A stretch of DNA of 64,000 bases from Globodera rostochiensis (Eukaryota; Nematoda; Chromadorea; Rhabditida; Heteroderidae), in the NCBI GenBank assembly GCA_018350325.1, contig JAEVLN010000011.1, forward strand, positions 1,236,449 through 1,300,448. Reading direction: 5' to 3'. The notes beneath the pieces are model-generated. The model made no database searches. It worked only from the letters and a program-made list of their open reading frames with translations, and was not told the DNA's origin. This document shows positions 1-64,000 of this stretch, piece by piece; positions within the stretch are counted from its first letter, which is position 1, and the number at the start of each line of letters is the position of its first letter. A program made the position numbers and the translations under genes.

Positions 1-800
1 GGCGAAGCAGGCAGTCCAATTTTCGCTAGAGAAAGAGCCCCCCCCCCCCCCCCCCCCCCCTCCCCAAAACCCCTACAGGTACAAAAAATTGGGATGTCAT
101 CGGAAAAAGTCAGAAACCCCGGCAAATCGATTCAAAAAGCCGGTGGAATACCCGAAAATTTAAAAAATAAACCTGTTGTCTGTTTTTTCAGGTTGGCAAA
201 ATTCAACAAAATTTCAAAAATATCGAAAGTGCCAAAACCCGTTAGCTTTAACCGGCACGGACCTCAAATTGGAATTTTGTAACCAACGAATTTGTGCTTG
301 AGGTCGAAACGGGTCGAAATGGAGTTCAAATTCGGATTCTACTACTCCGAATATTGAACTCGGGTTCGCGGTTCTGAATTCACAAATGAAGCTTGGTTTT
401 GAGTTAAAAAGGCATATTTTTAACAAAGAATGCATCGAGCATTCAATAACAGCCATTTTGGGGGTCCGTAATGAGGCTTTAGAGTTAGAGATTTTGATAA
501 AAAAGGGCCAGAAATAATTGTAATTTATAATTATTGTTAACGAGATAAGAAACTGATTAGGCCTCCGGGTCCCAAATTTAGTGCGTAAAACAAATATTAA
601 TTAGTTTTGCTTTTTAGCATTAAGTCATACGTTTTCATTGTTTAGTACGTTGCCGAAAAAGTCGCCACTTGGAATTTTTAAAATTATTATCATACAAAAA
701 TTACAGATAAATGAATATAGAGTTAAATACAGGCTACATAAAAAGAGGGGGGGGGGGTAATTATTTAATTATTCCATTGATTTCGTCATCCGTCACCGCT
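1..800. other. Gene-free stretch with homopolymer and dispersed-repeat fragment
   Basis: No coding region is convincing here. It holds a run of C at 41-60, a run of G near 748-757, and at about 296-350 one copy of a dispersed repeat (a GTAGAATCCGAATCCGACCTC-like core, here on the minus strand) that recurs near 1460, 1600, 23140, 45810, 47890 and 54490. Confidence 0.5.
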
Positions 801-803
801 TCT

Positions 804-3800
804 TCACAGGTCATTGAAAAGCTGACCACCAACACCAAGCTTGGGCAGGACAGAAGCAAGAACATGCCCTGATTAATTAAATGATTTATTAATTTGCAAC
901 CAATGAAATATTGATTGATTTATTAATTGACTGTACCAATCGCCATCAGAACAACGCTACACACAGAAATATTGGTACGAACGCCGAGGTTTGCTGTAAA
1001 CAGGGATTTAGCAAGCAAAAACATCAATTACCCTCAGCGGTTGTAGTCGTCTGTTTGCCCGAGGTCGTCGTCGGTTTGTCCGTGGTCGTTGTCGGGTTGT
1101 CCGTGGTCGTCGTCGTTTTGTCCGTGGTCGTCGTTGGTTTGTCCGTGGTCGTCGTCGGTTTGCCCGTGGTCGTCGTCGGTTTCTGTGTGGTCGTAGGTGG
1201 CACCATGGGAAGAGTGAAGTTTTCATTTGCCAATTTGGCATTCGCTTTTCCAAAAAGGCACTCGCAAGTCACCTTGGCATTTACAGTTTTCCCCACTTCG
1301 GCACTGATGGCAGTACAATCGGTATCGGGAGAACAATTCCACACAGTCATCACGTGCTTATTCCCTGAAGCAATTGCTGGAATACTTAAGTTTGTTGCCC
1401 CCATTTTTGAAAAAAATACATTTTTTTTCAAAGTCAGGTAAAAAGGTGTTTTCTAGGGTTATTCCGGGGCGTAGAATCCGAATCTGACCTCCGTTTCGAC
1501 CCAGTTCGAAGCTTGAACCCGAATTCGAAAAATTCTTCAAAAACTCAAAATTTCCCAAAATTTAATTTTGCCTCAAATCATTCCAGGGTTCGAATAGGTC
1601 GAAATGGAGGTCGGATTCGGATTCTACGCCCCGGAATACCCCTAGAAACATCACTTTATCGACTTTGAAAAAAACATGTATTTTTTTCAAAAATGGGGGG
1701 GCAACAAACTTAAGTATTACCCAATTGCTTACTCTCATATAGACAACCAGGCGTGCTCACGGATACGAATTTTCGTATCCGTATCCGTCCGTCCTCAAAA
1801 GTCCATTTCCGTTATCCGTCCGTATCCGTCCGTCCTCAAAATTTCATATCCGTTATCCGTCCGTATCAGGGCTGGACGCAATCGGATTCTGATTGCGGGC
1901 AATCCGCAATCCGCAATACGCAATCTCAAAAAAAAATCCGCAAGCCGCAATCCGCAACCCCAAAAAGGCCGCAATTTCAGCAATCCGCAATCCGCAATTG
2001 CGTCCAGCCCTGGTCCGAATCCGTGACGTTCCAAAATTCCATATCCGGATATCCGTCCGCGGATGTCCGCGGATATCCGCATTATTTAAAAATCACTAGA
2101 GTTTTCTCCAAAGTTCGAAAAAATGATTTTTCAAAGCGAATTTTATCCGATCGCGTTATTATCTGATTAAAATAAATCGAAATTGATATGTATTGAGCTT
2201 AACAAGAAAATTTTAAAGGAAAAGAATGTCAATTTTTTCCAAAAAAAGTAACATTTTTGTTAGAAAAAAATTTCATAAGTTTTTGAAAATTCTGCTTTAC
2301 TGCTGGGGGGGGGGGTGGGAGGTCGGCGGTGCCGATAGGCGCCGCCGAGAGAAAAAATTGAATATTTAAAGACTTATGCTAAGAAAATCGTCCAACTTTT
2401 AAGTAATTGAGTTCTAAAATGAACTAATTATTTATGTAAATGCTTAAAATTTATTTTATGTCTGATTTTTTTCAAAAAGTTATAGGAATACTCAAAAAAG
2501 AGTTAAGTAAAAAGAAAAAAAAGATGATATCACGAGAGGGTATAGAACCCTAGACTCTATAAGCAGCACCACCCAAAGAGTTTAACCACTAGGACATGTT
2601 CAAATTTACATATCTCCTTGAAAACCAATTTAAGAATTCGTCTTAATAAATTTTCTTTCAGCAGTAAAAAAACAACGGATACGACGGATACCCGCGGATA
2701 TTAAGGCCATATCCGTGATCCGTCCGTATCCGGATATATTCGAAAAACCATATCCGTTATCCGTCCATATCCGGATATATCCGCGGATATCCGTGAGCAC
2801 GCCTGTAGACAACATTTATTTATTATTGAAGAGACCTTTAGCACAGCTGGCCATGTAGCAATATTTGTCCTCATCGTGACTGCACTCCGCTTTGTATGCC
2901 CCGCCATATTCTTCCGAATCGAAGTCTCCTTTTTTGCACGTCAGCACTTAAAAACAAAAACAGATTTAAATTAAATAGTGGGTTATTAGTGCTGCACGAG
3001 ATCCAAAATTTCCCGAGAGACTCTGTACCGACACTTCGAGCCCATAACCCAAAAACTCGAGACTTTTCTCGCGTCAAGACTCCGAGATTCTCGTGCAGCA
3101 TTAATGGTTACCCATTTTCCTTACGGGTTGAAATCGGCATTGGCAGAAGCTCGAATTTTGCATTGGAGAAATCTTCCCCTTCTGCCCCATAAGGGCATTT
3201 GCAGACAAAATTCTTCGTCACCGTCAGCCCCTTACTCACTGCTTCTTCTTCTGCAATCCGACCGCAATCTTTTTTATTAATAACAGGGGCACACATCCAC
3301 ATTATAAACGAAAAAGCATCCGCACCCGCTGAAATTTCAAATCATTTTTTTGCACAATTAAAAGTTTTTTACAAATTTCGCATTTTCTTTTAACCAAAAC
3401 ACTCTTCTACATACTATACTTAGTATCTTCAAGTGTTATCGGTGGCAGGGATGTGCTCTGGTCTGTTCTGATTTTTGATTAATGTCGTTTTGGGCACAAT
3501 ACTGAAAGGGCGAATTATTCTGTTTCCTGCTTCTTAAAAAGGCGACCAGCAGAGCACGTCCCTGATCGGTGGTAGGGATCAGGGATGTAACCTGACGCAA
3601 AAAAAGTTCGGGAATCCGGAAACTGGTTACATCCCTTGTAGGGATGGATGCAATTTTTATGAGCTAAAAACTTCAAAAAATGTATGGCATGAAGCCGACT
3701 CAAATAAATCGATGGCCTGTTTTTTAGCAAATAATTTTCATAAATTCCTGTCACATAGCGACTTATGAAACTTTTTTTGAACAATTAACGTTCAATCGAC

Positions 3801-4033
3801 CTTTCGTGCAAGTTGCAGCCACGCAATATTTTGCATCTTCTGCAGCGCAAATACTATTCTTATAAATGTCTTCGTCTGTGATGTTGTAGATATCACGATG
3901 GGCTGTTCCTTGTTTGCACTCAAGCCCTTATATTAAATTTAATTTAAATATTATTAAAATAAAATTGGATAAAATTACCGGCACAAAAAAACGGAAGAAT
4001 GGAAATGGCAAAAAGGAGAACAAGTTCTTTCAT
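804..4033 (-). CDS. Secreted two-module cysteine-rich protein with Thr-rich mucin-like tail
   Basis: I infer six exons on the minus strand: 4033-3979, 3926-3801, 3328-3125, 2946-2836, 1364-1032 and 868-804. All junctions have GT/AG and consistent phase (phase 1 throughout). Exon 1 encodes a signal peptide (MKELVLLFAISILPFFCA). Next come two copies of a two-exon module. The A exons contain LECKQG or LTCKKG followed by a cysteine, YC and A-x-C. The B exons contain W-x-C, C and a CKC or CEC motif, then DFSN-like or LANEN residues. Eight cysteines per module loosely recall Ly6/ET-type folds, but I recognise no named family. The fifth exon adds repeated TTTTDKP units, a likely O-glycosylated stalk. 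A T-rich AG five bases upstream of ATG fits trans-splicing and supports the start. The fourth and fifth exons are separated by a 1.5-kb intron full of transposons. The last exon is the least certain. Confidence 0.72.
1366..1735. mobile_element. Long inverted-repeat MITE in the last large intron of the cysteine-rich gene
   Basis: Two arms of about 150 bp, 1366-1540 and 1585-1735, are inverted copies. Each runs from AAGCAATTG and CTTAAGTTTGTTGCCCCC through TTTTTGAAAAAAATACAT to the dispersed GTAGAATCCG repeat. A separate copy of the arm is at about 39555-39640. No clear target duplication is visible. The splice acceptor of the downstream exon sits at the outer edge of the left arm. Confidence 0.7.
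1748..2805. mobile_element. hAT-type non-autonomous element, TSD TAGACAAC
   Basis: The ends CAGGCGTGCTCACGGATA and its inverse are flanked by an exact 8-bp duplication TAGACAAC (1740-1747 and 2806-2813), the hAT hallmark. Subterminal regions iterate ATCCGT. The interior carries the GATA-loop hairpin (about 2320-2346), a degenerate tRNA-like module (about 2530-2600, minus strand) and a nested element at 1867-2012. There is no transposase. It lies in the intron between exons four and five of the minus-strand cysteine-rich gene. Confidence 0.85.
1867..2012. mobile_element. Short hAT-type MITE nested in the 1748-2805 element
   Basis: The ends CAGGGCTGGACGCAA and TTGCGTCCAGCCCTG are perfect inverted repeats. 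The flanks GTCCGTAT and GTCCGAAT match at 7 of 8 bases. The interior iterates GCAATCCGCAATCC. A relative lies near 52170-52310. Confidence 0.75.
2990..3100. mobile_element. Small inverted-repeat MITE filling an intron
   Basis: TGCTGCACGAGA and TCTCGTGCAGCA are inverted ends with TTA on both sides, possibly a 3-bp target duplication. It occupies most of the intron between the first B exon (ending 3125) and the second A exon (starting 2946) of the minus-strand cysteine-rich gene. Confidence 0.55.
3446..3564. mobile_element. 119-bp hAT-type MITE, TSD ATCGGTGG
   Basis: CAGGGATGTGCTCTG and AGAGCACGTCCCTG are inverted ends, flanked by an exact 8-bp duplication ATCGGTGG at 3438-3445 and 3565-3572. 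It is intronic in the minus-strand cysteine-rich gene. Related CAGGGATGTGCTCTG ends occur near 33738 and 36956. Confidence 0.8.
3580..3637. mobile_element. 58-bp hAT-type micro-element, TSD GTAGGGAT
   Basis: The ends CAGGGATGTAACC and GGTTACATCCCTT are inverted. The 8-bp duplication GTAGGGAT is at 3572-3579 and 3638-3645. It is almost pure terminal repeat and lies next to the 119-bp element. Confidence 0.6.
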
Positions 4034-4457
4034 TATGCCTGTAAAAATAATTAATTAAACCATTTAATTTTTCGTGAAAATTTGAGAATGATTAAATTGT
4101 TTTAAAACTAAAAATGAATGAATGAATAATGTATGTCAATTAGATAACACAAATTCAGAATGGTTAGCACTACCAGTTAAGCTGTGAATCATCGCATATA
4201 ACGAAAGCAAATTGTGCTTTCCTTTTTTATAAACGCTAAAATGAGTAAAAAAATTAGAAGTGACTGAATAATATGCTCATCACATTACACTGCTTTTTAA
4301 AAAAAATACTAGCGCTTTAGGTGCGCCTAACTGCGCACCAACCGTTAGAAGTACGGAAATGTTATGAACAGTTATTGGAATAATTAAAAGCTTTTATCCC
4401 CGGAATTCCTTTATAGTTAGGGCAATTTCTTTCTGCCATTTTCCGCAAGGGAGCAGT
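4034..4457. other. Upstream region of the minus-strand cysteine-rich gene
   Basis: AT-rich DNA with no credible ORF. The T-rich trans-splice acceptor of the minus-strand gene is at 4039-4050. No promoter motif is clear. Confidence 0.4.
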
Positions 4458-4467
4458 TCAACTCGCC

Positions 4468-4931
4468 GACGCCGACGGATCGACTCGCCGACGGTTGACT
4501 CGCCGATAATAGTTGATTTTGTTTTATCTATCAAATCAAAATTTTTAAATATAAAAAATCAGACTTCTAACAATCAAAAAATATGGCGGAATTAAAAAAT
4601 TAGTCAAACCAAAAAAAAAGTTGTATTGGAAACTTTGAAAAATGTTCGAATTCGCGTTCGGAGGACGACATTCGCAAAACCCGAGCTCTGATTCGTGCCC
4701 TACGTTTATATGTACCCTAGAAAACATGCATTTAAACTTATAAACACCAAAGTTTTAGCATTTTTTTCAGTCGGGACCTCAATTCTTCATGATTGCCGCA
4801 AATTTTTCCCAGAACTTAAATTGAGATTGTTAGAAGTCTGATTTTTTATATTTAAAAAATTTGATTTGATAGATAAAGCAAAATTAACTATTATCGGCGA
4901 GTCAACCGTCAGCGAGTCGAACCGTCGGCGA
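4468..4931. repeat. Inverted repeat (about 106-bp arms) joined to a satellite array
   Basis: The left arm, 4468-4574, and right arm, 4826-4931, are inverted copies running from iterated GACTCGCCGACGG units to an AT-rich stretch ending TCTAACAATC. The spacer is about 250 bp. The right arm runs directly into the CCCAAACGTGGG tandem array, so arms plus array may be one foldback-like element. Confidence 0.75.
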
Positions 4932-4932
4932 G

Positions 4933-5806
4933 TCCCAAACGTGGGTGGCCCGAACGTACCCGGGGCCCAAACGTGGGTGACCCAAACGTGGGTGGCCCGA
5001 ACGTACCCGGGGCCCAAACGTGGGTGACCCAAACGTGGGGGCCCAAACGTGGGTGGCCCAAACGTGGGTGGCCCAAACGTGGGGGCCCAAACGTGGGTGA
5101 CCCAAACGTGGGGGCCCAAACGTGGGTGACCCAAACGTGGGGGCCCAAACGTGGGTGACCCAAACGTGGGGGCCCAAACGTGGGTGACCCAAACGTGGGG
5201 GCCCAAACTTGGGTGGCCCAAACGTGGGGGCCCAAACGTGGGTGACCCAAACGTGGGGGCCCAAACGTGGGTGACCCAAACGTGGGGGCCCAAACGTGGG
5301 TGACCCAAACGTGGGGGCCCAAACGTGGGTGACCCAAACGTGGGGGCCCAAACGTGGGTGACCCAAACGTGGGGGCCCAAACGTGGGTGACCCAAACGTG
5401 GGTGGCCCAAACGTGGGTGGCCCAAACGTGGGTGGCCCAAACGTGGGGGCCCAAACGTGGGTGACCCAAACATGGGGGCCCAAACGTGGGTGACCCAAAC
5501 GTGGGGGCCCAAACTTGGGTGGCCCAAACGTGGGGGCCCAAACGTGGGTGGCCCAAACGTGGGTGGCCCAAACGTGGGGGCCCAAACGTGGGTGGCCCAA
5601 ACGTGGGTGGGCCAAACGTGGGGGCCCAAACGTGGGTGGCCCAAACGTGGGGGCCCAAACGTGGGTGGCCCAAACGTGGGGGCCCAAACGTGGGTGGCCC
5701 AAACGTGGGTGGCCCAAACGTGGGGGCCCAAACGTGGGGGCCCAAACGTGGGTGGCCCAAACGTGGGGGCCCAAACGTGGGGGCCCAAACGTGGGGGACC
5801 AAACGT
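4933..5806. repeat. Minisatellite of 14/15-bp CCCAAACGTGGG units
   Basis: About 60 units alternate between CCCAAACGTGGGGG (14 bp) and CCCAAACGTGGGTGG or CCCAAACGTGGGTGA (15 bp), with rare variants. The roughly 300-codon ORFs across it in several frames, reading HVWATHVWAP-like repeats, come from the repeat lacking stop codons and are not genes. Confidence 0.95.
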
Positions 5807-6260
5807 TAAACATCGGCTCCCTAAATCACATCCCTAGTTAAAGCCACGGATTGGCATTGTGTTTTTGGCAATTAGCCAAATTAATTTTAGCTAAATCCCA
5901 ACTTTATCCATCCATCTAAAATTTACTTGCTAGAAAAAAAGCATTTTCATATTTGACTGACAAATTCTTTCCCACCGAACATTTCTTTTTTCATTCAAAC
6001 ACCCTTTTTTCACAACGAATTCTCTTTCAAATCGCCCTTTCCCGCTGATAACATCAGAGGACATCTCTCCAATGTATTATGTAGATTAGCAAAATAAATC
6101 ACTGCTTCCCAATGAAGTCCCTCCCCCTCCTCTCCCCCTCCCCATCAAATTCATTTTCCGTTTTCATTCAGTCCTTTTATCACAAATTTTAGTCGACAAA
6201 TTCTGACAATAATAAAAGTTTTTGAAATTATAACAAAAAGAGACCCATTTTTATTATTGC
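5807..6260. other. Intergenic, upstream of the plus-strand cysteine-rich gene
   Basis: AT-rich DNA with a C/T-rich patch near 6120-6145. No ORF or known repeat is seen. Confidence 0.4.
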
Positions 6261-6270
6261 CTTTTTTTAG
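6261..6270 (+). promoter_or_regulatory. Putative spliced-leader trans-splice acceptor
   Basis: CTTTTTTTAG lies 12 bases before the ATG at 6283. Comparable T-rich AG sites precede the ATGs at 4033 (-), 24476 (-) and 61964 (+). This supports the start choices and a nematode host. Confidence 0.5.
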
Positions 6271-6282
6271 CTAGATATTAAA

Positions 6283-8644
6283 ATGAAATCAATTTCTGCT
6301 GCTTTTGGATTTGGTTTCTTTGCCATGCTCGCCGTATTGCCGCGGTATTCTAGCGGTTCCGTTTTGCGCCTTTTTAATAATTGCATTTAATTTTTTAATT
6401 ACAAAGGGCTCAAGTGCAAGTTTGGAAGAGCCAGCAGGCTGGGAAGTACAGCTGTAAGGAATGTCACGTGCGACGCTGGTTCCGAATATTGCTGGGCTGC
6501 CAATTGCACTGCATGTCGGAAATTTTCTATAATGAGTCCCAAACGTACAAATAACTCGGCAACGGGTTAAATAAGAAAATGAATAAACAATTGTCAAAAA
6601 TTCGGTTTTGCTACGCCCTTTAAACCTAAAGTTATTAGGCTTTTCTTTACATCTGTCATAAATGCGAAAAAAATCAGCGCAATTTTCACTCCATAATATT
6701 TTTATGAAATATTGAAAATTCAAAAATTTAGAGTTGATGAATTGATTTAAAAAATATATACCGTATATACTCTTGTAAATCCACATGTGGAATTATTTTT
6801 CAACCTCCTCAGAAAGGGCGGAATTATTAGAGGGTGTGGAATTATCAGAGAGTGTGGAATTACAAGAGTATATACGGTATATTGTACTTGTCTTATTCTT
6901 GCCCAGTGAAAGCCTTGCTGAAATTTTTATGAAACATTTTATGAACACCTCCGACCCCCGAATTTGAACAATTAACGATCATTTGTTCTTAACATTATAG
7001 GGGACCAGCCAGGAAATGTAATCATGAATTGGGGATGCGTAAACTCCTCCGACGAAAGCATCAAAAAATGTGGCTATATGCAAGAAATGCGGATGGAAAG
7101 TCTGAAGTCTGATAATGTTACCTGCGAATGTTTTATTGGCGCGAGGGGACTTGATTGGACGAATGTGCAGCACACGCTTCTGCCCCGATTGGGAGGTACG
7201 AGTTTTGCCAACACATTTAGTAGTAGTGTTCGGCACGGTACGGTATTACCGCGGTATTTTCGGTATTACCGCGTTATTTTTCGGTATTACCGCCGTATTT
7301 TTTTCGGTATTACCGATTCGGTATACCGACCGAAAAAATTTTGGGATTTCGGGATTTTTTTCGACACGAGACCGAGACTCTCGAGACACAAATGTTTAGT
7401 AACTTTTATGCAGATTGGCACCCGACTTATTGAAAGCATCATTTTGGGGGAATTTTGCATAATTCCTACTTAATAAATTCTGATTTTCTTATTTGTGTCT
7501 TCAGTTTTTGGCAATCAAGACCATTTGCAATTTCAAAGTGCCCAAACTAAAACCGATAATTCAAATAGATTATTTGTTGTAAATTAACTTATTTAATTAC
7601 CTAATTAGGGCTAAAATGCAAGGAGGGAAAGTTGAATGCCGCAGGGTATGGCAATACAACCAATGGCACTTGTTTTGATGGAAATGCGTATTGTTATGCA
7701 GCAACCTGTGCAAAAGTTAAGTTGTTGTTGAAATCGGTTTATTTTTGAGAAAAAAATATTTGAATTCAATTACATTTTTAGGGACTGAACATTTTCAAAG
7801 GATTTGGGGATGCTCTGAGCACACCAGCTGTTCTGCAGTCACTGCCAAAGTGGGCAAGCTTGCCAATTCTACGATGCAGTGCGAGTGCATGTTCGGCGAA
7901 AAGGGCGTCGACTTCTCAAACCGAAACTTCACAATTTTGCCTAAGACGACAACCACGACCACGGACAAACCGACGACGACCACGGACAAACCGACGACAA
8001 CCACTGATGTATGTATTATCGCTGTATTTTTTGGCATACTCCCCGAAAAAAATTGGTGGGATTTCTCGTTTTTTTCAATATCGGTCTTTTCTCGAATACC
8101 GATACTGAATAACGATTGACCAATGATTGAAAAGATACAAAAATAATTATAAAAAATCGGAATTTTTTTTTGAGCTACTTTATTGGCAATCTTTTTTAAA
8201 GTGGTCGAATCGGTAATGATTTTGTCTGTTTTAAGTATGGGAACCGCGCAGTCACTCCAAACAATGCCATGGGAAGTTCCGCAATTATTTCTACCACCAA
8301 TACCATGGGAAGTGCATCGACGAATGGCACGGAATACACTCCGCCGCTTCGCTGTTGGCTTAAAAGGGCCTGCAAATTGTTCGAATTTTCATATTTTTAC
8401 ACATTTTTAAGAGAGCAGCAATAGAATGATTGGATGAACAAGATTTTAATTTAACACATTTTTCGTTTTAAGCAGCCCTACGATTAAATCGGCAAAACTT
8501 GGGGGCCGTTTCAAAGTCCCCGATTGTGTTGGGGCAATGGCGAAGCTCGACGCAACAACGGATGATAGGATTCTTCAGGCACTTGGCAACGAATTTGTTG
8601 GACGCAAAGACGGCATCTTCTTGCGCGAATTTGTGCCGCCATAA
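6283..8644 (+). CDS. Secreted two-module cysteine-rich protein with mucin-like tail
   Basis: Paralogue of the gene at 804-4033. Inferred exons: 6283-6355 (signal peptide, [19 protein letters not shown]), 6407-6514 (A), 7001-7195 (B), 7609-about 7716 (A'), 7782-8008 (B' with TTTTDKP repeats), 8236-8378 (C, Ser/Thr-rich, ending [11 protein letters not shown]) and 8476-8644 (D, containing [17 protein letters not shown], then the stop). Most junctions are GT/AG and in phase. The exception is A' to B': the frame needs a cut after AAAAG, where no GT follows. A exons carry LKC-K-x-G and YC-x-AA-x-C. B exons carry WGC and CEC-x-x-G. An AATAAA signal follows at 8797. It is probably secreted or surface-coat; function unknown. 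The first B exon ([17 protein letters not shown]) is the closest relative of the pseudogene exons near 32.7 and 35.9 kb. Confidence 0.72.
6750..6885. mobile_element. Small Tc1/mariner-like MITE in an intron
   Basis: TATACCGTATATACTCTTG near 6756 and its inverse ending near 6882 frame about 130 bp containing GTGGAATTA repeats. Both ends border TA. It lies between the first A and B exons of the plus-strand cysteine-rich gene. Confidence 0.5.
7228..7345. repeat. Degenerate CGGTATTACCG repeat with TAGTGTTCGGC end
   Basis: Iterated CGGTATTACCG follows a TAGTGTTCGGC-like hAT end. The same type recurs near 44330 and 44800. The other end is not found, so it is probably a truncated hAT MITE in the intron. 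Confidence 0.5.
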
Positions 8645-8796
8645 TCGAAAATGGACGGAAGCCCAAAGAGCAAAAGAGATGTTTTTTTTTTATTTTTTTG
8701 GATTTGATCAAAACCAATCAATGTATGTAAAAATGTGCCATTCCCTTCATATGTTATGCACTATTTATATTTATTTCTTTAAAATTTTTTTTGGAG

Positions 8797-8802
8797 AATA
8801 AA
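8797..8802 (+). terminator. Polyadenylation signal AATAAA
   Basis: AATAAA lies 153 bp after the stop of the 6283-8644 gene. The same context (GGAGAATAAAGTCG) follows the paralogue, at 44023-44028. Confidence 0.55.
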
Positions 8803-8824
8803 GTCGTATTTTTCTTATTAGTAG

Positions 8825-9236
8825 CACGCGACATTTCGCCCACCGACATCTCCCATTAACAAAAAAACGAAACTTCGTCCATGCGACATTTAGCCCACTA
8901 AGCCAAAATACGACATGTCGCCCACTAAGCAAATACGACACTTCGCCCACGCGACACTTCGCCTACGCGACATTTTGCCCCCGACATTTCGCCCACTAAG
9001 CAAATAGACACTTCGCCCACGCGACATTTTGCCCCCGACATTTCGCTCACTAAGCAAATACGACACTTCGCCTACGCGACATTTTGCTCCCGACATTTCG
9101 CCCACTAAGCAAATACGACACTTCGCCCACGCGACACTTCGCCCACGCGACATTATGCCCCCGACATTTCGCCCACTAAGCAAATACGACACTTCGCCCA
9201 CGCGACATTTTGTCCCACCGACATTTCGCCCACTAA
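8825..9236. repeat. Complex minisatellite of CGACATTTCGCCCAC units
   Basis: About 410 bp of alternating CGACATTTCGCCCACTAAGC and ACGACACTTCGCCCACG blocks, forming a higher-order unit of about 55 bp repeated roughly six times. The long minus-strand ORFs through it are repeat artefacts. A related degenerate array is at 30580-30770. Confidence 0.85.
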
Positions 9237-9262
9237 GCAAAAAATTGAAAATTTCGACAGTG

Positions 9263-9428
9263 ACTGAATTCGACAGTGAGTGGCTGAATTCGACAGTGAG
9301 TGGCTGAATTCGACAGTGAGTGGCTGAATTCGACAGTGAGTGGCTGAATTCGACAGCGGGTGGCTGAATTCGACAGTGAGTGGCTGAATTCGACAGCGGG
9401 TGGCTGAATTCGACAGTGAGAGGCTGAA
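9263..9428. repeat. 20-bp tandem repeat GAATTCGACAGTGAGTGGCT
   Basis: About eight units in tandem; some units have GCGGG in place of GTGAG. It adjoins the preceding minisatellite and runs into the RING-finger region. Confidence 0.9.
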
Positions 9429-9429
9429 C

Positions 9430-9785
9430 CCTTTTGTTGATCGGTTGCGCGCCGTTCGGCACAATTTGGTATTGCTGTTCCGGCTCCATTGGTACAAGCT
9501 GTGTTTCCGGAGAGTCCAGTGGAGCCTTTGTCCCACCGAAATTAGACCAGATTCAACCTGTTGCGCTGGGGAAATCCGCACGGCAGTGTGATTGAACCTG
9601 TTCAGCTGTTTTACCCGTATGAAGATGGGGTTTGTCTGTGCCTTGATGCACAAGCTGTTTACCACGGGGCTTGCGGGCACGTAGTACTTTGCAAAGCATG
9701 TTTGATTAAGCATGTAAACCTTTCACCGTCCCCTAAAAAATGCCCCTATTGTTTTTCAACCACTTGCTATTATAAGGAGCCTTAA
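9430..9785 (+). pseudogene. RING-finger protein, 3' part, frameshifted
   Basis: The last 60 or so codons read LFYPYEDGVCLCLDAQ, CGHVVLCKACL and KKCPYCF, ending at the stop at 9783-9785. This is a C3HC4-type RING as in ubiquitin ligases: C-x-C-L-D, then C-G-H-x-x-L-C-x-x-C, then C-P-x-C. Upstream, 9430-9595 encodes plausible protein in a different frame (SGAFVPPKLDQIQPVALGKSARQCD) ending in a stop just before the RING frame. Either a very short intron or a frameshift separates them. A minisatellite lies where the 5' part should be. Probably a broken or partial gene. Confidence 0.5.
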
Positions 9786-10473
9786 GTGAATAACAAAACT
9801 TGTTTTTAGACTTGAACAGTTTAACATTTATTTAGCTATATGCTCTTTACTGACTTCTCTTATTAACTTGATATTTTGTAAGCTCTTTTTCAATTGATTT
9901 ATAATTTCAGTTTTTCATTTGTAATTTTTTTATTATTCACATCATTTTCTGATTAATTCTTTGAAATAAACTTGTGTGAAAGAGTTGTTCGAAGAATCAT
10001 GAGGCGTGTCAGTGTAAAGAAAAGGGAATAAAATTAGAGAGTTAGTCGTAAGAGAAAGAAAGCAATTCTAATCTCAGTGCTCAATCAGCAATGCACAAAT
10101 GTACGGCATTGGCATTTGAGCCATTGGAAAGGCATTTTCGCCTTTGTCTTATTTATTTTGCTTTCATTGGCCGGAATGTTGGGGGTGGTGGGGGTGGGGC
10201 AAAGATTTGGATGGAGAATGGAGTTTGAGTATTTGCGCATTTATACATCAACCGATGGCGTTGTCTTCGTCTATTTGACCCACCAAATCCATTCGAATAA
10301 AAAATTTTTGTATTTTTATTAATTTTAGCGAAAAACAATGCCTGTTGTCACTTCCCCTACCGAACTCCCGTGGGTTTTGGTCCCGGGCTGTATTCGGAGC
10401 ACCTTTAAAAATTGTTCAACATTTTACCAGGGGTCAACTCTACGTTTGAAAAGGTTGGACAAGACATTGGCTC
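9786..10473. other. Low-information intergenic stretch
   Basis: AT-rich with a G-rich patch near 10180-10200. An open frame at 10077-10322 contains a hydrophobic stretch (FAFVLFILLSLAGMLGVV), but I cannot connect it to a gene model. Confidence 0.35.
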
Positions 10474-10847
10474 ATGTTCAACCTTGCTTATCATTTGCAG
10501 CTTCTCACTTTCTTTGTTCTGGTTATTTTTAAAAATAAATTATATTTAAAAATTTTATGTTTAATTTTTGTTCAGTTTTTCTTTTTTGCGTGCTACATCG
10601 TGAAGAATGTTTTCTTCCGTTCCTATGTTGAGAATAGGAAGTGGGGTGCCCACCGCCGTCACCGTCGTGCCGAACCAGTTCAGCTTGCTGAACTGCGTCC
10701 CCGCACTTCTACACAATTCACAGGTGAAAAAAAAGTTACGTTCAAAATTTTAATTCACAATTTTTAGCTTCGGTTCCGAGCGGTGGTACCCCATCAATGG
10801 CAGTTCGCAACCCCCGAACTTTGACTGAGTTAGAAATTTGGGCCTAA
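10474..10847 (+). CDS. Small putative single-pass membrane protein
   Basis: Three exons fit with exact phase: 10474-10521, 10576-10723 and 10768-10847. The introns are 54 and 44 bp (GTTATT to TTGTTCAG, GTGAAA to TTTTTAG). The product is about 91 residues: a short N-terminus (MFNLAYHLQ), a hydrophobic span LLTFFVLFFFFACYIV formed across the first splice, a basic patch (GAHRRHRR), then a Ser/Thr/Pro-rich tail. The start is the first ATG after an in-frame stop, but an upstream exon is possible. No family is recognised. Confidence 0.45.
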
Positions 10848-10989
10848 GGCCACTATTAAGAAAGTTATGGGACTCGGCTTACATGCTCGCACCTCGCAGC
10901 GCTCAAGCCGACCCCCCCCCCCTTGGCCATCTATGACCTGGATGCCAATGGTATCCATTGAATCAATTTGAATCTTTTTCACAAGAAAC

Positions 10990-11235
10990 CCTCAGGACAT
11001 TTTCCATAAGCCAAATTTATTGCTTAGAAATTTTTCCGAAATTCCGATGCAAAATATTTATCCCTTAAAAACCAATGGTCAACTAAAAAATCCTTTGATT
11101 TCAACAAAAACAAAATTCAATCATCAATCTCCATAAGCCAATTTTATTGTTTGGAAATTTTTCCGAAATTCCGATGCAAATATTTATTTCCTTAAAAACC
11201 AATGGTCAACAAAAAATCCTTTGATTTCAACAAAC
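10990..11235. repeat. Two tandem copies of a 130-bp unit next to the Maverick terminus
   Basis: The segment around CATAAGCCAAATTTATTG through AAAAAATCCTTTGATTTC occurs twice in direct tandem, with a few differences. It adjoins the inverted repeat at 11240 and is probably part of the outer repeat of the Maverick-like element. Confidence 0.7.
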
Positions 11236-11239
11236 TTTT

Positions 11240-11716
11240 TGCGACCGGTCACTCCAAATATGGGAAAAAAATCGCATCAACTGTCACGTCTCTCAAAACC
11301 TATCAATCAAATTGCTCAAATGCTCTATCGCCGGCGGGGAATATCTCGCGTGCTAGTCGCCAGCTGTCACCATACACTTGCACTCTTCTCTCTTCACCCA
11401 CCACCTAATGCCACGCCTATCCCATTTTTTCCTTTCGGATCGTCAGTCTAAGCCCCGCCTAGCCCACTTTCCCTTTTTAAGGAGGCATTCGGTGCTTCTC
11501 CTCACATTTTGCATTTTTGTCTTCATTTTAAAAAATATCATTGCCTCCTCTCAATTATTCATAGCATTTTTCATTTTTATTTATTTTAGATAAATATTCT
11601 CAATTTACTCTCTATTTTCTTTACTATTTTCAACCTTTTTTTGAAAATGGTTCGCTTCAATCCTTTGGTCGAAGTTAAGGAGTTGGGACGTCTTCCTACG
11701 CCCAAGGGGATATTTA
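11240..11716 (+). repeat. Left arm of a large inverted repeat (Maverick-like terminus)
   Basis: This segment, containing TGTCACCATACAC, TCGGATCGTCAGTCTAAGCC and the 5' end of a DNA polymerase B gene (MVRFNPLVEVKELGRL), is repeated in inverted orientation at 16530-16990. Maverick/Polintons have long terminal inverted repeats. Here the repeat reaches into the first polymerase exon, so it may instead be an inverted duplication. Confidence 0.75.
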
Positions 11717-12699
11717 GTTTGTTAATTTTTAAGGACCAAGCCCGAAGAGGATGTGCCATACGATGGCTTGTTGAAAGTGAAGGTCGTCCCCCCGAAGAAT
11801 TTGATGTACCCTCCTTTGCCTCTGCACCTTGACGACATGTTACGTTTCATAAATTGTGGGGTTTGTGCGAAAAAGGCTAAAAAGGAATTTGTCAGAGCAG
11901 GGGATGTGGAGAAATGTGCGCATAGCGATGAAGAGAGGGCATTGTTGGGAACATTCACATCGATTGAGTTGCACAACGCGCTGGAGTTGGGGTACAAGGT
12001 CATCCGATTTTATCGGGCGTACCATTTTGAGGAGTTTGACAGCCAGTTGTTCAAAGGGTATGTGCGAATGTTTTTGAGGATTAAAGTTGAGGCGTCGGGA
12101 TGGCCTCCTGAAGTGAAGACTGAAGAGGAAAAAAAGCGTTTATCGACATGTATAGGGGTAAATACGATATTTATTTGGAGCCGGAAAACATGAAAAAGAA
12201 TCCGGGTCTGAGGCTGATCGCAAAATTGGGGTTGAATTCACTTTGGGGAAAGTTTGCAATGAGAAACACCCTTTCAACAACCGATTTGGGGGAAATGACT
12301 AGGGAGTATGCGGACAGTGATATTTTGGAGTTCGTTTCAGGAGGTAAAAATAAAAAATCATTGCATTTTTATTGTATTATTAAGGTCCAAAACAATGCGC
12401 GCTGAAACTGAGGAGGAAATCTGATGGGAAGATTTGGGACCAAACAAAGATTCGGGGGGTTACAATGGATATGGCTAACAAAATAGTGTATGGGGATCTA
12501 AAGAAGATGGTTTTAGACTTTGTGGCAGGCAAGAAGAAGCGTTTTTACTATCCGCAGAAGATCGGGCCTACGAGAGACAACAGGGTTCTTGCGAAGGATG
12601 TAACGAAAGACTATGAACCGATCCAAAAGAAGGGGATTTTGGATAAGGAGTATAATGTTTTGCCTTTTGGTTATTACAGACGTGGAAAAAATCTATGAA
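11647..12699 (+). pseudogene. Maverick/Polinton DNA polymerase B, copy with exonuclease, motif A and motif C deleted
   Basis: Family B protein-primed DNA polymerase (Pfam DNA_pol_B_2 type), which replicates Maverick/Polinton elements. It begins MVRFNPLVEVKELGRL at 11647, then jumps across a 17-bp remnant intron (11717-11733) to the post-motif-A palm segment (KPEEDVPYDGLLKVK). The motif B region is present (NPGLRLIAKLGLNSLWGKF). It then passes to LGEMTREYADSDILEFVSGG with no Y-x-D-T-D-S motif C between, so about 100 residues are missing. A 41-bp intron (12344-12384) precedes the C-terminal domain, which ends near LPFGYY. The N-terminal exonuclease is absent. It cannot encode an active polymerase. 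The missing 5' half survives in the inverted copy at 14311-16601. Confidence 0.85.
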
Positions 12700-13095
12700 G
12701 AAGTAGAAACGCATGTTAATGAGAATAAAAAGTTTGGGATCCGACGAAACGTAACAACATTTTACTTCAAAAATGCAGCCGATGGAAATTATGAGAAAAA
12801 TTTTAAAAAAATGATTCAAAATTTCATAGATGATGCAAAGAAAAAAGAGACCGCCCCTGGTTGGGTCATGGATAAAATATCAATTGACTTATACTGCAAA
12901 GCGTTGTCCGACCCGATCATCCTTCCAGGACGCCCGTTGCACAATCTGACACCAGAGGATGTGTTGCATGAGTTCACGAAGCTACACCAATCTTATTGGG
13001 AGCTTAATTTATTGTGCGAGCAGATGTCTATCATTGTAGCGACTTACTCATACCCTACGGGTAAAGGAGGACGACCAAGCACGTCACGCGGATAG
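12680..13095 (+). CDS. Maverick-associated small protein, 5' end uncertain
   Basis: About 137 codons after an acceptor at 12679 (TTATTACAG) begin VEKIYEEVETHVNENKKFG and end in a basic GKGGRPSTSRG tail. I cannot name it. Its position beside the polymerase suggests a Maverick structural or accessory protein. A second, shorter copy of its N-terminus (MPKFYDILAAYVKEDKKFG) begins at 13230, so the family was present at least twice in the element. The join to the polymerase 3' end may be a deletion junction. Confidence 0.45.
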
Positions 13096-13229
13096 ATTTA
13101 TTTTTTCCTTTTAATGTTGAATAAATTTATATTCTATTTTGTATTCTCCGAAAAAAACGTTTAATGCGTTAATATATGTAAATCGTTCCATTATAATCTT
13201 AGACCTTCTCTTAACCAGAATACAGGCCA

Positions 13230-13282
13230 TGCCGAAATTTTACGACATATTGGCTGCATATGTTAAGGAGGACAAAAAGTTC
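13230..13282 (+). pseudogene. N-terminal fragment of the Maverick-associated small protein
   Basis: MPKFYDILAAYVKEDKKFG aligns with KIYEEVETHVNENKKFG of the copy at 12680. It is cut off by the hAT MITE starting at about 13283. A splice acceptor-like TCTTAACCAG lies just upstream. Confidence 0.55.
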
Positions 13283-14099
13283 GGGAACCGAAAACCGGGG
13301 GTCGTAAAACCGGCCTAACCGAAAACCGGGGGTACCGGTTTTCCGGTTTCGGTTGTAAAAATGAAAAAAACACACCCATAATGATGGCATTTTGTGGGAG
13401 TCTGTTGAGGAAATATGTGGTGTAGTGGTGAGTGGTGTCATTTTAACTGGTGGTGGGATGGGGTTCAAATCTCGGCTGAGTTGAATTTTTTTTCCAACAT
13501 TTTTTGAACTATACGGTTTGTGAACAATTCCAAAAGTTTTTCAAATTCCCAATTTTTTTTTAATTAGATAAAATTCACAAATTGATTGGACGAATTCAGT
13601 GAAATTAAAAAAAAAGAAAAACTTTGTTCAAAGTTGAGTGACCTCGACTGCCGATGGGGATTTTAAAAATTTTGAGATCGGAGCCCTGAATAATTAAAAG
13701 TAAAAATTTTCTTTGTATGGTTATTATTGGAATAATTTTCTTAACAAATTCGTTAAATCTCTAAAAAAAGAAAATAGGCCAATTTTGTTAAGAAACTTTC
13801 GATTTCCCACTATTTTGGGGTCGGAATCCTGATTTCCGAATTTTGAGGTCGTCGGCTCCCATCCCTGCTAAGCCCCGCCGGGAAAATGTTAGATTTTGAT
13901 GATATTTGTTAGGAAAATTGGTTCAAAATTTACGCATTTGGAAATCAAAAGGGCCCCCCCTATGGTTTTACAAAAAACCGGTTTCGGTTTTCGGTTAACC
14001 GGGTGTCGGCCAAAAACCGAAACCTAAAACCGGGGGTTGCAAAACCGGCCTAACCTAAAACCGGTACCCCCGGTTTAAAACCGACCGTGCACTACTCTA
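13283..14099. mobile_element. Non-autonomous hAT element related to the autonomous copy at 56253-60906
   Basis: Iterated AACCGAAAACCGGGGG, GGCCGGTTTTACGACC-like and ACCGGTTTTCCGG blocks, and the adjoining TACACCCCTAATGATGG-like segment, match both ends of the hAT transposon at 56253-60906. Inside is a tRNA-like module (GTGGTGTAGTGGTGAG near 13420, GGTTCAAATC near 13466) and no transposase. The right end reads as a diverged TIR (GACCGTGCACTACTCTA). The left TIR is missing, and the flanks belong to different Maverick genes. Confidence 0.8.
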
Positions 14100-14311
14100 A
14101 TAACAACAGATACAAATATTTATTAGTCTGCATAGATGTTTTGAGCAGAATGCTTTTTGTTGCTCCGGTAAAGTCAAAACGGAGTGAGGATATGATAGAG
14201 GCTTTTGAAAAAGTCTTCAAAAAATCAGATGTTTTACCTATAAAAATATATAGTGACGCGGGACTTGAATTTCAAGCAAATAAAATGAAAAAATATTTTG
14301 AGGATATATGG
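14087..14311 (+). pseudogene. Maverick integrase, catalytic-core fragment
   Basis: Retroviral-type (rve) integrase core of the Maverick type. NNNRYKYLLVCIDVLSRM holds the first catalytic Asp (CID) and IKIYSDAGLEF holds the second (SD). It ends at KMKKYFE, where a breakpoint at about 14308-14312 joins it head-on to the minus-strand polymerase. The N-terminal and C-terminal domains are not here. They occur at 18964-19850 on the minus strand, a copy that lacks exactly this central part. Confidence 0.8.
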
Positions 14312-16601
14312 CACATGGTCGGGCTCAGTCCTTAAAAAATCGTCGTCTTATGGGAATGAAATATTTTTCGTACCAATTCACAATATAATTCGGGCTTTGG
14401 ACAATCTTTGGGATACCAACGGGGTATGGCGAATAATAATTCACAAAGGGGTAAAGTGAGATGATGTCGAACATGGAAATTTCGACGTTATCCGATGCAG
14501 CCGCATACAAACAAAAAGGCATCGTTCTTCCCCCGGAGTAAGCATCCCTCGGATTGATCGGTCCTTCGTCCGGCACCCCTTCGAAAATTTTCTTCATCTC
14601 CTTATTCCGCTTCAGTTCTTTCTTCACATCACATTCCTAAAATTTGAATTTTACCCAGACATAAAACTTAGGTGCAGGTTAATAAACACTTACCCAGACA
14701 TAAAACATATGTCCAGGTTAGCTGTTTCTTATGCATTCTAGGAAAATGCTTAATAAACACTTACCCAAACTTCCTCCATTTAGAAATTCTTGCACGATGC
14801 TCTCAAACGATCTACTTTATACTCCGTCCTTCCCAAATTCTCCTCAGCACACAGGCCATTCGGCCCGATTGTCCACGGCATAAAACATCTCTCACAGCCG
14901 TGCCATGCGCAGTCCTTGAAAAAATTTTTAACAGAATTTGACGTTGTTTTTACCTGAAACTCAATTATCCTCTTCTGGGCCCCAATCACGCAATCCACTT
15001 TGAAACCCCCAAATTTTATTTCGCCCCCGTTCAAAGCATGTCTGACTTTCACCCCCTCCCTGTGCGCCAACCATTCAAAATATTGTGTCGCAATTCTGCT
15101 CTGCTTATCCGCCTTTTCATAACCCCCCTCCGGAACGATCGGATGTGTCTCTACTTTAAAAACTTTGCCCTGAACACTTTCATCACTACCCCCGCATTGG
15201 TCACGCTGTTTTTGACCACGTCCATGTCTTTCGTTATTCCCAAAAACAATTTCCTGAACTTCAACACCGCCGCCATTAAAATCGCCACATCGCTCTCACA
15301 ATAAATCCTGAGCTGCTCACCTAAATTTAATTGTTTTGTTGCTGAATTTTAAAAGATAATACCCAGTTCAAACTCCGTCTCATAGTTCTCGTTGTACCAT
15401 TTCTCCAATTTTGCACACGTCTCTTCTCTTAAGTTGTCCGGACAATAATCGATGAGCGGTGGGAGGTGGGGGAGCCTGATCCCGAAGTTGGCGTTCTTGT
15501 TGTATTTGTGGGGGAAATACAACTTGGCTGGAATGTCTAACTCCAGAGTCTTAGGCAGCTCGGCCAAAGGATTTTGACTGAGGAGCCAAAAAACCTAAAG
15601 AACACTTTTTTCGACGTGATCTGGTAAATTTTCTGATCTGCCATCAACAATTCCGTCAAGAACCCTTTATTTTTCAGCTCTCTCAAAACAAAATGAGAAT
15701 CAAACCGGACTAAAATTTTTAATGTCCTTAAAAAACTCAGCTTTTTTTTTACCTGCATAATGTGCAAATGCCACGGTCTCAAAACGTTTAAACCCCATGA
15801 TCCAATCCACAAAACAGCTCATAGGATCAATAACCCCCTCTGCCATCGACCACGTCATCCGTTTTTGCCCTTCCCCACAAATTTCACATTCCTTCTCCTC
15901 TCCGACACAAACGCTGCATGTCACTGCCGCAGAAACCAGATTTGGCAGATGCTCACCATTCAACACCGTAGTCTCAAGATCGTATGCCACAATACGGTAC
16001 CGGGGGAGGTTAGGACGAATTTTGGGCTTTTTGATGAAACACTGCCTCTCCGGATGGTATACCATACACCGCTTGCAAAATTTCTCCCCACAAGTGTGAA
16101 TGTCGCGCGTTCTATACAATGCTCCACATTTTTTGCACTTCTTACACAGTTGACACACTTTCTTCTTATGCGCCTCAAAACAAGCCTCATTGCGAAATTG
16201 CTGAAACAAAGTATTTGTAAAATTGACTGACGTTTTTTTAACCTACCAAATCAAAAGCCACGATTCGATACATGTCCGGAAACTCCTTGTCCCAAAAAGC
16301 CTGAACGACTCCCAGATGCCCAAGCCCATAAGATATCGCGTTACCACCTATTCCTAGTTTCCCCATCAAATCCAAGACCATTTCCCTTTGCTTTTTGTCC
16401 GTTTTCATCAGATAACGGAATTTATCCTCCGTAATCCCCTTATTGATCATTTGATAGGTTCGGGCAAACTCCAGGGCACAAAAAAGACCTAATTTTAATG
16501 ATTAGATTTGTTTTTTGTTAGTTTTTGTTACTAAATTTCCCCTTCGGGACAGAAAGACGTCCCAACTCCTTAACTTCGACCAAAGGATTGAAGCGAACCA
16601 T
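14311..16601 (-). pseudogene. Maverick/Polinton DNA polymerase B, 5' half
   Basis: Spliced gene on the minus strand starting MVRFNPLVEVKELGRL at 16601. In order: KFRYLMKTDKKQREMV, a cysteine cluster (CQLCKKCKKCGALY), exonuclease motif I (YDLETT), an exonuclease segment (HFVLRELKNKGFL), motif III (YCESDVAIL), PRDAYSGGRT, and polymerase motif A (FDIISLYPFVNYY). Short introns interrupt it, for example at 14332-14377. The frame continues about seven codons past motif A, then stops at the breakpoint near 14311. The palm (motifs B, C) and thumb are lost. Introns and motifs fit nematode Maverick polymerases. It is the complement of the 11647-12699 copy. Confidence 0.88.
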
Positions 16602-16990
16602 TTTTAAAAAAGGTTGGAAAATAGTAAAGAAAATAGAGAGCAAATTGAGAGTATTTATCTAAAATAAATAAAAATGAAAAAATGCTATAAATATTTGAGA
16701 GGAGGACATGATATTTTTTAAAAATGAAGACAAAAATGCAAAAAGTGTGAGGAGAAGCACCGAATGCCTCCTTAAAAAAGGGAATAGTGGGATAGGCGGG
16801 GCTTAGACTGACGATCCGAAAATGGGATAGGCGTGGCATTGGGTGGCGAGGAGTAAAGAGAGAAGAACACATTGTGTGGTGACAGCTGGCGACTGGCACG
16901 CGGGCATTCATTCGACGGCGACCGGGCAATTTGATTGATGGGTTTTTGAAAGAGGGGTGACACATGGGCAAAATTTTGTTCCATATTTGG
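16530..16990 (-). repeat. Right arm of the Maverick inverted repeat
   Basis: Inverted counterpart of 11240-11716, sharing the first polymerase exon and upstream noncoding DNA with moderate divergence (for example RLPTPKG versus RLSVPKG). The arms are too diverged to be a very recent duplication. Confidence 0.75.
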
Positions 16991-17580
16991 ACCGACCGGT
17001 CACAAAAGTAGGGTTATTTTGATTGACAGGTGAGTAATGACCAGTCGATGGGACGGTCTATTGCACATAATGCCTGGCCCCGATTTAGAAAATAGGATAT
17101 TTTTTGATTGGTATGTATAGAAAAAAGTGACAGTTGGCTCGCACGTAAATGGTTCTTCGTTTCAAAATAACGCCGGTGACAGCCGGGGGCTCGTATGGTT
17201 TTTGATTGATGTGATTTTAGAGTCAGTTGGCTCGCACGTAAATTTCTTCGTTTCAAAATAACGCCGGTGACAGCCGGGGGCTCGTATGGTTTTTGATTGA
17301 TGGGATTTTAGAGTGACTGGCACGGGGTCAATATGGTTGATAGGTTTTTAAAATTGATGGCTGGAAGCATATTTGAATGTGAAATAACATCCGTTAAACG
17401 CCTTGGGCCCAAAAAGTATGGCTTATTGCTTGATGGGTATTAGGAGAGGTGGCTTGCACGAGGACATATTTTATTGAATTAGAATAAATATCTGTGAACG
17501 TTGATCACCCGATACTCTTTGATTGACGGGTTTTAGAGAAGGCCTGCACAAGTCAAAATTTTGTTTCTTTATTAGGCTAT
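16991..17580. repeat. Degenerate tandem repeats outside the Maverick arm
   Basis: Repeats built on TTTGATTGATGGGTTTTAGAG and GGCTCGCACGTAAAT. A unit of about 90 bp with AACGCCGGTGACAGCCGGGG occurs twice, near 17130-17215 and 17220-17310. Tandem repeats near the terminus are common in Mavericks. No gene is seen. Confidence 0.65.
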
Positions 17581-17604
17581 CCGTTTTGCAAAATAATGTG
17601 CCAG

Positions 17605-17790
17605 TGCTATCGAAATGGCTGGGAGCTGAAAAGGGGGCAGACCCCCCTGCCCCCCAGTCAGCGGGAACTTACCCAATGGCTGGGGGCTGAAAAGGGGGCA
17701 GACCCCCGTGCCCCCCCCCCCAGTCAGCGGGAACTTACCCAATGGCTGGGGCTGAAAAGGGGGCAGACCCCTCTGCCCCCCACTCGCCTC
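17605..17790. repeat. Three tandem copies of a 62-65-bp GGGGGCAGACCCC unit
   Basis: Units carry AATGGCTGGG, GCTGAAAAGGGGGCAGACC, a C-run and AGTCAGCGGGAACTTACCC. Copy lengths differ in the C-run. No coding role is likely. Confidence 0.9.
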
Positions 17791-18189
17791 CTCTTTTAAA
17801 TAATATATCGTTGGTACAAAACAGATCCGCATTCACAGACTAAATAGGTTTTGTAAAGACAATTGAAATTTAGCGCTGAACAATATTTCATTCTTTTTGG
17901 CTTGCATGTCTCTACGCGAGCGGACCGCAACCCAAAACCATTCTTTGTATTTTTTAGTACTAATACCCTTTTTTACATTGAGAGCCCATAGTATTGTTCG
18001 TTGGACATTAAAAAAATATTTGCGAAGTAATTCTGTGCAGAAAAATCTCCTCTTTTAAATAATATATCTTTTGTACAAAACAGATCCTCATTCACAGACT
18101 AGATAGGTTTTGTAGACCTCTCGTCGGACCTTCGCTCGTTGGTTTGAGAGGGATCGACCACCTGGCCCTGTTCGCAATGGGTTGTTACG

Positions 18190-18840
18190 GCATTTTAATC
18201 AATATACCATTTCAGATGCATCATTACTAATCGTTATCATCTTCATCATAGTCGCTATTGTCATATTACTGTCATCTTTTGTATCTATATTTTCATGCTG
18301 TTTGTCATCATATGGCATACCATAGTCATACTGTTTGGCATAATAGGTATACTTTGTCATATTTTCATATAATAGTCATAGTTTTCATACCTTTACATGC
18401 CATAGGCATAGGCCTAATGGTTGGTTATTTCATACTCCTCATACACGCATCGTTATATTTAGTCTTATTTGTCATATTTGTCTGATCATATTCATACAAT
18501 AGTCATGTCATATTTCTCACGTTATAGTCATCACCTAGTCATACTTTCTCATACCCGCGTCATTAGTCATACCATAGTCATACTGTTTGGCATAATAGTC
18601 ATACATTGTCATAGTAGTCATACTTTGTCATATTTTCATATAATATTTATATTTTTCATCTCATAGTCATAATTTGTTATAGTATTGTTATCTTTTGTTC
18701 ATCGTTTTGTCATACTTGGTTATAATTAGTCATACTGTTTGTTAAAATCGTGTCAACCATAGTCATCCATAATTATGTCATACCATAGTCATATTTTGTC
18801 ATACCGTTGTATCGTGTTGTCATACCCTAGCTTCTAGCCA
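18190..18840. repeat. Degenerate (AGTCATA)-rich simple repeat
   Basis: About 650 bp dominated by CATAGTCATAC, TTGTCATATT and related words. It is low complexity and no ORF is meaningful. Confidence 0.85.
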
Positions 18841-18963
18841 CCCTTTGACCCTCGTCATGGGTCCTCAATCGTTTCGTCATTCGCAACCCTCGGACCCAAC
18901 CTTTTTTCTTAATAGGCATTCACCTTTTGAGATAGCCTCTTCGGTATGGAATAAATACCACTT

Positions 18964-19850
18964 CTATTCCTTTTCAGTATCCGTATCCTTTACCCAACTG
19001 TTTGGTTTGTTTGTGGCCACTAACCACCGAACAAAATGTTCTTTGACCCCTTTACGAACCCGTGTTCTTAATATCTCTGCAAGTCTGGGGTCCTCTGATA
19101 CTTTTACAAGTTCCTGATTATAGAAAATACCTTTAATGCTTTCGCCATTAAGGTCTTCAATACGATAAGAGGGAGAAGCGGTGTGAAGGACTTTAGTAAT
19201 TTTGAATATTTCTTCTGCAAAATTTGGGAGATATCCCTTTGCAAATACAGCTTTTTCTTTTGTAATTCTGACCGTTTCGCCCAATTTAAATTTCGATTCG
19301 TTTTGTGGTTCTTCCTTATCGCCATATACTTTCTCCCATAGTGCTCTTGCGTTTTTAAACGTTACGTCTGCGGGTTTCATGCCGATTGTTCTGTGTACAC
19401 TATTATTAATATTATTTACAATCTGATCAATAACGTCAACCCATCTAACGGTGTCATTCTTTGTAAAATATTTGTAAAGACGTTCTTTTATAGTACGATT
19501 AGCCCTACCACGCCGGCGTGAAGATGTGGACTATGCATTACATGTTTTATAATGGTTTTACCCTCAAAATATTTTTTCATTTTGTTTGCCAAAAATACAT
19601 AGATCACATTGACAGTCGGTGTGAAAGCCGCTAGGGACTGTTTTTAACCGGGTTTTGGTTTCTGGATAGGTTTGTGAAGTGTGTATGTTCTTTGTTTTTC
19701 AAGAAATGCATTAACATCCTCAAGCTTGATTTTTGGGGTTCTTTTCTTTGCCTCTTCTAAAATCTTTGGAACCCCTGCAAAATTTGCGGGTGATTTTAGA
19801 TCGTAATAAACTTGTGATAGCATTTTATCTACCTTGCTCATTTTTTTCAA
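18964..19850 (-). pseudogene. Maverick integrase lacking the first half of its catalytic core
   Basis: The N-terminal domain (KMLSQVYYDLKSPANF, then RTYTLHKPIQKPKPG) lies at 19850-19644. It runs, after a stop and frame change near 19640, into KMKKYFEGKTIIKHV, the HSPHLHAG region and RANRTIKERLYKYF of the core's second half. Next is the C-terminal chromo/SH3-like domain (FKLGETVRITKEKAVFAKG, then VRWLVATNKPNSW) ending near 18964. The segment with the first two catalytic Asp residues is missing; a copy of that segment is at 14087-14311 in the opposite orientation. An in-frame interruption near 19520 also breaks it. Integrase inserts Maverick DNA into the host chromosome; this copy is dead. Confidence 0.82.
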
Positions 19851-19859
19851 ATACTTTTT

Positions 19860-20437
19860 CTCTGTTCCTATTTATGGGTTTTTCTTAAAAACAACAGTTG
19901 AGTGGACGTTTTAGTACTATAAGCTTTATATTCTGGCGCTCAGTTAAAAAAAAAAGCATTTTATTTCGTTTTATGAGAGATTATTTTTGTTTTCCACTAC
20001 GAATCAGGAAAAACTAATTAAAATAAAGAATAAAATGGATTTTTACTCGGGGATTAGAACTCCGATAACTATGATTCGACACAGAATTTAACCCATTGAA
20101 CTAAAAAGCTGTGCAAAAGATATTGAATTAAGGATTTGTAAATTTGATTTGTCATTATGTTTTTCAATCTTTTAAGCTTCAATATACTTAATCATTAAAT
20201 TTCCCCCATTAGTCAAAAAAATTATATTAAACACTAAAAATATTTTTGAAAAAAAATTCCGTTTTCCGTTATTTTTGGCTTTTTCCATAATTTTTTTTGA
20301 AAATTTTAACGATATTTGTTAAGAGAATTGGTGCAAACCAGAAGGTTTTGGCAAATGAAAATATATTATTCAAACAAATAGAATTAATTTTAAATTTCAA
20401 AACACAAAATTAAATTACAAGAATTACAAATTATTTT
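19860..20437. other. Gene-free stretch with a tRNA-like repeat
   Basis: AT-rich. At 20035-20115 is a tRNA-like sequence on the minus strand (ACTCGGGGATTAGAACTCCG, then AATTTAACCCATTGAAC). A close relative lies at 51900-52005. Confidence 0.5.
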
Positions 20438-21497
20438 TCATATAAAAATATCGGGCGACGGGCGCATTGGATTCAGTCCAACATGGGGCTGTTTTGGTGT
20501 CATCAACGACTGCGACCGATTACTTGTGGTACCTAAAATTATCAGAACATTTTGAAGTAGGCAAAGATAATGAATGACAAATTTGATTACCCAATACCAC
20601 TCATAAGCGCAAATCTCCGTATAAATCCACGGCAGACGATTGCGGCATAACGGATAATGCCGGTCTGCCCCTTCGATGATCTTTGGGGAAATAGGCATAA
20701 ATGAATTATTCTTCTGTTAGCCAACAAGAAAACATACCGCGTATCGAGGCGTAAGCTAAAAAAGACGAAATTGCTTAAAACAAATGGGATCTTGGGACAT
20801 AAATTTGTTTTTTCCATGATTTTTTGCTGATAATATCTGTCGTCCTTGATCACAAGCTTGTAGTCCTCGTCACAACACTCGGCGGATTGCTTCCATCCCT
20901 CCGTCCATTGGCAAAATGTCGGTTTTTCCCCAAAATTTGCTTTGATCTGGTCTTTGCAAGAGGACGATGTCTTCGGGTCCTGCGCCATCACCTTTTTCAT
21001 CTTTGAAAGTGTCGGATCCTAAAATCGAATAGACACATTTCATTATTTTACACTTATGGAGAAAGTTTTAAGCTGATCTTTGTATCAAAAAAGCCACTGA
21101 ATCGCACATTGCATATTTCGATTTGTTTCGTTAAAACACTGAAATTCCTTTTTTATAATATTTAAACAATTTTTGCCAATAATTTGTGGGATAATTCCGT
21201 AGACTTTCTATAAACAAATGCCAATATTTTTGCGTTTACGTAAATTCTCACAGTCTTGCAACATTCACAGCGCGTGCTTTTGTCGCAGCACATCCCCTTC
21301 ATTATTTGGTCAAAATGCAGGGGATCGCAAGCGCAATAGACTGGTTTATCTTTGCACTTTTGGTCCTTGTCCAATGCCCCAACCATATCAGCCTTTTTGG
21401 TGGAATAATTGTTGAAGCAGCATACTGTAATTACCGATTACCATTACCAAACTCTTACCGTGTTTTCTTTCTTCCAACTGAACATCCGGCCCACTGG
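20438..21497 (-). CDS. Secreted cysteine-rich protein paralogue, 5' end missing
   Basis: Paralogue of the gene at 22430-24476, with the same exon order. Exons 21497-21459 (13 codons, PVGRMFSWKKENT) and 21392-21252 (DKPVYCACDPLHFDQIMKG, then MCC and CECC) are in phase. A third starts at 21018 (DPTLSK, then CQWTEGWKQSAECCDEDY), followed by LTPRYA (20756-20739) and a final exon near 20690-20440. No signal-peptide exon is found upstream, where repeats lie. The intron before LTPRYA would be only 26 bp, so the 3' part may be degenerate. Probably a truncated duplicate. Confidence 0.5.
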
Positions 21498-21589
21498 CTT
21501 ACAGTTAAAAGGGGAAAATTATAACCCCAATAATTATTTATAAAACTTAAAATCTATGCCAGGCTGAACGTATAACGCGCCTTAATGAT

Positions 21590-21835
21590 TGATTGTCCGA
21601 TCGATTAAGAGACGAGGTTTTCATGATTTTAACATGGTTTTTTTGTTGCAAAAATGGGACAGAATCCCACGGGAACCCGGATCAGGATTTTTAAAAGGTG
21701 TCGGCGGTGCCGAAAGGCGCCACCGCGAAAATGTTTTGATTTTAAAGAATCTTGCTAAAAAAATTGGTACAATAATTACCAATGCATTTGACAAAGAATT
21801 TTTAAATAGGTAATCGGTAATTTTGTCCAACCAAA
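21590..21835. repeat. Copy of the GATA/GAAA-hairpin repeat
   Basis: GCGGTGCCGAAAGGCGCCACCGC at about 21704-21726 forms a stem with a GAAA loop. It is followed by the usual A-rich tract and a TTGCTAAAAAAATTGGTAC motif. It belongs to the dispersed hairpin family described in the findings. Confidence 0.65.
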
Positions 21836-22429
21836 AAAAAAAATTCTAAAAAATGTAATGGCGCACTATTTTTTAAAAATCGAGAATTTAAAAAATTTTT
21901 AGTAATTGTTTTCACCACAATAGATGCTTAACTGAAAGTCCTAAAAAATATGTTTACATAGTCGGGTTTGGATTTTATAAAATTTGGAAATTTTGGAAAA
22001 TTGTTTGAATTTGGATCGACGTTCGAAATCGGCAGAAATGGATGTTAGCATTTTTTGAAAAATTTTTAATTAGGGCGACTTTTTAGCACAATATGAAAAC
22101 ATATTTTGGGGGGTTTTTTTAGCACATACTATTTACTGACTAATTTAAGCTTTTTCAGAGTTTTAGCACGTATTTTGCCATTTTTCAAAAAATTGCTTAA
22201 GAAAAATGCAATAAAACCGAAAAATACACCCCCTAAGGATCGTTTAAAAATTTTCAACTGAAGAAACTCAAATTTGAGGCACTTTTTTCGAAAATTCTTA
22301 AGTGATACTTAATTAAAAACATTAATGTATCCTTAAAATGCAAAAATTTTTTAAACCAAAAATTCCTCAAATGGGCATTATGGCCAAACATACCAGTTCA
22401 CCCGTTCCAGGCGGAACCACGCGTGGAAC
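21836..22429. other. Gene-free AT-rich stretch
   Basis: Between the two paralogous secreted genes. It holds a TACACCCCCTAAGGATCG motif (about 22225) typical of the hAT MITEs here, but no complete element. Confidence 0.4.
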
Positions 22430-24476
22430 CTAAAATTTCTCGTAATTTTCAGTTGGGAGAGATAAAAATTCCATTACCCAATACCACCCAACAATGGCAT
22501 AATCCACTGTCTTTATGCTGCCTTTTTTAAGGATACCATCCGAATAACCAGGGCCCCACAAATCTTTATCCAGCGTGACTCCATCAATGCGCCAATAGTG
22601 AGGCTTTTCTGTATTCCACTAAATATACTCTTTTTAATATAATTCAACAGACAAACGACTACAACAATTACAAAAAGTTACCGCATATCGTGGAATGTGC
22701 TAAAACAGGAAGTGTTAATAAGGGTATTAGAAATAAGCGGCTCCCGACCTGCCAATATTTGTATTCGTAATAAGGGTTCGTAAAGAACCTCCACTCAAAG
22801 AGCCTGCTATTGAAAAGTCTGCTTTGGTAGCTCACAAATCTTCCATCCCCATCTTTGAGGCGGTAGTCTTCATCGCAGCAAGAACTAATCGGCCACCCTT
22901 CCGTCCGTTTGCAGGTTGCAGTTGGGTAATCTTAAAGAACATTGGTACCGGATTTTTTTATTTTAAAATAAAGGTTTTATGCAATCTGATACGCGGGGGT
23001 TATCGAGGTAGCTGATCACAAATATAAAATCACATTCATCATACTTTCATCTAATATAGGATTTAACATCTATAATTTTTGAAAATTAAAAAAAATCTGT
23101 TCTTTTATAAAACTGGTTCTAGGGGTTTAATGGGCCGTAGAAGCCGACCTGATCTCCATTTTGAACGATTTCAAACCACGCACCCGATTTCAAACATTTG
23201 GTCAAGAAATTCAAAATGTTTCAAAAATCAAAAATTAATTTTTGAACAAATTTTCAAAAATCGTAGATTTGAAATAATGTAGTATTACATATGATGAATC
23301 TGATACCATATTCGTGATCAGCGACCTCGATAACCCTCGGGTACCTCTCAGAATTGCATAAAACTTTGATTTAAAAATAAAAAAATTCGGGACCAATGTT
23401 TTTTTTAAGATTACCCGTTTTTCCTTGTGAGCACTCTTTTTCCCCATACTTTTTGGGTACACGGAGCAACTTTAAAAATAACATTAAAAAGTATAATGCC
23501 TCGAATTTACTTGCGGTAGCTTTGAAATGATCGGATCCTTAAAGAACTAAAAATCAACTAATTTGTAAGGCATAAATCAAATTACTTAAGTGTTAAATAC
23601 ACGTAAATAATTAAATTGAGGTGCCAATAATCTTTTACCGTCCAACAGCAACCGCATTTATCGTCTTCGCTGCAGCACATCCCATCCATCATCCGGTGAT
23701 GATTTGAGAATTCGCAAGCGCAATACTCTTTGTTTTTGCATTCCGGCTTCTCATCCAATGCCGAGATCATCTCATTCTGTGAATTAATTGTTAAAGCAGC
23801 ATACTGTAATATGCCAAATTCTTACCGAATTTTTCTGCACCCACGTGTACTTCCTGTTCGACGGCTTACAATTAAAAAGGGAAATTATTTTAAAACTTGT
23901 GTTCAACAAGCAGAGGGGAATTAAATGAATAAACAATAGGAATGAGAATGCATATTCTCATTCACTCACTAATTTCTTGTTTCAATTACTTTAAATACCC
24001 TTGGAGGTAATATACGATATGAGACCAATTAATTCCCTTGATCTAATTTGTATTAAATGCTTACCATTTCGCAACATCTAAACTCGTGGCCTGCGGGGCA
24101 ACACTCGGCATTTAGAGCAAAGTCTGGTAGTGGTGGTAGTGGTTTTTTTCGAACGGCCACAGGAAAGTCTAGTAGTGGCCCAAGATATGTTGCCACGCAT
24201 TCGGCCCAGCCGCACGTGCCATTGCATTTTGCCTGTCCCTTCTCTTTGCATGTTTGGCTCACGGGCATGTCCAAGGGGAACGGCTATAGAAAAAAAGTAA
24301 ACGAATTTAATTATTGATTGAAATTTCAAATTGGAAATTTCCCGGTGAGGATGGGCACAACACCAAACATTGCAACAACACCCACCCACCTGCGAATACT
24401 TCGTCGTCTTCACCTCCGTTGAGCTGACCACTGAGCTGACCACGGCCAATATGAGGAGTTGGTAAGGGCCAAACAT
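22430..24476 (-). CDS. Secreted cysteine-rich protein, nine-exon model, one intron transposon-derived
   Basis: Inferred exons: 24476-24390, 24283-24065, 23864-23826, 23776-23639, 23537-23511, 23469-23415, 22930-22749, 22699-22682 and 22618-22430. The total is 954 nt (317 residues), and every junction is GT/AG with matching phase. The start MFGPYQLLILAVVSSVVSS is a signal peptide; a T-rich AG directly precedes the ATG. Cysteine clusters: C-x-C-x-x-T-C-G-W, ECCPAGHEFRCC, YCACEFSNHH, MCCSEDDKCGCC and TEGWPISSCCDEDYRL, then an aromatic C-terminal region (AIVGWYWVMEF). No known family is recognised. It is likely secreted, conceivably a host-interaction protein, but that is inference. The gap between 23415 and 22930 is an inverted-repeat transposon. 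If it is not spliced out, the frame stops within it. Confidence 0.75.
22924..23416. mobile_element. Inverted-repeat MITE acting as an intron
   Basis: 493 bp with ends GGGTAATCTTAAAG and its inverse; the inverted arms extend roughly 100 bp (TTATCGAGGTCGCTGATCA and inverse). A 3-bp duplication GTT is at 22921-22923 and 23417-23419. It interrupts the coding exon of the 22430-24476 gene. On the coding strand the left terminus gives donor GG/GTAATC and the right terminus gives acceptor TTCTTTAAG/ATTACCC. Relatives are at about 50530-50690 and 46020-46105. Confidence 0.8.
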
Positions 24477-25474
24477 CTAAAAAATGATACATAATTATTT
24501 TTCGTCCAAGACATTTGTGGCAACTTACTATCCTTTTTCGGAACAAAAATCCTTTTTTTTTGTTTACAAAAAGTTTGTTAGAGTTGGCCAGATTTTATTT
24601 AATATGGAAAAAAGAGTTTTATTTATTTATACTAAACAAAATGTTTGTGGGGACGGACGTCTTGGCGACTGATTATCTTAATGGCGGCTGGTTATTTAAG
24701 CAAAAAACAAAGTGAATTTCATTATTCAATGCACGATGGAGACAGTTTTTATCACGAGAAAAGGGATAAAAAATGTGAATAATAAATAGAATAATTAAAT
24801 TCATTTATTTATTCGTTTTAGAAATAAATAATTTAATCATAAAGTGATAGTTTCGCAAAAACTGTAAAAAATAACACAGGAAACTTGAGGTGGTTCAAAT
24901 AGACTAACTAAGGAATTGAGTAATCGAGGTTTTTCAAAAAAAAATCTTAAAATTGATCGTCCTAAACGCTGCTGGCGTTCATTAGGTTTGACTCCAAAGA
25001 TAAAAATTTAAAGTCGTCAAAATTTATAATTAAATTCGCACATCGAATGTCATTTTTGTAAAAATTTTAATTTCAAAATAGGTCGATTTTAAGGGCTAAA
25101 TCGTACCAAAAAAAATCAAGCTCGCAAGCAAAAATAGTCACGAAATTTAAGTGGAAAACGTATTTAATTATTTAAAATCTTTTTAAAAAATCAAGAATTT
25201 CTGGTTAGGAAACAAAAATTTATCAAAACTGAGTCTTAGTAAAGAACGCAATTTTTTAGGAGTTCATTTTTTGAAAATTAAATCGATTTTTCAATGATTA
25301 GAAATATTTCAGAGATTTTTAGAGCAAAAAAATCCGGCACTAAAAAACTAATTTAAAAAGTGTTTGAAAATGAACAAATTTGGCCATCTGCCTAAAGATT
25401 TTTTAAATTTAAACGAAAACTCTTTTAGGCTCGGATAATTTCAAAGATGGAAAAGGTAACGTCATCAAGCAGGG
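24477..25474. other. Gene-free AT-rich stretch
   Basis: No credible ORF, RNA gene or recognised repeat. It lies upstream of the minus-strand secreted gene and would include its promoter, but no motif stands out. Confidence 0.4.
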
Positions 25475-25482
25475 ATCAGAGA

Positions 25483-26986
25483 CAGGTTTCTATAGGCAAA
25501 ACCCAAAAACGTGGAAAACGACTTCGAAAACGTGGAAAAAACGTGGAAATTTTTTTCAAAAACGTGGTAAAAACGTTTTTAAGCCTTTAATTTAATATAA
25601 ATTGCTCAAACAATCAGTATGCATATTTATTACTGCTTTTCACCTCTTTGAGCAAATTTGGCTGAGATATGAAGTAATTATGGGCTTGGGGGCACGTCAA
25701 ATCGGAATTGAATTTTATGGAAACAAGTGCATTTAAAAGATGCCCATAAAAAATTGATTTTTAGGGGGGGTGAGTACCTTTATATTGCATATCAGAGCTG
25801 GGCGAAATTTCGTTTCGTTTCGTTTCGTGTTTTTCGTTATTTTTTAGGCGTTTCGTGTTTCGTTTCGTTTCGTAGCATTTTTCCAGCTTTGTTTCGTTTC
25901 GTGTTTCGTTAAATGGATTTTTTTTTGTTTCGTTTCGTTTCGTGTTTCGTTAAGGACGATTTTAACAAAAAAAACCACGAAAAAGCACCCCTAAAGATGA
26001 GGTTTTTGATCAAAATTCCACTCAAGTGGTGGTGTAGTGGTGAGTGTTTGGAGTTGTATTGTACGCTGGGGTTCAGATCCTCTAGTGTGTAAATGATTTT
26101 TTCCTATTTTCTCTGAACATTTATGGCTATATATAAACAATTATAAAAATTTTTTTAATTTTCCAATTTTTTAAGAACATTTAGATCACAATTCACAAGT
26201 TTTTCATTTTATTTTGATTGGACAAAATCATAGGCGGGACCCTTTTGTTTTGCAACCTTCGTAATTTTTAGACCAATTTTCTTAACAAATCTTGTTTAAT
26301 TTTTAAATTTTACCGGCCTCCTCACATTCCAAGAACAAAAATGTTTTCTTGAAAAATCACAGAAATGCAGAAACTAGAAAAATAATACCCCAAAATCAGA
26401 CATAATTTAAAAAAATATATTATTTCGTTTCGTTTTGTTTTATTTCGTGTTTCGTTACTTTTTGGGCGTTTCGTGTTTCGTTTCGTTTCGTAGAATTTTA
26501 GCCGTTTCGTTTCGTTTCGTGTTTCGTTAAATGGAATTTTTTTGTTTCGTTTCGTTTCGCGTTTCGTTAATTGAAAAAAAAATTTTTCGTTTCGTTTCGT
26601 CGGAAAAAAAATTTGAGTTTCGCCCAGCTCTGTTGCATATTGTTAAGGAAAGAATTTTCAAAAATGCAACTTTTTTTTTGTGAGTTCTGCTTCTTTTGGT
26701 GGCGCGGGTGGGGTCGGCGGTGCCGATAGGCGCCGCCGAGAAAATTTTGATTTTTTTTTGACTTAATTTGTTAAGGAAATTGGTCTAAATTTGGCGAAAT
26801 GTTTACAAATTTTTAAAATTTATCCAATAAATTGAGAAAAAGTCCATTCGAGGCTAAACCGTGGAAAAAACGTGACAAAAATCCTCAAAACGTGGAAAAC
26901 GTGCCAGCTTTAAAAAACGTGGAAAAAATCTGACAAAGAGCCCAAATGTGGAAAAATCACGGAAACGTGCATAAATAGAAACCCTG
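25483..26986. mobile_element. hAT-type MITE, TSD ATCAGAGA
   Basis: The ends CAGGTTTCTAT and ATAGAAACCCTG are inverted, with an exact 8-bp duplication ATCAGAGA at 25475-25482 and 26987-26994. Subterminal DNA iterates AACGTGGAAAA. It contains a second hAT element (25793-26632) and a GATA-loop hairpin at 26707-26733. Confidence 0.85.
25793..26632. mobile_element. hAT-type MITE nested inside 25483-26986, TSD TTGCATAT
   Basis: CAGAGCTGGGCGAAA and TTTCGCCCAGCTCTG are inverted ends with an exact duplication TTGCATAT (25785-25792, 26633-26640). Both termini iterate TTTCGTTTCGTG. The core holds a tRNA-like module (GTGGTGTAGTGGTGAG at about 26030, GGGTTCAGATCC near 26080) and a CCAATTTTCTTAACAAATC motif. 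Confidence 0.88.
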
Positions 26987-26994
26987 ATCAGAGA

Positions 26995-27420
26995 TTATTT
27001 ATTTATTAAGCAAAGTCGAGTCTTTTTTAATTTACGCCTCGATCGATATGCGATAAGTTTTGTCCACCTCCATAAAAAAGTCTCAAAAATTTTGGTCAAA
27101 TTGTTGTTGCCTGTTTTCTTCGAACGAGGACGATTTGAAAATCTCAAAAAATCTCGTGAGTTTTATCGAGATTCTCATCGAGTTTTTTAGCTTTCGCTGC
27201 TGGTCGTTGTGATTCGAGGTAATCCCCTCCTCCATAAAAAAGAATCATTCATTAATTTGAATATAATTAAAACCCAAAAAAACAACTCCATATTATTCTG
27301 TAACCGAATTAATAAATATTTCACAACGGAAGCTAAACGACCGGCTATTAAACTGGCCTTGGGGTTATAAAAGCAAAAACTTGTGGTTTTTTTACAGAAT
27401 AATTAATAATTGTTTTAAAG
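26995..27420. other. Gene-free stretch, possible 5' part of a small gene
   Basis: AT-rich. A TATA-like TTATAAAAGC is at about 27365 and TTTTTTTACAG at about 27388-27397, just before the candidate exon at 27421. Confidence 0.3.
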
Positions 27421-27513
27421 TCTGCCTGGAAAGCTGCACTAGCCAAGAAAGTGGAAGAAGAGAACTTTCTGAAGACGCTTAAATTCCACAAAAACCGGAC
27501 AGAAATATTTTAG
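27421..27513 (+). CDS. Candidate terminal exon of an unknown gene
   Basis: After the acceptor TTGTTTTAAAG, 30 sense codons read WKAALAKKVEEENFLKTLKF and more, then TAG. The composition is coding-like and less AT-rich than its surroundings. No ATG or upstream exon is identified, so this is only a candidate. Confidence 0.3.
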   Translation, partial: SAWKAALAKKVEEENFLKTLKFHKNRTEIF

Positions 27514-27845
27514 TGATAAATTAAAACACAAACAAACAACTAAATACATATTATTCTGTAACCGTTTTTAATTAATTAATAAATATTTCAAAAAATATAT
27601 TTTATTATTTTAGTGATAAATATTATTCATTATATCTCATAAATTAATTGTTACATTTTCGCTATTTGCACTCCAATTGTTGTAGGGAATGTTGGAAATC
27701 GTTTTTCCCCCCATCAGATTGATTCATTCCCATTTTCTACCTGACATTTACTCGTCGTCGTTGTGACACACCAAACTAATTTATTTATGCTGGTGGATGA
27801 TTCAGTCAATTAAATTGTTGTAAATCGAAAACAACCAAATAATAG

Positions 27846-28029
27846 TAAAGAATAGGTAAAATGTCAGCCCCGGGTGGGACTCGAACCCACGTCCTCCACC
27901 CAATCCGTGGGCAGCTCTTCCAACTGAGCTACCGGGGCGTCCCATTAGCCTGCTTCATTATGGATGATCTTTTGCCCCCGCCATAGGCTAACCGTTCGCT
28001 TCCAACCAGCGGAACACTCAAATCCTTAC
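27846..28029. repeat. Direct repeat copy 1 containing a tRNA-like gene
   Basis: About 180 bp, from AAAGAATAGGTAAAATGTC to CACTCAAATCCTTACA, recurs nearly identically at 29027-29213. Both copies include the same tRNA-like sequence and its 3' flank. Confidence 0.85.
27867..27938 (-). tRNA. tRNA-like sequence (degenerate anticodon arm)
   Basis: Acceptor (GCCCCGG/CCGGGGC), D arm (GCTC...GAGC) and T arm (GTGGG TTCGAGT CCCAC) are perfect. The anticodon arm is abnormal: no 7-base loop with T33 forms next to a good 5-bp stem. So no identity is assigned; it may be a tRNA-derived repeat or a pseudogene. Confidence 0.5.
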
Positions 28030-28115
28030 AGCTCCATCCTCAACGGGACCGGTCCCTCGGTCCATCGATCGATCTCACATCGATCGCTTCGCTGGCGACG
28101 GTTGGGCAACCATCC

Positions 28116-29012
28116 GGGCCCGTATGCAAAGAACGGGGTAAGGGTAAGGTTACCCTCAGCTGCGGGTAACCTTACCCGTTACCCGTATTCAATGAACTAC
28201 CCCGAGTTGTGGGTTAAGTTACCCGGGTAACCTAACCCTCAGCTGCGGGTAACTTTCTACCCGTATTCAAAGAATCGAGTAACGGGTTAGGTTACCCTCA
28301 GCTGCGGGTAAGATGGCTACCCTGGGTCGGACCAGGGTAAGCACTCGACCTAGCTTCCTTTCAAATTAATTTTAAAATATTAAAAGTCATTAAAAATAAA
28401 TTCAAGAGTGGGACTAATAAAATAAAATCTGCTCTTTCATCTGACATAAATTTTAAATTTTATTTTTAATTTTTTGAATAGATATCTCTGAATTAAAGTC
28501 TGAGTAATTTTTTGTGCAGCAATCTGTGAGAAAATTAGCATAAATAGAAAAAACAAATTTATTTATAAAAGAATGCAGATTTTTTCTCTTTCAAACAAAG
28601 TTGTTTATTAATTTTAAAAAATATTTAGGGCTTTTTTTCGGCATACGGACTCGAATCCAAACCGGGAAATAACTGACTTTAAACTTAACCGATTCAGATT
28701 TTCTAAAAACCATTCGGAAGCTCTTGTCGAGATAAAGCTATCATTAAGCTAAAGCTTTGCGATTGAACAATTTTCAAAAAAGTTATGGCCAGAACACTCT
28801 GGTCTGGATTCGGTTCGGTTGTCTTTTTATCCAATGCTATTCAAAGAAGCGGGTAACGGCTAAGGTTACCCGCAGCTGAGGGTAAATAAGGGAGTTTCGG
28901 GTAAGTTTCATTGAATACGAGTTAACCCGCAGCTGAGGGTAAGGTTACCCGGGTAGCCTTACCCGGGTAACCTTACCTGGGTAACTTTACCCCGTTCTTT
29001 GCATACGGGCCC
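28116..29012. mobile_element. Inverted-repeat element with iterated GGTTACCC/CAGCTG subterminals
   Basis: GGGCCCGTATGCAAAGAACG and its inverse are the ends of an 897-bp unit. Both sides iterate GGGTAAGGTTACCC and CCTCAGCTGCGGG. The middle is AT-rich and non-coding. No target duplication is evident. It lies between the two tRNA-like direct repeats. Confidence 0.75.
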
Positions 29013-29026
29013 CGCTGCTACCAGTA

Positions 29027-29213
29027 AAGAATAGGCAAAATGTCAACCCGGGTGGGACTCGAACCCACGTCCTCCACCCAATCCGTGGGCAGCTCTTCCA
29101 ACTGAGCTACCGGGGCGTCCCATTAGCCTGCTTCTTTATGGATGATCTTTTGCCCCCGCCATAGGCGTTTTAACCGTTCGCTTCCAACCAGCGGAACACT
29201 CAAATCCTTACAT
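29027..29213. repeat. Direct repeat copy 2 containing a tRNA-like gene
   Basis: Second copy of 27846-28029, differing by a few substitutions and a 4-bp insertion near 29167 (GGCGTTTTAACC). Confidence 0.85.
29046..29116 (-). tRNA. tRNA-like sequence, second copy
   Basis: Same as 27867-27938 except one base lost at the 3' acceptor strand, so it is more degenerate. Confidence 0.45.
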
Positions 29214-31302
29214 AATTAATTAATTCATTTCACTTTATTTGGTTGGGCTTAGGTATGTTCGAATCGTTTATATGCAAAATGAGTCTTTCCCTATAAATTT
29301 ATAAATTCTCAGAGATAAAAAATAACTTTTTTGGATCTCTGAAAAGAGACTTTTTTTGTCCGTTAATGATTTTGTCCTAGCGATGATCGGCCCAGTGCCC
29401 CACGGCCTCCTCGACCTCGCAATTTTTTGAGAGAAAGAAAGAGGTGGGCTTATCAATGAACATATAAATTGCAAGTGTTTGCGGTTGCGTATTTTTTGGA
29501 TTTTACGCAATTGGTTTTCAAATAAAAAAATATATCGAAACGAATACTTGTATTATTTTTAAATACTAAACAGAGTTATGGTAAAAAACATTGAGGTCGA
29601 CACGCGTGGTAATTTTTTTTTTTGCTATGCCAATTTTATAATATTTTTAATTAAAATGCACGCAAAAATGAATTGTGAGTTCAATTTCCTTAATGCTGAT
29701 TTTTGTGAAAATTTTCCTGAAATTCCAAGGAAAATACTTATTTTGTGAGATTTAGATTAAATTTCTTCACAAAGAGGCCGATTTTTTTTCTGATTGGGCT
29801 TTCTATTGAATAAATATTGGGTTAGAGTTTTATTTAAAAAATTTGGAAAATCCAAAAATTTTTAAATTACGGAAATGGCGCTTTTTTGAGGTTGCGGATT
29901 GCGATTGCGAGTTGCGATTTTTTTTGTACTGTTTTCTGGGGCTCAGAGGAGTTTTAACCCCAAGTGAATTTCTGTTGAGCGAATACTTGAGTTAGTGACT
30001 TTCAGTATGTTGCAAAAGTATAGAAACCCCTAAGTTTTTGACTGTTTGACCACTTAGACTGAGCCGATCGAGCTGATTATGAAAATATTAAGATTCAAAC
30101 AGAAAAAGGGAAAGCGAAATTATTTTTCTCTAAACGACACATGCCGAGTGCTAACAAATTAACAGAGCGAGAACAGGGTCAGTAGGGCTGCTCGAGAGTC
30201 TCGGTTTCGGTTCACGAGTCGCAAAATTTACAAATTTTAGATTTTATTCTTTTAATTTAAAATGGCTTCTTTTATTGATTTCTAGTCGAAAAACAAAAAT
30301 ATTCCTCAGAAAACCTTAAAAATTGTGATTTTTACAATTTTTCGGCACATTTTCATAACGAATTTACTAAAACTTTAATTTTTCCCCGACGGCACCTATA
30401 TTTTCTAAGGTGAGCCATATTGTCTATCTGTCGAGGCATTTGGGAGAGGGCTGAATTCGATTATTTTAAAATATTACATCCAAATTTTAGGTCTTTAGGA
30501 AAGGCAAAAAAATGTCAGAACAAATTTGAATTTGGACCAAGAACCCCACACTCCTAAATCTGCCCACCGAACCAATATTTCGCCGATTAGACATTTCGCC
30601 GATCGGACACTTTGCCGATCGGACATTTCGCCGGGTGGACCTTTTTCTATTGGATAGTTCGCCAATTGAAGTTTTTGTCGTTGGACATTTCGCCGTTTGG
30701 ACATTTTAAGGCATTTTGTCGATTGGACCTTTCTGCCAATCTGACATTTTGCCGAGCGGAAAGGGGCGTTTGGATTCCAGGGGCATTTAAAATATATACG
30801 GAATTTTTTTGGAAAATGCTTTAAAATTTAACTGAATTTTGAAAAAAATGTTTAATTTCCAACATTTTGACCACGGAATTAGTGTCAGCAGGACGAAGTC
30901 CAAAGTAAATTGAATATCGAGGTACTGACTTCGTGTTGTTCAACTGCTGCTGCCAGTGCCGATACTACTCAGCCACAACGTGGACACATTCAACACCTCG
31001 AACTCAAAATCCCGACGATTTTGGATCGATCCCCGCTCCAATTCCCGACAGTACCGCCCCCGACTCCAACCGTTTGTTATTTCCCGATCACAAACCCAGA
31101 AACTGATTAACATTTTCTCCTGACAATCAAATCATTCTCAGCACCACAACCAGCCAGCCCCCTCCCCCCCCCCCCGCCTTCCGTTATCAGCTCAGCCATT
31201 TATAAATGTCATTTCAAAATACACAATTGAGGAATTAATTGATCAGTCTGATCAATGATTAAACCCCGTTGATTATGATTCGATGTAATGTTTTGGTTGC
31301 CA
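29214..31302. other. Largely gene-free stretch
   Basis: AT-rich. 30580-30770 is a degenerate minisatellite of GACATTTCGCCGATCG units, related in wording to 8825-9236. At 30928-31107 an open frame ends FPDHKPRN and contains FNCCCQCRYY, a possible 3' exon with no supporting structure. A C-run lies near 31165. Confidence 0.4.
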
Positions 31303-32504
31303 TATTTATTAGACTAGGATGTGGTTGGATCCCCGAACACAGCAACGGTCACGCTTTTGGGGCTCTATCTTTGGTGTACAAAAATTTTTTTTGAACATTC
31401 CGAATGATTTTAACTAAAGCCCGGACTTGCAAACCAATCGGGATTTTAGTGTTCGATTCTTAAAAAATCTCTAATTTCGTTGAGCGAGATTTTGATCAAA
31501 AGCGTCGGGATCTCGTATCGGCAGGAATCCCGGTCCCAAAGCCGGTCATTAGTCAATATACCATTTTTGTGCCGGTAAACTTTTGGTTCCCCAATGTTTT
31601 GCTCCACCCCTCCCCCCTCCCCCCCCCCCCCTAATCTCTAATGTAAATCATTTTAATAAACATTTGCAATTATTTATTTGTGTCAAAGGAAAATTTTTTG
31701 TATCTAAATAATTTTTGGTGTACAAAAAGACAAAATTTTTCGAGTGCCAATTTTATGTATTTTTTTAATTTTGTAAGCGCCACGCCCCATTTAACTTTCT
31801 TAAGAAAAGATCAAAGTTTGCCGCGAATGGCACTTTTGAACGGACGGCGCTCGTTGGCCGATGAGCGGCGGGGACGACAGTTTTGTTGTTGATCAGCAGC
31901 AGCAGCAGCAAAAGACACTTTCACTGCTATGAGACAAATGCTGCCGCTTCTCCATAGAATGATGTCATCAACAGACAGGGTGGCTAGCTAATGATCAGGG
32001 TTAATTCTCATGGAATTGTTGCTGGAGGACCATCCCTGATCACCGATCAACCACAAAATGTTGGGACGGACAATTCAGGAGGACCTTATTCCGATCTGGA
32101 ATTCCTGGCTTTAGTGATTTGATCAGCCCGATTGATCCCCTTTTGAATATTTCGTTATGAATTAGCAATTTCTAGGTTAATCACATAGGTGATCGGATCC
32201 CAGTAATCACATAGGTGATCGGATCCCACCCACCCGATCATGATCATTGATCGTTAGCGACAAAACTAACTGTATAGAAAAGTTGGGAGTCTGGAAAATT
32301 CAGGAGAACCAATTCCGATCGGGAATTCTCAAATCCTCGGTTTTTGATTGGTAAAGGAATTCTCTCGATCGATCCCCACTCCCTTAATACCATGAGCTCT
32401 ACTAAAAGAAAATTTAAGCCTTTTATTATTTTTTCGAGAGTCTCGGTCTCGCGTCTCGGTTTTTCAAGTCTCCAACCAAAATTCGTACCTTCCGATCGGG
32501 CGGA

Positions 32505-32770
32505 AGCGTGAACGGCACATTCGTCCAATTGATCCCTGAACGGCACATTCGTCCAATTGATCCCTGAACGGCACATTCGTCCAATTGATCCCTGAACGGC
32601 ACATTCGTCCAATTGATCCCTGAACGGCACATTCGTCCAATTGATCCCTCTCTCGCCAATAAAACAGTTGCAGGAAACATTATCAATCTTTAAACATATA
32701 GCCACATTTTTTGATGCTTTCGTCAGAGGAGTTTACGCAAGCCCAATTCGTGAAACATTTCTTGGCTAAT
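32505..32770 (-). pseudogene. Pseudogene B exon of the cysteine-rich family with 28-bp tandem expansion
   Basis: [18 protein letters not shown] matches the first B exon of the 6283-8644 gene. A deletion shifts the frame, and KIDNVSCNCFIGERGINW continues in another frame. The last segment is repeated five times as a 28-bp unit (GAACGGCACATTCGTCCAAT plus 8 bp). Because 28 is not divisible by 3, the repeat changes frame each time. Non-functional. Confidence 0.8.
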
Positions 32771-32936
32771 CAATCCCCTACATATGAAATAATGTTAAAT
32801 TCAAATGCAACTTTCACCTGTGGAAAAATATGGTTAAAAACAAATAAAGATTTACGATTTTTTGAAAAATCTTCGATGCGACCCCTGATTTAAGGGGATA
32901 ATGTGACCGCGATGTTCATCATTGTGCTCAATACAG

Positions 32937-33007
32937 GGTTGACAATTCGCTTGTTTATCCGGAACAATCGATGGAGCAACGACGACACCACAATTGGGAC
33001 CGAATGG
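32937..33007 (+). CDS. Candidate exon, unknown gene
   Basis: Between an ATACAG acceptor and a GTAAAT donor the frame reads VDNSLVYPEQSMEQRRHHNW and onwards. It could belong to the zinc-finger gene downstream, but the phase does not match directly. Copied at 36155-36225. Confidence 0.25.
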
Positions 33008-34018
33008 GTAAATTAAATGACAGAAAAAATGAAAGAAAATGCGCCCTGATCAAATTTTGAAACATTTAATGAGCTCTTTAAAAGCCGAATATTTAGACAT
33101 TAAATACAAAATTTAGTTTTATTAAGGTATTTCAATTAGGTACAATAGATTTGTTTATTTGTTAACTTCTGGCCATAAATTTGGCAATTGCCTTTTGGTC
33201 CATCGGCGATAATTGTCAAAAAGTTGTGAAAAATAAATTGTTTCCGGTAAAAGGCGCTCTTCTGGATTAAATGCGCGACTGGAAACCCCATGAGAATCAA
33301 TGTCGCATTATTATATTTTAGCGAATTAACTGATTAAGTAATCAACTGGACGTTCACATCAGAATCGGTGCAGCACGGTTCAGTGCCAGCAATTGAAAAG
33401 TCTACAACTTTTTTTAAACTCAACCAAATCAAACAAACAGAGATCATTCGAAAGCTTTAAATGAGATGAATCAGCTGTTTAGCTGTTTAAAAAAAGTTCA
33501 GTGTGAAAAAACCCAAAATCGGGGGGTTTTCATAGTTTTTTCACGAATTTTCTAATTGATCAGCTTCGGCTTAACAATAGCTTCTAAAAGCTTAGAGCTT
33601 TCGAATGATATTTTGTTTGTTTGATTTAGTTGAGTTAAAAAAAACTTTTAAAAAAAATCGATTGCGATGTTAATAAATTCGTCGGTTCCGGCCCCGGGTC
33701 TGGATATCCGTTCTTGTCAAACCCTACTCTAGGGATCAGGGATGTGCTCTGTTTGGTTCTGATTTATCAAAAATTTCTGATCGATTTTAGGGATGCTCGA
33801 GACTTAAAATTTGCTGAGACCGTGACTTGACCACGCAAGACTCGAGACCGATACGTACTCTTGAGCATCCCGATCGCAACGTTGCGGTGTTAGACAACCT
33901 TTAACATTGTGTAGGAATTACGAAAAGCAATTACACAATTCAGCAGTTTGAATCAGCTTAAACAAAATGGTAATGAAGGCAAAAAATCGGTGGTCACTGA
34001 ATGAACGAACATTTTTAG

Positions 34019-34102
34019 TGCCAAGATTGTGGCCAGCCATTTCGTCAGTCCAACCATTTGTCCGCTCATCAGAGTGTCCACTCGGGGAAAAAGCCATTTA
34101 AG
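34019..34102 (+). CDS. C2H2 zinc-finger exon, copy 1
   Basis: 28 codons between an ATTTTTAG acceptor and a GTGAGT donor encode one classical finger: CQDCGQPFRQSNHLSAHQSV, H, then linker SGKKPFK (C-x2-C-x12-H-x3-H). Such fingers bind DNA in transcription factors. Flanking exons are not identified. This may be a captured or fragmentary exon. Confidence 0.7.
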
Positions 34103-35722
34103 GTGAGTCAAAAGAAACCAGGCATGATCATGAATACAATTTTTTAAACCCGTGGCCGGATTATCCGCGTCTTTTGTATCCGTCTCATTTTTCGAAATTT
34201 AAATCCTTTATCCGGATATACAGCGGATATATAAGGATAAATGGATTTTTCATATCCGTCCGCATCCGTGCCATTTTTTAAATTATTTATCCGTATCCAG
34301 CCATATCCGGATAATCCGCGGATATCCGAATATGCGGATATGCGTTATTATTCTTATCTGGTTTTACTATTTGAGATTCATCCACTTCTTTAAACATTTC
34401 TAATATGAACGGTTTTATGCAGCCGGTCGCATTCCAAACATTTTTATAAAAGAGAGTTAAGAGGTAGTCATAATTCTGTAAAGAATGCCAGACTAATACT
34501 TAGGGTGTGTCATAAGTTTTGTATTTATTAGACTAGGATGTGGTTGGATCCCCGAACACAGCAACGGTCACGCTTTTGGGGCTCTATCTTTGGTGTACAA
34601 AAATTTTTTTTGAACATTCCGAATGATTTTAACTAAAGCCCGGACTTGCAAACCAATCGGGATTTTAGTGTTCGATTCTTAAAAAATCTCTAATTTCGTT
34701 GAGCGAGATTTTGATCAAAAGCGTCGGGATCTCGTATCGGCAGGAATCCCGGTCCCAAAGCCGGTCATTAGTCAATATACCATTTTTGTGCCGGTAAACT
34801 TTTGGTTCCCCAATGTTTTGCTCCACCCCTCCCCCCTCCCCCCCCCCCCTAATCTCTAATGTAAATCATTTTAATAAACATTTGCAATTATTTATTTGTG
34901 TCAAAGGAAAATTTTTTGTATCTAAATAATTTTTGGTGTACAAAAAGACAAAATTTTTCGAGTGCCAATTTTATGTATTTTTTTAATTTTGTAAGCGCCA
35001 CGCCCCATTTAACTTTCTTAAGAAAAGATCAAAGTTTGCCGCGAATGGCACTTTTGAACGGACGGCGCTCGTTGGCCGATGAGCGGCGGGGACGACAGTT
35101 TTGTTGTTGATCAGCAGCAGCAGCAGCAAAAGACACTTTCACTGCTATGAGACAAATGCTGCCGCTTCTCCATAGAATGATGTCATCAACAGACAGGGTG
35201 GCTAGCTAATGATCAGGGTTAATTCTCATGGAATTGTTGCTGGAGGACCATCCCTGATCACCGATCAACCACAAAATGTTGGGACGGACAATTCAGGAGG
35301 ACCTTATTCCGATCTGGAATTCCTGGCTTTAGTGATTTGATCAGCCCGATTGATCCCCTTTTGAATATTTCGTTATGAATTAGCAATTTCTAGGTTAATC
35401 ACATAGGTGATCGGATCCCAGTAATCACATAGGTGATCGGATCCCACCCACCCGATCATGATCATTGATCGTTAGCGACAAAACTAACTGTATAGAAAAG
35501 TTGGGAGTCTGGAAAATTCAGGAGAACCAATTCCGATCGGGAATTCTCAAATCCTCGGTTTTTGATTGGTAAAGGAATTCTCTCGATCGATCCCCACTCC
35601 CTTAATACCATGAGCTCTACTAAAAGAAAATTTAAGCCTTTTATTATTTTTTCGAGAGTCTCGGTCTCGCGTCTCGGTTTTTCAAGTCTCCAACCAAAAT
35701 TCGTACCTTCCGATCGGGCGGA

Positions 35723-35988
35723 AGCGTGAACGGCACATTCGTCCAATTGATCCCTGAACGGCACATTCGTCCAATTGATCCCTGAACGGCACATTCGTCC
35801 AATTGATCCCTGAACGGCACATTCGTCCAATTGATCCCTGAACGGCACATTCGTCCAATTGATCCCTCTCTCGCCAATAAAACAGTTGCAGGAAACATTA
35901 TCAATCTTTAAACATATAGCCACATTTTTTGATGCTTTCGTCAGAGGAGTTTACGCAAGCCCAATTCGTGAAACATTTCTTGGCTAAT
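35723..35988 (-). pseudogene. Pseudogene B exon of the cysteine-rich family, duplicate
   Basis: Identical in structure to 32505-32770, including five 28-bp units. Confidence 0.8.
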
Positions 35989-37236
35989 CAATCCCCTACA
36001 TATGAAATAATGTTAAATTCAAATGCAACTTTCACCTGTGGAAAAATATGGTTAAAAACAAATAAAGATTTACGATTTTTTGAAAAATCTTCGATGCGAC
36101 CCCTGATTTAAGGGGATAATGTGACCGCGATGTTCATCATTGTGCTCAATACAGGGTTGACAATTCGCTTGTTTATCCGGAACAATCGATGGAGCAACGA
36201 CGACACCACAATTGGGACCGAATGGGTAAATTAAATGACAGAAAAAATGAAAGAAAATGCGCCCTGATCAAATTTTGAAACATTTAATGAGCTCTTTAAA
36301 AGCCGAATATTTAGACATTAAATACAAAATTTAGTTTTATTAAGGTATTTCAATTAGGTACAATAGATTTGTTTATTTGTTAACTTCTGGCCATAAATTT
36401 GGCAATTGCCTTTTGGTCCATCGGCGATAATTGTCAAAAAGTTGTGAAAAATAAATTGTTTCCGGTAAAAGGCGCTCTTCTGGATTAAATGCGCGACTGG
36501 AAACCCCATGAGAATCAATGTCGCATTATTATATTTTAGCGAATTAACTGATTAAGTAATCAACTGGACGTTCACATCAGAATCGGTGCAGCACGGTTCA
36601 GTGCCAGCAATTGAAAAGTCTACAACTTTTTTTAAACTCAACCAAATCAAACAAACAGAGATCATTCGAAAGCTTTAAATGAGATGAATCAGCTGTTTAG
36701 CTGTTTAAAAAAAGTTCAGTGTGAAAAAACCCAAAATCGGGGGGTTTTCATAGTTTTTTCACGAATTTTCTAATTGATCAGCTTCGGCTTAACAATAGCT
36801 TCTAAAAGCTTAGAGCTTTCGAATGATATTTTGTTTGTTTGATTTAGTTGAGTTAAAAAAAACTTTAAAAAAAAATCGATTGCGATGTTAATAAATTCGT
36901 CGGTTCCGGCCCCGGGTCTGGATATCCGTTCTTGTCAAACCCTACTCTAGGGATCAGGGATGTGCTCTGTTTGGTTCTGATTTATCAAAAATTTCTGATC
37001 GATTTTAGGGATGCTCGAGACTTAAAATTTGCTGAGACCGTGACTTGACCACGCAAGACTCGAGACCGATACGTACTCTTGAGCATCCCGATCGCAACGT
37101 TGCGGTGTTAGACAACCTTTAACATTGTGTAGGAATTACGAAAAGCAATTACACAATTCAGCAGTTTGAATCAGCTTAAACAAAATGGTAATGAAGGCAA
37201 AAAATCGGTGGTCACTGAATGAACGAACATTTTTAG

Positions 37237-37320
37237 TGCCAAGATTGTGGCCAGCCATTTCGTCAGTCCAACCATTTGTCCGCTCATCAGAGTGTCCACT
37301 CGGGGAAAAAGCCATTTAAG
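37237..37320 (+). CDS. C2H2 zinc-finger exon, copy 2
   Basis: Duplicate of 34019-34102 within the tandem repeat, with the same acceptor and donor. Confidence 0.65.
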
Positions 37321-37720
37321 GTGAGTCAAAAGAAACCAGGCATGATCATGAATACAATTTTTTAAACCCGTGGCCGGATTATCCGCGTCTTTTGTATCCG
37401 TCTCATTTTTCGAAATTTAAATCCTTTATCCGGATATACAGCGGATATATAAGGATAAATGGATTTTTCATATCCGTCCGCATCCGTGCCATTTTTTAAA
37501 TTATTTATCCGTATCCAGCCATATCCGGATAATCCGCGGATATCCGAATATGCGGATATGCGTTATTATTCTTATCTGGTTTTACTATTTGAGATTCATC
37601 CACTTCTTTAAACATTTCTAATATAAACGGTTTTATGCAGCCGGTCGCATTCCAAACATTTTTATAAAAGAGAGTTAAGAGGTAGTCATAATTCTGTAAA
37701 GAATGCCAGACTAATACTTA

Positions 37721-38016
37721 GGGTGTGTCATAAGTTTTGAGCCTCTAGATTTTTTTAAAATTGAAAATTTATTTTAATTCAATACAATCAAGACTCAAAA
37801 TATGCACCAATATGATCGATAAAATGTTGCCTTCTTTTTTTGGGGCCTTTTAGGGACAATTTTTGGCAATAAATGCCGTAGAAAATTGTTTGCTGAACCA
37901 AAATTCTTTAATTTTTACATACTTGATAAGCAATGTTTAGGCTCCCAAAAAATATAAGCCTCAAATTTTTTCAAATTTATTCAAAAATCTAGAGGCTCAA
38001 AATTTATGACACACCC
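37721..38016. mobile_element. Tc1/mariner-type MITE with TA target duplication
   Basis: 296 bp with ends GGGTGTGTCATAAGTTTTGA and its inverse, extending about 35 bp (to CCTCTAGATTTTT), flanked by TA at 37719-37720 and 38017-38018. No ORF. Its left 19 bp are also present at 34503-34521. Confidence 0.8.
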
Positions 38017-38045
38017 TAAATAAAGAGGGTTTTTCCCTGGCTGAC

Positions 38046-38893
38046 CAGGGATCTCAAATTGCCCTTTTTTAATGGCAAATGCCATTATCTTGAAAATTTG
38101 CCATTACATTTGCCATTTCTCCACACTTGCCATTATTTTGCAATTTCTTGGAACTTTCAGAAAATTCTCATTTTTTTGAGGAAAAAATGAGATTTCCCAA
38201 AATCGTGCTCCTCGTACAATTTGAAGTTTTTGGTTGCAAATCTCGAACAAATAAAAGTCAAAAATTCAAAATTTTCTCGGCGGCGCCTATCGGCACCGTC
38301 GACCCCCTCACCTGAAGTACAATTGCAAAAAAATGTCTTTTTGAAATTTGTTAAGAAAAATTGCAATTACAATGCCATTTTTCGCACCCCTTGATGCCAT
38401 TACAATGCCATTTCTTAGAACAGGGCTGCGATCGGGTAAAGTCAATTCCCAAGTACAAGCGTGTTGATTTTCAAGTACATAATGGGCCAATTTTACGAAA
38501 TCCAAGTACACTCAAAAAAATTTTCTCCAAAACCAATTTGGGGTCAATTTTTGGTCTACCCTAGACCGGCAAATTCATGCTTGAAAATAGCAAATAGAAA
38601 GAATCAAAAAGTCCAATGTTTTGAAAAGCGCATTTTTGATAAAATAGCCATTTTCTATTGAAAATTTTGAATCAACACAATGCCAAAACAAAAATATTCC
38701 CATTAAAATCCCTAAATTTTCAATACTCCCGCCAGATTCTCATTTTTCAAGTACATTCTTGAAAATAAGCACATTTTTAATTTTTAAGTACGAGGGTCCA
38801 TTTTCAAGCACTGTACTTGCCATTCAAGTACGAATCGCAGCCCTGTCTTAGAAGCTGTTTGCCATTTTTGTCGCAGTTGAGTTGAGATCCCTG
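38046..38893. repeat. Degenerate TTGCCATT-rich repeat, host of a nested MITE
   Basis: CAGGGATCTCAA near 38046 and TTGAGATCCCTG near 38890 are inverted, but no target duplication is clear. The interior iterates TTTGCCATT and holds a GATA-loop hairpin (minus strand, 38277-38303). It encloses 38421-38845. Confidence 0.55.
38421..38845. mobile_element. hAT-type MITE, TSD TCTTAGAA
   Basis: CAGGGCTGCGAT and inverted ATCGCAGCCCTG ends, exact duplication TCTTAGAA (38413-38420, 38846-38853). The core has repeats of CAAGTAC. The element at 54642-55081 is a sibling in the opposite orientation. Confidence 0.85.
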
Positions 38894-40060
38894 ATTTAGA
38901 CCGCTTTCACTGAAAGTGTTGTGGTTCGAATAAATTTTTTGTGTTTTTCTGTTTTATTTGCAAAAAACGGATGCAATAAAAATGCCATATTTTCTCGAAT
39001 GGATCTGGCCCTTCTGAGGTCGACGACAGTATGGAAAGCATTCTGTTCTGTTCTGTTCCAAAATTAACAAAAACAGGCTATTCTGTTCCTGCGTTGTTCT
39101 GAATTTAGAACAGAACAGGCCAAGCTAGAATGGGCAATTTTGAGAATGTTGGGGACAGAGTTGCAGCGGGTTACCCCCGAAACTCGATGAGATAAAGCCC
39201 AGTTTTTTTCTCGACCCGAAGAACTGTCATTTAAAGCTCTCTAAAATTACTTAAAATTTAAAGGATTGATTTTTAATTACCCATTTGCTAACAAAAGTGT
39301 AAAGAAAGTACCTATAACAACATCTAACAATTTAGCTATTAAAAGCAGGGGTCACATCGAAAATTTTCAAAAATAAGGACATCAAGAGCAAAAAAAAAGA
39401 TTTTGGGGTCCGAAATAAGGGCATTTTACAAAATGTTCAAAAATGCAGCAAAATGTTTATTTTTGACCTTTTTAATCATAATTCTCTCCATCAACAATTT
39501 TCCTCAACATTTGGGGGTTGGAAATTGCTCCCATGGATTTTCGAAAATGTTGCCGATTTGAGTAAGCAATTGGGTAATACTTAAGTTTGTTGCCCCCCCC
39601 CATTTTTGAAAAAAATACATGTTTTTTTCAAAGTGGGGAGGCGCGAATGCCGTCCCCCGCATCTCTCGTCGCTTCTTTTCTTGCAGCCTTTTCTTATTTA
39701 AAACATTGGACTTTTTGCTGCAAAGATTTTTTGACAAAAAACCCGGTTTGGGTGCCGGGCCGACTGTTTGCAAAACCCAGGCCCGCCGATTCATTAAAAA
39801 ACACAATCTCGGCTGGTCTCACCTAGGCCTGTCTAGTACAAAAGCAGCAAACGAAAAAGCGAAATCGACCACCACATTTATCAGATAAATCAGTCCAAGC
39901 CGTTTTTCGATTTGCTCCGTCGCGCATTATAAACCCGCTCATTTGTCAGAGAGCGTCGCCCCCGCGGCCGACCCCCGAGGGGGCCAGCCGTCGGTCCTCA
40001 ACGCCGGGCGATCACCAAAACTGGCGACGCCCCCGGCAAGCTTCACGCTCAGAGGACGAC
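38894..40060. other. Gene-free stretch with a MITE-arm copy
   Basis: 39555-39640 repeats one arm of the inverted repeat at 1366-1735. The rest, including the GC-rich stretch at 39950-40060, has no gene I can support. Confidence 0.4.
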
Positions 40061-40067
40061 GCTTTAG

Positions 40068-40172
40068 CTCATCATCGCGGGTGCTTTGGCGAGCAAGGTG
40101 GAACCAACCACCGGGAAACCGTACTACAGAAATGATCCTGAGAAGTACAGTCTCAAATTTGGCCGTGTTTGA
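40068..40172 (+). CDS. Candidate short exon with hydrophobic start
   Basis: After a CTTTAG acceptor the frame reads LIIAGALASKVEPTTGKPYY and ends KYSLKFGRV then TGA. It lies in GC-richer DNA with coding-like composition. No upstream ATG exon is found and no family is recognised. The GR dibasic-like end is suggestive but not evidence of a peptide hormone. Confidence 0.3.
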   Translation, partial: LIIAGALASKVEPTTGKPYYRNDPEKYSLKFGRV

Positions 40173-40334
40173 CTGCCTATGAATGGGAAGGGCAATGAAA
40201 ATGTTCGAAGGGTTGCAAAAAAGGAGAAGAGAGCAAAGGATTCCATAGTACTCTCTCTCGCATACTATCCCTTACATTTCTCTTCTGTTGTGTATCGTCA
40301 TCTTTTTCTCTGCACTCTTTAAGGAACAAATATT

Positions 40335-41090
40335 TGATTAACCAGTTTCAAACAATTCGATTATCCAAACAATTCGGTTAAATGGAACAAACATTTGATT
40401 AACCGGAAGCCAACAATTTGGTTAAATGGAATTAAACATTTCGATTAACCGGATTTTGGTCAACCTGATTCAAACAATTCGGTTAACCGGTTCCAAACAA
40501 TTAGGTTAAATGGAAGCAAAATTTGATTAACCGGTTCCAAACAATTTGGTTATCCAAACATTTCGATTAACCGGTTCCAAACAATTTGGTTATCCAAACA
40601 TTTCGATTAACTGGATACAAACAATTTGGTTAACCGGAACACAATAATTCGGTTAAATGGAACCAAATATTCCTTAACCGGTTCCAAACATTTTAATTAA
40701 CCGGTTCAAAACAATTCTGTTAACCGTGGTTTCAAACAATTCGGTTACCGGAACCCAACAATTCGGTTAAATGGAACCAAACATTCCATTATCCGGAAAC
40801 CAACAATTCGATTATCCAAACATTCGATTAACCGGTCCAAACAATTCGGTTATCCAAACATTTCGATTAACCGGTCCAAACAATTCGGTTATCCAAACAT
40901 TTCGATTAACCGGTTCCAAACAATTCGGTTATCCAAACATTTCGATTAACCGGTCCAAACAATTCGGTTATCCAAACATTTCGATTAACCGGTTCCAAAC
41001 AATTCGGTTATCCAGACATTTCGATTAACCGGTTCCAAACAATTCGGTTATCCAGACATTTCGATTAACCGGTTCCAAACAGAACCAGAC
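40335..41090. repeat. Minisatellite, 38-39-bp AACAATTCGGTTATCC unit
   Basis: Regular from about 40790 (units of AACAATTCGGTTATCCAAAC plus TTTCGATTAACCGGTTCC), degenerate before that. CCGGTT palindromes recur. ORFs within are artefacts. Confidence 0.85.
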
Positions 41091-41164
41091 AGAACTGGCC
41101 CCGGGGATTTGGGGAAGTGCTGCTTGATCAGGATTGCCTAAATCAAAATCCAGGACGAGTGAAT

Positions 41165-41345
41165 AATGTTTGATTTGTGCTAGAGATCGGTCGAGATCGG
41201 GATCCCGATTAAATCCCGTCCCGACGCAATCCCGAAAATCCCCAATCCCGAACAATTCAAAAAAGGCTCGATCGGGTTCCCGATGCCGGGATCCCGAATT
41301 AATTCCGCGCAATCCCGACTGAATCCCGATCCCGTCCGTTCTCTA
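41165..41345. mobile_element. Probable short hAT-type MITE
   Basis: TAGAGATCGG and inverse CCGTTCTCTA flank iterated GATCCCGATT and AATCCCG. The flanks ATTTGTGC and ATTTGTAT agree at 6 of 8 bases, so the target duplication is uncertain. Confidence 0.5.
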
Positions 41346-41446
41346 ATTTGTATATTTCATGCATTGCCTTCTTCACGCAAGCTCTGCACTATAAGTGCAT
41401 GGATTTTCGTTCATTCAAATGTCCATTTTCCCGCCAAAAGAGACTA

Positions 41447-41645
41447 GACGCGGAATTGCCCGATCAAGATCCCGATCGGTCCGTTTCCGAACTTGTTGAC
41501 CAGCATGAACTTTGGTGAGAACTTGTTATGGCAAGCAAATAAGACGGATTGCGACCGTTGACCGATCACCTCCATCGGTGTGGGTTTGGTTCCCCGGATC
41601 AGTGAGTGCGAAGCGATCGGCGAAAAACCCATTTTAATCACCGAT
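41447..41645 (-). CDS. Candidate exon of an unknown gene
   Basis: An open frame begins KMGFSPIASHSLIRGTKPTP and contains VIGQRSQSVLFACHNKFSP and NKFGNGPIGILIG. Codon use looks coding and there are no repeats, unlike its surroundings. Its borders and neighbours are unclear and no family is recognised. Confidence 0.35.
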
Positions 41646-42586
41646 CAGATCACATTGATCAACAACATTCCTGTGTTAAACAACCGGATGTGTATGTCAA
41701 TGGAGCGATTTTTTAGCATTATTAATTATATTTTACATTTTGGGGATTCTTGATCGTGCGATCAGCACTCTTGAACAAAGTCTTGATTGTCACCACTCCA
41801 TAATATCACTAAATTGACCGGGATTGCCATTCCTTTACAAAGTTTGATTACGATAGGAATTTGAGATATAAATTTTAAGAAAGGAGAGGAGTTGTAAAGC
41901 GGAAAAAAATTGTTTCGTTTAATTCAGTAATTTTTTGATCAAAACATAACAAACGCCTCCGACTACCGACAAAGTTTTGATCACAAAGACTGATCGGAGA
42001 CACCGCTGCTCACGACTATCTCTGATCTTGAACGCTGACGAATCTCGATTGTGACACAGTTCTAAACCAAAAATTTGTCCATTCATTTCAATTCCAGAGA
42101 TTGTGAACCCGAATGAAAGTGTGTGTTTTTAAAGAAATTAGTGAATTTCCCGGCCGCGCTTATTGCCATTGCCGGGTTCCTTTTCAATAGAAAATTATTG
42201 TCAAAATTTAGCGGGAACACGTCAACAACAACAGTTGTTTCACACACAAAAAATTCTTAGACGTTTCAAACATTTGAGACAATTTCTCTTTCGACACAAA
42301 TTCAAGAATTCGTTTTTCGTCGAAATTTTGGTATTAGTTTCCAACCCTCCTGCAGATGGGGTTCTTATTACAGGAGGGGGGAGGGGGAGGGGGGTACTAC
42401 CTAATTGAGAGGAAGGGGGTGGGTCTTATTATAGGAAATACGACAACAAATTCTGATTTCAGTTTTTTTGTAATTAAGAACTTTGCAATTTTAAAGTTCT
42501 CCAAAAAGCTAAACCAAAATCCATAATGAAATAGATCGGTTGTTGTAACTTAAATTATTAATAATTACCTAATTAGGGCTCAACTG
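41646..42586. other. Gene-free stretch upstream of the truncated cysteine-rich gene
   Basis: No signal-peptide exon equivalent to 6283-6355 could be found here. It includes a G-rich tract near 42377-42395 and AT-rich DNA. Confidence 0.4.
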
Positions 42587-43879
42587 CAAGCAGGGAAATT
42601 TCAATGCCGCAGGGTATGGCACTATAGCCGATGACGCTTGTTTTGATGGTTTTAATTATTGCTATGCGGCAAACTGTTCAAAAGCTAAGTTTTTGTTGAG
42701 ATCAGTTCATTTTTTAGAGATAAAAATTCATGCAAAAAAAAATTAAATTCAAATTGCATTTTTAGGAACTGAACTTTTTCAAACGGGTTGGGGATACTCA
42801 GAACACAACAGCTGTTCTGCACTCAGTGCCAAAGTGAGCAAACTTGCCAATTCCACGGTGCAGTGCGAGTGCATGTTCGGCGAAAAGGGCGTGAACTTCT
42901 CAAACAGAAAGTTCAAACTTTTTAATACGACAGCTACGAACACGGACAAACCGGCAACATCCACGGACAAACCGACGACAACCACGAGCAAACCGACGAC
43001 CACCACTGATGTATTATCGCTGTAGTGGGATTTCTCGTTTTTTTGAATATCGGTGTTTTCTCTAAATACAGTACCGGGGTTGAAATATTTTTTGGAACTG
43101 TGAGATCTGATGATTATTCGGTGCCGGTCCCGTTTTTTTCAATTTTAAAAACTATTTAGCCAAAATTTTGGGCTTCCGAAAGCGATGGTTAATTGATTGC
43201 TAAACGATTTGACCAATGATTGAAAAGACCCAAAAAATTATGATAACTCTTTTTTTTAATGGTCTAATCGGCGAGAGTATTTTGAGCTTCGAACAATCAA
43301 ACTTTGTGCTTCAAAAAAATGAGCTTCATTTCGAGCTTCGGGTAGTGGCGCCAAGCATCGCCCACCTCTCTGATCCGGAAGCGAAATTAGATGCCCCTAA
43401 GTGATGGGACTAATTTGAATTGCACCCATTTTTGCTGGCGCTGTTCAACAATGATCTTGTTTGTTTTAAGTATGGAAACCGCGCAGTCACTCCAAACAAT
43501 GGCATGGGAAGTGCCGCAATTATTTCTACCACCAAAGCAATGGGAAGTGCATTGACGAGTGGCACGGAATACACTCCGCCGCTTCGCTGTTGGCTTAAAA
43601 GGGCCTGCCATGTGTTAGAATTTTTCATATTTTACACATTTTTAATAGAGCAGCAATACGATTGATTGGATGGACAAGATTTTAATTTACACATTTTTTG
43701 TTTTAAGCAGCCTTATGATTAAATTGGCAAAACTTGGGGGCCGTTTCAAAGTGCCCGATTGTGTTGGGGCGATGGCGAAGCTCGACGCAACAACGGATGA
43801 TAGGATTCTTCAGGCACTTGGCAACGAATTTGTTGGACGCAAAGACGGCATCTTCTTGCGCAAATTTGTGCCGCCATAA
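42587..43879 (+). pseudogene. Cysteine-rich family paralogue, 5'-truncated
   Basis: Exons matching the 3' half of the 6283-8644 gene: A (42587-about 42684, LNCKQGNFNAAGYG, YCYAANC), B (42766-43010, [34 protein letters not shown], then TTTT-type repeats), C (43471-43613, [25 protein letters not shown]) and D (43711-43879, [17 protein letters not shown], stop). C and D are nearly identical to the paralogue. The signal-peptide exon and first module are missing. The B exon's expected WGC reads WGYS, losing a cysteine. The A-to-B junction has no GT donor in the required phase. Likely a recent segmental copy that is decaying. Confidence 0.65.
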
Positions 43880-44022
43880 TCGAAAATGGACGGAAGCCCA
43901 AAGAGCAAAAGAAATGCTTTTTTATTTTTTTGGATTTGATCAAAACCAATCAATGTAAAAATGTGCCATTCCCTTCAATATGTTATGCACTATTTATATT
44001 TATTTCTTTAAAATTTTTGGAG

Positions 44023-44028
44023 AATAAA
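44023..44028 (+). terminator. Polyadenylation signal AATAAA
   Basis: Same context as the signal at 8797 after the paralogous gene, showing that the duplication extended past the 3' end. Confidence 0.5.
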
Positions 44029-44091
44029 GTCGTATTTTTCTTATTGGTAGTGAAAGTAACGAGTGCTGGGAGCTTTTGAGGGAAAAACTTG

Positions 44092-44163
44092 GGGGCGAGC
44101 CGGAATTGAACCGGCGTCTCTGGTTGACCGGACCAGTGTTCTAACCGACTGAACTACCGACCC
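44092..44163 (-). tRNA. tRNA-like gene, one acceptor mismatch, C at position 33
   Basis: D arm GTTC...GAAC, anticodon stem CTGGT/ACCAG and T arm GCCGG TTCAATT CCGGC all pair. The acceptor stem has one mismatch. The loop CCGGTCA would give anticodon GGT (Thr), but position 33 is C instead of T. So identity and function are doubtful. Confidence 0.5.
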
Positions 44164-44412
44164 TGCCCACGCCAGCTCCCTAGCTTTCTCCTTATGAGAT
44201 CATCATTCCCCTCTAATGATCCCATTGTCCTCATTGTGAAGTTCTCCTCTCTTCATGACCGCCTGGGTTGGTGTTTTATTTATGGATTTCATTTTCGATT
44301 TGATTTTATTCGTAACATATTAATTAGTGTTCGGCAATGAGGTTTTCGGTATTCGGTATAATACCGATACCGAAAAAATAGCGAAAGCCCAAATTCGGTA
44401 AAATATTGAATT

Positions 44413-44796
44413 ACATTTTGCCACCTTTACATTTTGCCACCTTTACATTTTGCAACCTTTACATTTTGCCACCTTTACATTTTGCCACCTTTACATTTTG
44501 CCACCTTTACATTTTGCAACCTTTACATTTTGCCACCTTTACATTTTGCCACCTTTACATTTTGCCACCTTTACATTTTGCAACCTTTACATTTTGCCAC
44601 CTTTACATTTTGCCACCTTTACATTTTGCCACCTTTACATTTTGCCACCTTTACATTTTGCAACCTTTACATTTTGCCACCTTTACATTTTGCAACCTTT
44701 ACATTTTGCCACCTTTACATTTTGCCACCTTTACATTTTGCCACCTTTACATTTTGCCACCTTTACATTTTGCCACCTTTACATTTTGCCACCTTT
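44413..44796. repeat. 24 copies of a 16-bp tandem repeat ACATTTTGCCACCTTT
   Basis: Exactly 384 bp. Some units have GCAACC in place of GCCACC. All three plus-strand frames are open (HFATFTFCHLYILPPL), so the ORFs are artefacts. It sits between two TAGTGTTCGGC hAT-like ends (44330 and 44799). Confidence 0.97.
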
Positions 44797-46986
44797 TTAG
44801 TGTTCGGCCAGAAGGTTCAGTCGGTACTTTTCGGTAAAGTACCGAAAAATACAGATACCGAAAAATACCGAAAAAAATTGTCGGTACTTTTTCGGTTTTC
44901 GAGTAATTTTTAACAAAACTCGTTTATTTCGGAATTTTTGACTTTATCAATATTTGTTTTTGGCGATTGCGGTTCACGAAAATCAGCATTTCGGCCTTTT
45001 CCTGTACCCATTTTATTTTAAAGCACAAATTAATATTTATTGCAAAATCGAGGATCCAAAAACGTTGAGAATTCTTTTCCTCAATATGTAAGACGCCCGA
45101 TGTTAGCTTTTCAAACTCCAAATTTATCTGATTTGCTAAATCACATTCGAACCGGGAAGGATGTTTTGTCAGAACGTTGATGAAATACTGATAGCATGAA
45201 ACTTTTGCTGATTTTACAATTGGAGGTTGCTTAAAATGAGCATTCCCTCATAATCATATAACAATGATAAATCTTATAACTCACTTAGTTCGATGTGGAT
45301 GGCGTTGGCTGTTCGGTTCAGCAGTAAATTCAACTATTTCCTTTTTCGAATTTCTCTCCGTAGAAGTATGCGAGCAGTAAACAAATTAAAAATGAAATTA
45401 AAATTGTCGAATAAGTTAATAATCAGGTGCGAAAAATGTTACAACCATAATTTTATTGCGCAAATATATGCCAGAGTGGCCATAAATCCCTATTTATCAG
45501 GGATTTCCTGATTTTTGGGAGGTTCCCTGATTTTTCAAAATTTTGAAATTTTTCAGTGAAAATGGCCATTTCTTAAATATATCGTTAAAATCTTCAAAAA
45601 AAAAATCCTCGGCGTCGCCGGGTCCCTCCTATTTCTAAAAAGCTTCAAAAATACTCACAATTCTATTAAAATTTTGGTTGCAAATCTCGCTGCCCTACGA
45701 AATACCGAAGCCACGAAACACCGACTAAGCCAAAAAGCGACGAAATACCGAAAAAAAAAATTTTAAAAAGTCGACAAAAAGATTTACTTAGGGGTATACA
45801 AGTGCGTAGAATCAGAATCCGACCTCCATTTCGAACCCCGGACCTGGATTTGAACATTTTGATAGAAAATTCGATTTCTATTGATATCTTATTTCACTCA
45901 GAAATGATTCGTAAACACTTTTGAATCTCTACAAAAAAGCCGCAAGCGCAAATATGTGCGGTTCGAGTCCGGAAAAACTCAGAAGAATGCGACACTTAGA
46001 AACACCTTTTTAGGGACTTTGAAAAATTATATGTTTTCAAAAAATCTTAGATGTTGAATCATAAATTAGATGATGTCATATGATGAATCTGATGTCATAA
46101 TTAGAGACCGGAAACTTGGACCCAAAACCCAAAACCCAAAAATTTTTTGGGCATTTTTTGGGTTTTGGTTTTTTTTGGGTTTTGCGACCATCTGACCCAA
46201 AACCCAAAAATTTTTTGGCCATTTTTTGGGTTTTGGGTTTTTTTGGGTTGACAAAACCCAAAATTTTGTACAAAACCCAAAAAATTTTAGAAAACATAAA
46301 AAAATGCCCAAATTTCCGATTTTCTTAAAATTTTTTAATAAAAGTTTTATTCAACACATTTTTCTGACCAGTAATCATAAATCCATGAATAATATTAATA
46401 TCAGGGTAGCCACCTGTCAAACCCAAAACCAGGAATACCGGCTGAAAAATCAGAAAAAAATCAGGAATATTTTTAGGTGTGTGAATATAATGAATTTAAT
46501 GCCAAAACTTTTTTATTTTAAAGAAAATTGTGTAAAATTTCGATAATTTGCCGATTTTTTGAATTTTCAGAAATCCAATTTCTTTTTGCAAATTCTGCTT
46601 TACTGGGGGGTGGCGGTCGGCGGTGCCGATAGGCGCCGCCGAGAAAATTTTGAATTTTTGACTCAATTTGTTAAGGGATTTGCAACCAAAATTTTAAAAT
46701 TACGGCACTTTTTTTGAATTTTTAGGAATGGGAGAGGTCAGCCGGCGCATGTGTTGATTTTTTCAAAAAAACTTTTTTTTTGCGCCATTTTAATTAAAAA
46801 ATATTCAAAATTTATTTTGAACATGTTAATAATGGAAGAAGAGAGTATGTGAGGAGAAAAAATGATACATAAGTGCTCGCACTGCGGTGGGTTCGAACCC
46901 AACACATAAACTAAGAGTTACCGAAAAGACAAACCACTAAGCCATCAATATTTATAAAGATTCTTGTAAAAAAGATTGAAAAAACA
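44797..46986. other. Gene-free stretch rich in MITE fragments
   Basis: 44800-44905: CGGTACTTTTCGGTAAAGTACCG repeats. 45800-45860: GTAGAATCAGAATCCGACC dispersed repeat. 46105-46290: ACCCAAAACCCAAAAATTTT palindromic repeat, also at 48770-48930. 46616-46642: GATA-loop hairpin with a tRNA-like module at about 46880-46940. No gene is supported. Confidence 0.5.
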
Positions 46987-46994
46987 CAAATGAT

Positions 46995-48697
46995 TAGAGA
47001 CCGGCCAGAAGGGTCGGTCGGTACTTTTCGGTAAAGTACCGAAAAGTACCGGTACCGAAAAGTACCGAAAAAAATGTCGGTACTTTTTCGGTTTTCGGTA
47101 CCAAAATTTTTTATAATTAACTTTTCAACAAAAAATCGTTTATTTTGGAAATCTTGGCTTTCTTATTAATAATTGAGTATTGGGAGATTGCGGTTCAAAA
47201 AAATCAGCATTTCGACCTGTTCCTGCTCTGTGGCAAGAAGGCTTAGGTCCCGAGACCGACAAAAATTTTTCATCCCAAGCCTAACTCTTCGGCGAAAGTC
47301 GGAGAGCTTAGAATCAAAGGGCGATTCTGTAGAGAATTTAGTGGGCTATTCACCCCTTATGACGGTTTTTTGCAGAAAATTTTTTACAAGCCCTCAGGGA
47401 TTTTTTTTCAAAATGAGCCCCATTTTCAGTGCATTTTGGGGTTTCCGGAGCTCTATGAAGGAGGTGTCGGATCAAGTTAGTGCAGTTATCTTTTTTGCTG
47501 AGTATCAAAAGTTATGTAACCGTACCGAAAAAGTTGAATGCGTTAAATACCATGAATATTTTTAAGTTTTTCAAAAAACGCATAAACTTTTTTCCGCGCA
47601 TAACACTGAGTATGCATCAGGGATGGGCGCCGACGCCCTCAAAAAATTTCGGAACTCGGAAATCGGAATTCCGACCCCAAAAAAGTCGGAAATCGGAATT
47701 CCGCCATCCCTGGTATGCATGCTTTTGGGTGGATAATGTGAAAAGGGGGTTACAAATCAATAAAAAGCTATGAACTTTATCGATTATAGATATTACTTCA
47801 TTTTCATAAACGAAATCGTTTTGCTAGCATTAGCCGTTTTAAAATTTTTTAAAAGTCGATAAAAAGTTTTTTTAGGGGGTATACAAGGGCGTAGAATCCG
47901 AATCCGACCTGCATTTTGACCAATTCCGAACCCCGAACCCGGGTTCGAACATTTTTTCGAAAATTTAAAAAATTTCTAAAATCAATTTTGGGGCTCATAA
48001 TCGTTCTCAAAAAGCATGCATCGGGTCCGGGATTCAGAATTGGACGAGATGGATGTCAGATGCGGCTTTACGGTATTTTTGGGAATGGAGGAATCAAAAC
48101 CGAGAAATGTTCAAGACCGAGACTCTCGAACAGCTCTAGCCGAAGGCGTCGCCGAGAGAACAAAATGAAAATTCTTACGATTTTATTAAGAAAACTTGTC
48201 CAATTTCGATAACTAAAATGGTGAAAAAAGTAATTCTTTATGTTTTGAATCGGTTAAAATTTTTGAAAATTAATTTGCTAGTAACTTTCTTCAAAAAAAA
48301 TTGAGAAATTCCTAAATTACCTTCAATTTAAAAATCTTAAATACAGAAAAAATATTGTTTTTCTTTCGAGGACTCGAACCTCATACAATAAAGTCTTTTG
48401 GTTAACACTAACCACTGAGCCACGTAATACCTTCAATAACGTTGAAAAATTCAAATATATTACCAATTTTTCCATTCGGTACTTTTTTCGGTACTCTAAT
48501 TTTGTTCGGTCGGTACCTTCGGTACTCCGATTTTTTCGGTCGGTACTTTTCGGTAAAGTACCGAAAAAGTACCGGTACCGAAAACCATCGGTACTTTCCG
48601 AAAAGGTTCGGTCGGTACTATTCGGTAAAGTACCGATGCCTGAGTACCGAAAAGTACCGAAAAAGCGTTGGTACTTTCCCGTACCGTCCGATCTCTA
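46995..48697. mobile_element. hAT-type non-autonomous element, TSD CAAATGAT
   Basis: TAGAGACCGGCC and inverted CCGATCTCTA ends with an exact duplication CAAATGAT (46987-46994, 48698-48705). Both termini iterate CGGTACTTTTCGGTAAAGTAC. Inside are a nested 95-bp element (47618-47712), the GTAGAATCCG repeat (47890), a partial hairpin (48133) and a tRNA-like module (about 48370-48425). A truncated relative of the right part is at 53575-53825. Confidence 0.85.
47618..47712. mobile_element. 95-bp hAT-type micro-element, TSD GTATGCAT
   Basis: CAGGGATGGGCG and inverse GCCATCCCTG ends with an exact duplication GTATGCAT (47610-47617, 47713-47720). The interior is two GGAAATCGGAATTCCG palindromes. A related end is at 52617 and a relative at 61747-61834. 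Confidence 0.85.
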
Positions 48698-48769
48698 CAA
48701 ATGATGCGATCTTTAGGGGGTGTAAATTCAATTGGGCAACACCCAAAACTTTTGTACAAAAAAGGGCAT

Positions 48770-48935
48770 GGACCCAAAACCCAAAACCCAAAAATTTTTT
48801 GGTCATTTTTTGGGTTTTGGCTTTTTTTGGGTTTTGCTCCCATCAGACCCAAAACCCAAAACCCAAAAATTTTTTGGTCCAATTTTTTGTACAAAAAACC
48901 CAAAAAATTTTTGGGTTTAGGGTTTTGGGTCCGGA
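48770..48935. repeat. ACCCAAAACCC palindromic repeat
   Basis: Iterated GACCCAAAACCCAAAA on one side and TTTTGGGTTTTGG on the other, with AAATTTTTTGG centres. Same family as 46105-46290. Probably a MITE without a visible target duplication. Confidence 0.6.
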
Positions 48936-49352
48936 CTCTAGTCATAATCGTGATCTGGACCTTGATAAGCCCCAAGTACTTAGCAAAATTGCGCCTAAAA
49001 AAATTTTTTTGTAGAGACCTGTAAAGTCTACGATTACCCACTATTTTTTGTATAAGCCTAAGCCAGGGTGGCTTAGGCCTAGGCCTAATGAACCGCTAAG
49101 TTTCTACCTTTTCCCCAGTTATTCTATCCGGCTTTTGTGTTACTTAAAAAGTCGGGTTTTCCTTAATTTAAAAAAATTTTAACTGATTCTAAATTTTCTT
49201 TCAAATGAATTTTCCACTGTCGTATTTTCGTAATGTCACATTTTCCAGTGTCGTATTTTCTGTCGGTGTCGCATTTTCCGGGAGCCGCTCATATGCGGTT
49301 ACTGTCAACAGAAAGACAACTTACGCTGTGAACTTCAGTGTTCACTGCCATC

Positions 49353-49614
49353 CAGGGACGTAGCTAGAAAAAAATTTCGGAGGGGGGAATTGGTCCATCT
49401 GAGCGCGGCGCTCAAATGACACTCCCATCTGACAGGAGCGGCCCGGCGGTGCCGATAGGTGCCGCCGGGAAATTAAATTTTTGATGGCAATTTGTTAAGA
49501 AAATTGAGCCAAAATTATAAAAGTGTAAAACAATAAGGTCCCCCCTCTTGTTTTTTTTCTCAAATTTCATTTCGGGGGGGGGGGGGGGTCCCCCCCCCCC
49601 TGGCTACGTCCTTG
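49353..49614. mobile_element. 262-bp hAT-type MITE, TSD CTGCCATY
   Basis: CAGGGACGTAGC and inverted GCTACGTCCTTG ends. The flanks CTGCCATC (49345-49352) and CTGCCATT (49615-49622) match at 7 of 8 bases. It contains a GATA-loop hairpin (49443-49468) followed by TTTGTTAAGAAAATTG. G and C runs lie near the right end. Confidence 0.8.
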
Positions 49615-49622
49615 CTGCCATT

Positions 49623-50306
49623 GTAGCCCAAAATTTTTTAGAATCAATATAAAATAACAAATGTTTCGCTTTTGAAGATATTTGCGCAATACAATTATAT
49701 TTGTAGCATTTAATCGCAATAATGCTTTCTTTCAGCTTATTCGACAATTTTAATTTAATTTTTTTTTTTTTCATACCAAACCGTCCACAAATGACAGCTC
49801 GCCGTTTAAAATACTTCCATATTTCACTCATTTTTTTACAAATGGAATTAAGAAAATTAACCAACAGGTTAACACAAAGAAGAGTTAACTGTTCGCATTA
49901 GCAAATTCAATAAAACAAAAAGTAAAGCAAAAAATATGTATTTTTTACATAATGCCACATTTAAAATTTATTTAGTCAAAAAATCAAATTAGTGAAACCA
50001 GAAAGCCTATTTCTTGTCGTTTATTAACCGAAGCTTTCGGTTAGAGATCGGCGAGATCGAGATTCCGACCGAGATTTTCCGAGAGTCCAGGTCTCGAATC
50101 TCGGAAATTTGGCGAAAACTCCGAGACCTGGACTCTCGAAATTTCGAGATAAATCCTATCTCGATCTCGGTCTCGGCCAATCCCAAATATCGGTCTTGCG
50201 ATTTTGACCGAGATTTTTCGAGATTTTGAAAATGATGTTTTTCGAAGCGAAATACGGAAAAATGTGGTAATATATTTGAATTTTTTAACATTTGTGATTA
50301 TGTCAC
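49623..50306. other. Gene-free stretch
   Basis: AT-rich. 50040-50225 iterates GAGATCTCGGAAATTTCG-like words, probably a degenerate hAT MITE. 49640-49860 (minus) shares weak similarity with 45300-45480. Confidence 0.4.
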
Positions 50307-50315
50307 GTTGCTCAG

Positions 50316-51199
50316 GGGAACCGCCCAACTGAGTCTGGCCGACTGAGTCTGGGACAACTGAGTCTGGGCCAACTGAGTCTGGGCCAACTGAGTCTGGTGC
50401 CAACTGAGTCTGGGCCAACTGAGTCTGGTTGGCAGGAAAAAGTTTTTGAACTTAAATCTTCTAAAAATAAAAAGTCAAGAAACATATCGTTAAAAAAATA
50501 TCTTTCTTAAACAAAAGGTAATGGTGTCTTATATAGGTCCCCGAATTTTTAAAAAAAATCAGTTTTATGTAATTCTGAGAAGTACTCCGGGGTTATCGAG
50601 GTCGCTGACGAATATGACATCACATTTGACATCATCCAATCTATGATTTCAACATCTATGATTTTTTGAAAAATTTTTCCATTTGTTATCCTTTTTTACA
50701 TTAATAGCCTTAGGCCTAAGCCTAACAAACCCCAAGCCAGGGTGGCTTAGGCCTAAGCCTAACAAACCCCAAGCCAGGGTGGCTTAGGCCTAAGCCTAAC
50801 AAACCCCAAGCCAGGGTGGCTTAGGCCTAATCCTAACAAACTCCAAGACCATTTTTGGGCGACCATCAATATGCCATGCAGAATCAAAACCCTCAAAGAA
50901 TAATCGATTTTCTTGCCGGAATTTCCAAAATTATCACATGAAGAATTAAATCAATGATTGTTTTATTTAGTTTATGTTGTTGGATAAGTTATGTTTGTTT
51001 GCTTTAATTTTTGTTTAAGTTAAGAAAGATATTTTTTTTTAGGATATGTTTCTTGACTTTTTATTTTTTAGAAAATTGTAGTTCAAAAACTTTTTCCTGC
51101 CAACCAGACTCAGTTGGCCCAGACTCAGTTGGCACCAGACTCAGTTGGCCCAGACTCAGTTGTACAGACTCAGTCGGCCAGACTCAGTCGACCCCTACC
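50316..51199. mobile_element. MULE-like MITE with tandem-repeat termini, TSD GTTGCTCAG
   Basis: Both termini are inverted arrays of CAACTGAGTCTGGGC units (50325-50430 and 51105-51190). The inverted similarity continues inward through TTGGCAGGAAAAAGTTTTTG to AAGAAACATATC. An exact 9-bp duplication GTTGCTCAG (50307-50315, 51200-51208) fits Mutator-like transposition. The core has a tandem repeat (50704-50860) and no ORF. Confidence 0.82.
50704..50860. repeat. About 4 copies of a 53-bp or shorter CTTAGGCCTAAGCC repeat
   Basis: Units read AGCCAGGGTGGCTTAGGCC, TAAGCCTAACAAACCCCA. Related fragments lie near 49060 and 55265-55350. It contains TTAGGC but as a palindrome, not a telomere array. Confidence 0.8.
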
Positions 51200-51314
51200 G
51201 TTGCTCAGTGGTTAAACTGTGTGCCTAAAGTCAATTTTGCCTACAGTTCGAGTCCTCGAGTGAAATTAGTTTTAATTCGTTTAATTGCATGCCCTCTGGT
51301 GGTGTGATGGTGAG

Positions 51315-51480
51315 CAGGGTTGCAACGGATCATCCGAAATCCGTTATCCGATCGGTGTTTTTTCAAATCCGATCCGACAAATTTTGGGTTATCCGATCCG
51401 AAATCCGTACCGACTTTTTTCTCAAGGGCAATCCGATCCGAAATCGGTATCCGACTTTGTCCCAATCCGTTGCAACCCTG
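51315..51480. mobile_element. 166-bp hAT-type MITE, TSD ATGGTGAG
   Basis: CAGGGTTGCAACGGATC and inverse ATCCGTTGCAACCCTG-like ends with an exact duplication ATGGTGAG (51307-51314, 51481-51488). The interior iterates ATCCGATCCGAAATCC. It is inserted in a GTGGTGTGATGGTGAG tRNA-like module. Confidence 0.88.
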
Positions 51481-51488
51481 ATGGTGAG

Positions 51489-54404
51489 TGATGAAAGGGT
51501 TGCCCCGGCCCCAACTGTAAATGTTTTCTAACTTACAATTAACTTCAGGTAAAGAATTCTAAAATTTTCTAAAATATTAGGTAGCCTAGAAATTTTTTAC
51601 TTTTTGCTGCGAATTCACTTCAGCATTAAAAATTTACCAAATAAATTTGAGAAAAAAAGGAGCACAATTCTAATATTACATAAAGTTTTAGTTTTTTTCA
51701 CCTTTTTCTTGTCAAATTCCATCAAAAATGCAATTTCAAACCGAACCGAACCGAAGCTTTCGGTTAACCGAACCGAAAAAATGTCGGTTTCCGGCCTCGG
51801 TTCGGCTTGAAACCGATAGCCTTATTTATGAGTGATTATTTTATTTACCGACTAAAAATTATGAAAAGAATAATTAACAATTAGAAAATTAAAGAATACC
51901 AATGGATTTTTACTCGGGGAGTAGAACTCCGATATCTAAGATACGACATAGAATTTAACCACTGAGCCATATGAACACTGAATTACTAAGCTGTACAAAA
52001 GGTATTGACTTAAGGATTTTTAAATTTGATTTGTCATTATGTTTTTAATTAACAAAAAAACCAAGAAAACCTGAAAAATAATAAAATTGTCTTCAATAAG
52101 ATTAAAATCGGCTGAATCAAAAAAATCTTTTAAGCTCAGAATTGCCGGCTATGGCAGAGAATGTGTGTCTGTCTGCCCAACATTGACGTCGCGAGCACGC
52201 AATAGAATTTTGATTGCGGGCAATAAGCAATCTCAATAAAAAAATCCGCAAGCGCAAACCCCAATCCGTAACCCCTAAAAGCCGCATTTCCCGCAATTTC
52301 CGCAATCCGCCAAAATTTGAAAAAATTTTGGATATTCCAATTTTTTAAAATAAAAACCTATTTTAATCCAGAACTATTTAAATTATGGCGAAGAACCGAA
52401 ACCGGTTTATGGCAAACAAAGGGGGGGGGGACCAGTAGGTTTTTTTATTAGTAGATTTTTTGAAGTGATCAATGATCAAAAAAGTGAACATGATTAATTT
52501 GAAAAAAAATCACTATTTTATAATTTTTTTGGCTAATAATCCGCCAAAAAGAGGAATTATTAAGTTACTATAAAAGAATAAAAATCTTTTTTAGGGGGGG
52601 GGGGGGAGGGTCGGCGGCAGGGATGGGCGGAATTCTGTTTTTCCGTTGTTTTTGCCCCTTTTTTCCGTTTTCCGTTAAAATGCCCTTTTTAACGGAAAAA
52701 ACGGAAAAAATATACACCCCTAAGAATGGGATTTTTGGAGGATTGGAATTCGGTTTGGTTGTGGTGTAATGGTGAGTGGTGTGTAGATAGATACTTTTGT
52801 TTTGCATATTATTTTTGGAGCGATTTTCTTAACAACTCTTTAAAACCTTCAAAATCCGTCATTCTTTATTAATTTTCCTTCAGAATTGTAAATGAGCTAT
52901 TTTTCACATATACACAGCGACTCAAAAACGAGATGTGTGCCAATAAATAGAGAGTGCGAGAGAATTAAACAAATTTCCTTTCATTTCTCTAACTTTCTCT
53001 CGTTTGGCGTTCTCTCTCACCTTTTTCACCAATAAAAAAAGCATCACGCGCTTCGATACGCCCAACTTCATTTGTATACGGCGGATCCATTTAAAATTTT
53101 CACCATCGCTATAAAACAATATATTAAACATTATTTCGGGGTTTTTAGTTTCTGTTAGAGGGGTTTCTAAAGAATTATCATGAGAAATATTGCGTTTATA
53201 TTTTTTTAATAGATATTATGGCAAAAAGAAAATTAGTGTGCAAGAACAATCGTTCGTATTTAGTACCATTCGAAAGCTCTTGATTTGTAGAAGCTATTTG
53301 TAAGTAAGAGCTAAGCGATTGGATAGCTCCCGAGAAGATTATGCCCAAAAATGCTTAATCGACGAAATAGTGTGCAAAAGTGAGAGGGGTGGTTAGACAC
53401 ACTAGAGTAACAAGAGAGAACGTGTAACACTTGGGGTACATCCCTACAGTAATGAAAAATATTGCATGAAGTTAATTAAAAGACACAAAAAACAATTTAC
53501 AGAGTCGGGGTTTGAACCCCAGGCAACCACATCACTCACCAGCAGGGCATTCAATAAAAATAATAAAACGAAAAGCCCAGAGGACTCGAACCTCAGAGAA
53601 TAAGGTGTTTTGGTTCACAGTTTAACCACTGTGCCACTTGTTACAATCAACAAATGCTGAAAATTCATATATATTACCAATTTTTCCATTCGGTACTTTT
53701 TCGGTACTCTAATTTTGTTCGGGTACCTTCGGTTCTCAGATTTTTCGATCGGTACTTTTCGGGAAAGTACCGATGCCTGAGTACCGAAAAAGCCTCGGTA
53801 CTTTCCCGTACCGTCCGATCTCTACTTTTTATGAACATGTTTCTTAATGAATTTTCAAAAAAAAATATTCACCCCTAAAAATCGTACGCTTTGACCGTCG
53901 CCTGTTTCAGATGAAGAAGTGACAAATGAAATTAACCATCCAACTTGATTGAATTTGATTTTTTCGTTTATTTTATGCGTTTATTTACTTTTTAGCAAAA
54001 ATTGCGTGAAATTTGATTTTTTATAAAATTTTAATTAGTATTTTCAAAAATTGAATTTATCCGGTATCCGGACGGATATCCGGCTGTAAATTACTATCCG
54101 GAACCGGTATCCGGGTGTCAAGGAACCGGTGGAACCGCTATCCGGGGGACCCGGATAATATCCGGTATTGTGCAACCCTTTTTAACGCAAAAATTGACTG
54201 GATTTTGTCAGTTTCACACATTTTTTAGTCCATATTTTGGCACTTTTTGGGGTTTTTGGCCCATATTTTAAGACGAGGTGTGCCTACCAAGGACCTAACA
54301 GGGATATTTTAATACCTTTACTTAACAAATTAGCGCTTCCAAGCATAATCCCTGATTTAGATCGTTTCCCAACAGGTGACCTTAGAAACACGTTTGCATA
54401 CCGT
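51489..54404. other. Gene-free stretch with repeat fragments
   Basis: 51725-51825: CCGAACCGAACCGAAG repeats. 51900-52005: tRNA-like repeat related to 20035-20115. 52170-52310: copy of the GCAATCCGC MITE. 52610-52790: CAGGGATGGGCGG end, TACACCCCTAAG motif and tRNA-like GTGGTGTAATGGTGAG. 53500-53545 and 53580-53640: tRNA-like modules. 53690-53825: CGGTACTTTTTCGG right-end fragment. No gene is supported. Confidence 0.5.
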
Positions 54405-54407
54405 CCC

Positions 54408-54472
54408 GCCACTACCGTCCCGGGCCACTACCGTCCCGGGCCACTACCGTCCCGGCCACTACCGTCCCAGTT
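54408..54472. repeat. Four copies of CCACTACCGTCCCGG
   Basis: Short array in inverse orientation to the larger array at 55556-55790. Together they could mark the termini of one MULE-like element, but no target duplication is found. Confidence 0.75.
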
Positions 54473-54641
54473 GAAAAAGCGATTCGGGGGCGTGGAATGC
54501 GAATTTGATGTCCGTTCCGACCAATTCCGAACCCCGGACCCGAATTCGAACATTTTTTACAATGCAAAATCTTCCAAAAGTTCAGCCAGAAATTATTCAA
54601 AAAGCATGAATTCGATCGTTACTTGCGTTTTCGTTGTAATC

Positions 54642-55081
54642 TAGGGCTGCGATTCGTACTTGAATGGCAAGTACAGTGCTTGAAAATGGACCCTCGTACT
54701 TAAAAATTAAAAATGTGCTTATTTTCAAGAATGTACTTGAATCGCCGACCCCCTCCCTTCCCGTGTAAAGCAGAATTCGCAAAAAAAAATTTTTTTTTAA
54801 AAAATTAAAATCTCAAATTTTTAAAATTTGTTCGCATTTTCTTAAAATGTTAATAGTAGAAAATTTCCCGACGGTGCCTATCGGCGTCGACGTCGGACCC
54901 ACCTACAACAAAATCCAAGGCTAAATACGGTGCCGGTCTAGGGTAGACCAAAAATTGACCCCAAGTTGGTTTTGGAGAAAATTTTTTTGAGTGTACTTGG
55001 ATTTCGTAAAATTGGCCCATTATGTACTTGAAAATCAACATGCTTGTACTTGGGAATTGACTTTACCCGATCGCAGCCCTG
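54642..55081. mobile_element. hAT-type MITE, TSD TTGTAATC
   Basis: TAGGGCTGCGATTCG and inverse CGATCGCAGCCCTG ends with an exact duplication TTGTAATC (54634-54641, 55082-55089). It is closely related to 38421-38845 in inverse orientation. It carries a variant hairpin on the minus strand near 54862-54890. Confidence 0.85.
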
Positions 55082-55089
55082 TTGTAATC

Positions 55090-55550
55090 TTTGTGCTTTT
55101 TTAATTGTGTTGCAACTTACATGGAATTTGAAAACATTTAACTTATGGAAGTTGTACAAGCAGCCCCCATGTTAAAGTTTTTGTTGTTTTGCTTGGTTTT
55201 ATTTCTTTTGTTGACGCTACATTTGAAAAAAAGTAGTATAAACTGAAAATGCCACTTTTTATAAACCTAACTTAGGCCTAAGCCACCCTGGGTTGGGGTT
55301 CGTTAGGCCTAAGCCTAAGCTTAAGTTAGCCTAAGCCTAGCTTAGACCAAGCTTAAGCTTAGCCTAAGACGTTGAGGGGATTCGAGACACATTTGGCTGT
55401 GGGGGGATTCGGGGGGGGGGGATTCAGACAGGAAACGGAAAAAAGCAAAAAAAGTATTCAAATGCGATTAGAAGCTTAAAAAGATGCAAAAATTCTAAAA
55501 TCTATTCGGAATGTACTTTTATTTTACAGATAACATTTTGCGTTTCAAAA
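55090..55550. other. Gene-free stretch
   Basis: Includes CCTAAGCCACCCTGG and CTTAAGCTTAGCC repeats near 55265-55365, related to the repeat at 50704, and a G-run near 55400. Confidence 0.4.
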
Positions 55551-55555
55551 AATTT

Positions 55556-55790
55556 GGTTGGGACGGTAGTGGCCGGGACGGTAGTGGCCCGGGACGGTAG
55601 TGGCCCGGGACGGTAGTGGCGGGACGGTAGTGGCGGGACGGTAGTGGCGGGACGGTAGTGGCGGGACGGTAGTGGCCGGGACGGTAGTTGCGGGACGGTA
55701 GTGGCCGGGACGGTAGTGGCGGGACGGTAGTGGCCGGGACGGTAGTGGCGGGACGGTAGTGGCCGGGACGGTAGTGGCGGGACGGTAGAG
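55556..55790. repeat. About 16 copies of GGGACGGTAGTGGC(C)
   Basis: Mixed 14- and 15-bp units, often with GGCC in place of GGC. The minus-strand ORFs reading PATTVP repeats are artefacts. Confidence 0.95.
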
Positions 55791-56570
55791 GCCCGCTTCG
55801 TAAATCCGGGCTCTACCAAGTATTTTAATGAAAACCAGAGAAAAATGGATGAACATTACGCCAAATATTCAAAATCAGTGAAATTATCAAAAAGCCTCAA
55901 AAAACCTCATCAAACTCTAAAAAGGCACAAAATGAGGCTAAACCCTCAGATTTGGCTACTCTGATTTTGTGGTTTATGAAAATACTTAGAAATGTAACAT
56001 TTAATGCAGATTTTTGTTTAATTGTTCATCAAAAATGCAGTAAAATTGAATTTTTATGCTATTTAACAGTTTCAGAGATGCCTAACAAAAGAAAATGTCT
56101 TCCTTTATGTTGAAATTGAATTAAGGGTGCCATCAAATTCCGGCTAAATACTCCAGTAAAAAAAAGAAGCAAGAATCTGATGATTTGTTCTGGCCAATTT
56201 TGAATCCAGAGAATTTATTAACAGTATTAAGAAGTCTTTTTTAGGTTTTAAATAGGGTTGTTCACGGTCGGTTTTAAACCGGTACCCCCGGTTTTCGGTT
56301 AGGCCGGTTTTGCGACCCCCAGTTTTCGGTTTCGGTTTTTGGCCGACACCCGGTTAACCGAAAACCGAAACCGGTTTTTAACAAACAATAGGGGGGGGCT
56401 CCTGTACCTTTCAACACAGGACATTTCAACACTGGACATTTCAACACTGATTTCAACACTGGACATTTCAACACTGGACATTTCAACACTGATTTTAAAT
56501 TTTAAAAATAAATTGATAGTGCCAAATTCAAAAATACCTAGTTATAATTAAATAAAGGCTTATTAATTAA

Positions 56571-57370
56571 TCAGTCTTGCTGAGCTAAATGATACGAAAT
56601 CGTTCTAAGGTAACGAAGTGCGTCTTCGCCAGCCCTCTGGTCAAATTCTGCAAAAATCTGCTGAAGATTATGGTCCAGCGCCACATAAACGCTCTTCCTT
56701 TTTAGTCCTCTCCCTCTCACGCCATGCGCTGGTGCATTTCGATAATCCGTGACAATGATTTCCCAGTGATGAAACTCTTTCACCATTTGACTGACAAATT
56801 TGCTAAATAGCGGCTTAGGATCAAGGAGAGAGCCCCAAATTCGATGCCAGCCTTCTAAAGAATTGTTGCTTCTTGAAAGCCCTTCCTGAAGACGTTCAGT
56901 AACATTCCAGAACTAAGGGAACAATTGATTCAAACTCAATATAACAATTTTCAATGCCTCAATTGGAAACAAGGCATTGCGATGTTGCAAATTTTCGTGC
57001 TCAATCCATGCACGAATCCAACCATCACATCCATTCCCATACACTCCTCCCTGCTCGCCAGGAAAAATTTGCGGGTGAGCGACAACATATGACGGGCCGA
57101 TGTATGTCAAAACAAAATATTTTAACAACCTGTTACGGTATCCAAAAATGTAATGCTTACGCGAATGCAGCGCCAATATTCAACATTATCGGTTATTGCC
57201 GAGTTTCTTTCAAACCGGTATTCAAACCCGTCTCGTGACAAGAGTGTGCCACCTTTGGTTGATTTTTGTTCGATGAATTGAACCACTTCTTCACCCCCAA
57301 TGTCACTCTCATCGGAAGGACTATTTGATGAATCTAATTGGCCCTCTTCGGGAGAACTCCAGCGATGCAT
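56571..57370 (-). pseudogene. FLYWCH-MULE transposase, internally deleted
   Basis: The first segment (57370-57161) holds a FLYWCH zinc-finger start (GGTLLSRDGFEYRFERN, EYWRCIR). The second (57129-56958) ends QHRNALFPIE. The third (56912-56571) begins FWNVTERLQEGLSRSNNSLE and contains GWHRIWGSLL and LRYLRTISYHL before the stop. R-SNNS-x-E-G-W-H is the typical MULE segment following the catalytic domain. The DDE catalytic region between FLYWCH and this part is missing. The second intron appears to have a GC donor (GAG/GCATTG). Non-autonomous and dead. Confidence 0.65.
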
Positions 57371-57686
57371 ATATTATTAGGAAAATATGCCAATTTAAGG
57401 AAAGTGAGAATAATCGGACGAGAGTGAGGCGATTCCGATATTCATATGATCGCAACTCAACCTTATCAGTTAGCAGAACCAAATTGACTCCTGACCCATC
57501 ATGCTACTCAAACATTGGTTCAGTAAGCAAATGTAGTTTGTGCACTTAGGTATTTTTATTTGACCATTTCAATGTCAACAATAACAAGGACCATTTAAAT
57601 ATTTTCGAATTTCTCAAATTTCTTATCACATAGCATTTAGCTCAGCAAGACTGATTAATTAATAAGCCTTTATTTAATTATAACTA

Positions 57687-58297
57687 GGGCCGCTAATTAT
57701 ATGGAAATCCATATTTTTTTTGCGCACTCGGAACAGCGTAAAAATAACACAAATGATGTTTTTAACTTTGGTTGGAGCTTCTAGAGCCCATTTTACAATC
57801 CATATTTTCCATATTTTTCCATATTTCACGATTTTTATCCATATTCCATATTTTTTCCATATTTCGCCATTTTTCAAAAAATTCCTTAACAAAAATGCAA
57901 TAAAAACGAAAAATACACCCCTAAGGATCGACTTTTTCAAAATTTTCAAAAATTTACACCCCTAAAAATTGACTCATTCAAAATTTTCAAAAAATGCACC
58001 CCTAAAAATTGACTTTTTCGTGACTAAAATTCTGCCACCAGAAAATTGAAAATATTTAAAATTCTGCTTAATTTCAAAAATTTCTATGAAATGCCTTTAA
58101 TTTGCATATAAAAATTTTTATTGCTCTTATTACTTCTATTAGGCAATTTTGCCCATTTTTTGCAATATTTGAAAATTTTTTATCCATATTTCGTCCATAT
58201 TTTGCAATTTTTGTCCATATTTGGTCCATATTTTGCAATTTTTCATCCATATTTTTGGCCATATTTCGAGATTTTTTATCCATATAATTAGCGGCCC
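57687..58297. mobile_element. Inverted-repeat element with 12-bp target duplication, nested in the MULE
   Basis: GGGCCGCTAATTATATGG and its exact inverse are the ends of a 611-bp unit, flanked by TAATTATAACTA at 57675-57686 and 58298-58309. The MULE's other terminal repeat (56525-56560, inverted) preserves the uninterrupted target, proving the insertion. The interior iterates TTTTCCATATTT and TCCATATTTCG. It has no convincing ORF. Confidence 0.85.
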
Positions 58298-58538
58298 TAA
58301 TTATAACTAGGTATTTTTGAATTTGGCACTATCAATTTATTTTTAAAATTTAAATTCAGTGTTGAAATGTCCAGTGTTGAAATGTCCAGTGTTGAAATCA
58401 GTGTTGAAATGTCCAGTGTTGAAATGTCCTGTGTTGAAATGTCGGGTCACCATAGGGGGGACCCTTTTGATTTTCAATCGTAATTTTTGCAACCAATTTT
58501 TTAACACGAGTTTTATTTAAAAAAATTTCTCAACATTT

Positions 58539-60648
58539 TTAATCAATTTGCTGTTGCAGAAGTACATTTTCTTCAATTTCTTCTTTGTTGTCTAATTCAT
58601 CATCAACTGGCTCAACACTTGGCGCAAGCATTGTCTTCTTTAAACTGGCTTTAATAAGCATCAAATTTTCCGCCATTTTCGCGCCTAGCCTAAATAAATA
58701 TGGTGATACCGTAAGGCAATAATTTTGTACCTGTTCCTTAACGTGTTTGCATAAAGGAGCCCTGCCATTGAAAATGTTCTCTCACTGCTTACAGAAGTGG
58801 CAGGAACTGACAAAAAACGTTTGGCCCCCACAGCAATCAAAGGAAAACGAAATTTGTTATTGCTCCACCATTCAAAAACATTTTCATCCCTTCCCAGTCG
58901 AATAATTCCATGCCGGAAAAGATTGAATTCGGCCTGAATAACAAATCATTAATTTTTAAACAATTTCAATCGTTACTTTGTAAGCAGATTTTAATTCTCT
59001 CTGTGAATCCGTTGATTTTTGGGAGAGAGCCGATGGCGATCTAACATCACGCGCCCACAAATCAATATCCATCGAATCTTCGTCCAAGGGATCAATTCCG
59101 ACCTCAGCAAACTCCTGATCATCAAATTCTGCAGTACTTGCTCCGGCAACTGTTGTTGTACTGACACTGTCTTTTTCTTAGATTAATCTGATGCAAATAC
59201 AAATCAATTAAATTTTCAAATTCACCTCTGATAATTAAATGAATGAATTCGTCTTCCAAAATTTCCCATTCAAAGCCAAGTAAAAAATTTTCATCAAATG
59301 CGAATCGGGGATCAACCAACATGGAGAGTCTCAATATTTTGTTTGATTCAATTGCCGCCAAACGAACTTGCAAATTTTCTGCCAAATTTTCTGAAATCAT
59401 TTGGACATCCGCATTCCGGCAACGCCTTTCTCGCAAAAATAACAAAATCTTTTTTGCAGTCGGAATATACGCTGAAGCTGTGGACTGCTCTTGCGATAGC
59501 TTAATTTTTATGTTTTCAAAACAAAATTCGAAAAGAAACCCAGGGCAAGCCTTCAACTTCTTGAAATTTTTTAAGGAGAACCACGAGATTTGATCGGTGG
59601 GTTCCGCCCACCCATTTTCTCACTTTTGCTATCAAGTTGGTAATGCGACTATTGCATCGCAAAGCATCCCGAACTGAGAGATGGTACATATGCGCCGAAC
59701 ATTGAAAACTAATTTTTAATGAACATAAATAATATAATTAGATAAAATACCTATCAATGCCCAATAGGCGACAAGATTTTTGCATATTCCGCGCGTCGTC
59801 CCGTACGCATGCCACAATTGAACCAATGCTTAGTCCATTTTCAACGAGAAAATTTTCAATCAGTCTGGCAATTTCCTCGCCAGTGTGTTCTGACAAAATT
59901 TCAATTGTTGCAATAACATTATCCATTCTTTGAAAATCGTCTGAGATTGTGTGTGTAGTCACACTAAACGGACTTATTTTTCAATTTTGAACAATGAATT
60001 TAGTACCTCAACAACGCTGGAAATTTGCTTGGCTTCATCCAGCCGTCGCTCGTGATGGAAAAGTTGTTCGAACCAATTTGTTTTACAATGTTGGTTCGTA
60101 TTTCGCCGGCCATGCGTGGTATCACACTCCGTGTGAAATGCAGACGCGAATAAATCTAATAAGGCCAAAAAATGATGAAATTATGCAATGTTCAAAATGC
60201 TATTTTACACACTTACTTTTAGACCCGGAAAAGCAAGTTTGACAAGTTCCTGTAAGTCTTTGTCGTCGAAAAAACAGGTCGAAACATTCTGTCGCACCAT
60301 GATTCTGACCAGCTGTTCATCCAATTTATTTTGTAAATCCGCTTCAGCGTTTTTCTGAGCCCAGACTGATGTTAACTTAGGAGTCTGAAATTGATTCATT
60401 TAGGTTAAGAAATTAGGCTTAACCATTTCAGTATTTTCCGATTCAAATAATTTGAGCGCATCCTCATGATTTTTAGTCTTCAGATGATTAATCATATTTG
60501 ATGTTGATCGGTCTTTGGGTGTCATCAATAACTCACCACATTTTAGGCATTTTCTCTTTGTTTCGGTTATATGGTTGAAGCATGAACAAACAACACAATT
60601 ACTATCGCAATTTTTGGTGTAAAAGTCAAATAAATTTAGTTCGTGCAA
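58539..60648 (-). CDS. hAT transposase, nine inferred exons
   Basis: Exons: 60648-60424, 60384-60217, 60155-60007, 59972-59751, 59708-59558, 59499-59226, 59176-58977, 58933-58731 and 58689-58539. All junctions are GT/AG and all phases agree, giving about 580 residues. Domains: BED-type zinc finger (CLKCGELLMT, MINHLKTKNHED), RNase-H-like core with the first Asp in NFSITSDGWMKPSKF and a candidate second in CVRDDARNMQKSC, then CSAHMYHLSVRD, and the C-terminal hAT dimerisation motif (PATSVSSERTFSMAGLL). It cuts and pastes elements with matching termini. The first exon follows a TAATTCAG acceptor and starts at a non-ATG codon, so a 5' exon remains unidentified. I see no stop or frameshift, so it may be active. 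Confidence 0.88.
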
Positions 60649-60914
60649 ACTGAATTATTAATTAAAGAATCATTTTTTGGCAAAATGTCTAATACAATAT
60701 TTAATTTTCTCAACAAAATTCCCATAAAAATTCCATCATTAGGGGTGTATTTTTTTCGTTTTTACAACCGAAACCGGAAAACCGGTCCCCCCGGTTTTCG
60801 GTTAGGCCGGTTTTACGACCCCCGGTTTTCGGTTTCGGTTTTTGAGCCAAAAAAGCCGGTTTTCGGTTTCGGTTTCGGTTCGGTTAACCGACCGTGAACA
60901 ACCCTAGTTTTAAA

Positions 60915-61940
60915 CAAATGCTATTTTGGTACTATTACTGTAATTTGTTCAGTATCACAATGAACATCTATTGTGGAGCAAACAATTTCTAAAAATTTTT
61001 CAAATTTTAATTTTTTGCACAGAAAAATTGCTGAATTATTCAAAAAATTTATAACTTTGTTCAATTTGAGTGATCTTAATATTTTAGTGTTATAAAATTC
61101 AGAAAAATCAGGCGCAATTTTTTCAATGGCACGATTTTTTCCAAATTTGCCAATTCTTGTAAAGTTTCTCCCGGCGGCGCCTACCGGCGCCACCGGACTA
61201 CTCCCATCAAGAAGCTTCAGAAATTACTGTTTTTTTTTAAATTTTGGTTGGAAATCTCTTTAAAATTGAGTCAAAAATCTAGGCACCGCCGACCTACCCG
61301 TTCCCCAGAATACTAAAAAACTCGTTTCTTGAAACACAACAAAAATGCTTTAAAAACGGAAATAGCCCCAAAAATAAAAATGGCACGAATTCTTTACAAA
61401 AATTCCAACCTTTAAAAAGATGTAAGATGCGAGGCTCAATCAAAAGGCAATGATTAAAATCACAGAATTAAAAAAAATTTATATAAATTTAGTGTGGTTT
61501 CTTTACATAATTTTGTTTAAAAATATTCCATTTTGTCCTGTTCATGACAAATCTGTCTATATCGTGCACTGAATATTAAAACTCAATTTTGTTTTAGGCT
61601 ACAAAACATAAAGCGAGGGTTATAATAAATCAGTCATCAGATGCTCACAATATTTTCTTTCTCCAGCAGCCGTCATTTTATAATCGTTCCGTATAAAACC
61701 GTAAATTAATTAAAAATTTGAACAGCCACCCTATCTCGCGGCTCCAGGGATGGGCGCAATACCGGATTTCCGACTTTTTGAGAAGTTGGAATTTCGAGTT
61801 CCGAAATTTTTTGAGGTTGTCGGCGCTCATCCCGTTCCGCACTAGAATGTGAACCAAACGCATTCTACACAAATTCATTTGACTTTTTCATAACTTTTGG
61901 ATTAAAAAAAAGGGTTTTTATTTAATATATTTATGTTTTG
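60915..61940. other. Gene-free stretch with hairpin repeats
   Basis: Two minus-strand copies of the GATA-type hairpin repeat (61167-61196 with a GGTA loop, partial near 61283) and a CAGGGATGGGCGCAATACC micro-element relative (61747-61834). No ORF is supported. Confidence 0.45.
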
Positions 61941-61963
61941 AATTATTTAGGTTTCAACCAATA

Positions 61964-62521
61964 ATGTTTGGAGGATGGATGTCCCCCATCTCAATTTTCA
62001 TCGCGCTTCTTTCATTAATGCTGAGTGTGGAAGCGCAGCCCGATGATGATTTTAGGATTTACGTGAAACATCCATTTAAGTTCAAAAAATCTAATAGTCA
62101 GAGTAAAGAAATAGCGGGCGATGTGTTGACGGGAGTTGGTTTTGCAGTAACGTTTATCAGTGCGGTAGCTACCGGCCAACCCGTGGTGGTTATTGTGGGG
62201 GCTATAATAACCTATGCTGCTAAAGTACTCACGACTGAGGATGGTGATGATTCGTATGAAGAGTGTGAAGCAAAGCTCAAGGCTTGTCCGGCCCAGCGAG
62301 CCACTTGTGTTGCCAGAGAAGATTGGAAAGGTGCAAATATTTGTTGTGGCGACGGCTATGAATGGATATGCTATACCAACTGGAAGAAGGATGTAAGAAC
62401 ATTTTATGGCCTTTGGGGACAGTTTAAAACACTTTAATTAAAGTTCTTGATTTTTAAGTTTAAAGCTGCTATTTTTAATTCATTCTACTTATTATAGGTG
62501 GTGAATCGAAACCGGACCTGA
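61964..62521 (+). CDS. Secreted cysteine-rich protein
   Basis: Exon 1, 61964-62392, ends at a strong GTAAGA donor. Exon 2, 62498-62521, follows ATTATAG and adds eight codons (VVNRNRT, stop), giving 150 residues. If unspliced, the frame would stop at 62437 (157 residues). The N-terminus is a signal peptide (IFIALLSLMLSVEAQP). Then come a basic region (KHPFKFKKSNSQ), a hydrophobic Gly/Ala/Val-rich stretch (about residues 50-86, TGVGFAVTFISAVATG), and a C-terminal six-cysteine part (CEAKLKACPAQRATC, ICCGDGYEWICYTNW). A T-rich AG at 61941-61950 lies 13 bases upstream of ATG. No known family is recognised; the GYEW after a CC pair resembles the CC-x-x-DY pattern of the 22430-24476 gene only weakly. 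Confidence 0.72.
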
Positions 62522-62731
62522 ATACACCGGAGTTTTCCGGCTCCAGAATCCAGAGTTTTTGTCACTCCGGGATTTCCCGTTTATGCGAAATATCCTCGGG
62601 TATAAATTTCATAGTCTGGATCCAAATCCGGGAAATACTAATTTTGGAGTTATGATTTATACGAATAAACATCAGGAAGTGGGGTTGAAATTTTTTAAAT
62701 TAAAGAAAAAAGAACTTAAGTAATTAGGATT
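62522..62731. other. 3' flank of the secreted gene
   Basis: No ORF or repeat. Short TCCGG-containing words near 62530-62640 are degenerate. Confidence 0.35.
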
Positions 62732-63107
62732 ATGGCCAACCCCGGCCTCCCCGACATTGCCAACCCCGGCCTCCCCGACCCCCGACATGGCCAACCCCAG
62801 CCTCCTCGACCCCCCACATGGCCAACCCCGGCTCCCCGACCCTCGACATGGCCAACCCCGACCCCCGACATGCCCAACCCCGGCCTCCTCGACCCCCGAC
62901 ATGGCCAACCCCGGCCTCCCCGACCCCCGACATGGCCAACCCCAGCCTCCTCGACCCCCCACATGGCCAACCCCGGCTCCCCGACCCTCGACATGGCCAA
63001 CCCCGACCCCCGACATGCCCAACCCCGGCCTCCTCGACCCCCGACATGGCCAACCCCGGCCTCCCCGACCCCCGACATGGCCAACCCCGGCTCCCCGACC
63101 CCGAGAT
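62732..63107. repeat. Minisatellite, 24-30-bp ATGGCCAACCCCGGCCTCC units
   Basis: About 13 units of ATGGCCAACCCCGGC CTCCCCGACCCCCGAC, with a higher-order pattern of about 120 bp seen twice. Long ORFs on both strands are artefacts. The same repeat resumes at the window end (63890-64000). Confidence 0.93.
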
Positions 63108-63889
63108 CCGGGTTTTGAGAGTCGGGGGAGTCGGCGGTGCCGATAGGCGCAGCCGAGAAAATTTTGAATTTTCGACTCAATTTTTTAGAAAAATAGTTCA
63201 AAATTGCAGAATTTTGCCCTATTTTTTGTAAGAGGAGGGGCTGAAATTTAAATATAATTAAAGAATTAATATCTCAATGAAATCCTCCAAACCCAAAAAA
63301 TAGCTAATATGAGAAAGTTTTCTCGACCCGCCCCATCCCTGATACCTACCGGTATTTGACAAAACTTTTATTCAATATTATAATTGATCAATTTTTTGAC
63401 ATAAATAAGCATTTAACCGGTGTACGAAAATTTTTTAAACATTTTGTAATTTTTCATATTTTTTAAAAATATTTTTATAACAATACGATTCAGATCAAGT
63501 TTCACTTTTTTTTGCCCAGAAAAATTAAGTGAATATTTATTTATAAAACATAATAAGTGATGATCTTAATTATTTTAGTGTCATAAAGCAGAAAATTAGA
63601 GCAATTTTTTATTTAATATTTTAAAAATTTGAATATTCAAAATGTTATAGTAATTTATCGAACATTTAAAAAATTTCACTGATAACTTTTTTTATACAAA
63701 ATCGCCTTCTCTCTTAAGCTTTTTGAGGTTGATAATTGATTTTAAAAAATTATAGAAAATCCTAAAAATTTACAAACAAATGAAAAACACAAAAAAAATT
63801 TCAAAAAAAAAGAACTCATTCTTGCCAGTGATGACGCTGCTTAAATTTAAAAAATGCTAAAATTTTTATGAAAAAAATGAACAAAATTT
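63108..63889. other. Gene-free AT-rich stretch with one hairpin copy
   Basis: GATA-loop hairpin at 63130-63156 followed by TCAATTTTTTAGAAAAATAG. Beyond that, low-complexity AT-rich DNA. Confidence 0.4.
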
Positions 63890-64000
63890 TCTCCACTCCC
63901 AACCCCCGATCTCCGGCCCCGACAATTTGGTATTCCCCGACCCCGATTACATGGCCAATCCAGGCTTCCCCGACCCCCGATTTTCCCACCCCCGAGGGGT
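63890..64000. repeat. Continuation of the CCCCGACC minisatellite at the window edge
   Basis: Degenerate CCCAACCCCCGATC and CATGGCCAATCCAGGC units. It runs off the end. Confidence 0.7.

What the first reader, a model, noticed from the sequence alone, without database searches (positions are those of the whole stretch)
22924..23416. A transposon that appears to have become an in-frame intron (introner-like MITE)
The 493-bp inverted-repeat element lies inside a coding exon of the secreted cysteine-rich gene at 22430-24476 (-). The 3-bp duplication GTT on both sides shows it inserted into the exon. Its termini are GGGTAATCTT and AAGATTACCC. On the coding strand they give a GT donor (GG/GTAATC) and an acceptor TTCTTTAAG/ATTACCC. 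That acceptor has the same last nine bases as an ordinary acceptor of this gene (before 23537). Splicing there leaves 12 extra nucleotides and keeps the frame: the upstream exon ends in phase 1 and the downstream exon resumes in phase 1. The product then matches the paralogue at 20.4-21.5 kb (TEGW, then CCDEDY). Reading through instead hits a stop within about 15 codons. A DNA transposon with splice sites at both termini is a mechanism for making new introns. It is known as introners in some eukaryotes; I cannot recall one described in this setting.
Basis: partly seen in the sequence, partly recalled or inferred. Interest (0 to 1): 0.88.

Follow-up and report, generated by a model that had tools for sequence, protein, structure and literature searches.

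The report
Jumping DNA that may splice out
A short jumping DNA element in a potato cyst nematode sits inside the coding part of a gene, and its two ends look like the signals that cells use to cut introns out of RNA; a better-preserved relative sits the same way in a conserved gene, but no RNA evidence was available to show that either is really cut out.

Summary
The element is real: 491 bp (GGTAATC...GATTACC), long inverted repeats, inside the exon of a secreted cysteine-rich gene whose paralogues carry that exon uninterrupted. A GT donor and a CTTTAAG acceptor lie in its ends, and the exon halves are in compatible phase. The claimed 3-bp GTT duplication is wrong: of 35 two-ended family members, 18 have exact 8- or 9-bp duplications (0.11 expected from shuffled pairing); this copy has none, and its arms have diverged (85% identical), so it is probably old. 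The family is Mutator-like; the genome is a Globodera, most likely G. rostochiensis.

A cleaner second case supports the idea: a young copy with a perfect 8-bp duplication inside the only DP transcription factor gene found. Splicing at the same two sites keeps frame (7 element + 8 duplicated bases = 5 codons), and relatives' proteins fit the empty form slightly better. The public G. rostochiensis DP model uses this acceptor but starts inside the element, not at the upstream exon.

Against a dedicated introner: 2 of 35 two-ended copies sit inside a recognisable coding exon; a single-ended copy in a VPS13 exon belongs to a broken duplicate. No transcripts were seen. Likely a known kind of event: a transposon behaving as an intron.

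The parts
22925..23415 (.). MULE-like MITE, core GGTAATC...GATTACC, 491 bp, long inverted-repeat arms (85% identical over the terminal 120 bases, gap columns left out)
22925..23044 (+). left inverted-repeat arm as compared here (first 120 bases; supplies the acceptor on the minus strand)
23296..23415 (-). right inverted-repeat arm as compared here (last 120 bases; supplies the donor on the minus strand)
23413..23414 (-). candidate 5' splice site, aaacgg|GTAATCTTA
   Evidence: inferred, no RNA data
22931..22932 (-). candidate 3' splice site, CCAATGTTCTTTAAG|attacc
   Evidence: inferred, no RNA data; the same acceptor in the DP copy is used by a public gene model
22931..23414 (-). candidate intron, 484 nt
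   Evidence: sequence
23415..23469 (-). upstream exon half, 55 nt, ends in phase 1
23470..23510 (-). predicted ordinary 41-nt intron of the same gene; paralogue L046 has a stop-containing interruption at the same place
22800..22930 (-). downstream exon half (PTATCKRTEGW...CCDEDY), homologous to the uninterrupted exon of the paralogues; its 3' limit is approximate
20827..21018 (-). uninterrupted homologous exon of the neighbouring paralogue

Best explanation
The element is a diverged copy of a Mutator-like (8-9 bp target duplication, long inverted repeats) non-autonomous DNA transposon family. In its GGTAATCTTAAAG subfamily one end reads G|GTAATC and the other CTTTAAG|ATTACC, in either orientation, so an insertion into an exon brings a possible 5' and 3' splice site with it (shown by sequence). 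With an 8-bp duplication, 7 element bases plus 8 duplicated bases add exactly five codons, so the frame survives (shown for the DP gene). The most likely handling is that the spliceosome removes the element as a new intron, in the DP gene and probably in the window gene (inferred, no RNA seen). It is an occasional exon insertion tolerated because of these ends rather than a family specialised in making introns (inferred from the low exonic fraction sampled).
For: Family and duplications. DP copy (L025, element 2501-3497): duplication GGACAGTC on both sides; open frame from ATG 2298 up to the element; the frame after the acceptor runs into an E2F/DP domain (8.1e-05, just below the curated cut-off, and 1.9e-12 for the next exon; the first exon itself matched no family); the only DP match in the genome. 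It is young: terminal 120 bases of the arms identical (98% over 190 bases), and 99.7% identical over 666 bases to two other copies. H. trifolii Dp-1 (P0002) has one GQS where the spliced form would have two; the empty form scores better than the spliced form against P0002 (427 vs 420) and also against P0123, P0124 and P0003 (304 vs 302, 274 vs 265, 302 vs 300). P0123 and P0124 look like genomic frames that pass the site without an intron and run on into the next intron. The public model P0001 uses the same acceptor. Window copy: paralogues uninterrupted, phases compatible, acceptor equal in nine bases to an ordinary one of the gene, both terminal motifs intact although the arms differ by 15%.
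Against: No transcript. P0001 does not use the upstream DP exon: its first 20 residues come from inside the element. H. trifolii differs from the empty form by a further 4-residue gap near the site, so the region varies in length for other reasons too (the four-sequence alignment placed the gap differently). Upstream exons of the window gene match 2 proteins, both G. pallida, none from G. rostochiensis (only relatives of 0.55-1.75 times the query length could be found), and neither model has this exon directly after DPIISKLP. As RNA, donor and acceptor pair with each other in a long hairpin, which could hide them. Only 2 of 35 two-ended copies are inside a recognisable coding exon. A VPS13 exon with a left end of the family is a broken duplicate. 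The window copy has no target duplication.
Confidence: 0.5

Rival explanations
1. The element simply broke the window gene, which is now a decaying or rarely expressed paralogue; the splice-like ends are a by-product of the transposon's terminal sequence.
For: No G. rostochiensis protein was found for the gene, and the two G. pallida models lack this exon at that place; the element is diverged and lacks a target duplication; a comparable insertion sits at the end of a broken VPS13 copy.
Against: The other exons that I compared (exon 2 and the downstream half) are open and keep their cysteines; both splice motifs are intact in an otherwise diverged copy.
Confidence: 0.3
2. The element acts as an alternative first exon or promoter (or trans-splicing acceptor) rather than as an intron; in DP this gives the public protein with a different N-terminus.
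For: P0001 begins with 20 residues encoded inside the element and then uses the terminal acceptor; the bases before its start codons read ATTAG|ATGATG, a possible trans-splice acceptor.
Against: Gene finders can force a start there; the upstream exon is open with a start codon and resembles the N-terminus of H. trifolii Dp-1.
Confidence: 0.15
3. The element landed in an intron already present at this position in this gene, not in an exon.
For: Copies do sit in or at existing introns: L043 in a GC-AG intron of an endoplasmin-like gene, recognised by eye, and L023 at the exon-intron border of a Raf-like gene.
Against: The paralogues compared have no intron here, and the exon halves reach the element's ends with no other obvious splice motif at the junction.
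Confidence: 0.05

Closest known systems
Introners, the type of Aureococcus (Gozashti et al. 2022, PMC9860276; seen: outline with abstract, part 1 of section 4, passages)
   Same: DNA transposon with target duplication that carries both splice sites and adds a few codons (there 4 + 8 = 12 bp; here 7 + 8 = 15 bp in DP)
   Different: There introners are found as sets of similar introns, 5 to more than 2,000 per family and genome; here 2 exonic cases among 35 copies and no RNA. The main text reports introners in two animal groups; the word nematode does not occur in it
Transposons spliced from mRNA: C. elegans Tc1 (Rushforth and Anderson 1996) and maize Ds 'de novo synthesis of an intron' (Giroux et al. 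1994); only the titles seen, in reference lists
   Same: By their titles, an element is removed by splicing
   Different: How those elements supply splice sites was not read; here both sites lie in the terminal inverted repeats and, with an 8-bp duplication, the frame is kept by arithmetic
Mutator-like (MULE) MITEs (recalled)
   Same: 8-9 bp target duplications and long inverted repeats; MULE transposase domains exist in the genome
   Different: No transposase was found inside an element of this family; a 5.4-kb relative holds tandem repeats instead

Membership tests
Introner | Inserted into a coding exon | tested here: met
   Window copy and L025
Introner | Splice sites at or next to the element's ends, frame kept | tested here: met
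   By sequence only:
Introner | Many similar introns at non-homologous positions, similarity reaching the splice borders | tested here: not met
   2 of 35 two-ended copies inside a recognisable coding exon; only part of the about 190 elements suggested, and only selected flank frames, were examined
Introner | Removed from transcripts | not testable with these tools
   No RNA reads available; the public DP model uses the acceptor but not the upstream exon
Introner | Intron absent from orthologues in relatives | tested here: met
   DP only: P0123 and P0124, which I take for genomic frames, pass the region without an intron; P0002 is a protein and shows only that the extra residues are missing. 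For the window gene only paralogues could be compared
Mutator-like (MULE) MITE | Target duplication of about 8-11 bp (range recalled) | tested here: met
   18 of 35 exact at 8 or 9 bp; not met by the window copy itself
Mutator-like (MULE) MITE | Long terminal inverted repeats | tested here: met
Mutator-like (MULE) MITE | Autonomous partner with the same ends and a MULE transposase | tested here: inconclusive
   30 PF10551 matches in the genome, none checked for such ends; the 5.4-kb element L118 shows no transposase that I recognise in the frames listed (no family search was run on it)

The most novel reading that the evidence does not exclude
A recently mobile Mutator-like MITE family in a cyst nematode works as an introner: both splice sites are built into its inverted repeats, in both orientations, and an 8-bp duplication plus 7 element bases keeps the reading frame in any phase (barring a stop at the junction). 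It has created at least two new introns, one of them recently in the single-copy DP gene, which would be a nematode source of new introns.
Probability: 0.3. Interest if true: 0.75.

Novelty: new member of a known kind. Interest (0 to 1): 0.5.

Why it matters
The nematode intron survey of which I saw passages (PMC9169325) discusses why the source sequences of new introns are not found, and does not mention Globodera. A young transposon copy in a conserved single-copy gene, with its target duplication intact and relatives without the insertion, is a case where TE-driven intron birth could be tested with public RNA reads. It also gives a plain arithmetic reason (7 + 8 = 15) why a transposon family might be tolerated in exons.

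Tried and rejected
Rejected: the 3-bp duplication. Rejected as a spliced case: the VPS13 exon at L017, which has no right end and no match to the other two copies in about 7.6 kb beyond the element's left end; those copies run on past the site. Not exon insertions: L043 (existing GC-AG intron), L023 (exon-intron border), L061 (next to an astacin exon). L052 and L053 remain unclear. Led nowhere: autonomous element; transcript-derived Globodera DP protein (13 proteins, one with a source name, 'hypothetical protein'; three sequences read, none Globodera-like); a comparison of subfamilies whose right end lacks AG (too few exonic copies).

Rows dropped before the count of 35: L026 (left end altered), L031, L038 and L029 (no matching right end), single-ended loci, L086/L087 and L094/L095 (left end not found), L096, L078 (no end found), and the 5.4-kb element L071/L072/L118, which does have an exact 9-bp duplication. 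Weak Pfam matches below the curated cut-offs on other flanks (E 0.01-0.03) were taken as chance; one flank is a hAT transposase (L077).

Literature: 9 searches. 'introner' + 'nematode': 16 papers, of which I looked into one (PMC9169325, passages); 'introner' + 'cyst nematode': 0 papers; Globodera + WAP domain + effector: 0 papers; listings only. No counterpart in print was seen in these searches.

Full report
What it is. The window lies in a 92.6-Mb, 80-contig genome. The DP gene found here is 98% identical over 78% of the query to Globodera rostochiensis Dp-1; four query residues absent from that record come from my own choice of an intron border (compare). A 92-Mb G. rostochiensis assembly, in 173 scaffolds, is described in PMC8359618 (passages). 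I take the genome to be G. rostochiensis or a very close relative. The element at 22924-23416 belongs to a repeat family: 118 listed matches, several per element, from the 40 scored of 482 candidates. A broader end motif, with up to one mismatch, occurs 187 + 195 times against 2 + 5 for the reversed control, about 190 elements if all were paired.

Target duplication. Alignment of full copies moves the ends one base inwards (GGTAATC...GATTACC). In 35 elements with both ends, 18 show exact 8- or 9-bp duplications, against a mean of 0.11 for shuffled pairing; the window copy does not. The 35 include a few duplicated loci. A 5.4-kb relative outside the count has a 9-bp duplication. This fits Mutator-like elements (recalled); MULE transposase domains match 30 times in the genome, but none was checked for these ends.

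Position in the gene. The neighbouring paralogue and four more family members carry the exon uninterrupted; two further matches begin at or after the site. The window gene has a predicted 41-nt intron at 23470-23510, where L046 also has a stop-containing interruption, and then the element. On the minus strand the upstream half ends in phase 1 at 23415, GT is at 23414-23413, AG at 22932-22931, and the downstream half resumes at 22930 in the compatible phase. I compare phases only and write out no joined product, because this is a secreted protein of a crop parasite and might be an effector.

The second case. L025 (C15:71349-72345) lies inside the first predicted exon of a transcription factor DP gene, with duplication GGACAGTC. 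The upstream frame starts at ATG 2298, the frame after the acceptor at 3492 continues into the E2F/DP domain, and no other DP copy was found. Removing the candidate intron adds five codons relative to the empty site. H. trifolii Dp-1 fits the empty form better than the spliced form (427 vs 420) but still lacks 4 residues next to the site, so the region is not of fixed length; the three other relatives compared also favour the empty form, by 2 to 9 points. P0123 and P0124 look like genomic frames without an intron in this stretch. The terminal 120 bases of the arms are identical, 98% over 190, and two other copies are 99.7% identical over 666 bases, so the insertion is young. The public model P0001 uses the terminal acceptor but starts at 3367 inside the element: support for the acceptor, and evidence against use of the element-wide intron.

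How common. Flanks of the two-ended elements and of further single ends were examined by open frames and by Pfam for 40 selected sequences (3 + 2 + 5 + 30), two of which are frames elsewhere in the DP and VPS13 genes. Inside a recognisable coding exon: 2 of 35 (window, L025). At an exon-intron border: L023, next to a Raf-like Ras-binding domain (E = 1.9e-5, just below the curated cut-off; the only such match in the genome). In an existing GC-AG intron: L043, endoplasmin-like by eye. Next to an astacin exon: L061. A single-ended copy in a VPS13 exon (E = 1.1e-10, below the curated cut-off) is a broken duplicate: three loci match, and the two others run on past the site. The rest gave no recognisable coding exon, but most of the about 190 elements and many frames were not tested, so 2 of 35 is a lower bound.

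Mechanism. The termini resemble ordinary splice sites of the DP gene as I place them from P0001: donor G|GTAATC beside GTAAAT, GTTTAT, GTGTGT, GTTAGT and GCAAAA; acceptor CTTTAAG beside TTTAG and TTCAG. G. rostochiensis has a published 3.46% of GC/AG introns, 'the highest reported for any nematode' (PMC4901422, passages), so its donor use is known to be permissive. The inverted repeat of the window element pairs donor with acceptor in a hairpin (-188.3 kcal/mol, z -14.4); this may hide the sites or bring them together, and the data do not decide.

Relation to known systems. Introners of the Aureococcus type carry both splice sites and add 12 bp (PMC9860276). Transposons removed by splicing are known from C. 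elegans Tc1 and maize Ds (titles in reference lists). The present case works like these if spliced; membership in a genome-wide introner class failed the 'many introns' test as far as sampled.

Verdict. Observation partly confirmed, interpretation partly supported; a new member of a known kind, to be decided by RNA reads that exist but could not be read here.

Noticed in passing
P0001 (UniProt A0A914HTI4) and L025:3367-3426: The first 20 residues of the public G. rostochiensis Dp-1 protein (MMSYDKSDVIFVISDLDNPR) are encoded inside the transposon; the annotated N-terminus is probably wrong or transposon-derived.
   Followed up: yes
L023 (C4:1428929-1429785): A young copy (arms 99% identical, 9-bp duplication) sits at the 3' border of a Raf-like Ras-binding-domain exon, so its end may replace the original 5' splice site.
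   Followed up: partly
L017/L055, L056, L057: Three VPS13-like loci; the copy on C15 ends at a left end of this transposon family and does not continue in about 7.6 kb, the other two run on past the site.
   Followed up: partly
L118 (C5:2351281-2356678): A 5.4-kb element with the same ends and a 9-bp duplication is filled with a tandem repeat open in three frames instead of a recognisable transposase.
   Followed up: partly
window 15700-19530, minus strand: Open frames that look by eye like a DNA polymerase B fragment and an integrase, suggesting a Maverick/Polinton-like element (recalled resemblance, not tested).
   Followed up: no
window 32244-32732 and 35462-35950: Two identical 162-aa open frames about 3.2 kb apart, pointing to a recent duplication.
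   Followed up: no
window 4787-5837 and 44382-44913: Long tandem repeats open in several frames (FGPPRLGH..., FATFTFCHLYIL...).
   Followed up: no
L088-L091 and L063/L064: Pairs of loci on C34 and C5 are mirror copies of each other including their flanks, so some copies counted apart come from segmental duplication.
   Followed up: no
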